Shown one piece after another: positions 1 to 64,000 of a stretch of DNA of 64,000 bases; the stretch's first letter is position 1; the number at the start of each line of letters is the position of its first letter. This stretch comes from Sinorhizobium meliloti 4H41. GTDB taxonomy: Bacteria; Pseudomonadota; Alphaproteobacteria; Rhizobiales; Rhizobiaceae. The DNA is taken from positions 248,001 through 312,000 of the forward strand of contig NZ_AQWP01000001.1 of assembly GCF_000375585.1 (NCBI RefSeq). Reading direction: 5' to 3'. The notes under the pieces are model-generated. The model searched no databases. It was not told the origin of the DNA and worked only from the letters and a program-made list of their open reading frames with translations. Both the position numbers and the translations under genes were made by a program.

Positions 1-1004
1 TCGTTGGCCTCGATCGCCTTCAGCTCGTTGAAGCCGATCTGGTGGCCCGGTGCCACGCAGAAGGCTCCGTAGGGCGGATGCTCCGGTCCCGCCCAGATCG
101 TCCGGAAGCCGCGGCTCCTGATGTCGCCGCCGGCGGAGTAGACCCTGATCTCGTTCAGCCGCTCCTGGGTGAAGACGATGCTTCCCTTGGAGCCGTAAAT
201 CTCGAAATCGTGCTGCATCTTGCGGCCGGTCGCGATCCAGCTCGCTTCGAAGCTTCCGCTCGCGCCGCTCTCGAAACGGACGAAGGCCCTCGTGACGTCG
301 TCGACCTCGACCGTCCGGGTCTCTGTGGCGCCGCGCGTGACAGGGCGCTGCGGAACGTGGATGACGGTCTCTGCCAGTACGGACCGGATCGGCCCGACGA
401 GATGGCGCATGCAGGCGATCATGTGGCTGCCGATGTCGGCGAGCGCACCGCCGCCGCTGCGCGGGTCCAGCCGCCAACCCCACGGAACGCTCTCATCAGC
501 CATGAAATCTTCTGCATGAATGCCGCGAAACGACCGTATTTCGCCGATCTCGCCGCTTTCGATGATGTCCCTGGCGAGAAAAATGAGCGGGTTCTTGAGA
601 TAGTTGAAGCCGACCTGAGTGACGACGCCGGCCTTTTGCGCGGCGGCGACCATTTCGGCGCAGTCGGCGACCGTCGGCGCCAGCGGCTTTTCGCAATAGA
701 CGTGCTTGCCGTGGGCAATCGCAGCGAGCGCCATTTCCTTGTGCAGGAGGTTCGGCGTGGTGATGTCGATGATGTCGATCTCGGGATCGGTCAGAAGTTC
801 GCGCCAGTCGGCCGTCGCCTTGCGGAAGCCGAGTTGCCCGCGGGCCGCCTCCGCTCCCTCCTGCGTCACGTCCGCGACGGATACGAGATCGAGCTCGAAG
901 GGCAGGCCGAAGACTCGTGCCGCAATCGTGAACCCAAGGGCATGCGCCTTGCCCATGAAGCCCGTCCCGATCAGGCCAATGCCCAGCCTGCGCTTGCCGC
1001 TCAT
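1..1004 (-). CDS. iolY: Gfo/Idh/MocA-family NAD(P)-dependent oxidoreductase, probably IolY (3' end beyond window)
   Basis: Partial gene: 334 codons are in the window and the C-terminus lies beyond position 1. The N-terminus has a Rossmann motif GLIGTGFMGKAHA (residues about 8-20) and a YCEKPLA motif (about 100) that carries the conserved Lys of this family, followed by the usual alpha/beta C-terminal domain. The ATG at 1004 is preceded by GGGAGAA. In S. meliloti the oxidoreductase gene next to the glutamine amidotransferase/coaBC cluster is iolY, the first gene of an iolYRCDEB inositol operon, so iolR and the other iol genes would be expected left of the window. A near-match to the IolR operator lies 72 bp upstream. 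Family assignment is firm. The IolY name is from synteny. Confidence 0.82.
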   Translation of the reverse strand, partial: MSGKRRLGIGLIGTGFMGKAHALGFTIAARVFGLPFELDLVSVADVTQEGAEAARGQLGFRKATADWRELLTDPEIDIIDITTPNLLHKEMALAAIAHGKHVYCEKPLAPTVADCAEMVAAAQKAGVVTQVGFNYLKNPLIFLARDIIESGEIGEIRSFRGIHAEDFMADESVPWGWRLDPRSGGGALADIGSHMIACMRHLVGPIRSVLAETVIHVPQRPVTRGATETRTVEVDDVTRAFVRFESGASGSFEASWIATGRKMQHDFEIYGSKGSIVFTQERLNEIRVYSAGGDIRSRGFRTIWAGPEHPPYGAFCVAPGHQIGFNELKAIEAN

Positions 1005-1075
1005 CTCGTTTCTCCCGGGCCAAGCCCTGTCTGTGCTCGGCGAAATGAAATGAAATGCGCGCGAATTGTCAATAT

Positions 1076-1089
1076 GGAATATTTGTTCG
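1076..1089. promoter_or_regulatory. Candidate IolR operator (GGAA-N6-TTCG)
   Basis: The sequence is GGAATATTTGTTCG, one base from the GGAA-N6-TTCC motif reported for the RpiR-type repressor IolR of S. meliloti. It lies in the 251-bp gap between the divergent oxidoreductase and amidotransferase genes, in the AT-richer part where a promoter would be expected. This is a motif match only. Confidence 0.4.
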
Positions 1090-1255
1090 AAAATCCGGTC
1101 CCGCGTGCCTGATGGAACAGGGCGTGTCCGCCCGGTCCGCTATGCTTGGGGCAGAATGTGTTAACGCATTTTTACCATGTTGCGTTGAAACATCACTGGT
1201 GACGGTGGTGGACGAATCGCTTTCATATGGCGGGGCGAAATCGGAGTGATCGAGC

Positions 1256-2071
1256 ATGTGCCGTTGGGCAGCCTATCGCGGAGAGCCGCTTTATCTCGAA
1301 GAACTCGTGACGTCGCCCAAGCATTCCCTGATCGAGCAATCCCATTGCGCCGTCAGGGCGAAAACGGCGACCAATGGCGACGGCTTCGGAATAGCGTGGT
1401 ACGGCGACCGTCCTGAGCCGGGCCGCTACCGGGACATCCTGCCCGCCTGGTCGGATTGCAATCTCAAGAGCATTGCGAGGCAGATTCGCTCGCCGCTGTT
1501 CCTCGCCCATGTTCGCGCGGCCACCGGCGGCGGCACGCGCCGCGACAATTGCCATCCCTTCGTCTTCGGCCGCTGGTCCTTCATGCATAATGGACAGATC
1601 GGCGATTTCGAGCATTTGCGGCGGCCGATGGAGACCATGCTCGACAACGAGCTCTATTCGGCGCGCAGCGGCACGACGGATTCGGAGCTGCTCTTCCTGC
1701 TTGCCCTGCAGTTCGGTCTCGACCGTGATCCCCTCGGTGCCGTTGCCGAGGCGCTCGCCTTCGTCGAGCGGCTTGCCGAACGCCTGGGACGCCCGGCACT
1801 CGTGCGCTTCACGGCGGCCTTCTCCGACGGCCGCGATCTTTATGCGGTCCGCTATGCCACGGATTGGAAAGCTCCCACGCTCTATGCAGGCCCGATGGGG
1901 TCGAGCGGCGGCTATTGCCTCGTCTCCGAGCCGCTCAATGACGATGACAGCGCCTGGGTGGAGGTTCCGGACGGATCCGCGATCATCGTCGGTGAAAACG
2001 GCGTCGACGTTCGCCTTTTCGGGACGGCCGACGTGGCCATAGCGCCCACCTGCGGCCTGTCCTCAGGGTGA
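1256..2071 (+). CDS. Class II glutamine amidotransferase (YafJ/DUG3-like)
   Basis: 271 aa. The start MCRWAAYRGEP puts the nucleophile at Cys2 after Met removal, as in N-terminal nucleophile glutamine amidotransferases. Later motifs include HVRAATGG (about residue 87), the glutaminase-type FMHNGQIGDF (about 109) and SARSGTTDSEL (about 136). The domain hydrolyses glutamine or a gamma-glutamyl bond. No synthetase domain is attached, so the acceptor reaction is unknown. Related proteins include E. coli YafJ and eukaryotic Dug3, a gamma-glutamyl peptide hydrolase. The 3' end overlaps the convergent coaBC gene by 9 bp. Confidence 0.85.
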   Translation: MCRWAAYRGEPLYLEELVTSPKHSLIEQSHCAVRAKTATNGDGFGIAWYGDRPEPGRYRDILPAWSDCNLKSIARQIRSPLFLAHVRAATGGGTRRDNCHPFVFGRWSFMHNGQIGDFEHLRRPMETMLDNELYSARSGTTDSELLFLLALQFGLDRDPLGAVAEALAFVERLAERLGRPALVRFTAAFSDGRDLYAVRYATDWKAPTLYAGPMGSSGGYCLVSEPLNDDDSAWVEVPDGSAIIVGENGVDVRLFGTADVAIAPTCGLSSG

Positions 2072-3268
2072 AAGCTTCGCCGCGATCAGCGCTGCGAGCT
2101 TCGCCGCGACATCGTCCTTGCCCATTTCCGGCCATTCCTCGGTACCGTCACGGCCGATCAGCTTAACGCGATTGCGGTCGCCGCCCATGATGCCGGTTGC
2201 GGGCGAAACGTCGTTGGCCAGAATGTAATCGGCCCCCTTCTTCTGGAGCTTGGCGCGACCGTTCTCGGCGACGTTCTCGGTCTCGGCGGCAAAGCCGATC
2301 ACGAGCTTCGGCCGCGATGCGTGGTGGCCGACGGTCTTCAGGATATCGGGATTCTCTGCAAGCTGCAGCGGAGGAGGGGCCTCGCCCGGCCGCTTCTTGA
2401 TCTTGTTGCCGGCGGCCAATGCGACGCGCCAGTCGGCAACGGCTGCCACCATGACGGCCACGTCGGCCGGCAGCGCGGCCAGCACCGCATCGCGCATCTC
2501 CTCGGCGCGCTCGACCCGGACGACGCGGACGCCGGCGGGGTCCGCGAGCGTCACCGGCCCGGAAACGAGCGTGACCTCTGCGCCGAGCCGCGCCAGTGCG
2601 GCGGCGATCGCGTGGCCCTGCTTGCCGGACGAGCGGTTGGCGATATAGCGCACCGGATCGATCGGCTCGTGCGTCGGTCCGGATGTGACGATGGCCTTGC
2701 GACCGGCGAGCGGGCCTGCTTCGTTGAAAAATTCCTCGACCGCCGCGACGATCTCCAGAGCTTCGGCCATGCGGCCTTCCCCCGCCTCGCCGCTCTCGGC
2801 CATTTCGCCGGTGGCGGGTCCGACGAAGCGGACGCCGTCGCCGGCGAGCGTCGCTCGGTTGCGGTGCGTGGCCGGGTGCGACCACATCCTCGGGTTCATC
2901 GCGGGCGCGAGCAGCACCGGCCGGTCGGTCGCCAGGAGCACCGTCGAGGCGAGGTCGTCGGCGTGACCGTTCGCCATCTTTGCCATCAGGTCGGCCGTTG
3001 CCGGGGCCACGACCACGAGATCGCAATGCCGCGCCAGCCGGATGTGACCGACATCCTGCTCGTCCTCGCGCGAGAAAAGCTCCGTGAAAACGTGAGAGGC
3101 CGAAAGCGCGCCGACGGTCAGCGGCGTGATGAAACGCTGCGCCGCCGCCGTCATCACCGGGCGCACGTCGGCACCGCGCTCGCGCAGGCGGCGGATCAGG
3201 TCGAGGCTCTTATAAGCCGCGATGCCGCCGGCGATGATGAGAAGAATGCGCTTGCCCGACAGTGTCAT
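2063..3268 (-). CDS. coaBC: Bifunctional phosphopantothenoylcysteine decarboxylase / phosphopantothenate-cysteine ligase
   Basis: 401 aa from the ATG at 3268. The N-terminal flavoprotein domain (CoaC, about 1-190) starts SGKRILLIIAGGIAAYKS and has the PAMNPRMW motif of the substrate-clamp loop. The C-terminal ligase domain (CoaB, about 190-400) has TSGPTHEPIDPVRYIANRSSG and KIKK. Together they turn 4'-phosphopantothenate into 4'-phosphopantetheine in coenzyme A synthesis, in the cytoplasm. An in-frame upstream start 21 codons earlier would add unrelated residues and has no better ribosome binding site, so the shorter start is preferred. Convergent with the amidotransferase gene and divergent from the Rrf2 gene. 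Confidence 0.95.
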   Translation of the reverse strand: MTLSGKRILLIIAGGIAAYKSLDLIRRLRERGADVRPVMTAAAQRFITPLTVGALSASHVFTELFSREDEQDVGHIRLARHCDLVVVAPATADLMAKMANGHADDLASTVLLATDRPVLLAPAMNPRMWSHPATHRNRATLAGDGVRFVGPATGEMAESGEAGEGRMAEALEIVAAVEEFFNEAGPLAGRKAIVTSGPTHEPIDPVRYIANRSSGKQGHAIAAALARLGAEVTLVSGPVTLADPAGVRVVRVERAEEMRDAVLAALPADVAVMVAAVADWRVALAAGNKIKKRPGEAPPPLQLAENPDILKTVGHHASRPKLVIGFAAETENVAENGRAKLQKKGADYILANDVSPATGIMGGDRNRVKLIGRDGTEEWPEMGKDDVAAKLAALIAAKLSP

Positions 3269-3392
3269 TCCGCTTCGGCTCCAGCCGCTCCCGTTCGTTT
3301 CCGGCGACCCTACTCGACCGACTTGCCGCACGCAATTGCGCGCCTGATTTCGAGTGCAGGCCGAATTTGACGCTTGACTTTCCGCGTTTCAC

Positions 3393-3409
3393 GTAACAGT
3401 TTGAGTTAC
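3393..3409. promoter_or_regulatory. Operator-like inverted repeat GTAAC-N7-GTTAC directly before the Rrf2 start codon
   Basis: GTAACAGTTTGAGTTAC is a perfect 5-bp inverted repeat with a 7-bp spacer. Its last base touches the ATG at 3410. A TTGACT at 3374-3379 would serve as a -35, placing the repeat over the -10 and start of transcription. This fits autorepression by the Rrf2 protein, whose family often binds such dyads. It has not been shown here. Confidence 0.5.
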
Positions 3410-3868
3410 ATGAAGCGCGATAGCCGACTTTCCATTACTTTGCATGCGCTCCTCCACATGGCGGAGCGTGAAACCATCACCTCGGAGGAGTTGGCAGCCT
3501 GCCTCTCCACCAATCCCGTCGTGGTCCGACGCACCATGGCGGGTTTGCGGGAAGCGGGTCTCGTCCGCTCCGAAAAGGGGCATGGCGGAGGCTGGTCGCT
3601 CGTGCGCGATCTCGCAACCATCAGCCTTGCGGACGTGCATGCCGCGCTCGGTGAACCGGCCGTGTTTGCGATCGGCAACCGAACCGAGGCTCCCGGCTGT
3701 GTTGTGGAGCAGGCGGTCAATGCCGCGATGGACGGAGCGCTCCGGGATGCCGAGGCGCTTCTCATGCAGCGATTGGAACGAATAAGCCTCGCAGATCTTT
3801 CAAACGATTTCCAGCGACGAATGGCGATCCGTCGCCAGCAGATGAAGGAGCAGAACCATGGCGGTTGA
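3410..3868 (+). CDS. Rrf2-family transcriptional regulator
   Basis: 152 aa. The winged helix-turn-helix covers roughly residues 8-65 and ends in the wing sequence RSEKGHGGGWSLVRD typical of Rrf2 proteins. Only two Cys are present (about 31 and 97), so the three-Cys Fe-S ligand set of IscR, NsrR or RirA is missing. It is more like the YwnA-type subgroup that senses by other means. An upstream TTG in frame at 3374 would add 12 residues without a ribosome binding site; the ATG at 3410 is preferred. The gene overlaps the next one by 11 bp, so it very likely controls the adjacent flavoprotein gene and itself. Confidence 0.88.
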   Translation: MKRDSRLSITLHALLHMAERETITSEELAACLSTNPVVVRRTMAGLREAGLVRSEKGHGGGWSLVRDLATISLADVHAALGEPAVFAIGNRTEAPGCVVEQAVNAAMDGALRDAEALLMQRLERISLADLSNDFQRRMAIRRQQMKEQNHGG

Positions 3869-4763
3869 TGTGATGCCGGTAGACGTGGCGATCGTGGGTG
3901 GAAGCTATGCAGGGCTGTCGGCGGCATTGCAATTGGCCAGAGCCAGACGCTCCGTGGTCGTCGTCGATGCGGGCGCGCGCAGGAACCGCTTTGCCGAATC
4001 GTCGCATGGGTTCCTCAGCCGGGACGGCGAGGCGCCTGCGACGATCGCGGCGCACGGCCGGGAACAGTTGATGGCCTATCCCAATGTGCGTTTCGTCGAA
4101 GGAACGGCCGATACGGCGCGCCGCGACGGCGCCAATCTGGTCGTCTCGGTGCAGGGCGAAAAGATCGCGGCGCGGCGGCTGATCCTGGCAACGGGCGTCG
4201 TCGATGAGCTGCCGTCGATACCGGGGCTTCAGGAACGCTGGGGCCGCGCCGTCTTTCATTGCCCCTATTGCCATGGTTATGAGCTCGGGCAGGGCCGCAT
4301 CGGCGTTCTCGCAACCGGTGAGTCCAGTTTTCACCAGGCCATGATGCTGCCGGACTGGGGGCCGACCACCCTTTTCGCCAATGGAGCGTTCGAGCCCGAT
4401 GCCGCTCAGGCCGCCATGCTGGAAGCGCGCGGTGTGGAGATCGAAAGGGAGAGGGTCGTCGCCGTCGACGGAGCGAAGGCGAGCGTGGTTCTCGATGGCG
4501 GCCGGACCGTTTCTCTCGAAGGCCTGTTCGTCGCGTCGCGTACCCGCATGGCGAGCGATCTGCCTGCAGCGCTCGGCTGCGAATTCGAGGACGGGCCGCT
4601 CGGACCCTATATCCGGACGAACGAGGCAAAGGAGACGAGCGTCGAGCGCATCTATGCCTGTGGCGATGCCGCGCGGGGCGCGGGCTCGGTCTCGCATGCG
4701 GTCGGCGATGGCGTCACGGCAGCCGTGGCCGCGCATAAGTCACTGATTTTCGACGTACATTGA
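3858..4763 (+). CDS. NAD(P)/FAD-dependent oxidoreductase, thioredoxin reductase-like
   Basis: 301 aa, the usual size for small thioredoxin-reductase-type flavoproteins. FAD binding is indicated by VAIVGGSYAGLSAA (about 9-22) and by YACGDAARGAGSVSHAVGDG near the end. ATGVVDELPSIPG (about 111-123) is the mid-protein linker. A CPYC pair at about 135-138 could be the redox-active disulfide. The ATG at 3858 follows GAAGGAGCAGAACC inside the end of the Rrf2 gene. Its partner (thioredoxin-like protein or small disulfide) is not encoded nearby. Translational coupling to the Rrf2 regulator suggests a redox or electrophile response. Confidence 0.86.
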   Translation: MAVDVMPVDVAIVGGSYAGLSAALQLARARRSVVVVDAGARRNRFAESSHGFLSRDGEAPATIAAHGREQLMAYPNVRFVEGTADTARRDGANLVVSVQGEKIAARRLILATGVVDELPSIPGLQERWGRAVFHCPYCHGYELGQGRIGVLATGESSFHQAMMLPDWGPTTLFANGAFEPDAAQAAMLEARGVEIERERVVAVDGAKASVVLDGGRTVSLEGLFVASRTRMASDLPAALGCEFEDGPLGPYIRTNEAKETSVERIYACGDAARGAGSVSHAVGDGVTAAVAAHKSLIFDVH

Positions 4764-4767
4764 GCCT

Positions 4768-5475
4768 TCATTCCGCCGTTTGATGAGCGCCGGCGGCGAG
4801 GAGGAGGCGCTCGATCCGCCGGAACCCTCGCCTTTTAGCATGGGCGAGGGGCGTAACGCCTTCGCCGTCCGCCAGATCGACATCCGCACCGGCCTCGATC
4901 AGCAGCCTGACGATGTCCGTATGGCTGTCGCCTCCGTTGCCGAGGATGATCGCCTCGAGGAGCGCCGTCCAGCCGAGGCGGTTTACATGGTCGACGGCAA
5001 CCCCGGCATCGATCAGTGTCTTCACGGTTTCGACATGGCCGCGCTCGGCGGCTGGAATGAGGGCGGTGCCGCCGTAGCGGTTGGTGCTTTTGAGATCGGC
5101 GCCATGCGCGAGCGTCATCTTCAATATTTCGAGATGGCCGCGCGCGCCGGCATAGAGATAAGGGCTGTCCTCGATGCGGTCCTTGGCATTGACGTCGGCA
5201 CCGGCCGCGATGAGAGCCCTTGCGGCCTCGATATTGTTCTCATGCGTGGCGATGAGCAGGGCCGTCGCGCCTGTTTCGTCGCGCGCATCCACGTGTGCGC
5301 CGCGCTCTACGAGAGCGCTGATTTCGGCGGCATTGCCCAGCCGGGCGGCCGTGAGGAGTTCTTTATCCAGCATGGCGGCCTTCGCGACCCCTGTTAGACT
5401 GAAAAGAGTGACGAGAGCGATGACGGCGTAGCGCAGCAGGCCTCGTGCAGCCGATCTCTGAAGCGGGATGAACAT
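4768..5475 (-). CDS. Exported ankyrin-repeat protein
   Basis: 235 aa. The N-terminus is basic, then hydrophobic (about 14-32, YAVIALVTLFSLTGVAKA), ending in an AKA-A signal peptidase I site, so export to the periplasm is likely. From about residue 37 there are about five ankyrin repeats, with GATALLIATHENN, GGTALIPAAERGH, GWTALLEAI and GVTPLAHAKRRG as repeat cores. The ATG lies two bases after the stop of the SDR gene upstream, which implies one transcript. Small periplasmic ankyrin proteins of this kind (AnkB type) have been tied to oxidative-stress protection in other bacteria; the partner here is unknown. Confidence 0.85.
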   Translation of the reverse strand: MFIPLQRSAARGLLRYAVIALVTLFSLTGVAKAAMLDKELLTAARLGNAAEISALVERGAHVDARDETGATALLIATHENNIEAARALIAAGADVNAKDRIEDSPYLYAGARGHLEILKMTLAHGADLKSTNRYGGTALIPAAERGHVETVKTLIDAGVAVDHVNRLGWTALLEAIILGNGGDSHTDIVRLLIEAGADVDLADGEGVTPLAHAKRRGFRRIERLLLAAGAHQTAE

Positions 5476-5477
5476 GG

Positions 5478-6257
5478 TCAGAGCATCGAACGGCTGAGCC
5501 CGCCGTCGACGGGCAGCGCAATCCCGGTGATGTAGGCGGCCTGCCGGCTTGCGAGAAAGGCTGCGGCGGCACCGAACTCGGCCGGCGTCCCATAGCGCCC
5601 GAGCGGAATTTCCGACTGGCTGCGCACTGCAACGGTTTCGACGCTGACGCCCTCGGCCTCCGCATCCTTGCGATCGAAGCTCAGGGTCCGGTCCGTCGCA
5701 AGCCGGCCGGGCAGGAGCATGTTGACGGTCACCCCGTCGGCTGCCACCTCGCTGGCGAGCGTCTTCATCCAGCCGGCAAGCGCGCTGCGCAACGCATTGG
5801 ACGCCGTCAGGCCGGGGATCGGCTCGCGGATGCTGGTGGAGGCGACGGCAACGATGCGGCCGAAGCGGTGCTCCCGCATCGACGGCAGCAGGCGGCGCGA
5901 AATGCGCATGCCGGAAAGCACCATCGCTTCGAACTGGGCCCGCCAGAAGCCGGGATCGATGTCGGCAGCATTCGTCGGCGGCGGACCGCCACCGTTCAGC
6001 ACGAGAATATCGATCTGTCCGAATGTAGCGGCGAGCCGGTCGAGGAAGGGGTCGACGACTTCAGGCTTTGCCAGGTCCAGCGAAAAGCCGGCAGCATTCG
6101 GGCCGATTTCAGCTGCGGCCTTCGCTGCGGTTTCTCCGTTCCGGCCGGTCAGCGCGACCGCAACGCCTTCCCCGGCAAGCGCTTCGGCGATACCGCGCCC
6201 GAGCCCCTTGCTGCCACCGAGAACGAGCGCCTTTTTGCCGCTAATGCCGAGATCCAT
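5478..6257 (-). CDS. SDR-fold protein lacking the YxxxK catalytic pair
   Basis: 259 aa from the ATG at 6257, which follows a strong AGGAGGAAGGAAT. The nucleotide-binding motif GGSKGLGRG (about 13-21) and NGGGPP at the NNAG position are clear. Ser of VASTSIREPIP is in the catalytic-serine position, but the segment where YxxxK belongs reads LTASNALR, so Tyr and Lys are Leu and Asn. This is seen in a divergent 3-oxoacyl-ACP-reductase-like branch. It probably binds NAD(P) but may not be a standard reductase. It is followed by the ankyrin gene in the same transcript. Confidence 0.85.
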   Translation of the reverse strand: MDLGISGKKALVLGGSKGLGRGIAEALAGEGVAVALTGRNGETAAKAAAEIGPNAAGFSLDLAKPEVVDPFLDRLAATFGQIDILVLNGGGPPPTNAADIDPGFWRAQFEAMVLSGMRISRRLLPSMREHRFGRIVAVASTSIREPIPGLTASNALRSALAGWMKTLASEVAADGVTVNMLLPGRLATDRTLSFDRKDAEAEGVSVETVAVRSQSEIPLGRYGTPAEFGAAAAFLASRQAAYITGIALPVDGGLSRSML

Positions 6258-6344
6258 ATTCCTTCCTCCTGCTTTGATCGGTGGCAACGCCTGGCTGCCT
6301 GGCACTTCTGCCCGGCCGGCTGGCAGGGAGGCCCGCCGCTCCGT

Positions 6345-7919
6345 TCACGCAAGCTGCCAGGCGATGTAGACGAGCGTCGCCGCGATAAGCCATAGCGCGA
6401 TACGGCCGGAGCGCGTATGGCGCGCCTCGGCTCTGCCGATCGCTTCCGCGGTCTCCGGATCGAAGCGCAGGCCGTTCTCGCTGATTGCCATGATTTCCGC
6501 CGAGAACCGCTCGGTCCGGGCTGCGATCTCCGGCAGCGCTTCGGCAACCCGCAGCGCCGCATGAACGCCGTCGCGCAGGTCGGCGACGATGCGTTTCGGC
6601 CCGAGATTGTCCCTTATCCACTTGCCGACCACCGGTTCGGACGCCTTCCACATGTTGAAGCGCGGATTGAGCGTTCGGGCGACGCCCTCGACGACGACCA
6701 TCGTCTTCTGCAGCATCACCAGTTCGGGGCGGGTCTGCATATCGAAAAGTTCGGTGACCTCGAACAGCAGCGTCAGCAGCTTCGCCATCGAGATCGTCTC
6801 GGCCGGCTGGCCGTGGATCGGCTCGCCGATGGCGCGGATCGCCTGGGCGAAGCTTGCGGCGTCGTGGTGCGAGGGAACGTAACCGGCCTCGAAATGCACA
6901 TCCGCGACGCGTTGATAATCGCGCATGATGAAGCCGTAGAGGATCTCGGCCAGGAAGCGCCGTTCCTTCCGGCCGAGGCGGCCGACGATCCCCATGTCGA
7001 CGGCGACGATATGGCCCGCATCGTCGACGAAGAGGTTGCCCTGGTGCATGTCCGCGTGGAAAAAGCCGTCCCGGAGCGTATGGCGCAGAAAGGACTGGAT
7101 CAGCGTTTCGGCCAGGTGGTTCAGGTCATGACCGGCCCGTTTCAGCCCTTCGATGTCCGACATCTTGACGCCGTCGATCCATTCCATCGTCACGACGTCG
7201 CGGCCGGTGCGCTCCCAATCGACCCTGGGCACGCGAAAGCCGGAATCCTCCCTGGTGTTCTCGCCAAGTTCGGAAAGCGCCGCGGCCTCGAGTCTCAGAT
7301 CCATTTCGACCTTGGTCGTCTGCTCCAGCGTCTTCGTCACCTCGACCGGCCTCAGGCGGCGCGTATAGGGCAGGAATCGCTCCTGCATGCGCGATACCAG
7401 ATACATGGCCTCGATGTCGGCCACAAAGCGTTGGCGCACGCCCGGGCGGATGACCTTGACGGCCACCCTTTCGCGTCTGCCGTCGCGCATGACCACGGCG
7501 GGATGAACCTGGGCGATCGATGCGGCTGCGATCGGCTCGGAGAATTCGACGAAGAGCTCGCCCACGGGGCGCCCGAGAGACGCCTCTATCGCGGTCCTGG
7601 ACGCGCTCTCGGGAAAAGTCGCCATGCGGTCCTGGAGCAGCGAGAGGTCGGCGGCAAGTTCGGCGCCGACCACGTCCGGGCGGGTCGCGAGAAACTGGCC
7701 GATCTTGACATAGGAAGGGCCGAGCCGTTCCACCGCCCGGGCGAGGCGGCCGCTGCGCGCACCGAACCGGGCTTCGCGGCTGGCGAGCAGGCCGGCGAGC
7801 TTCTGCACGAATCGTGCGAGCGGGGGCAGGTGTTCGGAGGGGACCGCGGCAAACGCATTCTCGCGCGCAAGGACCCAGCCGATCCGTATGAGACGGAAAT
7901 ATGCTCCGGGAGTGCTCAT
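6345..7919 (-). CDS. ubiB: UbiB-type atypical kinase for ubiquinone biosynthesis
   Basis: 524 aa from the ATG at 7919, four bases after the ubiE stop. The ABC1/ADCK kinase-like fold is shown by the N-terminal KxGQ motif (SYVKIGQFLATRPD, about 97-110), the Ala-rich nucleotide loop AAASIAQVH, VAVKVIRP, HADMHQGNLFV and DMGIVGRL. The C-terminal end has a hydrophobic segment (IALWLIAATLVYIAWQLA) that would anchor it in the inner membrane. UbiB proteins are ATPases needed for coenzyme Q assembly and lipid handling. An upstream in-frame start would run into ubiE and has no support. Confidence 0.95.
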   Translation of the reverse strand: MSTPGAYFRLIRIGWVLARENAFAAVPSEHLPPLARFVQKLAGLLASREARFGARSGRLARAVERLGPSYVKIGQFLATRPDVVGAELAADLSLLQDRMATFPESASRTAIEASLGRPVGELFVEFSEPIAAASIAQVHPAVVMRDGRRERVAVKVIRPGVRQRFVADIEAMYLVSRMQERFLPYTRRLRPVEVTKTLEQTTKVEMDLRLEAAALSELGENTREDSGFRVPRVDWERTGRDVVTMEWIDGVKMSDIEGLKRAGHDLNHLAETLIQSFLRHTLRDGFFHADMHQGNLFVDDAGHIVAVDMGIVGRLGRKERRFLAEILYGFIMRDYQRVADVHFEAGYVPSHHDAASFAQAIRAIGEPIHGQPAETISMAKLLTLLFEVTELFDMQTRPELVMLQKTMVVVEGVARTLNPRFNMWKASEPVVGKWIRDNLGPKRIVADLRDGVHAALRVAEALPEIAARTERFSAEIMAISENGLRFDPETAEAIGRAEARHTRSGRIALWLIAATLVYIAWQLA

Positions 7920-7923
7920 GCGC

Positions 7924-8700
7924 TCAGATTTTCCAGCCGGAATGCAGCGCTGCGATGCCGCCGGTATAATTGGTGAAGGAGACGCGGGCGAAGCCGGCAT
8001 CACGGATCATGGCGGCGAAATCACGCTGGTTCGGAAACTTGCGGATCGATTCCACCAGATATTGGTAGGGCGCATCGTCGCCGGTGATGAGCTTGCCGAA
8101 TTTCGGAATCGAATTGAAGGACCAGGCGTCGTAGAAGCGGTCGAGCAGCGGCATCTCCACTTCGGAGAATTCGAGCACGAGGAGCCGGCCGCCGCGCTTG
8201 AGCACGCGGTAGGCCTCCTTGAGCGCGACCTCGATGCGCGGCACGTTGCGGATGCCGAAGGCGATCGTGTAGGCGTCGAATGAATTCGCCGCGAAGGGCA
8301 GGTCTTCGGCGTTGGCCTCTACGAAGTCGAGATTGGCGTCGATCCCCTTCTTGCGGGCGCGCTCGGCGCCCACCGAGAGCATCGAGCCGTTGATGTCGAG
8401 GACGGTCGCATGGGCCTTGCGCCCGGAGCGCTCGACGATGCGGAAGGCGATGTCACCGGTGCCGCCGGCGACATCGAGAACCCGATAGCCCTCGCGGCTC
8501 GGCGGGTTGAGCGCCGCGATCATCGCATCCTTCCAGACGCGGTGCAGCCCGGCCGACATCACGTCGTTCATGATGTCGTAGCGTTTGGCGACCTTGTGGA
8601 AGACGTCGTTGACGAGCGGTTGCTTCTCGCCCGTGCCGACTTCGCGGAAACCGAATGAGGTCTCCATCCCGCCCCTCGCCGATACGCGCTCATCCGCCAT
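7924..8700 (-). CDS. ubiE: Demethylmenaquinone/ubiquinone C-methyltransferase UbiE
   Basis: 258 aa from the ATG at 8700, preceded by GTGGAG. Class I SAM-dependent fold with UbiE signatures: [23 protein letters not shown] (N-terminal), [13 protein letters not shown] (SAM motif I), [16 protein letters not shown] and [18 protein letters not shown]. It carries out the C-methylation of 2-methoxy-6-polyprenyl-1,4-benzoquinol in ubiquinone synthesis. It is the first gene of a ubiE-ubiB operon and is divergent from mutM. Confidence 0.96.
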
Positions 8701-8881
8701 ACGAAACTCCACTTCAACGAATTTTGCCGGCACCATAGCGAAATCGCTCCGTGCACGCTATCTGAGCGAGAGGCGACCGGCTGCCGCATGCAGCGGGATA
8801 TAGGCTATCGACGGCGTCATGGGAATGGCGTGCCGCTCACGTGGGCGGGTGCGATGAATAAAGGATGAAGGAACACGGCCG

Positions 8882-9787
8882 ATGCCGGAATTGCCCGAGG
8901 TGGAAACGGTCAGGCGCGGACTGGCGCCGACCATGGAGGGTGCGCTTCTGGTGCGGGCGGAGTTGCGCCGGCCGGATCTGCGCTTTCCGTTCCCCGAGAA
9001 TTTCGCCAACGCGGTCGCGGGCCGCCGCATCATCGCCCTCTCGCGGCGCGCCAAATATCTGATGATCGAGCTCGAGGGCGGCGACGTCATCATCGCCCAT
9101 CTCGGCATGTCCGGCTCGTTCCGGATCGAGAAGGGCCCGATAGAGGCTGGCGCGAATCCGGCCACGCCCGGCGCCTTCCACCACCCGCGCGGCAAGGACG
9201 AGAAGCACGATCATGTCGTCTTCCATCTCGATGGCGGCTCCGGTCCGGCTCGGGTGATCTATAACGATCCGCGTCGCTTCGGTTTCATGGATCTGGCTCG
9301 GCGCTCGGCGCTCGCCGACCACGTCTATCTCCGCGGCCTCGGCGAGGAGCCGACCGGCAATGCCCTCGACGCCGCCTATCTCGCCGCCCGTTTCGCCGGC
9401 AAGGTCCAGCCGCTGAAAGCCGCTCTTCTTGACCAGAGGACGATCGCGGGCCTCGGAAATATCTATGTCTGCGAGGCGTTGTGGCGCTCGGGCCTCTCGC
9501 CGAAAAGGGCGGCAGGCACGCTTGTCGACAAGCGGGGCCGCCCGAAACAGGCGCTGATTGCACTGACGGAAAGGATCCGCGCCGTGATTGCCGATGCGAT
9601 CGCCGCCGGCGGCTCCTCGCTCAAGGATCACATTCAGGCGGACGGCAGTCTCGGCTATTTCCAGCACAGCTTCTCCGTCTATGACAGGGAAGGCGAGGCT
9701 TGCCGCACGCCCGGGTGCCAGGGTACGGTCGCCCGCATAGTACAGGCGGGACGTTCGACCTTTTATTGCCCGCACTGCCAGAAATAG
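8882..9787 (+). CDS. mutM: Formamidopyrimidine-DNA glycosylase
   Basis: 301 aa. The N-terminus [10 protein letters not shown] supplies the catalytic Pro1 and Glu2 once Met is removed. RAKYLMIEL carries the conserved beta-Lys, and the helix-two-turn-helix region contains [18 protein letters not shown]. The C-terminus is a zinc finger with CRTPGC and CPHC pairs. The enzyme removes 8-oxoguanine and other oxidised purines and nicks the abasic site. The start has AAGGATGAAGGAA upstream. Divergent from ubiE, with an enoyl-CoA hydratase gene 56 bp downstream. Confidence 0.97.
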
Positions 9788-9843
9788 GGCGGCATGGCAC
9801 ATTCCGCTCTTCAATCTTGCGACAACGCGTGAAGGAGACGGGA

Positions 9844-10617
9844 ATGAGTTACGAGACGTTGCTGGTCGAAACGCAGGGCCGCGTGGGCCTGATCACGCTC
9901 AACCGGCCGCAGGCGCTCAATGCGCTGAATGCGGTGCTGATGCGCGAGCTCGATGCCGCGCTGAAGGTCTTCGACGCCGACAGGGACGTCGGCGCCATCG
10001 TCCTTGCCGGCTCCGAGAAGGCCTTTGCCGCCGGCGCCGACATCAAGGAGATGCAGGGGCTCGATTTCGTCGACGGTTACCTCGCCGATTTCCTTGGCGG
10101 CTGGGAGCATGTCGCGAACGCCCGCAAACCGATGATCGCCGCCGTATCCGGTTTCGCGCTCGGCGGCGGCTGCGAGCTCGCCATGATGTGCGACTTCATC
10201 ATCGCCTCCGAAACGGCGAAGTTCGGCCAGCCGGAGATTACCCTCGGCGTCATTCCCGGCATGGGCGGATCGCAGCGCCTGACCCGCGCAGTCGGCAAGG
10301 CGAAGGCCATGGACCTCATTCTCACCGGCCGCATGATGGACGCGGCGGAGGCCGAGCGCTCCGGGCTCGTTTCGCGCGTGGTGGCTCCGGACAGGCTCCT
10401 GGAGGAGGCGCTCGACGCCGCGAAGAAGATCGCGTCATTCTCGCTGCCGGCGGCGACGATGGCCAAGGAGGCAGTCAACCGCTCTCTGGAACTGACGCTC
10501 GCCGAGGGCCTGCGCTTCGAGCGGCGGCTCTTCCAGTCGCTTTTCGCAACGGAGGACCAGAAAGAGGGCATGGCCGCCTTCGTCGCCAAGCGCAAAGCCG
10601 AATTCAAACACAGGTGA
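9844..10617 (+). CDS. Enoyl-CoA hydratase (crotonase family)
   Basis: 257 aa from the ATG at 9844 (GAAGGAGACGGGA upstream). Crotonase motifs are complete: [21 protein letters not shown] (oxyanion hole), [18 protein letters not shown] with the first catalytic Glu region, and [20 protein letters not shown] with the second. This set fits a true 2-enoyl-CoA hydratase (EchA/PaaF-like) in fatty-acid or aromatic acyl-CoA breakdown. The C-terminal [18 protein letters not shown] is typical of the family. Same direction as mutM; either co-transcribed or read from a weak promoter in the short gap. Confidence 0.93.
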
Positions 10618-10652
10618 GCCACGGGCAGGACTCTGTTTTCTCAAATTGCGCG

Positions 10653-10681
10653 TTGACGTGCGGGCGGTTTCCCTTTATACG
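10653..10681 (+). promoter_or_regulatory. Sigma-70-type promoter for rpsT
   Basis: TTGACG at 10653-10658 and TATACG at 10676-10681 with a 17-bp spacer. It is a near-consensus alphaproteobacterial housekeeping promoter. It would give a 5' leader of about 120 nt before rpsT, long enough for autoregulation by S20, which is known in enterics. Confidence 0.75.
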
Positions 10682-10808
10682 CCGCCCTCAGTTTGGAACG
10701 CCCTCGTTCGAGGCTTTCCGATAATACTCCCGAATTGCTTGTATGACAGGTCGCAGTGACCCGGCACGGCGAGGCGGAGTCCATGTCAGTTTTCGAAGAG
10801 AGGCATCA

Positions 10809-11075
10809 ATGGCCAATACAACTTCGGCGAAAAAGGCGACCCGCAAGATCGCACGCCGTACCGCAGTGAACAAGGCCCGTCGTTCGCGCATCCGCAGCTT
10901 CGTCCGCAAGGTCGAGGAAGCGATCGCTTCCGGCGATCAGGCACTCGCAGCCGCCGCCCTGAAGGCGGCACAGCCGGAACTGATGCGCGCCGCCACGAAA
11001 GGCGTGATGCATTCCAACACGGCATCGCGCAAGGTTTCGCGCCTGGCGCAGCGCGTGAAGAGCCTTTCGGCCTAA
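10809..11075 (+). CDS. rpsT: 30S ribosomal protein S20
   Basis: 88 aa, highly basic. The sequence [17 protein letters not shown], with [22 protein letters not shown] and the C-terminal [20 protein letters not shown], is diagnostic of S20, which binds 16S rRNA early in 30S assembly. The ATG at 10809 is preceded by GAAGAGAGGC; an upstream in-frame start at 10743 has no S20-like residues. It has its own strong promoter and terminator, as usual for rpsT. The neighbour order rpsT-dnaA is common in Rhizobiales. Confidence 0.98.
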
Positions 11076-11105
11076 CCCGGCTAAGAAAAAAGCTGTTGAT
11101 GAAGT

Positions 11106-11129
11106 GCCCGGCGTGACCGCCGGGCTTTT
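11106..11129 (+). terminator. Rho-independent terminator of rpsT
   Basis: Seven-base-pair GC stem GCCCGGC/GCCGGGC with a six-base loop, followed by TTTT, 30 bp after the rpsT stop. Confidence 0.85.
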
Positions 11130-11167
11130 CCGATTCGTGCTGTCGTCAACGGTGCACGCGATTGACC

Positions 11168-11196
11168 TTGTCACGCTCGTGTCAATCCCGTGACAA
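11168..11196. repeat. Inverted repeat TTGTCACG-N13-CGTGACAA
   Basis: Perfect 8-bp arms with a 13-base spacer, and a further GTGTCA inside the spacer. It lies just after the rpsT terminator and at the upstream edge of the dnaA regulatory region. It could be an operator or a transcript hairpin. Confidence 0.5.
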
Positions 11197-11267
11197 AAAA
11201 GACGTAGGTTTTTCAGTGGCTTATGAGAGGTTGCGGCAAAAATGTGGTCTCGCGAGGCGGGCGGATT

Positions 11268-11405
11268 GAGTCCGAAGTGAGTCAAGCCATTTTTTATTTT
11301 TTTTCTTTTTCGCCAGCTAAGCAAGAACGCAAAAAACAAAACCCTTGATTCAACAGGGATTCTCGCCGGACTCGGAAGCGGGATGCAAAACCCGGCACGA
11401 GAGTC
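11268..11405. promoter_or_regulatory. Cluster of six GANTC (CcrM methylation) sites upstream of dnaA
   Basis: Sites at 11268-11272 (GAGTC), 11279-11283 (GAGTC), 11347-11351 (GATTC), 11358-11362 (GATTC), 11369-11373 (GACTC) and 11401-11405 (GAGTC). About one site per 250-300 bp is expected by chance. CcrM methylates GANTC in alphaproteobacteria and is essential in S. meliloti; in Caulobacter the methylation state of the dnaA promoter controls its transcription. Confidence 0.65.
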
Positions 11406-11485
11406 AACTGTCGACGCTTACGAGCGGGTAAAAAACGCCATTGATCTTGCCGGGCGATCCTGCCTAAATGCCTTCCACAGGGGAC

Positions 11486-11500
11486 ACAGATCACATCTGT
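11486..11500. promoter_or_regulatory. Palindrome ACAGAT-CAC-ATCTGT in the dnaA upstream region
   Basis: Perfect 6-bp inverted repeat with a 3-bp spacer, just downstream of a possible promoter (TTGATC 11441-11446, TAAATG 11465-11470). Its position near the predicted transcription start would suit a repressor or a leader hairpin. Confidence 0.4.
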
Positions 11501-11998
11501 ACGAGGAAGTTTAAGGGTCATTCCAATCGGGGTGGCTTTGAGCTTTCCGTCGCCTGTGGCGGGGGTAATTCCACGTCGATCAATCAAACAAGTCGAGACG
11601 ATAAAACCGGGCGAGCCTTCGCACCGGAGCGAGGACGTTTCGTCTTATGGTTGCCGGCCGGGGCTTGGCCTTGTGAAGGCATGGGATAGGAAGAAGGAGG
11701 CTCGGGCTGTCCGCTACGTACGAGGGTGCGGTCAGCCGACAACGAGGAAAAACGGTTCTGGCCGGCTTGAAAATGGCCGTGCAGAATCGGTAAGGCGAAG
11801 TGCGGGGGGACATTTGCTTGAGGCGAAGGCGAGCGAATGAGCGCAGCGCGCCGTGACGGGATATGAGGAGCCCGGGTTCGGTGCGTATCAGAGCGTCCGG
11901 CTGACGCGGCATGGCTTTGAGCGGCCGTGGCGGGCGGACATAAAGATGAGGCCGCCAGCAATGACGGCGTCGGAATAATGAAATTGGAAGGCGGCAAG

Positions 11999-13522
11999 AT
12001 GCGGATGAATTTGGCGACGGCACCTGAAGGTTTTCAGGCCGGAAGCAATCAGTCTCAGGCGGCGGGGGAAAAACACGACATGCGGCATGACGCACTGTTT
12101 GAGCGGGTAAGTGCGCGCTTGAAAGCTCAGGTCGGACCGGATGTCTTCGCAAGTTGGTTTGGACGCCTCAAGCTCCATTCAGTGTCGAAAAGCGTCGTGC
12201 GCCTCTCGGTCCCTACGACTTTTCTGAAGTCCTGGATCAATAATCGCTATCTCGATCTGATCACCACGCTCGTCCAGCAGGAGGACGGCGAAATACTGAA
12301 GGTGGAGATCCTCGTGCGCACTGCGACCCGCGGTCATCGCCCGACGGCTCCTGAGGAGAGCGTTGCCGCGGTTGCCGAAGCGGCGCCCGTCTCTCCTTCC
12401 CGCCGTTCGGCGGCCCCCTCCGTGGCAATTGCCGCCGCCACGGTTGCGGCAGCTCCGGCGAGACCCGTCCAGGCGCCGCTTTTCGGCTCGCCTCTCGATC
12501 AGCGCTACGGTTTCGATAGTTTCGTAGAGGGCTCGTCGAACCGGGTCGCGCTCGCGGCAGCGCGTACGATTGCCGAGGCCGGCGCCGGCGCCGTGCGCTT
12601 CAATCCGCTCTTCATCCATTCGAGCGTTGGTCTCGGCAAGACGCATCTCCTGCAGGCGATCGCTCTCGCGGCCCTCCAGAGTGCGCGCGCGCCGCGCGTC
12701 GTCTATCTCACGGCCGAATATTTCATGTGGCGTTTCGCAACGGCGATCCGCGACAACGACGCGCTGTCGCTGAAGGAATCGCTTCGCAACATCGACCTTC
12801 TCATTATCGACGACATGCAGTTCCTGCAGGGCAAGTCGATCCAGCACGAGTTCTGCCATCTGTTGAACATGCTGCTCGACTCCGCCAAACAGGTGGTCGT
12901 CGCCGCCGACCGTGCACCCTGGGAGCTGGAATCGCTCGACAGCCGCGTTCGCTCGCGCCTGCAGGGCGGCGTGGCGATCGAGATGGAAGGGCCGGACTAC
13001 GAGATGCGCCTGGAAATGCTGAAGCGTCGTCTCGAAGCGGCGCGCCAGGACGATGCCTCGCTCGAGATTCCGCCCGAGATCCTGAGCCACGTCGCCCGCA
13101 ACGTGACAGCCAGCGGCCGCGAACTCGAGGGCGCCTTCAATCAGCTTCTCTTCCGTCGCTCCTTCGAGCCGCAGCTTTCGATCGAGCGGGTCGACGAACT
13201 GCTCGGCCATCTCGTCAATGCCGGGGAACCGCGCCGCGTCCGCATCGAAGATATCCAGCGCGTAGTGGCCAAGCACTACAACGTCTCGCGTCAGGAGCTG
13301 GTCTCGAACCGCCGCACCCGCGTCATCGTCAAGCCGCGCCAGATCGCCATGTATCTGTCGAAGACACTGACCCCACGCTCCTTCCCCGAAATCGGCCGCC
13401 GCTTCGGCGGGCGCGACCACACGACCGTGCTCCATGCGGTGCGCAAGATCGAGGAGCTGATTTCTGCCGACACCAAGCTCAGCCACGAGATCGAGCTTTT
13501 GAAGCGACTGATCAACGAATAG
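11999..13522 (+). CDS. dnaA: Chromosomal replication initiator DnaA
   Basis: 507 aa from the ATG at 11999, which has GGAAGGCGG eight bases upstream; in-frame starts at 11978 and 11927 are less well placed. Domain I is about 15-90 ([18 protein letters not shown]), a low-complexity Ala/Pro/Ser linker about 95-165, the AAA+ domain follows with Walker A VGLGKTH, Walker [11 protein letters not shown] and the arginine-rich [10 protein letters not shown]. The C-terminal DNA-binding domain has the DnaA signature [13 protein letters not shown]. It binds DnaA boxes and opens the origin, which lies elsewhere. A terminator follows directly. Confidence 0.97.
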
Positions 13523-13545
13523 TAGCAGGTAAGCTCGAAGTTACG

Positions 13546-13571
13546 AAAAGCCCGGTCCGCCGGGCTTTTTT
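13546..13571 (+). terminator. Rho-independent terminator of dnaA
   Basis: Ten-base-pair stem AAAAGCCCGG/CCGGGCTTTT with a four-base loop, running into TTTTTT. It separates dnaA from the sigma-factor module. Confidence 0.9.
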
Positions 13572-13595
13572 GTTGAGCGTTTTTTTCGCCTCGCT

Positions 13596-13622
13596 TGTCG
13601 GCTATCAATACCGCCATTCGTC
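13596..13622 (+). promoter_or_regulatory. Predicted ECF42 promoter TGTCGG-N15-TTCGTC (copy 1)
   Basis: TGTCGG at 13596-13601 and TTCGTC at 13617-13622, 15-bp spacer, 25 bp before the YCII gene. The same hexamers with the same spacing occur before the SRPBCC gene at 15301-15327. ECF promoters typically have a conserved -35 and a short CGTC-like -10. Confidence 0.65.
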
Positions 13623-13646
13623 TTCAGACCAGAGCGGAGATTTTCA

Positions 13647-14021
13647 ATGCTTTACGCCGTGCTTTGCTACAACGATGAAAGCGTCACCAGTGCCTGGAGC
13701 AAGGAGGAGGACGAGCGGGTCATGCGTGATCTGAGCGCCGTCCAACGCAAATATGTCGAAGCGGGCAAGCTGGGGCCCGTGGCGCGGCTGGTGCCGACGA
13801 CGGCGGCGGCGACGCTGCGCCACAGCGCCGGCGAGACGATCGTCATCGACGGCCCCTTCGCCGAGACCAAGGAACAGTTGCTCGGCTTCTATCTGATCGA
13901 TTGCGCCTCGCTGGACGAGGCGCTCGACTTCGCGCGCGATCTGAGTAACGCCAATCCGAGCACGGGCTCCTACGAAGTCCGGCCGCTCGCGCTTTATAAA
14001 CCCGGTGAGTTGCCCTCATGA
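13647..14021 (+). CDS. YCII/DGPF-domain protein of the ECF42 module
   Basis: 124 aa. The single domain shows DGPFAETKEQLLGFYLID (about 72-89), the motif that named the DGPF group of YCII-like proteins, which are the usual genomic partners of ECF42 sigma factors. The biochemical role of DGPF proteins is not known; the ferredoxin-like YCII fold suggests ligand binding or a small enzyme. Start: GCGGAGATTTTCA before the ATG. The stop overlaps the sigma-factor ATG (ATGA), so the two are translated together. Confidence 0.88.
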   Translation: MLYAVLCYNDESVTSAWSKEEDERVMRDLSAVQRKYVEAGKLGPVARLVPTTAAATLRHSAGETIVIDGPFAETKEQLLGFYLIDCASLDEALDFARDLSNANPSTGSYEVRPLALYKPGELPS

Positions 14022-15286
14022 CCGACACAGGCTGGATCGATCTTGCTCTTGTTTCCGCGCGGCCGCAGGCAATGGGTGCGCTGCTGCGCTACTTTCGCAA
14101 TCTCGATCTGGCGGAGGAGGCATTTCAGGAGGCCTGTATCCGGGCGCTGAAAAACTGGCCCCGTACCGGTCCGCCGCGCGATCCCGCCGCCTGGCTCATC
14201 TTCGTCGGACGCAATAGCGGCATCGACAGGGTGCGGCGGCAGTCGCGCGAGACGGCGCTGCCCCCGGAGGAACTGCTCTCCGACCTCGAAGACCGGGAGA
14301 GTGAACTCGCCGATCGCCTCGACGGGGCGCATTACCGCGACGACATCCTGCGGCTGCTCTTCGTCTGCAGCAATCCGACGCTTCCGGCAACCCAGCAGAT
14401 CGCGCTTGCACTGCGCATCGTATCGGGGCTCTCCGTCAGGCAGATCGCCCGTGCTTTTCTCGTCAGCGAAGCCGCGATGGAGCAGCGCATCACCCGCGCC
14501 AAGGCCCGCGTGGCGGCCGCCGGCATCCCGTTCGAGACACCCGATGCCGCCGATCGCGCCGAGCGGCTCGCTGCGGTCGCGACGATGATCTATCTCGTCT
14601 TCAACGAGGGTTATTCGGCGATGAACGGCGCCGAGGGCGTCTCCGCCGATCTTTGCGACGAGGCGATCCGCCTGTCGCGGCTGCTGCTGCGGCTGTTTCC
14701 CGCCGAGCCGGAAATCATGGGACTGACGGCACTTCTGCTGCTTCAGCATTCGCGCGCCCGCGCGCGCTTCGATGCAAACGGTGCCGTCGTCCTGCTCGAA
14801 GATCAGGATCGGCGGCTCTGGAGCCGGCCGATGATTACCGAGGCGCTGGCGATGATCGACAAGGCAATGCGCCATCGCCGCCCCGGGCCTTACCAGATAC
14901 AGGCAGCGATCGCCGCCCTGCACGCCCGCGCCGAACGTCCTGAGCAGACGGATTGGGAGGAGATCGACCTCCTCTACCAGGCGCTCGAGCGCCTGCAGCC
15001 CTCTCCGGTCGTCACGCTCAATCGCGCGGTCGCCGTCTCCAAACGGGAGGGAGCGGAGGCCGCACTGGCCATGGTGGAGCCCCTTGGCGAGAGGCTTTCC
15101 GGCTATTTCTATTATCATGGCCTGCGCGGCGGCCTTTTGAAGCAACTCGGCCGGGCATGCGAGGCGCGCGCCGCCTTCGACCGGGCGATCGCACTGGCCA
15201 CCAACGCGGCCGAAGCGGCCTATATCCGCATGCAGCTCGATCACCTCGCGGCCGAGCCGGCGACGGTCGCGGAAGAAGAGCGATAA
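14018..15286 (+). CDS. ECF42-type RNA polymerase sigma factor with C-terminal TPR-like extension
   Basis: 422 aa, about twice the size of a minimal ECF sigma factor. Sigma region 2 is about 16-85 (LDLAEEAFQEACIRALKNWP, then WLIFVGRNSGIDRVRR) and region 4 about 125-175 (ALRIVSGLSVRQIARAFLVSEAAMEQRITRAK). From about 190 on is the helical extension characteristic of ECF42, with TPR-like helices (LYQALERLQPSPVVTLNRAVA; RAAFDRAIALATN). No anti-sigma gene is present; in ECF42 the C-terminal domain is thought to control activity in its place. It is likely to drive both this operon and the SRPBCC gene through the matched promoters. Confidence 0.9.
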   Translation: MTDTGWIDLALVSARPQAMGALLRYFRNLDLAEEAFQEACIRALKNWPRTGPPRDPAAWLIFVGRNSGIDRVRRQSRETALPPEELLSDLEDRESELADRLDGAHYRDDILRLLFVCSNPTLPATQQIALALRIVSGLSVRQIARAFLVSEAAMEQRITRAKARVAAAGIPFETPDAADRAERLAAVATMIYLVFNEGYSAMNGAEGVSADLCDEAIRLSRLLLRLFPAEPEIMGLTALLLLQHSRARARFDANGAVVLLEDQDRRLWSRPMITEALAMIDKAMRHRRPGPYQIQAAIAALHARAERPEQTDWEEIDLLYQALERLQPSPVVTLNRAVAVSKREGAEAALAMVEPLGERLSGYFYYHGLRGGLLKQLGRACEARAAFDRAIALATNAAEAAYIRMQLDHLAAEPATVAEEER

Positions 15287-15300
15287 TTTTTTCTGACCCC

Positions 15301-15327
15301 TGTCGGCAGGCGGCATCCTCTTTCGTC
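15301..15327 (+). promoter_or_regulatory. Predicted ECF42 promoter TGTCGG-N15-TTCGTC (copy 2)
   Basis: TGTCGG at 15301-15306 and TTCGTC at 15322-15327, 15-bp spacer, 33 bp before the SRPBCC gene start. Identical hexamers and spacing to copy 1, while the spacer bases differ, which argues for selection on the hexamers. Confidence 0.65.
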
Positions 15328-15359
15328 CTTGGAATGAACCAACATGGAGGAATTCGAAA

Positions 15360-15842
15360 ATGACTGCAGCGACCGACACCAATTCCGGCGGCGAACGCGA
15401 ACTGGTTCTGACCCGGCTGATCGATGCCCCGCGCGAGAAGGTCTACCGGGCCTTCACGGAAGCCGGGCTTCTGAAGCAGTGGTTCGCCCCTCTGCCGTGG
15501 ACGATCACGGAAGCGGAGCTCGACGTCAGGGCGGGCGGCATCAACCGCTTTGTCATGCGCTCGCCCGAGGGCGAACTCTATCCCAATCAGGGCGTCTATC
15601 TCGAAGTCGTGCCGAACGAGAAGATCGTCGTCACCGATGCCTTTACGGAAGCCTGGAAGCCGTCCGAGAAGCCGTTCATGACGGCGGTCATGACCTTCGA
15701 GAACGAGGGCGGCAAGACCCGCTATACGGCCCGCGCGCTCCATTGGAGCGTCGAGGACCGCGATGCCCATGAGAAGATGGGCTTTCACGAGGGCTGGGGC
15801 CAATGCGCCGATCAGCTTGCAGCACTCGTTGCGAAACTCTGA
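15360..15842 (+). CDS. SRPBCC (AHSA1/START-like) domain protein
   Basis: 160 aa. It shows the activator-of-Hsp90-homologue-1 layout: LVLTRLIDAPREKVYRAFTEAGLLKQWFAP at the N-terminus, an antiparallel sheet and the C-terminal long helix (HEGWGQCADQLAALVAK) that closes the hydrophobic cavity. These proteins bind small hydrophobic ligands; the ligand is unknown. The ATG follows GGAGGAATTCGAAA. It has its own copy of the sigma-factor promoter motif and stands 15 bp before the SnoaL-VOC gene, so both are probably in the ECF42 regulon. Confidence 0.88.
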   Translation: MTAATDTNSGGERELVLTRLIDAPREKVYRAFTEAGLLKQWFAPLPWTITEAELDVRAGGINRFVMRSPEGELYPNQGVYLEVVPNEKIVVTDAFTEAWKPSEKPFMTAVMTFENEGGKTRYTARALHWSVEDRDAHEKMGFHEGWGQCADQLAALVAKL

Positions 15843-15857
15843 GAGGAGGACGGGGTC

Positions 15858-16724
15858 ATGACCATTACCGCGAGCAGCAATGCGGCCATTGCGGAGATCG
15901 AGGAGGTAATCGGAGGCTGGGCGGAGGCGCTGCGCCGGAAGGATGCCGCCCGCGTCCTCGCCCACGGCACGGACGATTGCCTCGTCTTTTCCCTGGCGCC
16001 GCCCCTCAAGGCCTCCGACGCAGATGCCGGCGGCCTCGAGCAGTGGTTCTCCACGTGGAAAGGACCGCTCGGCTTCACCCTTGAGGATCTCGACGTTTCG
16101 GTGAGCGGCGACGTCGCCTTCGCCACTGCGCTGACGCATCTTTCCGGCGAGAAGCACGATGGTCAGAAGGCGGCGCTCTGGTATCGCCTGACCTTGGGCC
16201 TGACGCGCACCGACAGGGGATGGAAGATTGCCCATCAGCACGAATCCGTTCCCTTCTACATGGACGGGAGCTTCAAGGCGGCGATCGATCTCGATCCTCG
16301 ATCCGAGGTCGACTGGCAAGCACCGTCGCGCCCGCCCATGCCCGGTGTCATCGCCTATCTCAACGTGGAGGATGCAGATGCGGCGGCGGCCTTCTACGTC
16401 CGCGCTTTCGGCGCCAAGGAGGAGGACCGCAAACTTGCCCAGGACGGAAAGCGCCTCATCCACTGCCACCTGACGATCAACGGCGGCGCATTGATGCTGA
16501 ACGATCCCTTCCCGGAATTCGGCCATCCCTGGAAGCCGCCGGAGGGCTTCGTGCTGCACCTCGTCGTCGACGACGCGGATTTCTGGTGGAAACGGGCGGT
16601 GGAGGCCGGCGCGCAGGTGACGATGCCGCTGGAGATCGCCTTCTGGGGCGATCATTACGGCCAGCTCAAAGATCCCTTCGGGGTTACCTGGGGGATCGTC
16701 GCACCGGTGAAGGAAGGCGGTTGA
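15858..16724 (+). CDS. Fusion of a SnoaL-like domain and a VOC (PhnB-type) domain
   Basis: 288 aa. Residues about 1-130 are a SnoaL/DUF4440-like cone fold (EVIGGWAEALRRKDAARVLAHGTDDCLVF; LGLTRTDRGWKIAHQHES). Residues about 160-285 are a vicinal-oxygen-chelate domain of the PhnB type (PGVIAYLNVEDADAAAAFYVRAFGA; GGALMLNDPF; FWGDHYGQLKDPFGVTWGI). No stop or frameshift separates them. Both folds bind small molecules, so the protein may modify or sequester a compound connected with the ECF42 response. GAGGAGGACGGG precedes the ATG. Convergent with hemW. Confidence 0.87.
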   Translation: MTITASSNAAIAEIEEVIGGWAEALRRKDAARVLAHGTDDCLVFSLAPPLKASDADAGGLEQWFSTWKGPLGFTLEDLDVSVSGDVAFATALTHLSGEKHDGQKAALWYRLTLGLTRTDRGWKIAHQHESVPFYMDGSFKAAIDLDPRSEVDWQAPSRPPMPGVIAYLNVEDADAAAAFYVRAFGAKEEDRKLAQDGKRLIHCHLTINGGALMLNDPFPEFGHPWKPPEGFVLHLVVDDADFWWKRAVEAGAQVTMPLEIAFWGDHYGQLKDPFGVTWGIVAPVKEGG

Positions 16725-16740
16725 ACCGCTCGGCCCGCGA

Positions 16741-17922
16741 TCAGCAGGCGAGGTCGGCCACCACGGCGTCGAGGATCAGCATTCCGGCGGGCGTGCAGCG
16801 CAGCCGCGAATTGCCGATCCGTTCGATGAAACCATGCTCGATCAGGAACTCTTCCCGGGCCGGATCCGGATCGCGGCCCGAGAGGGTCTGCCAGCGGGCG
16901 AGATCGACGCCTTCGCGCAGCCTCAACCCCATCAGCAAAAGCTCATCGGCCTGCGCCTCGAAATCAAGCAGTTCCCGCTCGATCAGGCCTTCGCCGCACT
17001 CTTCGACGCGTTGCAGCCATGCCTCGGGGTTGCGCTCGGTTGCGGTCGCGATCTTGCCTGATCCGATCGCCAGCCGCCCATGGGCGCCGGGGCCGATGCC
17101 CGCATAGTCGCCGTAGCGCCAATAGGTGAGGTTGTGCCGGCTCTCGGCCCCCGGCCGGGCATGGTTGGAGACCTCATAGGCCGGCATGCCGATCGCCGCG
17201 GTGATCTCCTGCGTGGCCTCGTAGAGAACAGCCGACTGCTCGCCATCCGGAACGACGAGCTTGCCTGCCTTGTGCAGGCCGTAGAAGGGCGTCCCTTCCT
17301 CGATGGTAAGCTGGTAGAGCGACAGATGATCGACGGCGTAGGAAACCGCCTCCTTCAGTTCGCGCTCCCATTCCTCGACCGTCTGGTTCGGCCGCGCATA
17401 GATCAGGTCGAAGGACATCCGCGGAAAGATCTCGCGGGCGAGCCGCACGGCCTTCAACGCATTCTCGACATCGTGCAGCCGTCCGAGAAATTTGAGGTCA
17501 CGGTCGTTGAGAGCCTGGACGCCGAGCGAGACGCGGTTGACGCCGGCCGCCCTGTAGCCGCGGAAGCGCGTCGCCTCGACGCTGGAGGGGTTCGCCTCCA
17601 TGGTGATCTCGATGCCGTCAGGCACGTGCCAATGCCGGGCAATGCCGTCGAGGATCGCCTCCACCGTCTGAGGGTCCATCAGCGACGGGGTACCCCCGCC
17701 CATGAAAATGCTGGTGACGGTTCTCGGACCGGAAAGCGCGCGCACCGCCGCCATTTCCTTCAGGAATGCGGCGACGAAGCGAGGCTGATCCACCGGCTGG
17801 TGGCGCACATGGCTATTGAAGTCGCAATAGGGGCATTTCGCCGCGCAGAACGGCCAGTGCACATAGACCCCGAAACCGGGGTCCATGCCGTCACCGATCG
17901 CTGAAAGCGGGGCTATCTGCAT
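16741..17922 (-). CDS. hemW: Radical SAM protein HemW (coproporphyrinogen dehydrogenase-like, heme chaperone family)
   Basis: 393 aa. The radical-SAM CxxxCxxC cluster motif is at residues 26-33 (CAAKCPYC), GGGTPS follows about residue 78, and HNLTYWRYGDYAGIGPGAHGR (about 266-286) is typical of HemW. HemW lacks coproporphyrinogen oxidase activity and acts as a heme chaperone; the fourth Cys of true HemN (CxxxCxxCxC) is Phe-Asn here, which supports HemW. A shorter start at residue 13 is possible. Lies 11 bp after rdgB, the usual rhizobial arrangement. Confidence 0.93.
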   Translation of the reverse strand: MQIAPLSAIGDGMDPGFGVYVHWPFCAAKCPYCDFNSHVRHQPVDQPRFVAAFLKEMAAVRALSGPRTVTSIFMGGGTPSLMDPQTVEAILDGIARHWHVPDGIEITMEANPSSVEATRFRGYRAAGVNRVSLGVQALNDRDLKFLGRLHDVENALKAVRLAREIFPRMSFDLIYARPNQTVEEWERELKEAVSYAVDHLSLYQLTIEEGTPFYGLHKAGKLVVPDGEQSAVLYEATQEITAAIGMPAYEVSNHARPGAESRHNLTYWRYGDYAGIGPGAHGRLAIGSGKIATATERNPEAWLQRVEECGEGLIERELLDFEAQADELLLMGLRLREGVDLARWQTLSGRDPDPAREEFLIEHGFIERIGNSRLRCTPAGMLILDAVVADLAC

Positions 17923-17933
17923 CGTCTTTCTAC

Positions 17934-18578
17934 TCAGGCGCCGAGACAGGTTTCGGCGAACAGCTTGAATGCGCGGGCGCGGTGCGACAGAGCCTCGGGA
18001 TCGCCCGGCTTCCAGCCATGCTTCTCCTCCGCACTCATTTCGCCGAATGTGGTGTCGTAGCCCTTCGGTTGGAAGACCGGATCGTAGCCAAAGCCGCTGG
18101 TGCCGCGCGGCGGCCAGACGACATAACCCTCGACCTCGCCGCGAAAGAGCTCGACATGTCCGTCCGGCCAGGCAAGGCAGAGAACGGACACGAAGCGTGC
18201 GGTACGGCTTTCGGGCGTCACCGCACCCTTGTCGCGGAGCGCCTCTTCGACCTTTTCCATGGCCATCTGGAAGTCGCGGCTGCCGTCCTCACGTTCGGCC
18301 CAGTTGGCCGTGTAGACGCCGGGGGCGCCGCCGAGCGCGTCGATGGCAAGACCGGAATCGTCCGAAAGCGCCGGCAGTCCGGATGCCCTGGCCGAGGCGA
18401 GCGCCTTGATCGTCGCGTTCTCCTCGAAGGTCGTGCCGGTCTCTTCCGGCTCGACGAAATCGAGATCGGCTGCCGATTTCGCCTCGAAGCCGAGAGGCCC
18501 GATGAGGTCGCGGATCTCACGGATCTTGCCGGCATTATGGCTCGCGACGACGAGCGTCTTGTCGATCAGTCTGCGCAT
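17934..18578 (-). CDS. rdgB: dITP/XTP pyrophosphatase (non-canonical purine NTPase)
   Basis: 214 aa, the expected length. Motifs: [13 protein letters not shown] at the N-terminus, [39 protein letters not shown] (substrate and Mg site) and [24 protein letters not shown] near the C-terminus. It cleaves dITP, XTP and ITP to the monophosphate and prevents their use in DNA and RNA. Operon with hemW downstream. Confidence 0.96.
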
Positions 18579-18608
18579 CTGTTCCGTTCCGTTCAGGTTC
18601 TGCCGAAA

Positions 18609-19022
18609 TCAATCCTTGGCCCAGAGGCCCGCTTCCGCGCATTCCAGGCTGTTGCCGGCCGGATCGCGGAAATAGAAGGAGCGGGCGCCGTTCGGCCAGC
18701 GGACATCCGCCTCGATCGAAACTCCGGCTGCCTCCAGTTTCGCCTTCCAGGCATCGAGTGCCTCGGCGGCGACCCGGAAGCACATGTGCCCGTTGCCCTT
18801 CGTCCCGTGCGGAGGCACGGGAAGTGCGCCCGGTGCAGGCGGCTTCACCGTCTCCGCCGGGTTGAAGATCAACAACACGCCTTCGCCGCAGCGGAAGAAG
18901 ACATGGCGGCTACCGGCGCGCGTGATCCTTTCAAGGCCGAGGACCGTTCCGTAGAAGGCCTCGGCCTGGTCGAGATCGTCCGCGTAAAGCGCGGTTTCCA
19001 GAATGCCTTCGAATGTCGGCAC
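18609..19022 (-). CDS. VOC (glyoxalase/bleomycin-resistance) family protein
   Basis: 137 aa from a GTG at 19022, which has GAGAGGAACC upstream; an in-frame start 24 codons earlier would extend into a palindromic repeat. One VOC domain of two beta-alpha-beta-beta-beta modules: ILETALYADDLDQAEAFYGTVLGL at the start and GARSFYFRDPAGNSLECAEAGLW at the end. The His/Glu pattern (GNGHMCFRV; LECAE) leaves a metal site possible. Substrate unknown. It may be on the rdgB-hemW transcript, 30 bp upstream of rdgB. Confidence 0.85.
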   Translation of the reverse strand: MPTFEGILETALYADDLDQAEAFYGTVLGLERITRAGSRHVFFRCGEGVLLIFNPAETVKPPAPGALPVPPHGTKGNGHMCFRVAAEALDAWKAKLEAAGVSIEADVRWPNGARSFYFRDPAGNSLECAEAGLWAKD

Positions 19023-19046
19023 CGGACCGGTTCCTCTCAAGTGATC

Positions 19047-19092
19047 CAGAGCACTTCCGGAAAAGCCATGACGGCGTTCCGTCCGGAAGTGC
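19047..19092. repeat. Rhizobial palindromic intergenic repeat (copy 1)
   Basis: AGAGCACTTCCGGAAAAG at 19047 and TTCCGTCCGGAAGTGC ending at 19092 match the element at 50396-50503 read on the other strand. Arms GCACTTCCGG/CCGGAAGTGC form a dyad. It sits between the rph and VOC genes. Confidence 0.7.
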
Positions 19093-19144
19093 AAATTGTC
19101 GAAGCGTCAGATCATCTCACTGCTGCCGTGCAGCAGAGAGCAGT

Positions 19145-19864
19145 CTAGCCTGCTATCGCCTGCTTCTGCATTTCGACGAGTTCGGCAATGCCGTTCTTGG
19201 CGAGCAGCATCAGGCTTGCGAATTCTTCTTCGCTGAAGGGCTTGCCTTCCGCCGTTCCCTGGATCTCGACCAGGCCGCCGCTGCCCGTCATCACGAAATT
19301 GGCATCCGTCTCCGCAGCCGAGTCTTCGAGATAATCGAGGTCGATGACCGGCTGATTGGCGAAAATGCCGCAGGAAATGGCGGCCACATGGTCTTTCAGG
19401 ACCTTCTCCAGCTTGACCATGTTGCGCGCTTCCATCCACTTCAAACAGTCGTGGAGGGCGATCCAGGCGCCGGTGATCGACGCAGTGCGCGTGCCGCCGT
19501 CGGCCTGAAGCACATCGCAGTCGATCGAGATCTGACGTTCGCCGAGCGCCGGAAGATCGACGACGGCTCTGAGCGACCGCCCGATCAGCCGCTGGATCTC
19601 CTGCGTGCGGCCGCTCTGCTTGCCGGTCGCCGCCTCACGCCTCATGCGCTCGCCGGTCGCGCGCGGCAGCATGCCGTATTCCGCGGTGATCCAGCCCTTG
19701 CCGCCGTTGCGCAGCCAGGCCGGAACTTTTTCCTCCAGGCTGGCGGTGCACAGAACATGCGTGTCGCCGAAGCGTACCAGGCAGGATCCTTCCGCATGCT
19801 TGGAGAAATTGCGCTCGAACGAGACCTTGCGCATTTGGTCGATTTTTCTGCCGGATGGCCGCAT
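19145..19864 (-). CDS. rph: Ribonuclease PH
   Basis: 239 aa from the ATG at 19864 (CAGGAG upstream). RNase PH motifs are complete: [101 protein letters not shown] with the phosphate site, and the C-terminal [20 protein letters not shown]. It trims tRNA 3' ends phosphorolytically. Divergent from hrcA, an arrangement common in Rhizobiales. Confidence 0.97.
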
Positions 19865-20058
19865 CGTCAACTCCTGTCGATCCCGACTGCATGTTCCTTC
19901 GAGTCCTGTTCGGTTCAAGGACAAGACCATGCAGAATTCAAAGTGCTCCAGCGGCCTTTGCGCGTCTGAAGACACGCGGCGCTTTCGTGAGCCTTCTAGA
20001 TCATGGCGTGGGCAAAGGGAACCGCTTGATGTCGAAGCTTCGCAGTGATTTTTCCCTT

Positions 20059-20087
20059 TTGCCATTCCCCGTGCGGATCACTATATT
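20059..20087 (+). promoter_or_regulatory. Sigma-70-type promoter for hrcA
   Basis: TTGCCA at 20059-20064 and TATATT at 20082-20087, 17-bp spacer, transcription start expected near 20094, and CGGAGTGAC as the ribosome binding site of hrcA at 20122. I see no CIRCE dyad (TTAGCACTC-N9-GAGTGCTAA) here, so hrcA does not look autorepressed through that element. Confidence 0.65.
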
Positions 20088-20121
20088 CTGTGCGAACACG
20101 GAATACTGATCACGGAGTGAC

Positions 20122-21201
20122 ATGGTACTGCGCAACCCTGGAACGAAGGGGATCGCATCGGCGCTGGACGAGCGCTCCGGCGAGATCTTCCGCCGCATTG
20201 TCGAGAGCTATCTGGAAAGCGGGGAGCCGCTGGGCTCGCGCAATCTCTCTCGGCTGTTGCCGGTGTCGCTGTCGCCGGCCTCGGTTCGCAACGTGATGAG
20301 CGATCTCGAGGATCTGGGCCTGATCTATTCCCCCCATGTCAGCGCCGGCCGGCTTCCGACGCAGCTGGGCCTGCGCTTCTTCGTGGACGCCTTCATGCAG
20401 GTGGGCAATCTCTCGCCGGAGGAACGCGCCTCGATCGAAAGGCAGGTTCACCCGGGAAATCGCGACCGGTCGGTCGAAAACCTTCTTACCGAGGCGAGCC
20501 AGATGCTGTCCGGCATGTCGCGCGGCGCAGGTCTCGTCATCACCACCAAGAGCGACCCCGTTCTCAAGCATGTCGAGTTTATCCGGCTGGCGCCGACCAA
20601 GGCACTGGCGGTGCTCGTCGGCGAGCACGATCAGGTGGAGAATCGCATCATCGAGCTGCCGGCCGGGATCACCAGCGCCCAGCTCACCGAAGCGGCGAAC
20701 TTCGTCAACGCTCACCTTGCCGGTCAGACGATCCCCGAACTGCGGACGCAACTGGAAAAGGTCAAGGAGACGGTGCGCGGCGAGCTCGACGCGCTCTCGC
20801 AGGACCTGGTTGAGCGCGGGCTGGCGATCTGGTCCGGAAGCGAGGGCGACGGCCAGCCGGCGCGGCTGATCGTCAGGGGCCGCGCCAATCTGCTCGAAGG
20901 ATTGGAAGGGACGGACGACATTGAGCGGCTGCGCATGCTCTTCGATGACCTCGAAAAGAAGGACAGTCTGATCGAGATCCTCAACCTCGCGGAGAGTGGC
21001 CCGGGCGTGCGCATCTTCATCGGTTCCGAGAACAAGCTGTTTTCACTCTCCGGATCCTCGCTGATCGTCGCTCCCTACCGCGACAGCGACGACCGCATCG
21101 TCGGAGCGGTCGGTGTCATCGGGCCGACCCGGCTCAACTATTCCCGCATCGTTCCCATGGTCGATTACACCGCACAGCTCATGTCGCGGCTGTCGCGCTG
21201 A
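20122..21201 (+). CDS. hrcA: Heat-inducible transcription repressor HrcA
   Basis: 359 aa. The N-terminal winged helix has [30 protein letters not shown] and [40 protein letters not shown], the HrcA signature. The central dimerisation domain and the C-terminal segment [30 protein letters not shown] are as in the family. HrcA represses groESL-type operons at CIRCE sites and is refolded by GroEL. grpE follows 158 bp downstream in the same direction, in the usual order. Confidence 0.97.
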
Positions 21202-21359
21202 GCGAATCCTTTTGATCGATGAAGCAATCGACCCTTGATTTTTCGGGCCCAAACATCGATATCGGGCTTCAAATCCAGGCAACAGAACGTTCAAGCAAAG
21301 CGACTTCCGCTGGTTTGATGATGCCGAACAGAGCAAAAGACAGAAATTCGGAGAACGTC

Positions 21360-21986
21360 ATGACCGACGAAACGAACAAGAACGGACCCGAGGCCGCGGC
21401 GCCTGAAGAATTCGAAACAGCCGCTGAGCCGCAAGCCGCGGAGAAGCCGGAGGCGGATGCTTCCACGACCGCGCCGGATCCGCTTGAGCTTGCCAGGGCC
21501 GAGAGTGCGGAACTGCGCGACAAATATCTTCGCCTGGCTGCGGAGATGGACAACCTGCGCCGGCGCACCGAACGTGACGTGAAGGACGCGAAGTCCTATT
21601 CCGTCGCGGGCTTCGCGCGCGACATGCTGGCGGTCTCCGACAACCTGCGCCGCGCGCTGGATGCGATTCCGGCCGACGCCAGAGAGGCGGGCGATGCCGG
21701 CCTGAAAGCACTCATCGAGGGTGTGGAAATGACCGAACGGTCGATGCTCGCGGCGCTCGAGCGTCACGGCGTGAAGCAGCTGGACCCCACCGGCCAGAAG
21801 TTCGATCCGAATTTCCACCAGGCCATGTTCGAGGTCCCGAACACCGAGGTTCCGAACAACACGGTCGTCCAGGTGGTCCAGGCGGGATACACGATCGGCG
21901 AGCGCGTTCTGCGCCCGGCGATGGTCGGTGTTGCCAAGGGCGGCCCGAAAGCCGCGTCCTCTGAAAGCGAGACGCCTGCTGCCTGA
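21360..21986 (+). CDS. grpE: GrpE nucleotide-exchange factor for DnaK
   Basis: 208 aa from the ATG at 21360 (GGAGAACGTC upstream); a longer frame from 21219 adds 47 residues unlike GrpE. The N-terminal 50 residues are acidic and disordered, then a coiled coil ([28 protein letters not shown]), a four-helix bundle and the beta domain with [55 protein letters not shown] at about 21234 with an AT-rich CATCGATAT 13-15 bp later may be a heat-shock promoter for grpE alone; this is weak. Confidence 0.96.
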
Positions 21987-22006
21987 CGGCGCATGAATGC
22001 GAATTG

Positions 22007-22044
22007 CGAAGGGCCGCGCACTCTGCAAGGTGCGCGGCCCTTCG
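22007..22044 (+). terminator. Strong hairpin after grpE, between convergent genes
   Basis: Perfect 15-bp stem (arms 22007-22021 and 22030-22044) with an 8-base loop, followed by TCATTGTTC. The T-tract is poor, so the structure may end transcription with help from Rho, or protect 3' ends of both grpE and ptsN messages. Confidence 0.65.
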
Positions 22045-22107
22045 TCATTGTTCGAAATATCGCATGCTCTTCCAACCGGCTCCGGCAGGACAGCAGGCAG
22101 AAGATAC

Positions 22108-22572
22108 TCAGGCAGCGTGCGAGGTCGTGTCGTCGCTAAGCAGCGTGTAGATCGCGCTTGCCGAGTCGCTCGCTCGGATACGCGACACCATGTCGTGGTC
22201 GCGCAGCACGCGGGCGATGCGCGAGAGCGCCTTGAGGTGGTCGGCGCCGGCACCTTCCGGTGCAAGCAGCAGAAAGACGAGGTCGACCGGCTGGTCGTCC
22301 AATGCCTCGAAATCCACCGGCGTATCAAGCCGCGCAAAGATACCGACGATCGACGGCAGATTGCTGAGCTTGCCGTGCGGGATGGCGATGCCGTTGCCTA
22401 CCCCGGTCGAGCCGAGTCTTTCTCGCTGCAGGATGACGTCGAAGATCTCCCGCTCCGGAAGACCGGTGAGCTTCGATGCTTTTGCCGCCAATTCCTGAAG
22501 GAGTTGCTTCTTCGAGTTGGCCCTCATGGCCGGGATGATCGCATTTTGATGCAGCAAGCCTGCCAATGCCAT
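22108..22572 (-). CDS. ptsN: PTS IIA-like nitrogen-regulatory protein PtsN (EIIA-Ntr)
   Basis: 154 aa. The IIA domain has GNGIAIPHGKLSNL with the phospho-acceptor His at about 66, and LVFLLLAPEGAGADHLKALSRIARVLRD later. It accepts phosphate from PtsP-PtsO and controls potassium transport, carbon storage and nitrogen functions; it is not a sugar transporter. ATG with GAGGATAAAAGA upstream. It closes the lptC-lptA-lptB-rpoN-hpf-ptsN series on the minus strand, the classical rpoN neighbourhood. Confidence 0.95.
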   Translation of the reverse strand: MALAGLLHQNAIIPAMRANSKKQLLQELAAKASKLTGLPEREIFDVILQRERLGSTGVGNGIAIPHGKLSNLPSIVGIFARLDTPVDFEALDDQPVDLVFLLLAPEGAGADHLKALSRIARVLRDHDMVSRIRASDSASAIYTLLSDDTTSHAA

Positions 22573-22746
22573 TCTTTTATCCTCGTTCGCCGGTTAGAGC
22601 CTGGCAATCTCATCACAAATGCGCCGTGATGGCTCTACCCATCTTTGTCTTGGCGGGTCGAATGCACAGAAAAGTCGAGCTTTTCCGCCGTCCCGCTGAT
22701 CGGAAAGACGGGGGACGCCAGTCCGGCTGGCTTCCCCCATCCCCAC

Positions 22747-23319
22747 TCATGCCTTGATATTGGCGGCGTCGATCCAGCCAATATTCCCATCGTTGCGTCG
22801 ATAGACGATGTTCAGTTCATCCTTGCCGGGGCTGCGGAACATCAGCACCGGTTCATCCGTCATGTCCAAGGCCATAACGGCATTGGCGACGGACATTGTT
22901 CTCAACTGTTTCGTCGTTTCGGCAACGATCGTCGGCGCATAATCGTCGGGGACTTCCTCGTCCTCAAAGGGCACCGAGTCCATCACTCGATAGGCCACTT
23001 CGGTGGCATTCTGCCCGTTGCCGTTGTGATGGTCCTTGAGCTTGCGCTTGTAGCGCCGGAGCCGCTTCTCGATGCGCTCCGAAGCCGCGTCGAAGGCTGA
23101 CTGTGGCTCGTTCGCCTGGCCGTTTGCCTGCAATACCACGCCCGTATCGAGATGAAGCTTGCAGTCGGCGCTGAATCGCGACCCTGACTTTTCCACAGTG
23201 ACCTGGCTCGAATATCCTCCGTCGAAATATTTGGTTACGGCCTGCTCGATCTGCTCGCCGATGCGGACGCGAAACGAATCGCCGATTTCCATATGTTTAC
23301 CGGATACACGCACACTCAT
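22747..23319 (-). CDS. hpf: Long-form ribosome hibernation promoting factor
   Basis: 190 aa from the ATG at 23319 (AGAGAGGAAACTCC upstream). The N-terminal S30AE/YfiA domain (about 1-100) has ISGKHMEIGDSFRVRIGEQIEQAVTKYF-like sequence (VSGKHMEIGDSFRVRI) and ASERIEKRLRRYKRKLKDHH. The C-terminal domain (about 130-190; EPVLMFRSPGKDELNIVYRRNDGNIGWID) is the dimerisation part that makes 100S ribosomes. Lies between rpoN and ptsN, with a 264-bp gap from rpoN that may hold its own promoter. Confidence 0.94.
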   Translation of the reverse strand: MSVRVSGKHMEIGDSFRVRIGEQIEQAVTKYFDGGYSSQVTVEKSGSRFSADCKLHLDTGVVLQANGQANEPQSAFDAASERIEKRLRRYKRKLKDHHNGNGQNATEVAYRVMDSVPFEDEEVPDDYAPTIVAETTKQLRTMSVANAVMALDMTDEPVLMFRSPGKDELNIVYRRNDGNIGWIDAANIKA

Positions 23320-23353
23320 GGAGTTTCCTCTCTTGTTCGTGAATTGCGTGCCC

Positions 23354-23382
23354 AGTCTATTCCAAGCGCCCCCGTCATCCAA
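23354..23382 (-). promoter_or_regulatory. Possible hpf promoter
   Basis: On the minus strand TTGGAT (23382-23377) and TAGACT (23359-23354) are separated by 17 bp, about 35 bp before the hpf start. Each hexamer is only a partial match. It lies in the 264-bp rpoN-hpf gap, which otherwise shows nothing recognisable. Confidence 0.35.
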
Positions 23383-23583
23383 GCACTTCAGCGACGGGAG
23401 TCCCGAACAACCGAAATCGTGAGCGCGCGCTGCCTCTATGCAAGCGCGGCGGCCTCATATCCGCTGTACCGCGGAGAGTCAATTGCGCGTCGTGGGATTA
23501 AACGTTCATCGAGCCCCGGCGGTTCCGCAGGCGAGAGCCCAAAGCGCAACCCGGCTTACGCGCTTGCGGCCGCCCGGAAATGC

Positions 23584-25128
23584 TCAGAATGCCGAGGTTT
23601 TGGCCAGCGCGCGTTTCTCGCGGCGGCGCTGGACGGAGGAAGGGATGCTCATCGTCTCGCGATATTTTGCGACGGTGCGTCTGGCGATATCGACGCCGGC
23701 TTTCTTGAGGACGTCGACGATATCGTCGTCCGAGAGCACGGCATCGGCGCTTTCCTGATTGATCATCGTGCGGATGCGATGGCGCACGGACTCGGCGGAA
23801 TGTGCATCGCCGTTTTCCGCCGAGCCGATCGAAACGGTGAAGAAATACTTCAATTCGAAGAGCCCGCGCGGGGTCAGCACGTATTTGTTGGAGGTGACCC
23901 GGCTCACCGTCGACTCGTGCATCTTGATCGCATCCGCGACGATCCTGAGGTTCAGCGGGCGAAGATGGCCGACGCCGTGGACGAGAAAGGCGTCCTGCTG
24001 CCGGACGATTTCGCTTGCCACCTTCATGATCGTCCTGGCGCGCTGATCGAGGCTGCGCGTCAGCCAGTTGGCATTTTGCAGGCACTCGTTGAGAAAGGCC
24101 TGTTCGCCGCTGTTCTTCCGGCTGGAGCGTGATATTTCGGTGAAATAGTCGTGGTTGACGAGAACCCGGGGCAGGGCATCCGGATTGAGCTCGACCAGCC
24201 AGCCGCCATCGGGTGCGGCGCGCACGACGACGTCGGGAACGATGGCCTCGAACACACCGGTTTCGAAGCTGGTGCCCGGTTTCGGATCGAGCTTGCGGAT
24301 CTCGGCGAGCATATCGACCAGGTCTTCCTCGTCGACGCCGCAGATTTTCTTGAGACTTGCGAAATCGCGCCGTGCCAGGAGCTCGAGATTGGCCACGAGC
24401 GCTTCCATCGCCGGGTCGAGGCGATTGCGGGCGCGCAGCTGAATGGCAAGACATTCGCCAAGCGTGCGCGCAAAGACCCCCGGCGGATCGAACTGCTGAA
24501 GCACCTGCAGCACGCGCGCCACGTCCTCGACGGCCGCGCCCAGCTTCTCCGCCGTCTCGGCGAGGTCGGCGTGCAGGTAGCCGGCATCGTCGAGCTGGTC
24601 GATGAAATGCAGGGCGATCAGCCGATCGGAGGCAGTGCTGAGTGCAAAGGGCAACTGCTCGGCGAGAGCCTCCCTCAGCGTCTTGCGGCCGGCAACGAAA
24701 TCGTCGAGATCGTAGCCCTCGGCGTCGCCGGCGCCCGGCATGGATTTCCATTGGCCGAGAAGCTCGGGCGCATCCGCCCGCTGCGGCGCCGTATCGTCGG
24801 GGAAGACGTTGGCGAAGTCGGCGTCGAAGCCTTCGCTGAGTCTCTCGCCGGATCTCGACATGGCGCTGTCGTAAAGATCGCTCTGACCTGCCGCTTCGTC
24901 AGTCTCGCCGCCGGTCTCAGCCGGATGCGGACTGGCATCCTCGCGATCCGATGTCGTTGCCTCATCGGCCGATTGGACCTCCAGCAGCGGGTTCTTCTCG
25001 ACTTCCTGCGCGATGAAATGGCTGAGCTCCAGATGGTTCATCTGAAGCAGCTGGATCGACTGCATCAGCTGCGGCGTCATGACCAGCGACTGCGACTGTC
25101 TCAGATGAAGGCTGGCGGACAAGGCCAT
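23584..25128 (-). CDS. rpoN: RNA polymerase sigma-54 factor
   Basis: 514 aa from the ATG at 25128. Region I is the Gln/Leu-rich activator-interacting segment LHLRQSQSLVMTPQLMQSIQLLQMNHLEL; region II is acidic (about 50-110); region III includes the helix-turn-helix MHESTVSRVTSNKYVLTPRGLFELKYFF and ends with the RpoN box ARRTVAKYRE. It directs RNA polymerase to -24/-12 promoters and needs NtrC/NifA/DctD-type activators for nitrogen and dicarboxylate genes. An in-frame extension to 25200 uses a non-ATG start. Follows lptB after 174 bp. Confidence 0.97.
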   Translation of the reverse strand: MALSASLHLRQSQSLVMTPQLMQSIQLLQMNHLELSHFIAQEVEKNPLLEVQSADEATTSDREDASPHPAETGGETDEAAGQSDLYDSAMSRSGERLSEGFDADFANVFPDDTAPQRADAPELLGQWKSMPGAGDAEGYDLDDFVAGRKTLREALAEQLPFALSTASDRLIALHFIDQLDDAGYLHADLAETAEKLGAAVEDVARVLQVLQQFDPPGVFARTLGECLAIQLRARNRLDPAMEALVANLELLARRDFASLKKICGVDEEDLVDMLAEIRKLDPKPGTSFETGVFEAIVPDVVVRAAPDGGWLVELNPDALPRVLVNHDYFTEISRSSRKNSGEQAFLNECLQNANWLTRSLDQRARTIMKVASEIVRQQDAFLVHGVGHLRPLNLRIVADAIKMHESTVSRVTSNKYVLTPRGLFELKYFFTVSIGSAENGDAHSAESVRHRIRTMINQESADAVLSDDDIVDVLKKAGVDIARRTVAKYRETMSIPSSVQRRREKRALAKTSAF

Positions 25129-25302
25129 GCTGGCGTGAAACTCCCGTCGAGTTCTCCGAGCCGTGTCCGCTTGGACGGGCCCATTTTTTAGTTGGCCCAA
25201 AAATTGCTTATTACTGGAATTTGGTCAAGCATGGACGGCGGCGGAGGTGCCGATTCAGCCGGCGGTCGTCCGTTCTGCCGGAATGCACGCCGCCGGCAGG
25301 TA

Positions 25303-26115
25303 TCAGAGGCTGAAATTGTCGCCGAGATAAAGCCGGCGCACGTCCGGGTTGGTGACGATGTCGTTGGCGCGGCCATGCGTCAGCACTTCGCCGGCATGGA
25401 TGATATAAGCCCGGTCGATCAGCCCGAGCGTCTCGCGCACATTGTGGTCGGTGATGAGGACGCCGATGCCGCGCGAGGTGAGGTGGCGCACGAGCGCCTG
25501 GATATCGGCGACGGAGATAGGATCGACGCCTGCGAAGGGTTCGTCGAGCAGCATGAAGGTCGGGTCGGTCGCAAGCGCACGGGCGATTTCGAGGCGCCGG
25601 CGTTCGCCGCCCGATAGCGCGATGGCGGGCGATTTGCGCAGGTGGGTGATCGAAAATTCACCAAGCAGATCGTTGAGCTTGCTCTCGCGGCGGTCGACGT
25701 TCTCGTCGTGAACCTCCAGCACCGCGCGGATGTTATCCTCGACCGTCAGCCCGCGAAAGATCGAGGCCTCCTGCGGCAGGTAGCCAACGCCCAGGCGCGC
25801 CCGGCGATACATGGGCATCGTCGTGACGTCGTTGCCGTTGATCTCGATCGAGCCCTCGTCCACCGGCACGAGGCCGGTGATCATGTAGAAGCAGGTCGTC
25901 TTGCCTGCGCCGTTCGGACCAAGCAGGCCGACAGCCTCGCCACGGCGCACGACGAGCGAGACACCGTTGACGACGCGGCGCGAGCGGTATGATTTCGTAA
26001 GGTTCCGGGCAATAAGCGTGCCGTCGTAGCGCGCCTTGTCGACCGCGCGGGCAGCTGTCGCTGCCGCCGACGGCTTTTTGCCCCGTTTGCGTTTTTGGAG
26101 GAAAGGAATCTGCAC
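25303..26115 (-). CDS. lptB: LPS export ABC transporter ATP-binding protein LptB
   Basis: 270 aa from a GTG at 26115; no in-frame ATG precedes the ABC domain. Walker A is GLLGPNGAGKTTCFYMITGL (about 64-83), the signature ALSGGERRRLEIARALA about 166, Walker B FMLLDEPFAGVDPIS about 187 and the H-loop ITDHNVRE about 222. About 30 extra basic, Ala-rich residues precede the usual start. LptB powers LPS extraction by LptFG and transfer along LptC-LptA. Thirteen base pairs separate it from lptA. Confidence 0.95.
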   Translation of the reverse strand: MQIPFLQKRKRGKKPSAAATAARAVDKARYDGTLIARNLTKSYRSRRVVNGVSLVVRRGEAVGLLGPNGAGKTTCFYMITGLVPVDEGSIEINGNDVTTMPMYRRARLGVGYLPQEASIFRGLTVEDNIRAVLEVHDENVDRRESKLNDLLGEFSITHLRKSPAIALSGGERRRLEIARALATDPTFMLLDEPFAGVDPISVADIQALVRHLTSRGIGVLITDHNVRETLGLIDRAYIIHAGEVLTHGRANDIVTNPDVRRLYLGDNFSL

Positions 26116-26128
26116 GAGCGGGTCTATG

Positions 26129-26689
26129 TCAGTTCGTCTTGCGGGACTGCGGATCGAGCTGGATCTGTACGCGGCCGCCGCAGGCGTCGAGCTGCGCTTC
26201 GCCGGTGTCCATCTGGACGTTCAACTGGCAGCCCACGAAGACGTTCTTGCCTTCCGACAGAACGACCTTCTTGCCCTTGAGCACGATCGTCTGGTTGGTC
26301 AGGTTGACGATGCCGCTTTCGCCCGTGGCCTGCTGCGCACCGGAGCTGAGGAACACCTTGTTGCTGACCTCGATCCGATCGATATCGGCGTTGCCGCTGG
26401 TGACCGAGCCGCCGCCCGCCTTGTAGAAGACGGTCATGTTGCCGGCCTGCAGCGTCGTCGTGCCCTGGACGACCTTCACATTACCGGTGAAGATCGCCTT
26501 GCTTTCCGGATCCTTGATCTCAAGCTTGTCGCTCTCGATCTGGATCGGCTGGTCGTTCGAAAGCTGAAGGCCCTGCATGCGACTGGAGGTTGCCTGCGCC
26601 AGGGCGGCGGAAGCAATCAGCGAAGCGCCGAGCCCGGCCACGGCCAGAGCGGCTGAAATCCTTATGAGAGCGGCAGGTTTGACCGACAT
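26129..26689 (-). CDS. lptA: Periplasmic LPS-bridge protein LptA (OstA-like)
   Basis: 186 aa with a signal peptide (AALAVAGLGASLIASAALAQA; cleavage after about residue 32). The mature part has the OstA beta-jellyroll pattern: QPIQIESDKLEIKDPESKAIFTGNVKVVQGTTTLQAGNMTVFY. Two Cys near the end (about 156, 170) could form a disulfide. It forms the periplasmic bridge carrying LPS from LptC to LptD. Thirty-one base pairs after lptC and just before lptB, as expected of one operon. Confidence 0.93.
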   Translation of the reverse strand: MSVKPAALIRISAALAVAGLGASLIASAALAQATSSRMQGLQLSNDQPIQIESDKLEIKDPESKAIFTGNVKVVQGTTTLQAGNMTVFYKAGGGSVTSGNADIDRIEVSNKVFLSSGAQQATGESGIVNLTNQTIVLKGKKVVLSEGKNVFVGCQLNVQMDTGEAQLDACGGRVQIQLDPQSRKTN

Positions 26690-26720
26690 GGCTGCAGGGG
26701 ATCCTGTTCTTGGGGTCCTG

Positions 26721-27389
26721 TTATTTTGCGTTTTTGCGAATGGCGCTGGGTTCGATATTGACCCTTACCATGCCTTCGAAAGTTACGACACGTCCCTTAT
26801 CTGTCATTCGCAGCTTCTGCGCAATGATCGATCCGCCCTTCATGCTTATGGCAATCGGTTGTTTCGTCTCCATTTCGCCGGCATTGATGTCCAGATAGGC
26901 GGACTGGAAATCGGCATTGACGCCATTATTCATGGAAATCGTGAACGGGGCGTTCATATCGAGCGTATTCGCGCCGCGGTCGTAAATGCCGCTCGTCGCA
27001 TCCACCGTGGCGATCAGCGTATCGTTGACCGGCATCTCGGCGTGAATGGTCTCGAGTGTGATCAGATTCGGGTTGGCGATATCCTGAAGCGCCCGCGCGG
27101 CCTTCATCGAATAGCTGATATCCTGCTTGTTGCGGCCGGAAATCGCCGGGTTCTGCATGACGATCTTGCCGTTCTCGATCGTGGCCGTCTCGAGCTGCAG
27201 CTCTTCGGGCAGAAAAGCGCGCACGAAGGAAACGGCGACGAAGATCAGCGCAATCGCGCCGGCGATGAGCGGCAGCATGACTTTCAGGCGCCTTACGCGC
27301 GCCGAATGCCGCGCTGCCGAAGCATAGGCATCGGCAGAGCTCGTACCCACATCGGCAAAGATTGCGGGGGATCGGGCTTCGTTCAGCAT
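26721..27389 (-). CDS. lptC: LPS export protein LptC
   Basis: 222 aa from the ATG at 27389 (ACAGG upstream); a longer frame has no family support. A cytoplasmic stretch of about 35 residues is followed by one membrane segment (VMLPLIAGAIALIFVAVSFV, about 38-57) and a periplasmic beta-jellyroll (LQLETATIENGKIVMQNPAISG; IATVDATSGIYDRGANTLDM; GRVVTFEGMVRVNIEPSA). It joins the LptBFG complex and hands LPS to LptA. First gene of the minus-strand series that includes rpoN. Confidence 0.9.
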   Translation of the reverse strand: MLNEARSPAIFADVGTSSADAYASAARHSARVRRLKVMLPLIAGAIALIFVAVSFVRAFLPEELQLETATIENGKIVMQNPAISGRNKQDISYSMKAARALQDIANPNLITLETIHAEMPVNDTLIATVDATSGIYDRGANTLDMNAPFTISMNNGVNADFQSAYLDINAGEMETKQPIAISMKGGSIIAQKLRMTDKGRVVTFEGMVRVNIEPSAIRKNAK

Positions 27390-27726
27390 CAAGGGCCTGT
27401 CAGTTTCCTCTGACCTCGGGCAGTCCGAGGGACACATACATACATCGGCGTAAGCCACGGCGAATATGGTTATCTTGCTGCCGCCCAGCAATGGAGCGGT
27501 GCAAACTTTGCATTGTAAGACAATCCGGCCGCACTATTTCAATCCGCCGGGCATGCTCTACTCCATGCCGCGTCAAACCCCAAGGGGTTTCATACAGCAA
27601 GCCGCGTCGGCCCGGTACGTATTCCCGTGCGTCGCGTTGCAGACTGCCCTAGCTTGCCGCGTCTGAGGCGGATAGCATGTTCCGTGGGAAACTGACAGAA
27701 CCCCTTACCACAAATCGGAGACACTC
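27390..27726. other. Divergent lptC/sppA regulatory gap with two palindromes
   Basis: 337 bp without a gene. It holds TGCAAA-C-TTTGCA (27500-27512) and AAACCCC-AA-GGGGTTT (27575-27590), both perfect inverted repeats with spacing too tight for stable hairpins, so they are more likely protein-binding sites. GGAG precedes the sppA ATG. No clear -35/-10 pair was recognised. Confidence 0.5.
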
Positions 27727-28686
27727 ATGGACGAACTCGCCATTGCCGACCGCCGCAGACTGCGCAGAAAGCTGAGCTTCTGGCGTTGGGCGGCGGTGGC
27801 CGTTCTCGTCGCTGGCGGCCTCGCGCTGTTTGCCTTCTCAGGCTGGGGCGACGTGACGGAGCGCGCGCGCGATCACGTCGCGCGCGTTGCCGTTACAGGT
27901 CTTATCCAGGACGACCGGGAGCTTGTCGAGCGGCTGGAGCGGATCGCCGACAACCAGTCCGTCAAGGCGCTGATCGTGACGATCTCGTCGCCGGGCGGCA
28001 CCACCTATGGCGGTGAGGTCATCTACAAGGCCATCCGCAAGGTTGCCGAGAAGAAGCCGGTGGTCTCGGATGTGCGCACGCTTGCCGCGTCGGCCGGCTA
28101 TCTGATCGCCCTTGCAGGCGACCGGATCGTTGCCGGGGAGACCTCGATCACCGGCTCCATCGGCGTCATTTTCCAGTATCCGCAGGTCAAGACCCTCATG
28201 GACAAACTCGGCGTGTCGCTTGAATCGATAAAATCGAGGCCTCTCAAAGCCGAACCGTCGCCGTTTCATCCTCCGAGCGACGAGGCGAGAGCCATGATTC
28301 AGGCGATGATCGACGACAGCTACGGATGGTTCGTCGATCTGGTGGCCGAGCGGCGCAAACTGCAGCGACCGGAAGCGCTGGCCCTTGCGGATGGCCGCAT
28401 CTTCACCGGGCGGCAGGCGCTGGAAGGCAAATTGGTAGACGAGCTCGGCGGCGATGATGAAATCAGGGCGTTTCTGGCCGAACGAAAGGTCTCGAAGGAC
28501 CTTCCCGTCCTCGACTGGGAAGCACCGAGCGGCGCGCTGTCCTTCGGCCTCGGATCGCTCCTGGCCGAAGCGGTCAAGGCGTTGGGATATGAGGCTTTTC
28601 CGACGATGAAGAGCCTCGAAAAGACCGGCCTGGACAAGTTGTTTCTTGACGGTCTTGTTTCGGTTTGGCAGGTTGAAGGGCATTGA
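27727..28686 (+). CDS. sppA: Signal peptide peptidase SppA, short form
   Basis: 319 aa. One N-terminal membrane segment (FWRWAAVAVLVAGGLALFAFSG, about 18-39) anchors a periplasmic S49 serine peptidase domain. ISSPGGTTYGGE is the oxyanion strand, LAASAGYLIAL holds the nucleophile Ser, and ITGSIGVIFQYPQV and SIKSRPLKAEPSPF hold the general-base Lys. Half-length relative to E. coli SppA, as in most bacteria, so it works as an oligomer. It degrades released signal peptides in the membrane. ihfB follows 105 bp downstream. Confidence 0.93.
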   Translation: MDELAIADRRRLRRKLSFWRWAAVAVLVAGGLALFAFSGWGDVTERARDHVARVAVTGLIQDDRELVERLERIADNQSVKALIVTISSPGGTTYGGEVIYKAIRKVAEKKPVVSDVRTLAASAGYLIALAGDRIVAGETSITGSIGVIFQYPQVKTLMDKLGVSLESIKSRPLKAEPSPFHPPSDEARAMIQAMIDDSYGWFVDLVAERRKLQRPEALALADGRIFTGRQALEGKLVDELGGDDEIRAFLAERKVSKDLPVLDWEAPSGALSFGLGSLLAEAVKALGYEAFPTMKSLEKTGLDKLFLDGLVSVWQVEGH

Positions 28687-28791
28687 GGAAGGCACGTGTG
28701 CTAGCCGCGTCACGAGGCCGTAGCTCCAGGCGAGCCTTCCCGAATGCGCAAACGCAGACAAAACAAGCCAAAAAAACCAAGGGGGGCGAAC

Positions 28792-29103
28792 GTGATCAAG
28801 TCAGAGCTGGTGCAGATTGTGGCGGCGCGCAATCCGCATCTCTACCACCGCGATGTCGAAAATATCGTCAATGCGGTACTCGATGAGATCACGGACGCGC
28901 TTGCTGCCGGCAACCGGGTGGAGCTGCGCGGTTTCGGCGCATTCTCGGTCAAGAACCGGCCATCGCGGTCCGGCCGCAACCCACGCACCGGCGATTCCGT
29001 CTTCGTCGAAGAAAAGTGGGTGCCCTTCTTCAAGACCGGCAAGGAACTGCGTGAGCGGCTCAATCCGGGGATGAACGACAACAATAACGGTGAAGACGAC
29101 TGA
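28792..29103 (+). CDS. ihfB: Integration host factor subunit beta
   Basis: 103 aa from a GTG at 28792 with GGGGGGCGAAC upstream, giving the canonical start (M/V)[17 protein letters not shown]. An ATG at 28744 would add 16 Lys/Arg-rich residues not seen in the family. The DNA-binding arm [31 protein letters not shown] is complete. With IhfA it bends DNA at promoters, including sigma-54 promoters such as those served by rpoN in this window. The Asn/Asp-rich tail is common in rhizobia. Confidence 0.95.
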
Positions 29104-29221
29104 CGAACGAGGCGCACAGGGATAGGCGCCTCTCGCGCGGGCGCCGAGTTCCGCACATCGTGCGGCTCTCCGCCTCATAAGCGTGTCGAAACAAGGCGGC
29201 CCGCTTTATGTCACTATTCGT

Positions 29222-29270
29222 ATGCATGTCGTTGTCGCGAAGCTGCCCCACAATTCCGGGCGACATGCAT
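29222..29270. repeat. Ten-base inverted repeat upstream of the LapA-domain gene
   Basis: ATGCATGTCG (29222-29231) and CGACATGCAT (29261-29270) are perfect inverted arms separated by 29 bases, ending 24 bp before the ATG at 29295. It may be an operator or fold in the 5' leader close to the ribosome binding site. Confidence 0.5.
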
Positions 29271-29294
29271 TAACATTCTGGTCGGAGCGGGTGC

Positions 29295-29639
29295 ATGCTC
29301 AAGAAACTCATCAATATCGTCGTCTTCGTGCCGCTCGGAGTGCTGCTGATCGTCCTGAGCGTGGCCAACCGCCAGACGGCAACGCTTGCGCTGAATCCGT
29401 TCAATCCCGCCGACAGCGTGCTTTCGATCTCGGCTCCGTTTTTCGTATTTCTCTTTCTCGCCGTCATTGTCGGTCTCGTGCTCGGCGCTGCCGTGACCTG
29501 GTTCACCCAGGGAAAATATCGGCGTCGCGCGCGCAGCGAGGCCCATGAGGCGCTGAAATGGCATCGCGAGGCCGAAAAGCAGCGCGGCCAGGCGGAGAAG
29601 CTGGCGACGCAAGCGAGCCTGCCCGCGCCGCAAGGCTGA
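29295..29639 (+). CDS. LapA-domain (DUF1049) inner-membrane protein
   Basis: 114 aa. Two hydrophobic segments (about 6-25, INIVVFVPLGVLLIVLSVAN; about 47-70, FFVFLFLAVIVGLVLGAAVTWF) are followed by a basic, Gln/Glu-rich cytoplasmic helix (RRARSEAHEALKWHREAEKQ). This is the layout of E. coli LapA, which with the TPR protein LapB controls LPS synthesis. No lapB lies next to it. GGAGCGGGTGC precedes the start. In rhizobia this gene typically sits after ihfB. Confidence 0.85.
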   Translation: MLKKLINIVVFVPLGVLLIVLSVANRQTATLALNPFNPADSVLSISAPFFVFLFLAVIVGLVLGAAVTWFTQGKYRRRARSEAHEALKWHREAEKQRGQAEKLATQASLPAPQG

Positions 29640-29666
29640 GATTGGTGCTGAACGCGTTCCGAGCCC

Positions 29667-30125
29667 TCAGCTCGCCGCCTCGGCCTTGCCGCTGACGGCC
29701 AGGTTGAAATCCGCGAAGAATTGCTGGGCGAGCTTGCGCGCCGTCGAATCGACGAGGCGCGAGCCAAGCTGGGCAAGCTTGCCGCCGATCTCCGCCGTGA
29801 CGTCGTAGCGCAGCACGGTTTCCGCGCCCTCGTCCAGCAGCGTGACGTCGGCGCCGCCCTTGGCAAAGCCTGCTATTCCGCCCTTGCCCTCGCCGGATAT
29901 GGTGTAGCTCGCGGGGGGATTGAGGTTCGACAGAACGACCGTGCCGTTGAAGGATGCGGAAACGGGGCCGATCTTGATCTTGACCACGGCCGCAAGCTCG
30001 GTTGGCGATTTCAATTCAAGAGACTGGCAGCCGGGAATGCATCGCTTCAGAATGTCCGCATCGTTCAGGCCACGCCAAACCGCGTCTCGGTCAGCCGCGA
30101 TACGTTCCTCTCCGCTCATATTCAT
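29667..30125 (-). CDS. CoxG/SRPBCC family protein
   Basis: 152 aa from the ATG at 30125, preceded by GGGAGGACCGG. The START-like fold of carbon monoxide dehydrogenase subunit G is seen in MSGEERIAADRDAVWRGLNDADILKRCIPGCQSLE, SGEGKGGIAGFAKGGADV and AQLGSRLVDSTARKLAQQFFADF. CoxG anchors CO dehydrogenase to the membrane, but stand-alone members beside no cox genes, as here, have unknown roles and likely bind a lipid or hydrophobic ligand. Convergent with the LapA gene. Confidence 0.88.
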   Translation of the reverse strand: MNMSGEERIAADRDAVWRGLNDADILKRCIPGCQSLELKSPTELAAVVKIKIGPVSASFNGTVVLSNLNPPASYTISGEGKGGIAGFAKGGADVTLLDEGAETVLRYDVTAEIGGKLAQLGSRLVDSTARKLAQQFFADFNLAVSGKAEAAS

Positions 30126-30296
30126 GCCGGTCCTCCCGTCCACTCTTGTTGGCGATCTTCGCAATCGGAAACGGCTTTGCCAAGAGCACCGGCGATGCTA
30201 TTTGCAGGCTGAACATGCTACGGACGTGGCGAAGGCGCGTAAAACCGGTCGAGAGTGGCTGCGCCGAATGGTTGAACGAAGTCCAAGGATCAGCGC

Positions 30297-31472
30297 GTGA
30301 AGGAAAAAGACCGGCGATCGAAGAACGCATCGGTGACGGCGGCAAAAAGCCGGGGCGCCGAGGCGGGCGGCGGCCGCCACGAGCAAAGGCTGCCGCCCGC
30401 AAAAGGCGCCGGGCCCAGGACGAAGGGCGGGTCCAGGACGAAGACCGGGCCCAAGACAGCGGCAGGAGGGCCGCCGCCGGAAGCGGCGCCGCGCAAGAGC
30501 GAGCGGCCGTCCGTCCAGGAGAGTGCTCCGACGCGGCGCATCGAGCCGAGAAGCGGCGAGAAGCCGGCCGAGAGGGTGCCGCTTATCCTCGAGACCGCCG
30601 CTGCTGCGGGCTATCATCTAGTCGACAGCGGTGATGGGGAGAAGCTCGAACAATACGGTCCCTATCGTATCGTCCGCCCCGAGGCACAGGCGCTTTGGCC
30701 GAAGGCCCTGCCGGCATCGATATGGGAGCGGGCCGATGCCGTCTTCACTGGCGATACCGAAGAGGACGGCATGGGGCGTTGGCGTTTTCCGGGCGAGGTG
30801 CTCGGCGAGACCTGGCCGATGCAGCTCCTCGATACGGATTTCCTCGGCCGGTTCACCTCCTTCCGCCATGTCGGCGTCTTTCCGGAACAGCTCGCCCATT
30901 GGTCGTGGATGGGCGACCAGGTAGCCGCAGCCGGCCGGCCTCTCAAGGTTCTCAATCTTTTCGGCTATACCGGCGTCGCCTCCCTGATCGCCGCCAAGGC
31001 GGGCGCGGAGGTCACGCATGTGGATGCCTCCAAAAAGGCGATCGGCTGGGCGCGCGAGAACCAGGTCCTGGCGCGCGCCGAGACGTTGCCGATCCGCTGG
31101 ATCTGCGACGACGCCATGAAGTTCATCCAACGCGAGGAGCGGCGCGGCAGCCGTTACGACATCATCCTCACCGACCCGCCGAAGTTCGGCCGCGGTCCGA
31201 ACGGCGAAGTATGGCAATTGTTCGATCACCTGGCCGCGATGCTGGACATCTGCCGCGAGATCCTGTCGCCGGACGCCCGGGGCCTCGTGCTCACCGCCTA
31301 TTCGATCCGGGCGAGCTTCTATTCGATCCACGAGCTCATGCGCGAGACCATGCGCGGGCGTGGCGGTCGGGTGGAATCGGGCGAGCTCATCATCCGCGAG
31401 GGCGGCCTCGACGGCACTGCACCGGGCCGCGCACTCTCCACCTCACTCTTCAGCCGCTGGGTGCCGAAATGA
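30297..31472 (+). CDS. Class I SAM-dependent rRNA methyltransferase (COG1092-like) with low-complexity N-terminus
   Basis: 391 aa from a GTG at 30297 (AAGGATCAGC upstream). Residues about 1-92 are low complexity, rich in Lys/Arg/Gly/Pro/Ala, and include three imperfect 18-bp tandem repeats (30411-30464) encoding GPRTKG, GSRTKT and GPKTAA. The catalytic domain (about 95-391) has motif I VLNLFGYTGVASL and motif IV LTDPPKFGRG, as in the RlmI/RlmK class of 23S rRNA methyltransferases, but no PUA domain. The start is uncertain because of the low-complexity region. Overlaps the next gene by ATGA. Confidence 0.82.
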   Translation: MKEKDRRSKNASVTAAKSRGAEAGGGRHEQRLPPAKGAGPRTKGGSRTKTGPKTAAGGPPPEAAPRKSERPSVQESAPTRRIEPRSGEKPAERVPLILETAAAAGYHLVDSGDGEKLEQYGPYRIVRPEAQALWPKALPASIWERADAVFTGDTEEDGMGRWRFPGEVLGETWPMQLLDTDFLGRFTSFRHVGVFPEQLAHWSWMGDQVAAAGRPLKVLNLFGYTGVASLIAAKAGAEVTHVDASKKAIGWARENQVLARAETLPIRWICDDAMKFIQREERRGSRYDIILTDPPKFGRGPNGEVWQLFDHLAAMLDICREILSPDARGLVLTAYSIRASFYSIHELMRETMRGRGGRVESGELIIREGGLDGTAPGRALSTSLFSRWVPK

Positions 31473-32329
31473 TCAACGACAGAAGCGACCACGGCACGGC
31501 ACGCGTCGGGCAGGTGAAGGAGGTCACCAGCCTCACCAATCCGATCGTCAAGGATATCCGGGCCCTGACGCAGAAGAAGCATCGCGACGAGACGCGCTCC
31601 TTCATGGCCGAGGGGCTGAAGCTCGTCATCGACGCGCTCGATCTCGGCTGGAAGATCAAGACGCTCGTCTATGCCAAGGCGGCGAAGGGCAAGCCTCAGG
31701 TCGAGCAGGTGGCGGCGAAAACGGTCGCCAGAGGCGGGCTCGTCCTCGAAGTCAACGAGAAGGTGATCTCCACCATCACACGACGCGACAATCCGCAGAT
31801 GGTCGTCGGCATCTTCGAGCAGCGCTACTCTCCGCTCAAGGATATTCGTCCGCAGGAGGGGGAGACCTATGTGGCGCTCGACCGCGTGCGCGACCCGGGC
31901 AATCTCGGCACCATCATCCGCACCGCCGACGCGGCCGGGGCTTCCGGGATAATCCTGGTCGGCGAAACCACGGATCCCTTTTCGCTCGAGACCGTGCGGG
32001 CAACCATGGGTTCGGTTTTCGCCATGCCGATCGCGCGGGCGAATACGGAGGATTTCATCCGCTGGCAGAGAGCGGCCGGCGTTCAGGTGGTCGCGACCCA
32101 TCTGGCGGGTTCCGTCGACTATCGCACGATCGACTACAAATCGAAGCCGGTCGTGCTTCTGATGGGCAATGAACAGGCGGGCCTGCCGGTGGAACTCGCG
32201 CGCGAGGCTGGCGCACTCGCCCGCATTCCGCAGGCGGGGCGTGCCGATTCGCTCAATCTCGCCATCGCGACCGGCATCATGCTGTTCGAGGCGCGGCGCC
32301 ACCTCCTGTCTCTGGATGGCGTCCGATGA
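31469..32329 (+). CDS. TrmH/SpoU-family RNA 2'-O-ribose methyltransferase
   Basis: 286 aa. The N-terminal substrate-binding domain (about 15-110) precedes the trefoil-knot SPOUT domain with [30 protein letters not shown] (motif 1), [13 protein letters not shown] (motif 2) and [26 protein letters not shown] (motif 3). These residues define SAM-dependent ribose methylation of tRNA or rRNA; the exact target cannot be told. Starts within the stop codon of the previous methyltransferase, and lspA starts within its own stop, so the three genes are translationally coupled. Confidence 0.9.
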
Positions 32330-32826
32330 AGCAGGAGCAGACACTTTTCTCGCGGCCGTTCCCGATCGCGCTCTTCATTCTGGTCGCGCTCGCCGCCGAC
32401 CAGTTCATCAAATATCTGGTGGAGGCGTATCTGCCGTTCCAACAGGGCGTGCCGGTCGTGCCGATGCTCGCCCTCTACCGAACCTACAATTACGGCGTCG
32501 CCTTCTCGATGCTCTCCGGCATGGAGGGGTGGTTCATCGTCGGCATCCGGCTGGCGGTCGTCACCTTCGTGCTCTGGCTGTGGCGCCGCACGCCGAAGGA
32601 CCGGTTCTTCGCCCATCTGGGCTACGCGATGATCATTGCCGGGGCGCTCGGCAATCTCGTCGACCGGCTGCTCTTCGGCTATGTCATCGACTATATCCTG
32701 TTCTACACGGCCACCTGGTCCTTTGCCGTCTTCAACCTGGCGGACAGTTTCATCACCGTCGGCGCCGGCGCGATCATTCTCGATGAACTTCTGCAGGCGA
32801 AAAAGGAGCGTTCTCTAAAACTTTAG
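32326..32826 (+). CDS. lspA: Lipoprotein signal peptidase (signal peptidase II)
   Basis: 166 aa, the normal length. Four membrane segments are visible (about 12-27, 67-86, 95-110, 132-152). Catalytic Asp motifs are [16 protein letters not shown] and [11 protein letters not shown]. It cleaves prolipoprotein signal peptides after lipidation by Lgt. Lnt, the last step of the same pathway, is encoded at 55931. ATGA overlap with the upstream trmH-like gene. Confidence 0.96.
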
Positions 32827-32873
32827 GCACCGGCTGAAGGCATTCGGAAGGCTTGCCGTGCTAGTCCGCGGGC

Positions 32874-35153
32874 ATGAGCGAGCGGATGTTTCGAGAGCGG
32901 ATGAGGGCTGGCGCGGACACGGGGCCGGGAGCCGGCAGGACGGCATCAGCGGCACCCACGGTGAAGCTCGGCGCCGTCATCCGGCAGCGCCGGTCGTTGG
33001 GCTACCCCTCGGCAGGGCCGCCGGTCACGCGCGTCGCCTGTGCTCTCGCCGGCATCGTTGCGGCAATGCTGCTCCTCGCCGTCGGTGCGAGCGCGGGTCT
33101 GCACCTGCTGCCGGCGATCATCGCGGCTGGCGGCATCGCCGGCGCCTTCCTGCTGTTGTCCGGCCGCGAGGAGGCGCCCGGGAAGTGGGTCGTCGGTGCC
33201 GGCGGGACTGCGCAGGACCCCGCACGGCATGGCGTTGAACCCGCGGCGCTTGCGACGATCCATGACGCCATGGGCGATCTCGCCATCGTCCGCGACCCTG
33301 ATGGCAGGATCATGCAGGCCAATGGCGCCTTCCATGAGCTTTGCGGATGCGCGGACGCGCGAGGGCTGACCTGCGCGGAGCTGGGACTGCGCTTCGAGCC
33401 GAAGCCGGGCCCAGACCGCTACTTTGTGCATATCTATACGCCCGCGGGCACGCGGCTCTACGACTGGCACGACGTGCATGTCCGCGACCCGGCGCGCGGC
33501 CGGTTGATGCGCCACAGCATCGCTCGCGATGTTACCGAGGAAATGCTGGCGGCAAGCCGGAGGGAGGAGGCGCGGCGGCGCGCCGAGGAGGCGAGCCGGG
33601 CGAAGTCCCGTCTGCTCGCCACCGTCAGTCACGAAATCCGTACCCCGCTTTCCGGCATCCTCGGCATGAGCCGGCTGCTTGCCGAGACGCGGTTGTCGGA
33701 AGAGCAGAAGAACTATCTCGCCGGCATGCAGCAGTCCGGCCACACCCTGGTTCAATTGGTCGAGGACCTGATCGATTTTTCGTCGCTTGCCGCCGGACGG
33801 TTCCAGTTGCGCCCGTCGCAGGAGGATTTGCGCCAGACAGTCGAGAATGTGGTCGAGATGCTTTCGCCCCGCGCGCACGAGAAGAACATCGAGATCGGCG
33901 CAACGGTCGCCATCGAGGTACCCGAGCGGATGCTCTTCGATGCGGCGCGCCTGCGCCAGGTGCTGTTCAACGTGGTCGGCAACGCGGTGAAATTCACCGA
34001 GAAGGGCGGCGTCTTCGTCTCCGTCGATATCGAGAACGGCTCCGTGCGCATCCGGATCGACGATAGCGGCCCCGGCATGTCCGCCGACGAGCTCGCGCGC
34101 GTTTTCGAAGAGTTCGAGCAGGCAGGCGATGACGCCCAGCGTGCCAAAGGCACCGGGCTCGGCCTCGCGATATCCCGGCGGATCATGGAGGCCTTCGGCG
34201 GCAGCCTGACCGCCACGAGCATGTCCGGCGAGGGAAGCCGGTTCGAGATCCGCTTCCCGTTGGCTGGCGCCGGTCTCTCGACCGTTCCCGTTCGGCGCGG
34301 CATTCTGGCGGGTGCACAGGTGCTCGTCATGGCACCCGAGGGGCCCTCCTCGGCCGCGCTTGCCGCCACGATCCAGACGCTGGGCGGTACGTGCCATCGG
34401 GCTTCGACACTTGCAATCGCAGAACGGGTCGTCGCCGGCGCGCTCGGCAATCGGCTGCCGCTGACGGATGTCATCGTCGATCACCGTCATGCGGCGCAGT
34501 TTCGCGAGCTTCTTGCTCGCGAGCCGGCGGTAGCCGGCCTGCGTTTGCGCAGAACCTATCTCATCAGTCCCGAGGAGCGCGCAAGCCATCCGGTGAGCCG
34601 GCTCGGCGGTTATGAGGCCTGGCTGATCCGCCCGCTTCGAGAGAGATCGCTGGTCGAGGTGCTGCTCGGGCGGCTCAGAGGAATGGAGAAACGCGACGCG
34701 ATCAACGACAACAGACCGGTGTTGCGGGAGGAGCCGGCGGCGATGGTCGCGACGGCGGACATTCGCGCCATCCTGCTTGCCGAGGACGACCCTGTGAATG
34801 CACTCGTCCTGCGGTCGGTTCTCAGCCGTACAGGGCGTGCCGTCGATCATGTCGGTGACTTCAAGGCGCTCGAAGCCGCACTCCGCTCGGCGGGTTCCGC
34901 CCCGCCGCCGCTGATCGTCACCGACCTCAACATGCCGGGCGGAGATGGTCTCGACGTGCTCCGGCGTCTTCGTGAAGCGGAGGCCGCCGGAGGCAGGCGG
35001 CGGGTGCCGGTCCTCGTCCTGACCGCGGACGCGCGCGGCGATCTCGATGAGCGCCTTCGAGCCGCGGGAGCGGACGCCGTGCTGGCGAAGCCCGCCGACC
35101 CGCAGCGGCTCCTTGCCGAAGTCACCCGCCTCATGGATCCCGTTACGAATTAG
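32874..35153 (+). CDS. Hybrid sensor histidine kinase with C-terminal receiver
   Basis: 759 aa. Order: two membrane helices (about 54-71, 76-95), a PAS-like domain (about 125-225, LAIVRDPDGRIMQANGAFHELCG), short coiled coil, HisKA with SHEIRTPLSG (His about 253), HATPase (NVVGNAVKFTEKGG, DDSGPGMS, GTGLGLAIS), a degenerate receiver-like segment (about 475-600) and a true receiver (about 625-755, LLAEDDPVNALVLR, IVTDLNMPGGDGLDVL with the phospho-Asp). The very short periplasmic loop suggests sensing in the membrane or by the PAS domain. No partner regulator is adjacent; a separate phosphotransfer protein is likely needed. Confidence 0.9.
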   Translation: MSERMFRERMRAGADTGPGAGRTASAAPTVKLGAVIRQRRSLGYPSAGPPVTRVACALAGIVAAMLLLAVGASAGLHLLPAIIAAGGIAGAFLLLSGREEAPGKWVVGAGGTAQDPARHGVEPAALATIHDAMGDLAIVRDPDGRIMQANGAFHELCGCADARGLTCAELGLRFEPKPGPDRYFVHIYTPAGTRLYDWHDVHVRDPARGRLMRHSIARDVTEEMLAASRREEARRRAEEASRAKSRLLATVSHEIRTPLSGILGMSRLLAETRLSEEQKNYLAGMQQSGHTLVQLVEDLIDFSSLAAGRFQLRPSQEDLRQTVENVVEMLSPRAHEKNIEIGATVAIEVPERMLFDAARLRQVLFNVVGNAVKFTEKGGVFVSVDIENGSVRIRIDDSGPGMSADELARVFEEFEQAGDDAQRAKGTGLGLAISRRIMEAFGGSLTATSMSGEGSRFEIRFPLAGAGLSTVPVRRGILAGAQVLVMAPEGPSSAALAATIQTLGGTCHRASTLAIAERVVAGALGNRLPLTDVIVDHRHAAQFRELLAREPAVAGLRLRRTYLISPEERASHPVSRLGGYEAWLIRPLRERSLVEVLLGRLRGMEKRDAINDNRPVLREEPAAMVATADIRAILLAEDDPVNALVLRSVLSRTGRAVDHVGDFKALEAALRSAGSAPPPLIVTDLNMPGGDGLDVLRRLREAEAAGGRRRVPVLVLTADARGDLDERLRAAGADAVLAKPADPQRLLAEVTRLMDPVTN

Positions 35154-35203
35154 AATCCCTCGCTTCGGGGCACCGGGCCGGGTCGGGGTTGTATACTGCC
35201 CTG

Positions 35204-35221
35204 GTGTCACTATGTTGTTGC
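35204..35221 (+). promoter_or_regulatory. Weak PHO-box-like sequence before olsB
   Basis: GTGTCAC-TATG-TTGTTGC compared with the PHO box repeat CTGTCAT-N4-CTGTCAT: the first half matches 5 of 7 bases, the second about 4 of 7. Ornithine lipids increase on phosphate limitation in S. meliloti, which is the only reason to list it. Confidence 0.2.
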
Positions 35222-35270
35222 AGAAACGTGGTCTAAGCCCGGCAGCAATGACGGTTCGGGATGACACGAT

Positions 35271-36161
35271 ATGACGATCGAACTTCTGGATTCGATGGGC
35301 GTGGTTGACACCTCCAATGCTTACATCCGCAAGGCAGTTGCGGCTCCGGCTGGCGATGTTTTAGGACGGATCGCCAATCTCGAGACCCGCCTTGCCCGTT
35401 CGGCAGCCGAGGTCGATGCGGCGCAGGCAGTACGCTACAGGGTGTTCGTCGAGGAGATGAAGGCGCAGGTGGCGCCCGAGGCCGGCCGACGCAAGCGCGA
35501 CATCGACAGCTGGGATGCGATCTGCGACCACCTGCTGGTCCTCGATACATCCATCGAGGGCGATGCGGAGGAGCAGATCGTCGGAACCTACCGCCTGCTG
35601 CGCCAGGACGTTGCCGAGCGGACCGGCGGCTTCTACTCGGCCTCGGAGTTTGCGATAGGCGAACTTCTCTCGCGTCATCCCGACAAGCGCTTCATGGAAC
35701 TCGGACGTTCCTGCGTGCTGCCGGAATATCGCACCAGGCGCACGGTCGAACTGCTGTGGCAGGGCAATTGGGCCTATGCGCTGAAGCACGGGATCGATGC
35801 GATGTTCGGCTGCGGTTCGTTTCCGGGCGTGGTTCCCGAAGAACACGCGCTCGCGCTCTCCTTTCTGCATCATAACGTCCGGGTCCGGGACGAGTGGGCG
35901 GTTTCCGCCCGGCCGGAGCTTTACCGGACGATGGATCTGATGCCTCCGGAGGCGATCAACCCGAAGAAGGCGCTCGCGGCGCTTCCGCCGCTGATCAAGG
36001 GCTATATGCGGCTCGGTGCGATGGTCGGCGAGGGGGCGGTGGTCGATCAAGCGTTCCGCACCACCGACGTTCTGATCGTCCTGCCGATCAGCAATATTTC
36101 CGGCCGTTATCTGAACTATTACGGCGCCGATGCGGGGCGTTTCTCCTCGTCGGTGTCCTGA
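35271..36161 (+). CDS. olsB: L-ornithine N(alpha)-acyltransferase OlsB
   Basis: 296 aa, the size of S. meliloti OlsB. GNAT/autoinducer-synthase-like fold: AAQAVRYRVFVEEM, RDIDSWDAICDHLLVLD, EQIVGTYRLLRQ, ASEFAIGELL and MELGRSCVLPEYRTRRTVELLWQGNWAYAL are characteristic. It transfers a 3-hydroxyacyl group from acyl-ACP to ornithine, giving lyso-ornithine lipid; OlsA (50617) adds the second acyl chain. Ornithine lipids are phosphorus-free membrane lipids that matter in phosphate limitation. Lies 117 bp after the histidine kinase gene. A terminator follows at 36306. Confidence 0.93.
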   Translation: MTIELLDSMGVVDTSNAYIRKAVAAPAGDVLGRIANLETRLARSAAEVDAAQAVRYRVFVEEMKAQVAPEAGRRKRDIDSWDAICDHLLVLDTSIEGDAEEQIVGTYRLLRQDVAERTGGFYSASEFAIGELLSRHPDKRFMELGRSCVLPEYRTRRTVELLWQGNWAYALKHGIDAMFGCGSFPGVVPEEHALALSFLHHNVRVRDEWAVSARPELYRTMDLMPPEAINPKKALAALPPLIKGYMRLGAMVGEGAVVDQAFRTTDVLIVLPISNISGRYLNYYGADAGRFSSSVS

Positions 36162-36305
36162 TCGTCTATCGCCGCACCTCGAATTTTCATGACGGAAGCA
36201 TATTGAACCATAAAGGAGAACATTCGCCGCTCTGCCTGCGAGGGTAGCTCCGCGAGCAAATCTCGACTTTTCATCACGAACGAAATTGGTCAGCCATGAT
36301 ACATT

Positions 36306-36344
36306 GAGCCCGCCTCCGTTCCCGGGAAGCGGGCTCTTGTTTTG
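36306..36344 (+). terminator. Rho-independent terminator downstream of olsB
   Basis: Stem GAGCCCGC/GCGGGCTC (36306-36313, 36329-36336) followed by TTGTTTTG. It lies 145 bp past the olsB stop in the 278-bp gap before the convergent tme gene; the rest of the gap shows nothing recognisable. Confidence 0.7.
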
Positions 36345-36439
36345 AGCGCTCGCGCGATCTTGAGGCTTGCTCCAACCATAGCCTGGCGACGCGCAACAGC
36401 CGAAGTGTCAGCAGCTTTCCGGCTTTCCGCCGACCCGCG

Positions 36440-38725
36440 TCACGTCCCGGCGTTATAGGCAGCGATCGCGGCCAGGTTGACGAGGTCGGAGTCCTTTGCC
36501 GACATGGAGGCGATCTGGACCGACTTGTCGAGGCCGACCAGCAGCGGGCCGATCACGGTCGAGCCGCCCAGCTCCTGGAGCATCTTCGTCGAGATCGAGG
36601 CCGAGTGGAAAGCCGGCATGACGAGCACGTTCGCGGTGCCGGAAAGCCTGCAGAACGGATACTGCTCCATCACCCGCGCATTGAGTGCCACGTCGGCGGC
36701 CATTTCGCCGTCATATTCGAAATCCACACGGCGCCGGTCGAGGATTTTTACCGCCTCGCGTACCCGCTCCGAGCGTTCGCCGGAAGGGTGGCCGAAGGTC
36801 GAATAGGCGAGCATCGCCACCCGCGGGACATAGCCCAGCCGCTTGGCGAGGCCGGCCGCTTCCTCGGCAATATCCGCCAGCTCCTCGGACGTCGGCATGT
36901 CGTGCACCGCGGTATCGGCGACGAGCACCGTACGGCCGCGGCAGAGCGCAATGGACACGCCGATCACCCGGTGGCCGGGCTTTGGATCGATGCAGCGGCG
37001 CACGTCTTCGAGCGCGGTCGAATAGTTGCGCGTAAGGCCCGTCACCATGCCGTCCGCATCGCCGAGCGCCACCATCGAGGCGGCGAAATGGTTGCGGTCG
37101 GTATTGATCAGACGCTGCACGTCTCGGAACAGATAGCCCTTCCGCTGCAGGCGCGAATAGAGGAAATCGGTATAGGCGCCGACGCGCTTCGACAGGCGCG
37201 CATTGACGATCTGAATGCCGGCGCGGTCGAGGTCGATGCCTTCGCGCTCGGCGGTTTCGCGCATCACTTCCTCGCGCCCGAGCAGGAGCGCCGTGCCGAG
37301 CTGCTGGTTGGCATAGGCGATCGCCGAGCGCATCATCTGCACTTCCTCGCCTTCGGCAAAGACGATCCGCTTCGGCTGGCGGCGAACGCGCTCGACGATG
37401 CGCTGCAGCGTCGAGGCGATCGGGTCGCGCCGCGCCGAAAGCTGCTGTCCATAGGCCTTGAGGTCCTCGATCGGCTTGCGGGCGACGCCCGTCTCCATGG
37501 CCGCCTTTGCAACAGCCATCGGGATCGCCGAAATGAGGCGCGGATCGAAGGGGACGGGAATGATATATTGCGGCCCGAAGCGCGGGCGGTTGCCCTGATA
37601 GGCAGCGGCGACGTCGTCCGGAACGTCTTCCTTGGCGAGATTGGCGAGCGCTTCCGCAGCGGCGATCTTCATCGCATCGTTGATCGTCGAGGCACGCACG
37701 TCGAGCGCGCCGCGGAAGATATAGGGGAAGCCGAGAACGTTGTTGACCTGGTTCGGATAATCCGAGCGGCCGGTCGCGACGATCGCGTCGTCGCGGATCA
37801 GGGCCACTTCTTCAGGCGTGATTTCCGGATCGGGATTGGCCATGGCGAAGATGATCGGCCGTGGGCCCATGGAGCGGACCATGTCCGCGGAAAGCGCGCC
37901 CTTGGCCGAAAGGCCGAAAAATACGTCGGCGCCGTCAAGTGCCTCGGCAAGCGTCCTGCGGTCGGTCTCGACCGCATGGGCGGACTTCCACTGGTTCATG
38001 CCGTCGGTACGGCCCTTGTAGATGACCCCCTTGGTATCGCAGAGGATGATGTTCGACGGGTTGAAGCCCATCGCCTTGATGAGCTCGATGCAGGCGATCG
38101 CCGCCGCGCCCGCGCCGTTGCAGACGAGCTTGGCCGTCTTGAAGTCGCGGCCGGTCAGGGTCAGCGCGTTGACGAGGCCTGCCGCGGCGATGATCGCGGT
38201 GCCGTGCTGGTCGTCATGGAAGACGGGAATGTCCATGACTTCGCGCAGCCGCTGCTCGATGATGAAACAGTCCGGCGCTCTGATGTCCTCGAGATTGATT
38301 CCGCCGAAGGAGGGACCGAGAAAGCGGACGCAGTTGATGAATTCGTCGACGTTTTCGGTGTCCACCTCGAGGTCGATCGAATCGACGTCGGCGAAGCGCT
38401 TGAAGAGGACGGACTTGCCCTCCATGACGGGCTTCGAGGCGAGTGCGCCGAGATTGCCGAGGCCGAGGATCGCCGTGCCGTTGGAAATCACCGCAACCAT
38501 GTTGCCGCGAGCCGTGTAGTCGTATGCCGTCGCCGGATCGTCGGCGATCGCCTTGACCGGAACGGCGACACCGGGCGAATACGCAAGCGAAAGGTCGCGC
38601 TGCGTCGCCATCGGCTTGGTCGGCGAGATTTCCAGTTTTCCGGGACGACCTTGAGAGTGAAAATCAAGCGCTTCCTGCGCCGTGACGCTGGTCATTGCGC
38701 GGTCGGTCTTGTCGATACCCGGCAT
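36440..38725 (-). CDS. tme: NADP-dependent malic enzyme with phosphotransacetylase-like C-terminal domain
   Basis: 761 aa, the large chimeric type. The N-terminal malic enzyme (about 15-430) shows KLEISPTKPMATQRDLSLAYSPGVAVP, HDDQHGTAIIAAAGL and the nucleotide-binding LVCNGAGAAAIACIEL. The C-terminal domain (about 435-761) resembles phosphate acetyltransferase but is not known to be active in rhizobial malic enzymes. It converts malate to pyruvate and CO2. Of the two rhizobial malic enzymes, Tme is the NADP form, and position beside mutS and olsB fits tme rather than dme. ATG follows AGGAGGTTGAGGAAAC. Confidence 0.92.
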   Translation of the reverse strand: MPGIDKTDRAMTSVTAQEALDFHSQGRPGKLEISPTKPMATQRDLSLAYSPGVAVPVKAIADDPATAYDYTARGNMVAVISNGTAILGLGNLGALASKPVMEGKSVLFKRFADVDSIDLEVDTENVDEFINCVRFLGPSFGGINLEDIRAPDCFIIEQRLREVMDIPVFHDDQHGTAIIAAAGLVNALTLTGRDFKTAKLVCNGAGAAAIACIELIKAMGFNPSNIILCDTKGVIYKGRTDGMNQWKSAHAVETDRRTLAEALDGADVFFGLSAKGALSADMVRSMGPRPIIFAMANPDPEITPEEVALIRDDAIVATGRSDYPNQVNNVLGFPYIFRGALDVRASTINDAMKIAAAEALANLAKEDVPDDVAAAYQGNRPRFGPQYIIPVPFDPRLISAIPMAVAKAAMETGVARKPIEDLKAYGQQLSARRDPIASTLQRIVERVRRQPKRIVFAEGEEVQMMRSAIAYANQQLGTALLLGREEVMRETAEREGIDLDRAGIQIVNARLSKRVGAYTDFLYSRLQRKGYLFRDVQRLINTDRNHFAASMVALGDADGMVTGLTRNYSTALEDVRRCIDPKPGHRVIGVSIALCRGRTVLVADTAVHDMPTSEELADIAEEAAGLAKRLGYVPRVAMLAYSTFGHPSGERSERVREAVKILDRRRVDFEYDGEMAADVALNARVMEQYPFCRLSGTANVLVMPAFHSASISTKMLQELGGSTVIGPLLVGLDKSVQIASMSAKDSDLVNLAAIAAYNAGT

Positions 38726-38827
38726 GTTTCCTCAACCTCCTGTGGGCGACCCTCCTGGTCAGCCTCTTTGTTGTTGTCGTCTATAAATGCTTGCGGATAG
38801 TGTGACATCTCTTTTTTTGGAACAATC

Positions 38828-41578
38828 ATGAATTTCCTGATGGATGCATCGAACCGTTCGGGCGACGTCCTTTCCGTGTCCGATCTCGCAAGCGAGGAGA
38901 GCCGCTCCACTGCCACGCCGATGATGGAGCAGTTCATCGAGATCAAGGCGAACAATCCGGATTCGCTCCTGTTCTACCGCATGGGCGATTTCTACGAGCT
39001 GTTCTTCCAGGATGCGGTCGAGGCCTCGCGCGCGCTCGGTATCACGCTGACGAAACGCGGCCAGCACATGGGGCAGGAAATTCCGATGTGCGGCGTGCCG
39101 GTGCATGCGGCCGACGATTACCTGCAGAAGCTGATCGCATCCGGCTACCGTGTCGCCGTCTGCGAACAGGTGGAGGACCCGGCCGAAGCGAAGAAGCGCG
39201 GCAGCAAATCGGTCGTGCGCCGCGATGTCGTGCGCCTGGTGACGCCGGGAACGATCACCGAGGAGAAGCTGCTCTCGCCTTCGGAATCGAACTATCTGAT
39301 GGCGCTGGCGCGCATCCGGAGCGGCTCGGAGCCGGCCTACGCCCTTGCCTGGATCGACATTTCGACGGGCATCTTCCGCCTCGCCGAGACGGCGGAGAGC
39401 CGCCTGCTCGCCGACATATTGCGCATCGAACCGCGCGAGCTGATCGTGCCCGACACCGTCTTTCACGATCCCGACCTCAGGGCCGTCTTCGACGTGCTCG
39501 GGCGCGTCGCGGTGCCGCAGCCGGCCGTCCTCTTCGACAGCGCGACGGCGGAAGGGCGCATTTCGCGCTACTACGGCGTCGGGACGCTCGACGGCTTCGG
39601 CAGCTTCTCGCGCGCCGAGCTCGCGGCCGCTTCGGCGGCGGTCTCCTATGTCGAGAAAACCCAGCTCCAGGAGCGCCCGGCGCTGGGCATTCCGGAAAGG
39701 GAAAGCGCCGCCTCGACACTCTTCATCGATCCGGCGACCCGCGCCAATCTGGAGCTCGCCAAGACGCTTTCCGGCTCCCGCGAAGGCAGCCTGCTCAAGT
39801 CGCTCGACCGTACGATGACGAGCGGGGGCGCCAGGCTGCTCGCCGAACGGCTGATGTCGCCTCTGACCGACCCGGAGCGGATCAACCAGCGGCTCGATTC
39901 GATCGAGGTGCTGGCCGATCAGCCGCGGTTTACGACGGATGTTCGCGACGCTCTTCGCAGGGCGCCGGACATGCCGCGGGCCCTGTCGCGGCTCGCGCTC
40001 GGCCGCGGCGGCCCTCGCGATCTCGGTGCCATCCAGGCCGGCATGCGGGCCGCGGCGGCGATATCGGCGCTCCTTACGGGCGCCGAGCTCTCGGCGGAAT
40101 TGACCGAAGCGCGCAACACGATCGCGGCCTTGCCGGGGGAATTGCTCGCGCGCCTCGACGCAACCCTTGCCGAGGAACTGCCGCTTCTGAAACGCGACGG
40201 CGGCTTCGTCCGCGAGGGCGCGAGCGCCGAACTCGACGAGATGCGGGCGCTGCGCGATCAGTCGCGCCGCGTGGTCGCAGGGCTGCAGCTGCAATATTGC
40301 GAAGAAACCGGCATCAAGTCGCTGAAGATCAAGCACAACAACGTGCTGGGGTACTTCATCGAGGTGACCGCCGGCAACGCCGGATCGATGACCGACACCG
40401 ATGCCGGCCGCGCCCGCTTCATTCATCGCCAGACCATGGCGAATGCGATGCGCTTCACCACGACCGAGCTTGCCGAGCTCGAAACGAAGATCGCCAATGC
40501 CGCGGACCGGGCGCTGGCGATCGAGGTCGAGACCTTCGAGGCCATGACGCGCGAGGTGGTCGCCGAGGCCGAGGCGATCAAGGCGGCAGCGCTGGCGCTC
40601 GCGACGATCGACGTCTCGGCCGGGCTCGCGGTGCTTGCGGAGGAGCAGAATTACACGCGCCCTACGGTCGACCGCTCGCGAATGTTCGCGATCGAGGGTG
40701 GACGCCACCCCGTCGTGGAGCAGGCCTTGCGGCGCCAGGCTGCCAATCCTTTCGTCGCCAATGGCTGCGATCTTTCTCCGCCGAACGGCGAGCAGGGCGG
40801 CGCGATCTGGCTCCTCACCGGTCCCAATATGGGCGGCAAGTCGACTTTCCTGCGCCAGAACGCGCTGATCGCGATCATGGCCCAGACGGGATCCTTCGTG
40901 CCCGCGGCCGCCGCGCATATCGGCGTGGTCGACCGGCTCTTCTCGCGCGTCGGCGCTTCGGACGATCTCGCCCGCGGGCGCTCGACCTTCATGGTCGAGA
41001 TGGTCGAAACGGCGGCGATCCTCAATCAGGCGACGGACCGATCGCTGGTGATCCTCGACGAGATCGGCCGCGGCACCGCGACCTTCGACGGTCTGTCGAT
41101 CGCCTGGGCGGCGGTCGAGCATCTGCACGAGGTCAATCGCTGCCGCGGGCTCTTCGCGACCCATTTCCACGAGCTGACCGTACTCTCCGAAAAGCTCGTG
41201 CGGCTGTCGAACGCGACCATGCGTGTCAAGGAGTGGGACGGCGACGTCATATTCCTGCACGAGGTGGGCCCGGGCGCAGCCGACCGCTCCTACGGCATCC
41301 AGGTCGCCCGCCTTGCAGGCTTGCCGCCGTCGGTCGTCGCCCGCGCGAAGGATGTGCTCGCCAAGCTCGAGGATGCCGACCGCAAGAATCCGGCGAGCCA
41401 GCTGATCGACGACCTGCCGTTGTTCCAGGTCGCCGTCCGGCGGGAGGAGGCGGCGAGGGCATCGTCGGGTCCTTCGAAGGTCGAGGAATCCCTGAAGGCG
41501 CTCAACCCGGACGACATGACGCCGCGCGAGGCGCTCGACGCGCTTTACGCGCTCAAGAAGGAGCTTTCCAACCGCTGA
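38828..41578 (+). CDS. mutS: DNA mismatch repair protein MutS
   Basis: 916 aa. The mismatch-binding [11 protein letters not shown] (Phe-x-Glu motif; about 50-60) is near the N-terminus, the lever and clamp follow, and the ATPase domain has Walker [27 protein letters not shown] and Walker [19 protein letters not shown], then FATHFHELT. The C-terminal part includes the helix-turn-helix dimer region. It recognises mispairs and recruits MutL. Divergent from tme across 102 bp. Large antisense open frames on the other strand are due to GC-rich codon bias. Confidence 0.98.
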
Positions 41579-41679
41579 TTTCGCCGGGCTATTTCCCCTG
41601 TCATTCGGCCGGCAAAAGGGCTATACAGCGGCGCTTGCAACGAATGATCTAAGTCGGACAGGACGCCCCTCGGCACTTC

Positions 41680-44529
41680 ATGGCCAGACACCAAACCTCC
41701 TTTCCCGAAATCCTGGACGTGTCGGCGCTTCGGGCCAGGTGCGACTTCATCGCCTCCGCTCATGCCGAACAGCGCGAACCGATGCGCCGGGCCTTGCTTG
41801 CGGCCTTCAAGGAGGCAAATGTCGCGGGCCGCGCCAAGGCGCGCGAACTGCTCGCCGCAGACGGCGCAGGAATAAAATGCGCGGAGCGCATCTCCTGGCT
41901 TCAGGACCAGCTGATTACCCTCTTGCACGACTTCGTGCTGAACCAGATTTTCGACGCCGCGAAGGCTCCCGAGGCTTCGCGCATCGCGGTCACCGCAGTC
42001 GGCGGCTACGGCCGCGGAACGCTGGCGCCAGGCTCTGATATCGACCTCCTCTTCCTCCTGCCCGCCAAGAAGGCGGTCTGGGCGGAGCCGGCGATCGAAT
42101 TCATGCTCTATATCCTGTGGGACCTCGGCTTCAAGGTCGGCCACGCAACGCGAACGATCGAGGAATGCATCCGCCTGTCGCGTGCAGACATGACCATCCG
42201 CACCGCAATCCTCGAATGCCGCTATGTCTGCGGGTCCGCGGCCCTGGCGAACGAACTCGAAACGCGCTTCGATCACGAGATCGTCCGCAATACCGGCCCG
42301 GAATTCATTGCCGCCAAGCTCGCCGAGCGGGACGAGCGCCATCGCAAGGCGGGCGACACGCGCTACCTCGTCGAGCCGAATGTCAAGGAAAGCAAGGGCG
42401 GCTTGCGCGACCTGCACACGCTCTTCTGGATTTCGAAATATTTCTATCGGGTCAAGGACTCCGCCGATCTCGTCAAGCTCGGCGTCCTTTCGAAGCAGGA
42501 GTACAAGCTCTTCCAGAAGGCCGAGGATTTTCTCTGGGCGGTGCGCTGCCACATGCATTTCCTGACCGGCAAGGCGGAGGAGCGCCTCTCATTCGACATC
42601 CAGCGCGAGATCGCCGAGGCGCTCGGCTATCACGATCACCCCGGGCTCTCGGCGGTCGAACGCTTCATGAAGCACTACTTCCTGGTGGCCAAGGACGTCG
42701 GCGACCTGACCCGCATCTTCTGCTCGGCGCTGGAGGACCAGCAGGCCAAGGACACGCCCGGGATCACGGGCGTCATAAGCCGCTTCCGCAATCGCGTCCG
42801 CAAGATCGCGGGCACGCTCGATTTCGTCGATGATGGCGGGCGCATCGCGCTTGCGAGCACCGACGTGTTCAAGCGCGACCCGGTAAACCTCATGCGCCTG
42901 TTCCACATCGCCGACATCAACGGGCTCGAATTTCATCCGGCGGCGCTGAAGCAGGTGACCCGTTCTTTGAGCCTGATCACGCCCCACTTGCGCGAAAACG
43001 AAGAGGCCAACCGGCTCTTCCTGTCGATTCTCACCTCGCGGCGCAATCCGGAACTGATCCTTCGCCGGATGAACGAAGCGGGAGTGCTCGGCCGTTTCAT
43101 TCCCGAATTCGGCAAGATCGTCTCGATGATGCAGTTCAACATGTATCACCACTACACGGTGGACGAGCATCTCCTGCGCTCGGTCGACGTCCTCTCCCGC
43201 ATCGAGCGGGGCCTGGAGGAGGAGGCGCATCCCCTGACGGCGATGCTGATGCCTGGTATCGAGGACCGCGAGGCGCTCTACGTCGCCGTTCTGCTGCACG
43301 ACATCGCCAAGGGGCGCCCGGAGGATCATTCCGTGGCCGGCGCCAAGGTCGCGCGAAAGCTTTGCCCGCGCTTCAGGCTGACCCCGAAACAGACCGAAAT
43401 GGTGGTCTGGCTGGTCGAGGAACATCTGACCATGTCGATGGTCGCGCAGACCCGCGACCTTAACGACCGCAAGACCATCGTCGATTTCGCCGAACGGGTC
43501 CAATCCCTCGAACGGCTGAAGATGCTGCTTATCCTCACCGTCTGCGACATCCGCGCCGTCGGGCCCGGCGTCTGGAACGGCTGGAAGGGCCAGCTCCTGC
43601 GCACGCTCTACTACGAGACCGAGCTTCTGCTCTCGGGCGGCTTTTCGGAACTGTCGCGCAAGGAGCGGGCGAAGCACGCCGCCCATATGCTGGAGGAGGC
43701 GCTCGCCGACTGGCCGAAGAAGGAGCGCCAGGCTTATGTGCGGCTGCATTACCAGCCCTATCTTCTGACCGTGGCGCTCGAGGAGCAGGTGCGTCATGCA
43801 GGCTTCATCCGTGAGGCGGACAATGCGGGCCGGACGCTCGCGACCATGGTGCGGACCCATGACTTCCACGCCATCACCGAAATCACGGTGCTGTCGCCCG
43901 ACCACCCGCGCCTGCTGACCGTCATCGCCGGCGCTTGCGCCGCGGCTGGCGCCAACATCGTCGGCGCGCAGATACACACGACATCGGACGGCCGGGCGCT
44001 CGATACCATTCTCGTCAACCGCGAGTTCTCGGTCGCCGAGGACGAGACGCGCCGGGCGGCAAGCATCGGCAAGCTGATCGAGGACGTGCTCTCCGGCCGC
44101 AAGAGGCTGCCCGAGGTGATCGCCAGCCGGACGCGTGTGAAGAAGCGCAGCAGGGCCTTCACCGTGACGCCGGAGGTGACCATCAGCAATACGCTGTCGA
44201 ACAAGTTCACCGTCATCGAGGTCGAAGGCCTCGACCGGACCGGTCTGCTTTCCGAAGTGACCGCGGTGCTGTCGGACCTATCGCTCGACATCGCCTCGGC
44301 CCATATCACCACCTTCGGCGAAAAGGTGATCGACACCTTCTACGTCACCGATCTGGTCGGCTCGAAGATCACCAGCGAGAACCGGCAGATGAACATCGCG
44401 GCGCGCCTCAAGGCGGTGCTGGCGGGCGAGGTGGACGAAGCGCGCGAGCGCATGCCCTCCGGCATCATTGCGCCGACCCCTGTGTCCCGCGTACCCCACG
44501 GTTCCAAAACGACAAAAGCCGAAACATGA
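41680..44529 (+). CDS. glnD: Bifunctional uridylyltransferase/uridylyl-removing enzyme GlnD
   Basis: 949 aa. Nucleotidyltransferase domain (about 90-200) with [22 protein letters not shown] domain (about 490-610) with [13 protein letters not shown] and [15 protein letters not shown]; two C-terminal ACT domains (about 735-815 and 845-925: [63 protein letters not shown]). It senses glutamine and uridylylates or deuridylylates PII proteins, setting the NtrBC and sigma-54 response. Its stop overlaps the murJ start (ATGA). Confidence 0.97.
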
Positions 44530-46133
44530 GTCTGGTCAAGAAATTCGCTACCGTCGGCGGCGCAACGCTCGGAAGCCGGCTCTTCGGCTTCATCCGGGAA
44601 ACCTTCATGGCGGCCGCGCTCGGCACCGGCCCGGTCGCCGACGCCTTCAACACCGCCTTCCGGCTGCCGAACACCTTTCGCAGGCTTTTTGCCGAAGGGG
44701 CGTTCAATTCGGCCTTCGTGCCGCTTTTCGCCAAGGAGATCGAGGCGCACGGCATGGAGGGCGCACGGCGCTTTTCCGAGGAGGTCTTCGGCGTCCTCTT
44801 CACCGTTCTCCTTCTCCTGACGATCGCCATGGAACTGGCGATGCCGTTCATCGTCGGGCAGTTGATCGCTCCCGGGTTTGCCGACGACCCCGCGAAATTC
44901 ACAAGCACCGTCACCTTCGCGACGATCATGTTTCCCTATCTCGCCTGCATGTCGCTGGCGGCAATGATGGCGGGCATGCTCAATTCGCTGCACCGCTATT
45001 TCGCGGCAGCCATCGCGCCGGTCTTCCTGAACTTCATCCTGATCGGCGTGCTGGCCTATGCCTGGTACAGCGGCCAGGATGCGGTCGCGGTCGGCTATGA
45101 TCTCTCCTGGGGGGTGCTGGCCGCGGGCCTCGTGCAACTGGCGATCGTCTGGGTCGCGGTGCGCAATGCCGGGATCCGCATCGGTTTTCGCCGACCCCGG
45201 CTGACGGCAAACGTCAAACGCCTGCTGGTGCTGGCGCTTCCCGCGGCGATCACCGGCGGCATCACGCAGATCAACCTCCTGATCAACACCAATATCGCTT
45301 CTGCAAAGGAAGGCGCCGTCTCGTCGCTGGTCTATGCCGACCGCATCTATCAGCTGCCGCTCGGCGTCGTCGGCATTGCCGTTGCGACCGTGCTTCTGCC
45401 CGAGCTTGCGCGGGCTCTGCGCGGCGGCAATCTCAACGAGGCGGCAAACCTGCAGAACCGTTCCGTCGAGTTCACGCTGTTCCTGACACTTCCCGCCGCC
45501 GCGGCACTGCTCGTCATGTCGGAGCCTATCGTCCGGCTCCTCTTCGAGCGCGGCCAGTTCTCGCCGGAATCCACCGTCGTCGTCGGGCATATTCTGGCGA
45601 TCTACGGCCTCGGCCTGCCGGCCTTCGTGCTGATCAAGGCCTTCATTCCCGGTTTCTTCGCCCGCGAGGACACCCGCACGCCGATGATCTTCGCCGGAAT
45701 TTCCGTGGCAGTGAACGTCTCCCTGGCGCTGACGCTCTTTCCGTCGCTTGCCGCCAGCGGCATCGCGACGGCCGAAATCGTCGCCGGCTGGGTGAACGCC
45801 CTGCTTCTTTTCGCGACGCTCGTCTGGCGTGGGCACTGGGGGCGCGATATTCCCTTGCTGACGAGGATTCCCCGGCTGGTGATCGCCGCTGCCGTCATGG
45901 CGGCCGCGTTGTACTTTGCCGTGGATTGGCTCGCCTTGCCCCTTTCTTCCGCCGCACCGCTTACGACCCGCGCCCTTACACTCTGCGGCCTGATCGCCGC
46001 CGCGATGGCGATCTATTTCGCGGTCGCGTTCGGGACCGGCGGCGCAAGCCTTTCGATGATCCGCCGCAGCGTCAAACGGGGGGCACCGGCCTCGTCCGCC
46101 GAGCGGGCGAGCGAAGGGGCGGATCGGCAATGA
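44526..46133 (+). CDS. murJ: Lipid II flippase MurJ (MviN)
   Basis: 535 aa with about 14 hydrophobic segments. The N-terminus [32 protein letters not shown], then [25 protein letters not shown], is diagnostic for MurJ and includes conserved Arg residues of the cavity. It flips lipid II across the inner membrane for peptidoglycan synthesis. In rhizobia it normally follows glnD, here with an ATGA overlap, and the VOC gene follows with another ATGA overlap. Confidence 0.96.
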
Positions 46134-46519
46134 GACAGTCGATTGCCCGCGTCGCCATCGTCGTGCCCGATTACGACGAGGGCATCGCCTTTTACTGCGG
46201 CAAGCTCGGCTTCGACCTCCTCGATGACAGCGACCTCGGCGGCGGCAAGCGCTGGGTCGTCGTGCGGCCGAAAGGTGCGGCGGAGACCGCGCTCCTGCTC
46301 GCCAGGGCCGAGGGCGAAAGGCAGCGCGCCGCGATCGGCAATCAGACCGGCGGGCGGGTCGGCTTCTTTCTCTTCACCGACGACTTCGGCCGCGATCACG
46401 CCGCCATGCTTTCGGCAGGCGTGACGTTCCTCGAGGCGCCCCGCCATGAGGTCTACGGAACCGTTGCCGTCTTCGTCGATCCCTTCGGCAATAGGTGGGA
46501 TCTCCTTCAGCCCGCGTGA
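46130..46519 (+). CDS. VOC-family protein (glyoxalase-like)
   Basis: 129 aa. One VOC domain: [45 protein letters not shown] and GTVAVFVDPFGNRWDLLQP. Metal ligands at the usual His/Glu positions are not evident at the N-terminal strand (VAIVV), so metal dependence is doubtful. Function unknown. Translationally coupled to murJ by ATGA overlap and followed by trpS after 91 bp. Confidence 0.87.
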   Translation: MRQSIARVAIVVPDYDEGIAFYCGKLGFDLLDDSDLGGGKRWVVVRPKGAAETALLLARAEGERQRAAIGNQTGGRVGFFLFTDDFGRDHAAMLSAGVTFLEAPRHEVYGTVAVFVDPFGNRWDLLQPA

Positions 46520-46610
46520 CCATGCCTCTTGATTGCGCCCGGCCCGCCGTGCATAAGCGCGGCGGGTATCAACTGGAGCCAGGCCTTCCACAAGCCCGAT
46601 TGGGGACGAC

Positions 46611-47675
46611 ATGAACGAATTCAAGCCGCTCGTATTTTCCGGTGTTCAGCCGACCGGCAACCTGCATCTCGGCAATTATCTCGGCGCGATCCGCAAGTTC
46701 GTCGCCCTTCAGGAAAACAACGATTGCATCTATTGCGTCGTCGACCTGCACTCGATCACCGCGCAGCTCGTGCATGAGGACCTGCCGGGCCAGATCCGGT
46801 CGATCGCGGCGGCTTTCATCGCCTCGGGCATCGACCCCGAAAAGCACATCGTCTTCAACCAGTCGGCCGTGCCGCAGCACGCCGAGCTCGCCTGGATCTT
46901 CAACTGTGTCGCCCGCATCGGCTGGATGAACCGGATGACCCAGTTCAAGGACAAGGCCGGCAAGGACCGTGAAAACGCTTCGCTCGGCCTGCTCGCCTAT
47001 CCGAGCCTGATGGCGGCCGACATCCTCGTTTATCGCGCCACCCACGTGCCCGTCGGCGACGACCAGAAGCAGCACCTGGAACTCACCCGCGACATCGCCC
47101 AGAAGTTCAACATCGACTTCATGGAGCATATCCGGACGCGGGGCTACGGCGTCGACATCGTCGTCGGAGAAGAGCCGATCCATGCCTATTTCCCCCCGGT
47201 CGAACCGCTGATCGGCGGCCCGGCACCGCGCGTCATGTCGCTGCGCGACGGCACCAAGAAGATGTCGAAATCGGATCCATCCGACCTGTCGCGCATCAAT
47301 CTGATGGACGATGCCGATACGATCCTGAAGAAGATCCGCAAGGCCAAAACCGATCCGGACGCGCTTCCGAGCGAAGCGGACGGTCTTAAGGATCGACCGG
47401 AGGCCGAAAATCTCGTCGGGATTTACGCCGCGCTCGCCGACAGGTCGAAAGAAGAGGTGCTTGCCGAATTCGGCGGCCAGCAATTCTCGACCTTCAAGCC
47501 GGCTCTGGCCGACCTCGCCGTCAGCGTGCTTTCGCCGATCACGGGCGAGATGCGCCGGTTGATGGGCGATACCGCGCATATCGACGCTATCCTGCGCAAG
47601 GGCGGGGAGCGCGCCCGGGAACGCGCCGAGAAGACCATGCGCGAGGTCCGCGAAATCATCGGCTTTTTGCAGTAG
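46611..47675 (+). CDS. trpS: Tryptophanyl-tRNA synthetase
   Basis: 354 aa, class I synthetase. Variant HIGH motif is [17 protein letters not shown] (about 10-26), with [19 protein letters not shown] and the KMSKS motif ([10 protein letters not shown], about 217-226). It charges tRNA-Trp. Preceded by GGGGACGAC. The universal stress protein gene follows after 52 bp. Confidence 0.98.
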
Positions 47676-47727
47676 TTCACGAAAATGAGACCTTGCGGGC
47701 GCCGCGCGGCGTTGTAATGTTCACCGC

Positions 47728-48219
47728 ATGGTTTCAACCCGACTCTCACGAATGGAAGGCCATCGCCGCAAGTTCATGGCGGTGATCGACGACACGCCCG
47801 AATGCGGCCGCGCCGTGCATTATGCCGGTATGCGCGCGAAGAATTCCAATGGCGGCCTCGTGCTGCTCTACGTGATCGCCGACGGCGACTTCCAGCAATG
47901 GCTGGGCGTCGAGGAGATCATGCGCGCCGAAGCGCGGGACGAGGCCGAGGCGACGCTGGCCAAGATCGCGCAGACGGTGCGCGAACGGATCGGCATCGAG
48001 CCGGAAATCGTCATCCGCGAGGGCATCGCCACGGAACAGATTCACGCCGCCATCGAAGAGGACCGCGACATCGCGATCCTGGTGCTGGCGGCCGGATCGG
48101 CGAAGGAAGGCCCGGGGCCGCTCGTTTCGTCCATTGCCGGGAAGGCCGCGGCCTTCCCGATTCCGGTCACGGTCATTCCCGACCTTCTGACGGATGAGGA
48201 AATCGACGCGTTGACCTGA
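47728..48219 (+). CDS. Universal stress protein (UspA family)
   Basis: 163 aa; an ATG at residue 9 is a possible alternative start. Single Usp domain: KFMAVIDDTPECGRAVHYAGMRAKNSNGGLVLLYVI, ATEQIHAAIEEDRDIAILVLAAGS and SIAGKAAAFPIPVTVIPD. The GxxGxxxxxxxxS ATP-binding pattern is degenerate, so ATP binding is uncertain. Cytoplasmic and of unknown target. It precedes nfuA, from which it is separated by a promoter with an iron-control element. Confidence 0.88.
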   Translation: MVSTRLSRMEGHRRKFMAVIDDTPECGRAVHYAGMRAKNSNGGLVLLYVIADGDFQQWLGVEEIMRAEARDEAEATLAKIAQTVRERIGIEPEIVIREGIATEQIHAAIEEDRDIAILVLAAGSAKEGPGPLVSSIAGKAAAFPIPVTVIPDLLTDEEIDALT

Positions 48220-48290
48220 TCTCCACAGCGCTGCGCGTCCCATCACATGAGCAAAGGTCGCTGTAGCACTCTGAATCACGCTATTACGCC

Positions 48291-48319
48291 TTGCGGGCTC
48301 CACCCGAGGCTCCTATATT
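48291..48319 (+). promoter_or_regulatory. Sigma-70-type promoter for nfuA
   Basis: TTGCGG (48291-48296) and TATATT (48314-48319) with a 17-bp spacer, transcription start near 48326. The -10 is the same as that predicted for hrcA. The iron-control element covers the start site. Confidence 0.65.
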
Positions 48320-48335
48320 TTGGAACAATTCTAAA
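48319..48335 (+). promoter_or_regulatory. Iron-control element (Irr-box) on the nfuA promoter
   Basis: TTTGGAACAATTCTAAA fits TTTRGAAYNRTTCTAAA, the ICE motif reported for the rhizobial heme-responsive regulator Irr, at every position. It abuts the -10 hexamer and overlaps the likely transcription start, which suits repression by Irr when iron is low. Rhizobial Irr lowers iron-use genes under iron starvation, and nfuA is an Fe-S assembly gene. Confidence 0.75.
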
Positions 48336-48375
48336 AAGCCGGTCGAGGAGCGCTCCCGGCAGAACGGAGTGAGAC

Positions 48376-48942
48376 ATGTTCATCCAGACCGAAGCCACGC
48401 CGAATCCCGCCACTTTGAAATTCCTGCCGGGCAAGGTAGTGATGGAGAACGGCACCGCCGAATTCCGGAGCGAAGAAGAGGCCCTTGCAGGATCGCCCCT
48501 TGCGGCTCGGCTCTTCTCGATCCCCGGGGTCACCGGCGTCTATTTCGGCTATGACTTCATAACCGTGAGCAAGGAAGCGCAGGAGTGGCAGCACCTGAAG
48601 CCCGCGATTCTCGGCTCGATCATGGAGCATTTCATGTCGGGGCAGCCGATCATGTCGGGCGCCGGCCGTGCCGAGCAGACGGATGCGGAGGACGAGTTCT
48701 TCGACGAGGGCGACGAGGCGATCGTCGCCACGATCAAGGAACTGCTCGAGACGCGGGTTCGGCCCGCCGTCGCCCAGGACGGCGGCGACATCACCTTCCG
48801 CGGCTTCAAGGACGGAACGGTGTTCCTGAACATGAAAGGCGCATGCGCCGGCTGCCCCTCTTCGACCGCGACCTTGAGGCACGGCGTGCAGAACCTGTTG
48901 CGCCACTTCGTTCCTGAAGTCGAAGCGGTCGAATCCGTCTGA
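48376..48942 (+). CDS. nfuA: Fe-S cluster scaffold/carrier NfuA-type protein
   Basis: 188 aa. The N-terminal Nfu-N domain (about 1-88) starts MFIQTEATPNPATLKFLPG; the C-terminal NifU-like domain (about 110-185) has VRPAVAQDGGDITFRGFKDG and the cluster-binding CAGCPSS. It carries [4Fe-4S] clusters to targets such as lipoyl synthase and possibly MiaB, whose gene lies nearby. Expressed from a promoter that carries an Irr-type iron-control element. Confidence 0.94.
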   Translation: MFIQTEATPNPATLKFLPGKVVMENGTAEFRSEEEALAGSPLAARLFSIPGVTGVYFGYDFITVSKEAQEWQHLKPAILGSIMEHFMSGQPIMSGAGRAEQTDAEDEFFDEGDEAIVATIKELLETRVRPAVAQDGGDITFRGFKDGTVFLNMKGACAGCPSSTATLRHGVQNLLRHFVPEVEAVESV

Positions 48943-49064
48943 TCCGAAGCGGGTCGAGGCGCGGAAACCTGCATGGCGGGCCCGCGCATCCTTCGCTTCC
49001 AGTTCGGTGTCATTTTCCTTATATCGTTTTCCATATTCCTTATGCCGGTGTGGTTTTTGGGATA

Positions 49065-49082
49065 GAATCACAGGTGTGATTC
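49065..49082. promoter_or_regulatory. Palindrome GAATCACA-GG-TGTGATTC between nfuA and tsaB
   Basis: Perfect 8-bp inverted repeat with a 2-bp spacer, too tight for a stable hairpin and so operator-like. Both outer ends are GANTC sites (GAATC and GATTC), which CcrM would methylate. It lies about 95 bp before tsaB in an AT-richer stretch that may hold a promoter. Confidence 0.5.
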
Positions 49083-49177
49083 CGACGTGCCGCAGCGACT
49101 TGTAGATGCGGCAACTGCGGTTGCGCACCCTCGCAGCCGCACCGATCGCAGGACGCAGGGAGGAGACCGCGGCTGAA

Positions 49178-49834
49178 ATGCTAGTTCTTGCCATTGATAC
49201 ATCCGGGTCCGGTTGTTTCGCTGCCGTCTGCGACGGCGGCTCCGGAGAGCTTCTGGCATGCGCGGGCGCGGAAATCGGACGTGGCCATGCGGAGCGCCTC
49301 ATGGAATTCGTGGATGAGGCCTTGAGCGTCTCGGGCCGGAAACTCGGCGAGATCGATCGGATTGCCGTGACGATAGGTCCAGGATCGTTCACCGGGATCC
49401 GTGTCGGCGTTGCCGCTGCGCGCGGCCTTGCCCTGGCGCTCGGAAAGCCGGCAGTCGGGGTCACGACGCTTCAGGTCGTCGCCGAAAGCGCGCGGCTGAA
49501 ACAGGCAGGCCAGCCGGTGCTCGTCGTCCTCGACGCCAAACGGGGCGAGCTTTACCTTCAGGCCTTCGATGCTTCGGGACGGCCGCAAGGGGAGGCGGAA
49601 ATCCTGGCCGCCGAGGAAGCGCGCTGGCGCTTTTCCGATTTCGCCGGCATCGTCTGCGGCTCCGGTGCCCTTGCCGTCACCGGCGCGGCGGGCAGCAAGC
49701 CGGACGAGATCGATATGGCGACCCTCGCCCGGCTGGGCGCGGCGGCCGATCCGGCTTCTGCGCGTCCTAAGCCACTTTATCTGCGCGGACCCGACGCCAA
49801 GCCCCAGGCCGGATTCGCCGTGACCCGTGCCTGA
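49178..49834 (+). CDS. tsaB: tRNA N6-threonylcarbamoyladenosine (t6A) biosynthesis protein TsaB
   Basis: 218 aa from the ATG at 49178 (AGGAGACCGCGGCTGAA upstream). ASKHA-like N-terminus LVLAIDTSGSGCFAAV, then GRGHAERLMEFVDEAL and IGPGSFTGIRVGVAAARGLALAL are diagnostic. It forms the TsaBDE complex that makes t6A at position 37 of ANN-decoding tRNAs. tsaD is not in this window. rimI follows after 60 bp, the usual pairing. Confidence 0.95.
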   Translation: MLVLAIDTSGSGCFAAVCDGGSGELLACAGAEIGRGHAERLMEFVDEALSVSGRKLGEIDRIAVTIGPGSFTGIRVGVAAARGLALALGKPAVGVTTLQVVAESARLKQAGQPVLVVLDAKRGELYLQAFDASGRPQGEAEILAAEEARWRFSDFAGIVCGSGALAVTGAAGSKPDEIDMATLARLGAAADPASARPKPLYLRGPDAKPQAGFAVTRA

Positions 49835-49894
49835 CCGGAAGACGCCAAGCGCCATTCGCCCGTATACTCTCCAGAACGTCCAAGAAACGCCCCG

Positions 49895-50398
49895 ATGAGC
49901 CTTACCGACTATTTCACCCGCCGCGCCGAATTCGACATTTTTGCGCTTGAAGAGGCCGATCTCGGCGCCGCGGCCGCGCTGCATCGCCAGCGCTTTGCTG
50001 CCGCTTGGAGCGACGGCGAAATCCATGGGCTCCTGAGTCAGGAGACAGTGTTCGGATTCGTCGCGCGCCAGACCAATGCCAATGGCATGTTCCGGCCGGC
50101 CTTCGGCGGCTTCGTCCTGTCGCGGGCGGTCGCCGGCGAGGCCGAGATACTGACGATTGGGGTCGACCCCCGCTACGCGCGCTCCGGTCTCGGCTGGCGC
50201 CTCATGCAGGCGGCGATGCGGGAGGCCGCCGTCAAGGGAGCAGAGGCACTGTTCCTGGAAGTCGACGAGACGAACCAGGCCGCGATCGGTCTCTACGGAA
50301 AGCTCGGCTTCCGCAAGGTCGGGGAGCGGAAGGCCTATTACCAGGCGCGGCCCGGCGAGCGCAGCGCGGCGCTTGTCATGCGGCTCGATCTTCGTTAG
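49895..50398 (+). CDS. rimI: Ribosomal-protein-alanine N-acetyltransferase RimI-like (GNAT)
   Basis: 167 aa. The GNAT acetyl-CoA site is seen in EAEILTIGVDPRYARSGLGWRLMQAAMREAAVKGAEALFLEVDETNQAAIGLYGKLGFRKVGERKAYY. In E. coli RimI acetylates ribosomal protein S18. Name based on fold and pairing with tsaB. The stop codon TAG is part of a palindromic repeat that begins at 50396. Confidence 0.88.
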   Translation: MSLTDYFTRRAEFDIFALEEADLGAAAALHRQRFAAAWSDGEIHGLLSQETVFGFVARQTNANGMFRPAFGGFVLSRAVAGEAEILTIGVDPRYARSGLGWRLMQAAMREAAVKGAEALFLEVDETNQAAIGLYGKLGFRKVGERKAYYQARPGERSAALVMRLDLR

Positions 50399-50503
50399 AG
50401 CATCTCGCTGTTTCATGGAAACACTGAAATGCTCTAACCCTTTGGGCCAACGCACTTCCGGACGGAAAACCGTTACACACTTTTCCTGGAAATGCTCTGG
50501 AGC
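50396..50503. repeat. Rhizobial palindromic intergenic repeat (copy 2, extended)
   Basis: TAGAGCAT (50396-50403) and ATGCTCTA (50429-50436) form one dyad, then GCACTTCCGGACGGAAAACC follows and CCTGGAAATGCTCT ends the unit. Read on the minus strand, the core matches the copy at 19047-19092. Such mosaic elements are frequent in Sinorhizobium and Rhizobium intergenic DNA. The first dyad supplies the rimI stop codon. Confidence 0.75.
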
Positions 50504-50616
50504 GAGATGAGGAAGGCGTGTGCGGTTTCGCCCGTATCCCGCGTCCAACCCACTGGAACAGATCACGTTCATGATTTCACGCAAACGGTGAAGCGCAGTT
50601 TGGAAGGTGCCTGCGG

Positions 50617-51486
50617 ATGATCAATTGGGTGCGGGTCGCTCTTTGCGGCATGCTGCTCGTCATGGTCTCGCTGGTGCTGATGCCGGTCCAGATCCTTTGT
50701 CTCTGGCTCGATCTGAAACCGCGGCGCTGGCTGCCGCGTCACTGGCATCGCGTCGCCTGCCTGCTGCTCGGCCTGCGCGTCCGCGTCCATGGCGAGCTCG
50801 ACCGCCGGCGTCCCTTGCTCCTCAGCGCCAATCACGTCTCCTGGAAGGACATCCTGGTGCTTTCCTCCGTGGCGGACGTCGTTTTCGTTGCCAAGTCGGA
50901 CGTCAAGAGCTGGCCGGTATTCGGGCTTCTCGCCCGCCTTCAGGCATCGGTTTTCGTGGAACGCGAGCAGAAGCGCACGACCGGTCACCAGGTCAATGAC
51001 ATCGGGCGGCGGCTCGCCGATGGGGAAATCGTCGTGCTCTTCCCGGAAGGAACGACCTCCGACGGCAACCGGCTGCTCGACATCAAGACCTCGCTGTTCG
51101 GCGCGGCCGCTTCGGCGGTTCCGCAGTCGCCGACCGGCGTGGTTCATGTCCAGCCGCTGGCGATTTCCTACACCGGCATCCACGGCATGCCGATGGGTCG
51201 CTATCATCGGCCGATCGCCGCATGGCCGGGCGACATCGGTCTGGTGCCGCACCTTCTCGGAGTGCTCAGAGAGGGAGCCCTGGAGGTCGATGTCGATTTT
51301 GGCGAGGCGGTGGATTATGACCGGCACGCGAACCGCAAGGAAGTGAGCCGCCTCATCGAGCAGCGGATCCGCAAAATGCTGGCGGATCGGCTGCGAGGGC
51401 GTTCCCGATCCGCCGCGAAGATCGAGCCGGCTGCCGCGCTCTCTGTGGCGCCGGACGTTCCGTCGGACGCGCGAAGGTCGCGGTAG
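50617..51486 (+). CDS. olsA: 1-acyl-glycerol/lyso-ornithine lipid acyltransferase OlsA
   Basis: 289 aa. PlsC-type acyltransferase with an N-terminal membrane segment (about 7-30), motif I NHVSWKD (about 73-79), motif III FPEGTTSDG (about 142) and VHVQPLAISYTG. In S. meliloti the PlsC homologue between rimI and miaB is OlsA, which acylates lyso-ornithine lipid made by OlsB. Fatty acyl-ACP is the donor. The Ser/Ala-rich C-terminal tail is probably disordered. GGAAGGTGCCTGCGG precedes the start. Confidence 0.88.
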   Translation: MINWVRVALCGMLLVMVSLVLMPVQILCLWLDLKPRRWLPRHWHRVACLLLGLRVRVHGELDRRRPLLLSANHVSWKDILVLSSVADVVFVAKSDVKSWPVFGLLARLQASVFVEREQKRTTGHQVNDIGRRLADGEIVVLFPEGTTSDGNRLLDIKTSLFGAAASAVPQSPTGVVHVQPLAISYTGIHGMPMGRYHRPIAAWPGDIGLVPHLLGVLREGALEVDVDFGEAVDYDRHANRKEVSRLIEQRIRKMLADRLRGRSRSAAKIEPAAALSVAPDVPSDARRSR

Positions 51487-51599
51487 CACTCTCAAATGCC
51501 TCAATCCGGGATCACCCTGAAAGGGTGACCGGTCGCGGCTCGCGCCGTGCCGGCCCGAAAATGCTTCAACTTTGGGGCGCTATGCACTAAAGAACCCGC

Positions 51600-53018
51600 A
51601 TGACCCAGGAAACCGCTCTTCTGTCGACGTCGCCCGAGGCGGGCGACCTGAACGTTCCGGCGCGCAAGGTCTTCGTCAAGACCTATGGCTGTCAGATGAA
51701 CGTCTATGACTCCGACCGCATGTCGGATGCGCTCTCGCGCGACGGCTATGTTGCGACCGATGTCCTGGAAGACGCCGATTTCGTGCTGCTCAACACCTGT
51801 CATATCCGCGAAAAGGCTGCCGAGAAGGTCTATTCCGAGCTCGGTCGCCTGCGCGAACTGAAGAAGGCCAAGGCGCGCGAGGGCCGCGAGATGCTGATCG
51901 GCGTGGCCGGCTGCGTGGCCCAGGCGGAGGGCGACGAGATTCTCCGTCGCGTCCCGGCGGTCGATCTCGTCATTGGCCCTCAGACCTATCATCGCCTTCC
52001 CGAGGCGCTGAAGCGGGCTCGCGCCGGCCAGCGTATCGTGGAAACGGACTATGCCATCGAGGACAAGTTCGTCCATCTGCCCGCGCCCGATAAGGCCAAG
52101 ACACGTGCGCGGGGCGTCACGGCTTTCCTGACCGTCCAGGAAGGCTGCGACAAGTTCTGCACTTTCTGCGTGGTACCCTACACGCGCGGCTCGGAAGTCT
52201 CGCGCCCGGTGTCACAGATCGTGGCGGAGGCGGAGAAGCTCGTCGAGGGCGGCGTGCGCGAAATCACCCTGCTCGGACAGAATGTCAACGCCTGGCACGG
52301 CGAGGGTCCGCATGGGCGCGAATGGAGCCTTGGCGACCTCTTGCGGCGCCTCGGCGAAATCGATGGCCTTGCACGCCTGCGCTATACCACCAGCCATCCG
52401 CGCGACATGGACGACAGCCTCATAGAGGCGCACCGGTCGATGGCGAAGCTGATGCCCTATCTGCACCTGCCGGTCCAGTCGGGCTCCGACCGTATCCTGA
52501 AGGCGATGAACCGGCGCCACACGGCTGCCGAATACCTGGCGCTCGTCGAGCGCATTCGTGCGGCGCAGCCCGACCTGGCGCTTTCGGGCGATTTCATCGT
52601 CGGCTTTCCCGGCGAGACCGATCAGGACTTCGAGGATACCCTTCGGCTTGTCGAGGAAGTGAACTATGCACAGGCTTTCTCGTTTAAGTATTCGACGCGT
52701 CCCGGAACGCCGGGCGCCGAGCTCAAGGAACAGGTTCCCGAGGACGTGAAGGCCAAGCGTTTGGAAATATTGCAGGCTTTGCTCGTAAAGCAGCAGCGCG
52801 GTTTCGCCGAGGCCTGTGTGGGTCGGGAGATCGACCTGCTCCTGGAGAAGCCGGGCCGCATGCCGGGGCAGCTCGTCGGCCGGTCGCCGTGGCTGCAGCC
52901 CGTGAATGTTGATGCAAAAGCATCGCAAATCGGTGACATTATCAGAGTGCGAATCACCAAGGCCGGGCCGAACAGCCTGTTTGCCGAGATGATCGGGGAA
53001 TCGGACGCGAGGAGCTGA
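51600..53018 (+). CDS. miaB: tRNA-2-methylthio-N6-dimethylallyladenosine synthase MiaB
   Basis: 472 aa. The N-terminal MTTase domain has Cys ligands in [24 protein letters not shown] and VAGCVAQ; the radical SAM motif is CDKFCTFC (about 183-190); the C-terminal TRAM domain covers about 400-465. It inserts a methylthio group at C2 of i6A37 in tRNAs. Two 4Fe-4S clusters are expected, linking it to NfuA. phoH starts 4 bp downstream, beginning an operon miaB-phoH-ybeY-tlyC. Confidence 0.97.
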
Positions 53019-53022
53019 CCGC

Positions 53023-54078
53023 TTGAACGGACACGAACTGATTTCTTCCTCATCTCGCCAGTCGAAGACATCCGCGACGGACGCCAATCACTTCGTGCTC
53101 ACCTTCGAGAACAACCGCTTTGCGAGCGAGCTCTTCGGTCAGTTCGACCAGAATCTGAAATTGCTGGAAGAGCGATTGCGCATCGACGCCCGGCCGCGGG
53201 GAAACTCCGTCGCCATCTCCGGTGACGTCGTCGCAACCAATCAGGCGCGCCGTGCCCTCGACTATCTCTACGGAAGGCTGCAGAGTGGCGCTTCGATCGA
53301 TACATCCGATGTCGAAGGTGCGATCCGCATGGCGGTCGCCGCCGACGATCAGCTACAGTTGCCGACGATGGAGCGCAAAGCCAAATTGACAATGGCGCAG
53401 ATTTCGACGCGCAAGAAGACAATCGCTGCGCGCACGCCGATGCAGGATTCCTATATCCGCGCCATGGAGCGGGCCGAGCTCGTCTTCGGCGTCGGTCCTG
53501 CGGGCACGGGCAAGACCTATCTCGCCGTCGCCCATGCCGCCCAGCTCCTGGAGCGTGGCGCGGTCGACCGGATCATCCTCTCGCGTCCGGCTGTAGAGGC
53601 GGGCGAGCGTCTCGGATTCCTGCCCGGCGACATGAAGGAGAAGGTCGATCCCTATTTGCGTCCGCTCTATGACGCGCTGTACGACATGATGCCGGGCGAC
53701 AAGGTCGAGCGGGCAATCACCGCGGGGGTCATCGAGATCGCGCCGCTCGCCTTCATGCGCGGGCGCACGCTTGCCAATGCCGCCGTGATCCTCGACGAGG
53801 CGCAGAACACGACGTCGATGCAGATGAAGATGTTCCTGACCCGTCTCGGCGAGAACGGCCGGATGATCGTCACCGGCGATCCGAGTCAGGTCGACCTGCC
53901 GCGCGGCGTAAAGTCAGGGCTCGTGGAGGCGCTGCATATACTCAAGGGCGTGGAGGGCGTCTCGGTGATCCGCTTCAAGGATGCCGACGTCGTCCGTCAT
54001 CCTCTGGTGGCGCGGATCGTCAGGGCCTATGACAGCCAGACGGCGGTTCACGACGAGAGCGAGCAGAACGATCGCTGA
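53023..54078 (+). CDS. phoH: PhoH-like ATPase
   Basis: 351 aa from a TTG at 53023, preceded by GAGGAGCTGACC. A short KH-like N-terminal region precedes the ATPase with Walker [14 protein letters not shown] (about 156-168), [17 protein letters not shown], Walker [11 protein letters not shown] and [11 protein letters not shown]. PhoH-like (YbeZ) proteins work with YbeY in rRNA or ribosome maintenance. Four base pairs after miaB and 16 bp before ybeY. Confidence 0.94.
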
Positions 54079-54094
54079 GGCGGCCGCGTTTATC

Positions 54095-54601
54095 ATGACG
54101 GCATTGGACATTCAGATCAGCGTCGAGGCAGGAGACTGGCCGCCCGAAGACGAGCTTCGGTCTTTTTGCGAGCGTGTTCTCGAGGCAGCGGCCGATTTTC
54201 TCGCGCGTGAGGAGAAGCAGCCGCTGCCGGCACAGGCGGCGGAACTGTCGCTGGTCTTCACCGACGATCAGTCGATCAGGACGATCAACGCGGAGTGGCG
54301 AGGTCAGGACAAGGCGACGAATGTTCTGTCCTTTCCCGCTTTTCCGGTGACGCCGGGCAGGATGCCGGGGCCGATGCTCGGCGACATCGTGGTCGCCCAT
54401 GAGACGCTCAGGCGGGAGGCGGTGGAGCTCGAAAAGCCCTTCGACGCCCATTTGACGCATCTTCTCGTTCATGGATTCCTGCATCTTTTCGGGTATGATC
54501 ATATCGAAGACGACGAAGCGGAGAGAATGGAGGGGTTGGAGACTCGCATTTTGGCGCGTCTTGGCCTATCTGATCCCTACGGGGACCAACCCCCGCATTG
54601 A
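54095..54601 (+). CDS. ybeY: Endoribonuclease YbeY
   Basis: 168 aa from the ATG at 54095. The zinc-binding [11 protein letters not shown] motif (about 128-138) is complete, and [18 protein letters not shown] with [12 protein letters not shown] are conserved. YbeY processes the 16S rRNA 3' end and guards ribosome quality; in S. meliloti it also affects sRNA regulation and symbiosis. Read with phoH and tlyC. Confidence 0.96.
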
Positions 54602-54613
54602 CAGTTTGGAACG

Positions 54614-55777
54614 ATGAGCGACTTCAAGACACAGCCGGCCGCTGTCGCGACCGAGGAGGCGGAAGCCTCCGGCGACACCGAGGCCGGTAGTAGTACCGCC
54701 GCCCGATTCGAGGGCAGCAAATCCACATCATCATTTTGGAGCCGTGCCGCGCGTCTGTTGCGCGGTGTGAGCCCGTCGAGCCTGCGCGAGGATCTCGCCG
54801 ATGCGCTCATGACGGACGCCGAAGGCAATGCGGCTTTCTCGCCCGAAGAGCGGGCGATGCTCAACAACATCCTCCGCTTCCGCGAGGTTCGGGTCGAGGA
54901 CGTGATGGTTCCGCGAGCCGACATCGAAGCGGTGGACCAGAATATCACCATAGGCGAGCTCATGGTGCTCTTCGAGGAGTCGGGACGCTCGCGCATGCCG
55001 GTTTACAGCGAGGGGCTCGACGACCCTCGCGGCATGGTGCACATCCGTGACCTTCTTGCCTATGTGACCAAGCAGGCGCGCAACCGCCGCCGCAACGGCA
55101 AAGCCCATGCGGCGACGACGGCGAACGGCGACAAGCCCGAAAGGGCGCCCCGGCAGCTGAAGGCAGGCTTCGATCTTTCTCGCGTCGATCTCGACAAGAC
55201 GGTGGAGGAGGCGGGGATCGTCCGGCAGCTCCTGTTCGTGCCGCCGTCGATGCTCGCCTCGGATCTCATGCAGCGCATGCAGGCCGCGCGCATCCAGATG
55301 GCACTCGTCATCGATGAATACGGCGGAACGGACGGTCTCGTATCACTCGAGGACATCGTCGAAATGGTGGTCGGCGACATCGAGGACGAGCATGACGACG
55401 AGGAAGTGATGTTCGCGCGCAGCTCGGACGACGTCTTCGTCGCCGACGCCCGGGTGGAGCTCGAGGAGATCGCCGAGGCGGTCGGACCGGACTTCGACGT
55501 ACGCGAGCAACTCGAGGATGTCGATACGCTGGGCGGACTCGTCTTCGCATCGCTCGGCCGGATTCCTGTCCGCGGCGAGGTGGTGCAGGCGATTCCCGGC
55601 TTCGAATTCCAGATTCTCGATGCCGATCCGCGTCGCGTCAAACGCGTCAGGATCATGCGCAAGCGTCCGCCGTCACGCCGCCGCCTGCCGAAGGTCGAGA
55701 AGGAGCCGTTGCCCGATGCGTTCACCACGGCCGGCCCCACTGGGGCGGGTGTCCAGCCCCCGTCCTCGTTCGAATAG
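54614..55777 (+). CDS. tlyC: CBS-domain protein of the CorC/TlyC family
   Basis: 387 aa without membrane helices. Order: acidic/Ser-rich N-terminus (1-40), two CBS motifs (about 95-150, VRVEDVMVPRADIEAVDQNITIGEL; about 205-265, ALVIDEYGGTDGLVSLEDIVEMVVGDI) with a basic linker, then a CorC_HlyC domain (about 290-365) and a Pro-rich tail. CorC-type proteins bind adenine nucleotides and modulate Mg/Co efflux; no CorA is nearby. ATG 12 bp after ybeY. Confidence 0.9.
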   Translation: MSDFKTQPAAVATEEAEASGDTEAGSSTAARFEGSKSTSSFWSRAARLLRGVSPSSLREDLADALMTDAEGNAAFSPEERAMLNNILRFREVRVEDVMVPRADIEAVDQNITIGELMVLFEESGRSRMPVYSEGLDDPRGMVHIRDLLAYVTKQARNRRRNGKAHAATTANGDKPERAPRQLKAGFDLSRVDLDKTVEEAGIVRQLLFVPPSMLASDLMQRMQAARIQMALVIDEYGGTDGLVSLEDIVEMVVGDIEDEHDDEEVMFARSSDDVFVADARVELEEIAEAVGPDFDVREQLEDVDTLGGLVFASLGRIPVRGEVVQAIPGFEFQILDADPRRVKRVRIMRKRPPSRRRLPKVEKEPLPDAFTTAGPTGAGVQPPSSFE

Positions 55778-55930
55778 GGCCGGCTCGCCGTCGCCTTGAG
55801 AGGGGACAAGCAGCCACTTTTTTGGAAGACTGCCGCCGATTGATTCGGTCGTGCTGCGTGTGTCCTTGAATCCTCGAGGACAGGGTCCCGCGCAAGGTCT
55901 CCCCCACGTCCGGCGCCGACGGGAGGTTCA

Positions 55931-57526
55931 ATGGAAAGACTGGCAGGCAGAATCATACTTCTCTCGGGCGTGTCCCGAACATTCGTCGGCTTTCTCGCCG
56001 GCCTTCTGGCGGTGCTTGCCCAGCCGCCTTTCGGCATTTTCGCGGCGGCTTTCGTCTCCTTTCCCGTCCTTGTCTGGCTGATCGACGGGGTGGCGCCCGA
56101 CCCCGGCGACGGCGTGCTGCGGCGGCTGATGCCGCCCGCGGCGATCGGCTGGTCCTTCGGTTTCGGTTATTTCCTGGGTGGTCTCTGGTGGCTGGGCAAT
56201 GCGCTTCTGGTCGAGGCGGACGCGTTCGCCTGGGCGCTGCCGCTCACCGTCGTCGGCCTCCCGGCCGTTCTGGGGCTCTTTTACGCGCTGGCGGTCGTCA
56301 TTGCCCGCAGCCTCTGGTCGGACGGCTGGGGCCGGATCGCCGCCCTCGCGCTCGGCTTCGGCATCGCCGAATGGCTGCGCGGCTTTCTCTTTACCGGCTT
56401 CCCTTGGAATGCCATCGGCTATGCGGCCATGCCGATGCCCTTGATGATGCAGTCCGCCAGCGTCGTCAATCTTTCGACGATCAACATGCTGGCCGTTTTC
56501 GTCTTCGCCGCGCCGGCTCTGATCTGGACGGGCAAGGGCGCGCGCGCCGGTCTCGCCATCGCCGCAGCGCTCTTTGTGGCGCATGTCGCTTTCGGCTTTT
56601 ACCGGCTCGCCCAGCCGGCACCGGTGCCGCTCCAGCCGGAGATGACCGTCCGCGTCGTCCAGCCGGTGATCGACCAGGCCAAGAAGCTCGACGACCGGGA
56701 GCGTGCGTCGATTTTCGAGGACCATCTCTCGCTGACGGCCGCCCCGGTCCAGGATGGCGCCAAACGGCCGGACATCGTCGTCTGGCCGGAAACGTCGATC
56801 CCTTTCATCCTCACCGACAATCCCGACGCCCTGGCGCGGATCGCCGACGTTCTCCAGGACGGGCAAGTTCTCGTCGCCGGCGCCGTCAGGGTCGAGGATG
56901 CCGGTGCCGGACTGCCGCCGCGCTATTACAATTCGGTCTATGTCATCGACGATCGAGGGCAGATCGTCGGTGCGGCGGACAAGGTGCATCTGGTGCCTTT
57001 CGGTGAATACCTCCCGTTCGAGGATCTGCTGACCTCCTGGGGCCTGAGCTCCGTCGCGGCCTCGATGCCGGGCGGTTTCTCGGCGGCCAGCACCCGCCCA
57101 ATGCTGACCTTGCCGGGCGGCCGGCGGATCTATCCGATGATCTGTTACGAGGCGATCTTCGCCGACGAGGTGGACGGCAATGCCCGGCTCGCAGACGCGC
57201 TCCTCAACATCACCAACGACGCCTGGTTCGGCGATACCCCCGGCCCGCGCCAGCATTTCCATCAGGCGCAGCTCCGCGCGGTCGAAACCGGAACTCCGAT
57301 GATTCGTGCCGCGAATACTGGTATTTCAGCAGTTGTTGATGCACGTGGTGTTTTAGTGCTAGTATTGGGCTACAATTACAGGGGGGTTCTAGACACAATT
57401 CTGCCGGGAAAACTGCCTACGCTCACAAATGTCGCAACGCGCAGCCAAATTTTCTGGCTGACGATGGGAATTCTATTTCTGGTTGCAGTAATATCGCGCT
57501 TAGGTTTTAATATTGGGAAGAATTGA
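55931..57526 (+). CDS. lnt: Apolipoprotein N-acyltransferase Lnt (ActA of acid-tolerance work)
   Basis: 531 aa. About eight membrane helices plus a periplasmic nitrilase domain with the Glu-Lys-Cys triad: E287 (VVWPETSIPF), K351 (ADKVHLVPFGEYLP) and C405 (MICYEAIF). It N-acylates the terminal Cys of lipoproteins, the last step after Lgt and LspA. The S. medicae/S. meliloti homologue was first described as actA, required for growth at low pH. The last about 70 codons, from about 57300, use AT-rich synonymous codons unlike the rest of the gene and overlap the phrR promoter. GGGAGGTTCA precedes the ATG. Confidence 0.94.
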   Translation: MERLAGRIILLSGVSRTFVGFLAGLLAVLAQPPFGIFAAAFVSFPVLVWLIDGVAPDPGDGVLRRLMPPAAIGWSFGFGYFLGGLWWLGNALLVEADAFAWALPLTVVGLPAVLGLFYALAVVIARSLWSDGWGRIAALALGFGIAEWLRGFLFTGFPWNAIGYAAMPMPLMMQSASVVNLSTINMLAVFVFAAPALIWTGKGARAGLAIAAALFVAHVAFGFYRLAQPAPVPLQPEMTVRVVQPVIDQAKKLDDRERASIFEDHLSLTAAPVQDGAKRPDIVVWPETSIPFILTDNPDALARIADVLQDGQVLVAGAVRVEDAGAGLPPRYYNSVYVIDDRGQIVGAADKVHLVPFGEYLPFEDLLTSWGLSSVAASMPGGFSAASTRPMLTLPGGRRIYPMICYEAIFADEVDGNARLADALLNITNDAWFGDTPGPRQHFHQAQLRAVETGTPMIRAANTGISAVVDARGVLVLVLGYNYRGVLDTILPGKLPTLTNVATRSQIFWLTMGILFLVAVISRLGFNIGKN

Positions 57527-57551
57527 CGTAAAACCCCTAAAATTGCATAGT
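57523..57551 (+). promoter_or_regulatory. Promoter for phrR overlapping the lnt stop codon
   Basis: TTGACG (57523-57528) contains the lnt TGA stop, and CATAGT (57546-57551) lies 17 bp downstream. It gives phrR an independent transcript, in line with its reported induction by low pH and other stresses. Confidence 0.6.
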
Positions 57552-57662
57552 GTATTTCGCCATCAACCTTTGCCTGCCGCCGAGCGTGACAGGGTTGCCG
57601 CGGCGCATATTTTGCAACGCGGGGTTGCTGGTAACGTAAACAGCGTGTTTAGGAAGGCGAAT

Positions 57663-58082
57663 ATGATCGAGAATAAGAAGAAACCGAACCCGATCGACAT
57701 TCATGTCGGTAGCAGGATTCGCCTTCGTCGGACGATGCTTGGCATGAGCCAGGAGAAGCTCGGCGAGAGTCTGGGGATTACCTTCCAGCAGATTCAGAAG
57801 TACGAAAAAGGCACGAACCGCGTCGGCGCGAGCCGGCTGCAGAACATTTCGCAGATACTCAACGTGCCGGTGTCGTTCTTCTTCGAGGATGCTCCGGGCG
57901 ATGGCGGCGGCACCGGGCCGGGGATGGCCGAGGCGTCGAGCTCCAACTACGTCGTCGATTTCCTGTCCTCCTCGGAAGGGCTGCAGCTCAACCGCGCCTT
58001 CGTGAAAATTTCCGACCCGAAGGTCCGGCGCAAGCTGGTAGACCTCGTTAAAGCACTGGCCGCCGAGGCGGAGAGCGAATAG
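57663..58082 (+). CDS. phrR: XRE-family transcriptional regulator PhrR
   Basis: 139 aa from the ATG at 57663 (AGGAAGGCGAAT upstream). Helix-turn-helix of the Cro/CI type about residues 12-70: HVGSRIRLRRTMLGMSQEKLGESLGITFQQIQKYEKGTNRV. The C-terminal part (about 80-139) has VDFLSSSEGLQLNRAFVKISDPKVRRKLVDLVKALA, shared with rhizobial PhrR/PraR regulators. phrR of S. medicae WSM419 was described as induced by low pH, copper, zinc and ethanol, downstream of actA, which is the arrangement seen here. Confidence 0.85.
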   Translation: MIENKKKPNPIDIHVGSRIRLRRTMLGMSQEKLGESLGITFQQIQKYEKGTNRVGASRLQNISQILNVPVSFFFEDAPGDGGGTGPGMAEASSSNYVVDFLSSSEGLQLNRAFVKISDPKVRRKLVDLVKALAAEAESE

Positions 58083-58384
58083 GCGGCAAGTCGCCCGGCA
58101 CGAAAGAAGCGGCATCAAGCCGCTTTTTTCGTATGGAGACTGCTGTCCGAGCTCCAACCCTGCCGATAAGGACGGCGGCGCTTCGAGGCTGCGCATCCGA
58201 CATGGCGCGCTGGCCGGCGGCTCACTCCCGAGAGCGAAAATTTTCCCTCAATTCTGCATTTTCGTGAAAGCGGAACGTCGTGGCGATGCCGATATAAAGA
58301 TATATTTATGTCGTTGTGTGCTTGTTTTTCACCGGCAAAACCACTAAACGTTTGACCGCTTCTTTCATTGAGGGGACTTCCCGC
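58083..58384. other. phrR-metK intergenic region
   Basis: 302 bp. It contains the phrR terminator (58107-58129) and an AT-rich block TATAAAGATATATTTAT (about 58293-58309) that probably holds the metK promoter, then a leader of about 70 nt. I looked for a SAM-II type riboswitch and did not recognise one. Confidence 0.5.
58107..58129 (+). terminator. Rho-independent terminator of phrR
   Basis: Stem AAGCGGC/GCCGCTT with a five-base loop (ATCAA), followed by TTTTC, 25 bp after the phrR stop. Confidence 0.88.
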
Positions 58385-59665
58385 ATGCGCGCAAACTACC
58401 TGTTCACAAGTGAATCCGTAGCCGAAGGTCATCCGGACAAAGTGTGTGACCGTATCTCCGACGAAATCGTGGATCTGGTCTACCGCGAAGCCGCAAAGAC
58501 CGGCGTCGATCCGTGGACTGTGCGCATCGCCTGTGAGACGCTGGCGACGACCAATCGTGTGGTCATCGCCGGAGAGGTCAGGCTGCCGCCGAGCCTTCTC
58601 AAGAAAGACAAGAACGGCGTCGACGTCATCAATCCCTCGAAGTTCAAGTCGGCGGCCCGCAAGGCGATCCGCGACATCGGCTATGAGCAGGACGGCTTCC
58701 ATTGGAAGACCGCGAAAATCGACGTTCTTCTGCACTTCCAGTCCGCACACATCGCGCAGGGCGTGGACAATGCCGCCGACAAGCAGGGCGAAGAAGGCGC
58801 GGGCGACCAGGGAATCATGTTCGGCTATGCCTGCCGCGAGACCGCCGAGCTCATGCCGGCGCCGATCTACTATTCGCACCGCATCCTCAATCTGCTCGCC
58901 GCGGCCCGCAAGAAGGGCGAAGGCGAAGTCGCCAAGCTTGGTCCGGACGCCAAGAGCCAGGTGACCGTGCGGTACGTCGACGGCAAGCCGGCCGAGGCCA
59001 CCTCGATCGTTCTTTCCACCCAGCATCTCGACGAGAGCTGGGATTCGACCAAGGTCCGCTCCGTGGTCGAACCCTATATCCGTGAGGCGCTCGGGGACCT
59101 GAAGATCGCCGACGACTGCACCTGGTACATCAATCCTACCGGCAAGTTCGTCATCGGCGGACCGGACGGCGACGCGGGCCTTACCGGCCGCAAGATCATC
59201 GTCGACACCTATGGCGGCGCAGCTCCGCATGGCGGCGGTGCCTTCTCCGGCAAGGACACGACGAAGGTCGACCGCTCGGCCGCCTATGCGGCCCGCTACC
59301 TTGCCAAGAACGTCGTAGCGGCGGGCCTTGCCGAGCGCTGCACCATCCAGCTTTCCTACGCGATCGGCGTAGCCCAGCCGCTGTCGATCTATGTCGATCT
59401 GCACGGCACCGGAAAGGTCTCGGAAGATCAGGTGGAGAGCGCCATCCGCAAGACGATGGACCTGTCGCCGACGGGCATCCGCCGCCATCTCGACCTCAAC
59501 CGGCCGATCTATGCCAAGACCTCCGCCTACGGCCATTTCGGCCGCAAGGCCGGCCGCGACGGTTCCTTCTCCTGGGAGAAGCTCGACCTGGTCAAGCCGC
59601 TGAAAGAGGCGATCGAGAGCGACTCGCCGTCCGTCAACGGAAGAGCGGCGAGCCGCGCGGCGTAA
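58385..59665 (+). CDS. metK: S-adenosylmethionine synthetase
   Basis: 426 aa from the ATG at 58385 (GAGGGGACTTCCCGC upstream); an in-frame extension is not homologous. MetK motifs: [62 protein letters not shown] and [23 protein letters not shown]. It makes S-adenosylmethionine from methionine and ATP, the donor for many methyltransferases in this window (UbiE, TrmB, TrmH-like). About 25-30 residues longer than E. coli MetK, as is common in alphaproteobacteria. Confidence 0.98.
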
Positions 59666-59889
59666 GCCCTGCCCGCGAGGCAGCTTCGGAAGAAGCCGCG
59701 TATTGAAGATATCGCAGCCGCCTGTTATCAGCCGTGGCAACAGTCAGGCGGGCGCTCCGGAGAGGAGCGTCCGCCTCCTTCATTGTGATTTCGGGCTTGG
59801 CTCGATCGGAAATCATGGATGCGGAGCTGGATGAGGAAAACGATGTGCGTCCTCTACCCGCAGCCTGCTTCATCTATGGGAAGAACGAC

Positions 59890-60588
59890 ATGACCGAAAC
59901 GCGCGGTGCCAGAGCAACGGAGGCTTTCTTCGGCCGCCGCAAGGGCAAGCCCTTGCGGGAGCGGCAGGCGGCCCATCTCGAACACCTGCTGCCCCTTTTG
60001 AAGCTCGACCTCGGGAAGCCGGCACCGGCCGATCTGACGGCGCTTTTTCCCGAGCCCGTCGAAAGAATCCGCCTGGAGATAGGCTTCGGCGGCGGAGAGC
60101 ACCTGATCCACCGTGCTGCGGAAGACCCGGCGACCGGCTTTATCGGGGTGGAGCCCTTCGTCAATTCGATGGCGAAGCTGCTCGGGCAGATCGAGGCGAA
60201 GGCGATCAGGAACGTCCGCCTCTACGACGACGACGCGACGCAGGTGCTGGATTGGCTGCCGGCGGCATCCGTCGACCAGATCGACCTGCTTTATCCCGAT
60301 CCATGGCCGAAGCGAAAGCATTGGAAGCGGCGTTTCGTCTCCGCGGTCAATCTCGACCGCTTCGCACGCATCCTGAAGCCGGGCGGCGTCTTCTGCTTTG
60401 CCTCGGACATCGACAGCTATATCAACTGGACGCTCATCCATTGCCGCGACCACGCGGCTTTCGAATGGACGGCGGAGACAGCGGCCGACTGGCTGACGCC
60501 TTTCGCCGGATGGCCGAGCACGCGCTACGAAGCCAAGGCCCGCCGGGAAGGGCGCAGTTCGGCCTATCTGACCTTTCGGCGTAGGTGA
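59890..60588 (+). CDS. trmB: tRNA (guanine-N7-)-methyltransferase
   Basis: 232 aa from the ATG at 59890 with GGGAAGAACGAC upstream; a start at 59815 is possible. TrmB motifs: [11 protein letters not shown] (SAM motif I), [31 protein letters not shown] with catalytic Asp, and [17 protein letters not shown] at the C-terminus. It makes m7G46 in tRNAs. Follows metK after 224 bp, the usual rhizobial order. A palindromic repeat follows the stop codon. Confidence 0.95.
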
Positions 60589-60608
60589 ACCGGGCGTCTG
60601 GAGTTTGG

Positions 60609-60705
60609 CCCCTCAGCCGGCCTGCCGGCCACCTTCTCCCGCGCGCGGGGCGAAGGGGGTTCGCGGCCGCTGCTTAAGTCCCCTCTCCGTCTGCGAGGAG
60701 AGGGG
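60609..60705. repeat. RIME-like palindromic repeat between convergent genes
   Basis: Three nested dyads: GCCGGC/GCCGGC near 60617, CTTCTCCCGC/GCGGGGCGAAG, and CCCCTCTCC (60680-60688)/GGAGAGGGG (60697-60705). The wording (CCGGCCACCTTCTCCC...) is typical of the abundant rhizobial intergenic mosaic element. It lies between trmB and the DUF1150 gene and may terminate both. Confidence 0.75.
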
Positions 60706-60719
60706 CAATTCTTACCCGC

Positions 60720-60977
60720 TCAATGCAAAGTGACGGTGCGAAGGTCGTCTTCCGCCGCCTTGAAGAAGGTGCTGGAGCGGTTGTCCGTCAGCAGGATAGG
60801 CGTTCCATCGGCGCCGAACAGGGCCCACAGATCGATTCCAGGCCCCATCTCGGGCGCTTCCGGAAAGCAACGGGAGACCTCCTCAGAACGCATCTTGCGG
60901 ATATAGCCGACCTCGCCTGCGCCAAGATGCGCAAGGTCGTTCTTCGACAGCGATGTGTTGATGGCTTTCAGTCCCAT
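60720..60977 (-). CDS. DUF1150-family protein
   Basis: 85 aa from the ATG at 60977, with GGAG seven bases upstream; an ATG two codons earlier is too close to that site. The sequence SLSKNDLAHLGAGEVGYIRKM, then IDLWALFGADGTPILLTDN, is the DUF1150 pattern found only in alphaproteobacteria, regularly beside small heat-shock genes. Function unknown. Forty-eight base pairs after the hsp20 gene, so the two are probably co-transcribed and heat-induced. Confidence 0.85.
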   Translation of the reverse strand: MGLKAINTSLSKNDLAHLGAGEVGYIRKMRSEEVSRCFPEAPEMGPGIDLWALFGADGTPILLTDNRSSTFFKAAEDDLRTVTLH

Positions 60978-61025
60978 GGTCATGCTCCGTGGTCGCCGGC
61001 GCAGGAAAAAATCTCGCCGGTTATC

Positions 61026-61457
61026 CTATTCTGGGACCGAAATATTAATTTTCTTTACCATACGGGCGGGCTCGGGGCGCACCAGGTCCACCGCAAGGAG
61101 GCCGTTGCGCAATTCCGCGCCGAGAACCTGCATTCCATCGGCCAGCACGAAGGTCCGCTGGAACTGCCGGGCGGCGATGCCCCGATGCAGATATTCCCTT
61201 TCGCCGGTCTCGATTTGACGGCCGCGGATCACGAGCTGGTTTTCCTCGGTCGTCACGTCGAGGTCTTCCTCCGAGAAGCCCGCCACCGCGAGCGTTATGC
61301 GCAGGCGTTCCGGCGCGTCGGCGGCAGAATCGCCGCGAATTCGCTCTATATTGTAGGGAGGATAGCCGTCATTGCCCTTCGCGATGCGCTCAAGGGTCTT
61401 TTCCATGCTGTCGAAACCCACCAGAAGCGGGCTCGTAAAAGGCGTTATTCTGCTCAT
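61026..61457 (-). CDS. Small heat-shock protein (Hsp20/IbpA type)
   Basis: 143 aa, the size of rhizobial class A small Hsps. Alpha-crystallin domain about 35-130: YPPYNIERIRG, LRITLAVAGFSEEDLDVTTEENQLVIRG, EYLHRGIAARQFQRTFVLADGM and the C-terminal GLLAVDLVRPEPA. The terminal IxI motif appears as INISVPE. It holds unfolding proteins for DnaK-ClpB, working with GrpE encoded at 21360. Start ATG at 61457. I could not confirm a ROSE thermometer in the leader. Confidence 0.93.
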   Translation of the reverse strand: MSRITPFTSPLLVGFDSMEKTLERIAKGNDGYPPYNIERIRGDSAADAPERLRITLAVAGFSEEDLDVTTEENQLVIRGRQIETGEREYLHRGIAARQFQRTFVLADGMQVLGAELRNGLLAVDLVRPEPARMVKKINISVPE

Positions 61458-61621
61458 TCTCCAAGCCCTTGCAGCTCAAGCGACCATGTGTCGGACCTGC
61501 CAAGCAGCATCCTGCCTGCAATATGGTGGCTGTGTGCAGTGAGTGCAAGCGGCTTGCCTCCGCAGGCCACGCAAATCATAGTCTCTGACTTGAGAGCGAC
61601 GGTCCTGCAGGGAGATGAGAA

Positions 61622-62566
61622 GTGTCAAGCGCAAGAAAAATCATCATCGACACGGATCCGGGCCAGGACGACGCGGCGGCAATCATGCTGGCCCTCGGCA
61701 GCCCGGAGGAAATCGAGGTCCTCGGCATCACCGCGGTTGCCGGCAATGTCCCGCTGACATTGACGGCCCGCAACGCCCGCATCGTCTGCGAGCTCTGCAA
61801 CAGGACCGACGTGAAGATCTTCGCAGGTGCCGAGCGGCCGGTCGCCCGCCCGCTCGTCACGGCCGAGCACGTGCACGGGAAGACGGGGCTCGATGGCCCT
61901 GCGCTCGACGAGCCGACGATGCCGCTTCAAGAGCAGCACGCCGTCGACTTCATCGTCGAAACGCTGCGTGCGGAGGCGCCGGGCGCCGTGACGCTTTGTA
62001 CGCTCGGACCGCTGACGAATATCGCGCTGGCCTTGACGAAAGCTCCGGAAATCGCGCCTTCGATACGCGAGCTCGTGATGATGGGCGGCGGCTTCTTCGA
62101 GGGCGGCAACATAACGCCTGCGGCGGAATTCAACATCTATGTCGATCCGGAGGCAGCCGAGATCGTCTTCCGCTCCGGCATCCCGATCGTGATGATGCCC
62201 CTCGATGTCACCCATCGCGTTCTGACACGGAAGGTTCGCGTGGAGAAAATCCGCGCGATCGGCAACCCGGCGGCAGCGGCCCTTGCCGAGATGCTGGAAT
62301 TTTTCGAGCGTTTCGACATCGAGAAATACGGCACCGACGGCGGGCCGCTGCACGATCCGACCGTGATCGCCTATATCCTGCGGCCGGAGCTATTCACAGG
62401 GCGGGACTGCAACGTCGAGATCGAAACGGCGTCTCCGCTCACCACGGGCATGACCGTGGTCGACTGGTGGCAGGTCACCGGCCGGGCGCACAACGCCAAG
62501 GTCATGCGGCACATCGACGACGAGGGCTTCTTCGAGCTCTTGATCGAGCGGTTGGCCCGTCTCTGA
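61622..62566 (+). CDS. Inosine-uridine-preferring nucleoside hydrolase
   Basis: 314 aa from a GTG at 61622, with AGGGAGATGAGAA upstream. The calcium-binding signature IIIDTDPGQDDAAAIMLAL opens the protein; AGNVPLTLTARNA, CTLGPLTNIALAL and AAEFNIYVDPEAAEIVF complete the IUNH active site, and HDPTVIAYILRPELF holds the last ligand. It hydrolyses ribonucleosides to base plus ribose in purine/pyrimidine salvage; the substrate range is not predictable. No transporter is adjacent. Convergent with the chemoreceptor gene. Confidence 0.94.
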   Translation: MSSARKIIIDTDPGQDDAAAIMLALGSPEEIEVLGITAVAGNVPLTLTARNARIVCELCNRTDVKIFAGAERPVARPLVTAEHVHGKTGLDGPALDEPTMPLQEQHAVDFIVETLRAEAPGAVTLCTLGPLTNIALALTKAPEIAPSIRELVMMGGGFFEGGNITPAAEFNIYVDPEAAEIVFRSGIPIVMMPLDVTHRVLTRKVRVEKIRAIGNPAAAALAEMLEFFERFDIEKYGTDGGPLHDPTVIAYILRPELFTGRDCNVEIETASPLTTGMTVVDWWQVTGRAHNAKVMRHIDDEGFFELLIERLARL

Positions 62567-62593
62567 GAGCCATGTACGCCTTGCCTGGAAAAG

Positions 62594-62627
62594 AAGACGG
62601 CGCCCGATGAGGATCGGACGCCGTCTT
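62594..62627. terminator. Bidirectional hairpin between nucleoside hydrolase and chemoreceptor genes
   Basis: Stem AAGACGGCG/CGCCGTCTT (62594-62602, 62619-62627) extended by an inner CGAT/ATCG. It serves two convergent genes; on the plus strand it is followed by few T residues, on the minus strand it runs into TTTTCC. Confidence 0.7.
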
Positions 62628-62647
62628 GCAGCCGGTGCGGGCCGCGA

Positions 62648-64000
62648 TCAGAATTCTTCCCAGTTGTCCTGCGCGAGCGCATTGGCGCCGGATGTTTTGG
62701 CAAGCACCTTTTGAGTCGAACTCGAGTAGGCGGCACTGCGCGGCGCCTGGGCGGGACGATTTTCCGCGGGGGCAGCCGCACGCATCCGCTCGGCCGTACC
62801 GCGCAGCATTTCGGCCGGGGCCTGGGCCTGAACGCCCTGCGGGGCGATCTGGAAACGGGCGACCAGCGCGCTTAAGGCGCGAGCCTCGTCGTTCAGCGCC
62901 ATGCTGGCGGCCGTCGTCTCTTCCACCATGGCAGCGTTTTGCTGTGTCACCTGGTCCATCTGATTGACGGCGGAATTGATCTCCTTGAGGCCCACCGCCT
63001 GTTCCGAGGCGGAGCTTGAGATCTGGCGGATAAGCCCGTTGATCTGCACCACCTGCTCGGCGATCTTCTCGAGCGCGCCGCCTGCCTTGCCCACGAGGTC
63101 GACGCCCTCGCGAACCTGGCCCGCCGATGTGTTGATCAGCGTCTTGATTTCCTTTGCGGCATTGGCAGAGCGCTGCGCGAGTTCGCGGACCTCCTGTGCG
63201 ACGACCGCGAAGCCCTTGCCGGCGTCGCCGGCGCGGGCGGCCTCGACCCCGGCATTGAGCGCCAGAAGGTTGGTCTGGAAGGCGATTTCATCGATGACGC
63301 CGATGATCCGGCTGACTTCATGCGACGACTGCTCGATGCCATTCATCGCGGCGATCGCCTTCTGCACCACCTCGCCGGACTGTTCCGCGTCGCTGCTTGC
63401 GACCTCGACGGATTTCGCGGCGACCTTGGCGTTTTCGGCGCTGGCGTTCACCTGCGAGGTCAGTTCGTCAAGCGCGGCCGCGGTCTCCTCGAGACTTGCT
63501 GCCTGCTGTTCCGTCCGATGCGACAGGTCGTTGGCGGCACCTGAGATCTCGCTGGTGCCGCTGCCGATATTGACGACCGAGTGGTTGACGGTGCGGATCG
63601 TCTCTTCGAGGCTCTCCATCGTCGCGTTGAAATCGCGTTTCAGCTGGGCGTATTCGCCGGGGAAGTCGCCGGTAAGGCGGAAGGCGAGGTCGCCGGCGGA
63701 GAGATGCGACAGGGCCTTGCCGAGACGTGCGACGATGTCGCGCTGCAGAGCGCTGGCCTCGCTGCGTTCGTTTTCCGAACGTCCGCGTTCGAGTTCGGCC
63801 TGCTCTCTCTCGTGACGTGCCTCGCTTTCGAGCCGCCTGTTGTCGGCGAGCTGGTGACGGAAGCCCTCGAGCGACCTGGCGACGGCGCCTGTCTCGTCGG
63901 AGCGTTCCTGACCGGAAATCGGCCGGGTATATTCTCCGTTGCTGAGCGTCTCGACGTCGCCCACGAGGCCGGCAAGCGGCTTCTGGACGAAGCGGCGAAC
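62648..64000 (-). CDS. mcpX: Methyl-accepting chemotaxis protein, probably McpX (5' part beyond window)
   Basis: Only the C-terminal about 450 residues are present. A HAMP domain ([23 protein letters not shown]) joins a second HAMP-like linker ([29 protein letters not shown]), then a long signalling coiled coil with the hairpin tip [51 protein letters not shown]. Predicted methylation helices flank it. The last five residues NWEEF resemble the CheR-tethering pentapeptide NWETF. The ligand domain is outside the window; the McpX name (quaternary-ammonium sensor in S. meliloti) comes from synteny only. Confidence 0.88.

Follow-up and report, generated by a model that had tools for sequence, protein, structure and literature searches.

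ECF42 is a widely distributed class of sigma factors. The ECF42 regulon of Streptomyces venezuelae studied by Liu et al. in 2018 reportedly consists mainly of DGPF genes. In S. meliloti, the locus SMc01151-SMc01150-SMc01149-SMc01148 encodes RpoE10, and the report describing it (PMC6180224) counts six genes for RpoE10 on an array after 30 min of overexpression; SMc01149-48 and SMb20475-74 are the only ones given there as rising at least two-fold. Deletion of all ECF genes in S. meliloti led to only subtle phenotypes. In other ECF42 members, the C-terminal extension is needed for activity (PMC8999054). In the open literature naming ECF42 that was available, at least in part, no description of a wider RpoE10 or ECF42 regulon was found, and subscription papers may contain one.

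In the window, i.e., the whole 64,000-nt stretch of DNA analysed, four forward-strand genes share the order and kinds of the S. meliloti RpoE10 genes (PMC6180224). They are preceded by an intrinsic-terminator-like hairpin followed by T (13546..13569, + strand; read directly from the sequence), 3′ of dnaA. The first gene encodes a YCII/DGPF-domain protein of 124 aa (13647..14021; Pfam YCII, 3e-21), the second an ECF42 sigma factor of 422 aa (14018..15286; Pfam sigma2, sigma4 and DUF6596, with a TPR-like C-terminus), the third an AHSA1/SRPBCC protein of 160 aa (15360..15842; Pfam AHSA1, 7e-37) and the fourth a SnoaL_3-VOC (glyoxalase) fusion of 288 aa (15858..16724; Pfam SnoaL_3, 2e-25, and Glyoxalase, 4e-17). 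Pfam supports the gene set proposed in the first-pass annotation, and the ATGA overlap between the YCII gene, ending at 14021, and the sigma gene, starting at 14018, was confirmed. The arrangement is common to 80 related loci: the YCII gene lies 5′ of the sigma gene in all 80, the 4-nt overlap is found in 75 and the DGPF string of the YCII protein in 79. By position and promoter, the first three genes are orthologues of SMc01151, rpoE10 and SMc01149, and the fourth is the orthologue of SMc01148 by position; orthology to RpoE10 was judged by gene order and promoters, without comparison to the SMc01150 protein. The locus is that of S. meliloti SMc01151-rpoE10-SMc01149-SMc01148, and it can no longer be called an undescribed system, since the locus, the ECF42 class and both promoters already appear in PMC6180224. 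What is already known is the locus, and the new part is a dispersed regulon of candidate sites.

The sigma factor has the architecture of its class. Sigma70_r2 and Sigma70_r4_2 are the only sigma regions listed above the Pfam cut-off, followed by DUF6596 and a weak TPR match below its cut-off, and together with the neighbouring YCII gene these domains bear out the ECF42 assignment. DUF6596 has its sole genome-wide match in this protein, leading to a count of one ECF42 gene. In the AlphaFold model, the region of residues ~210-410 is predicted to be mainly helical, its ten-residue blocks scoring pLDDT 69-95, and Foldseek matched the model to TPR proteins, with moderate TM-scores, and to ECF sigmas. 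The proposed TPR-like C-terminus is consistent with both predictions, and the TPR-rich C-terminal extension of ~200 residues, an ECF42 trait, is present. Pfam and NCBIfam searches of the other three proteins revealed no recognisable anti-sigma factor among the four genes, as had been stated.

Two exact ECF42-type promoter motifs lie before the first and the third gene, where they had been placed: P1, TGTCGG-N15-TTCGTC(TT), at 13596..13622 and P2, TGTCGG-N15-TTCGTC(CT), at 15301..15327, both on the + strand. Their placement stands, with 24 and 32 nt, instead of 25 and 33, separating them from the start codons. TGTCGG-N14..17-TTCGTC has three matches in the window, where shuffled sequence would give 0.04; the third, at 57704 with N14, was taken as chance because it lies inside an apparent coding frame, of helix-turn-helix-like type. 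P1 and P2 differ by two bases and one base, respectively, from the 39-base S. meliloti stretches printed in Table 1 of PMC6180224. On the same source, the P2 operon is RpoE10-dependent in S. meliloti, and its start site corresponds to 15336 here, 9 nt after TTCGTC and within the predicted 10 bp; for P1, on our reading of that table, the mapped start falls within the motif. The P2 position is also occupied in relatives, with an exact TGTCGG-N17-CGTC at most 300 nt 3′ of the sigma gene in all 27 loci from L031 to L057.

A cognate motif at the own operon is an ECF42 trait, and the predicted P1 is present here as printed for S. meliloti. However, SMc01151 did not increase upon RpoE10 overexpression and PMC6180224 reports no self-activation in S. 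meliloti, so that the claim of positive autoregulation keeps its conserved motif while the expression data and the 5′ end stand against it. It is conceivable, though rather unlikely, that RpoE10 does not act at P1 and that another sigma factor transcribes the YCII-rpoE10 operon, the motif serving another purpose. The 5′ end overlapping the motif and the unresponsive SMc01151, both from that report, speak for this possibility. Against it, TGTCGG-N17-CGTC occurs in the searched stretch before the YCII start in 70 of the 80 related loci (locus L062, in which a site is visible at 4528, was scored as a miss owing to masked bases near the start), and in these loci, from several genera, the spacer varies while both TGTCGG and CGTC persist, at a distance of 20-27 nt from where the YCII match begins.

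In the 6.79-Mb genome, TGTCGG-N17-CGTC occurs 23 times, a good part of the sites lying inside coding frames. The count of the 10-base motif is not enriched over that of other spacings (298 sites for N15-N19, 23 of them with N17), and a search with one mismatch was uninformative (66 sites including the 11 exact ones, while the reversed control gave 84). The signal lies in position and in two further bases common to P1 and P2 (YT), not in the bare motif count. Eleven sites carry the extended TGTCGG-N17-CGTC-YT, and 10 of these are followed by a Shine-Dalgarno sequence and a coding frame; the remaining one, before an MFS gene, has no Shine-Dalgarno start in range and could be a chance match. Among the matches listed for the spacing controls, 40 sites (20 of 22 with N16 and 20 of 21 with N18) included 4 with YT, 5 that passed the gene test and none with both. 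Regardless of YT, the gene test was passed by 11 of the 23 N17 sites and by 5 of these 40 listed controls (Fisher p = 0.003). The 12 N17 sites without YT were set aside, including C1:750332, which the automatic gene test had accepted although it is located in a coding frame. The set of 11 is partly post hoc because YT, though derived from P1 and P2, was chosen after the other sites had been seen, and the tests in the genus and in other genomes provide an independent check. The genome search suggested at the outset gave a motif that is not randomly scattered once YT and position are counted.

By Pfam, the nine distant extended sites stand before genes for VOC (three), GST (two), DUF1428, RibD_C, alpha/beta-hydrolase and MFS proteins. 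One of the nine belongs to the SMb20475 orthologue, present with its promoter, and the predicted promoters of both S. meliloti RpoE10 operons (SRPBCC/SnoaL-VOC and PhnB-like VOC) are found here. Leaving aside P1, P2 and SMb20475, eight more exact sites remain. With nine exact extended sites elsewhere, one of them at the orthologue of a target published in PMC6180224, the module is neither self-contained nor limited to a local regulon, contrary to the first-pass annotation.

Two of the distant promoters were followed through the genus. Counting the own genome, the RibD_C promoter is exact in 22 of 25 placed orthologues (26 loci, one unplaced at a contig end; a paralogous 27th locus, L249, was left out) and the DUF1428 promoter in 25 of 27, all placed. 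Three of the 25 RibD_C loci have the site at a distance of 130-140 nt from the start codon assumed for the gene. Control stretches 500-670 nt upstream of both genes held only matches with 3-5 mismatches. As far as sequence can establish them, the pattern of the sites, their spread over the genome and their conservation are clear. An exact site also precedes a GST gene on pSymB of S. meliloti 1021, a gene not named as a target in the accessible text of PMC6180224. Of 30 sites read in a further five Sinorhizobium genomes, 7 are not followed by an orthologue of the own targets.

In three other ECF42-bearing genomes, 18 of the 31 sites read (including 6 of the 13 of genome G035) stand before the same families, taken from the own-genome list as YCII, AHSA1/SRPBCC, VOC/Glyoxalase, 3-dmu-9_3-mt, SnoaL, DUF1428, RibD_C and GST; 13 of these 18 are not near an ECF42 gene, and 10 of the 31 have no gene of related kind behind them. 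In ECF42-lacking genomes of the order, none of the 19 sites read, out of 46, precedes these families. Gene finding for both sets was slightly looser than in the own genome, and in the set of 19 the frames were judged by eye except at L204, which Pfam identified as rpoB, and at L207, to which it assigned no family. Pooled site density was 0.64 per Mb in ECF42-bearing versus 0.30 per Mb in ECF42-lacking genomes; per genome, the enrichment in ECF42-bearing genomes was not significant (Mann-Whitney p = 0.076), and half of them, 18 of 36, carry at most one site. Behind P2 of Ensifer adhaerens L055, DoxX-like, DUF1801 and GST genes stand in place of those seen here.

A different sigma factor with overlapping specificity might recognise the distant sites. 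One example is the ECF41 factor RpoE9: its S. meliloti promoter (TGTCAC; Table 1 of PMC6180224) has TGTC, the spacing and CGTC in common with them. This alternative is improbable, as all new sites carry TGTCGG like the RpoE10-dependent promoters and none of the 19 sites in ECF42-lacking genomes, taken regardless of RpoE9 presence, precedes these families. Even less probable is a purely local module, in which the sigma factor serves its own and the next operon and all other matches are chance: two sites are indeed local and conserved and the two-fold responses of the overexpression array were few, but SMb20475 is itself a distant target in PMC6180224, 10 of the 11 extended sites precede genes against no listed control with both YT and a gene, and the genus conserves the promoters of RibD_C and DUF1428, while the stretches 500-670 nt upstream match with 3-5 mismatches at best.

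RpoE10 probably drives its own operon, the neighbouring operon and about nine unlinked genes or operons through TGTCGG-N17-CGTC-YT. The sigma factor, carrying its own TPR-like C-terminal control domain, would be co-produced with the YCII protein, the two together acting as the sensor. Once active, it would direct RNA polymerase to these promoters, before its own operon, the SRPBCC/SnoaL-VOC operon and the unlinked VOC, glutathione-transferase, RibD_C-reductase, DUF1428, alpha/beta-hydrolase and MFS genes or operons, and the response would consist of binding, modifying or exporting small toxic compounds. We infer RpoE10 drive at the new sites, the detoxification role and the YCII-TPR sensor from these observations, which suggest one switch for a scattered chemical-defence gene set made up mostly of small detoxification-type proteins. 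Unlinked conserved targets of one functional flavour turn a system of unknown role into one with a testable role, the response to toxic small molecules, and the target list supplies reporter promoters for an inducer screen. The regulon also suggests that the overexpression array caught only part of the targets. There is an even chance that, more generally, ECF42 of the Hyphomicrobiales governs a scattered and evolving regulon (~10 operons in larger genomes) of VOC, SRPBCC, GST, RibD_C, DUF1428, DoxX, DUF899 and GFA proteins, all small and xenobiotic-handling, with a soluble YCII-TPR sensor switch and promoters kept while the genes behind them are exchanged.

Similar designs are described elsewhere. 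The ECF42 factors of Streptomyces venezuelae (Sven_0747 and others, as cited in PMC8999054) share the TPR-rich C-terminal extension and the YCII-domain neighbour. ECF-10 of Pseudomonas putida (Tettmann et al. 2014, as cited in PMC6180224) belongs to the same class, has a similar gene context and was tied to antibiotic and oxidative stress and to biofilm. ECF41 (RpoE9 of S. meliloti) likewise has a C-terminal regulatory extension in place of a separate anti-sigma factor, but differs by its SnoaL-type extension, its carboxymuconolactone decarboxylase target and its TGTCAC promoter (PMC6180224). Compared with the six genes of the S. meliloti RpoE10 report (PMC6180224), the present analysis adds eight further exact sites, two of which were followed through the genus and proved conserved.

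The module comprises a YCII gene (13647-14021), an ECF42 sigma factor gene (14018-15286), an AHSA1/SRPBCC gene (15360-15842) and a SnoaL-VOC gene (15858-16724). The positions that the first-pass annotation gave for these genes and for two promoter-like TGTCGG-N15-TTCGTC motifs, P1 (13596-13622, 24 nt before the YCII start codon) and P2 (15301-15327, 32 nt before that of SRPBCC), were correct, and its domain assignments were borne out. The module is flanked by dnaA (11927-13522), which a terminator-like hairpin sets apart from P1, and by hemN (16741-17922). P1 and P2 are the only exact TGTCGG-N17-CGTC sites in the window; hence, a further VOC (Glyoxalase) gene (18609-19094, minus strand), located between Ham1-family and RNase PH genes, lacks such a site. 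The whole S. meliloti 4H41 genome contains one DUF6596/ECF42 match. Among the best 80 of 516 related loci, the sigma factor has its closest named relative, at 98% identity, in Ensifer sp. USDA 6670.

In these loci, YCII lies upstream of the sigma gene in 80/80, with a 4-nt overlap in 75, and TGTCGG-N17-CGTC, with a variable spacer sequence, precedes YCII in 70. The exceptions carry TGTCGA (4), GGTCGG (3) or CGTT for CGTC (1), or are masked there (1), and L100 is the sole locus of the 80 showing no P1 motif. The TGTCGA variants (L047, L048, L049 and L053) still have TGTCGG in P2. P2 is present in 47 of the 80 loci, including all 27 of L031-L057, titled Sinorhizobium or Ensifer (26) or “Rhizobiales bacterium” (one). 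In this group, dnaA and hemN each adjoin the module in 26/27 loci, the two misses being short loci, and neither was found in the available stretches of the other 53. The four-gene set occurs in 22/27 and in 0/53. Five Ensifer loci without the SRPBCC/SnoaL-VOC pair (L050, L054-L057) retain P2, which is followed by DoxX_2, DUF1801 and GST genes in L055, the one read out.

An exact search of the 4H41 genome identified 23 TGTCGG-N17-CGTC sites, of which 11 remain when the YT following CGTC in both P1 and P2 is required. All 23 were inspected together with 40 spacing controls (20 N16, 20 N18). A Shine-Dalgarno-like stretch and a frame of coding-type codon use lie within 110 nt downstream of 10 of the 11 extended sites; in the controls, YT occurs in four, such a gene in five and both in none (10/23 vs 0/40, Fisher p about 9e-6). 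Extended sites (contig:position) precede genes for a PhnB-like VOC protein orthologous to SMb20475 (C13:63274), two further VOC proteins (C2:585986, C2:18613), DUF1428 (C2:789022), alpha/beta-hydrolase (C2:421680), RibD_C (C2:435994) and two GSTs (C4:331119, C13:18263). The weakest, at an MFS gene (C10:147682), has no Shine-Dalgarno start in range. At this site (L114, G000:C10:147682-147710) the spacer is itself an inverted repeat, GGCGCC...GGCGCC, and the exact site, repeat included, is found again in S. meliloti RU11/001 pSymB (L308).

Conservation within the genus was quantified for two distant targets, own genome included. RibD_C orthologues occur in 26/28 genomes, with the motif exact in 22 of 25 placed and one mismatch in three, and DUF1428 orthologues in 27/28, with the motif exact in 25/27 and one mismatch in two; control stretches 500-670 nt upstream gave only matches with 3-5 mismatches. 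Five more genus genomes contain 49 sites, of which 30 were read: 23 precede orthologues of own-genome targets, judged by first protein residues, and seven do not (L284, L291, L296, L299, L300, L301, L304), the last five of which look like chance. The other two, in two Sinorhizobium genomes, precede a 98-aa protein (L284:1553-1846, plus strand; L291:1180-1473, minus strand) with no assigned family and absent from the own-genome target list. The GST orthologue on S. meliloti 1021 pSymB is also preceded by an exact site.

Across the order, 36 of 81 surveyed genomes have an ECF42 above cut-off. Exact extended sites number 111 across the 173.8 Mb of ECF42-bearing genomes and 46 across the 152.1 Mb of the others; pooled, this gives a binomial p = 7e-6 (5e-5 excluding the own genome), while a reversed-pattern control gave 38 vs 36. 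However, the per-genome comparison gave a Mann-Whitney p = 0.076 and 18 of the 36 genomes with ECF42 contain at most one site, hence many ECF42 proteins may use other motif variants or have small regulons. Sites were read in the three richest genomes besides the own (G069 14/14, G023 11/11, G035 6/13). Own-genome target families lie behind 18 of these 31 sites (6, 7 and 5, respectively), 13 of the 18 being on a different contig from, or >100 kb off, any detected ECF42 gene; DUF899, DoxX and GFA genes account for three more, and 10 have no gene of related kind behind. In contrast, none of the 19 sites (of 46) read in seven ECF42-lacking genomes precedes a gene of these families (18/31 vs 0/19, Fisher p about 1e-5), and three of these fall in one same rpoB stretch.

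The structure model of the sigma factor (mean pLDDT 71; C-terminal half mostly >75) matches ECF sigma factors in its N-terminal part and, beyond sigma4, is predicted to be almost wholly helical and to resemble TPR proteins, both with moderate TM-scores. The C-terminal extension is reported to be essential in the ECF42 members studied, and switching is predicted to occur via interaction with another protein, YCII being the suspected partner (PMC8999054). The invariable YCII-sigma pairing is consistent with this role. Given that proteins of the target families act on small molecules, by binding or modifying them, we propose that an RpoE10-type sigma factor would drive a response to toxic compounds through them.

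The first-pass annotation considered the system the best candidate in the window for an undescribed one, but PMC6180224 already presents the S. meliloti locus and both promoters: SMc01151 (YCII-related), SMc01150 (rpoE10, class ECF42), SMc01149 (hydrophobic-ligand domain) and SMc01148 (glyoxalase-like). At P1 the window departs from the printed 39-base stretch by two bases, and at P2 by one. Gene set and promoters thus identify the window locus as the orthologue of the described one, and the locus itself is ordinary. In the same source, RpoE10 overexpression increased SMc01149-48 and SMb20475-74 and left SMc01151, whose 5′ end overlaps the motif, unchanged; an S. meliloti strain deleted for all ECF genes was only slightly sensitive to domiphen bromide, benzethonium chloride and iodonitrotetrazolium violet, effects not assignable to RpoE10. 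The dispersed, conserved regulon predicted here from its sites exceeds anything found in the literature searched and is the part that merits testing.
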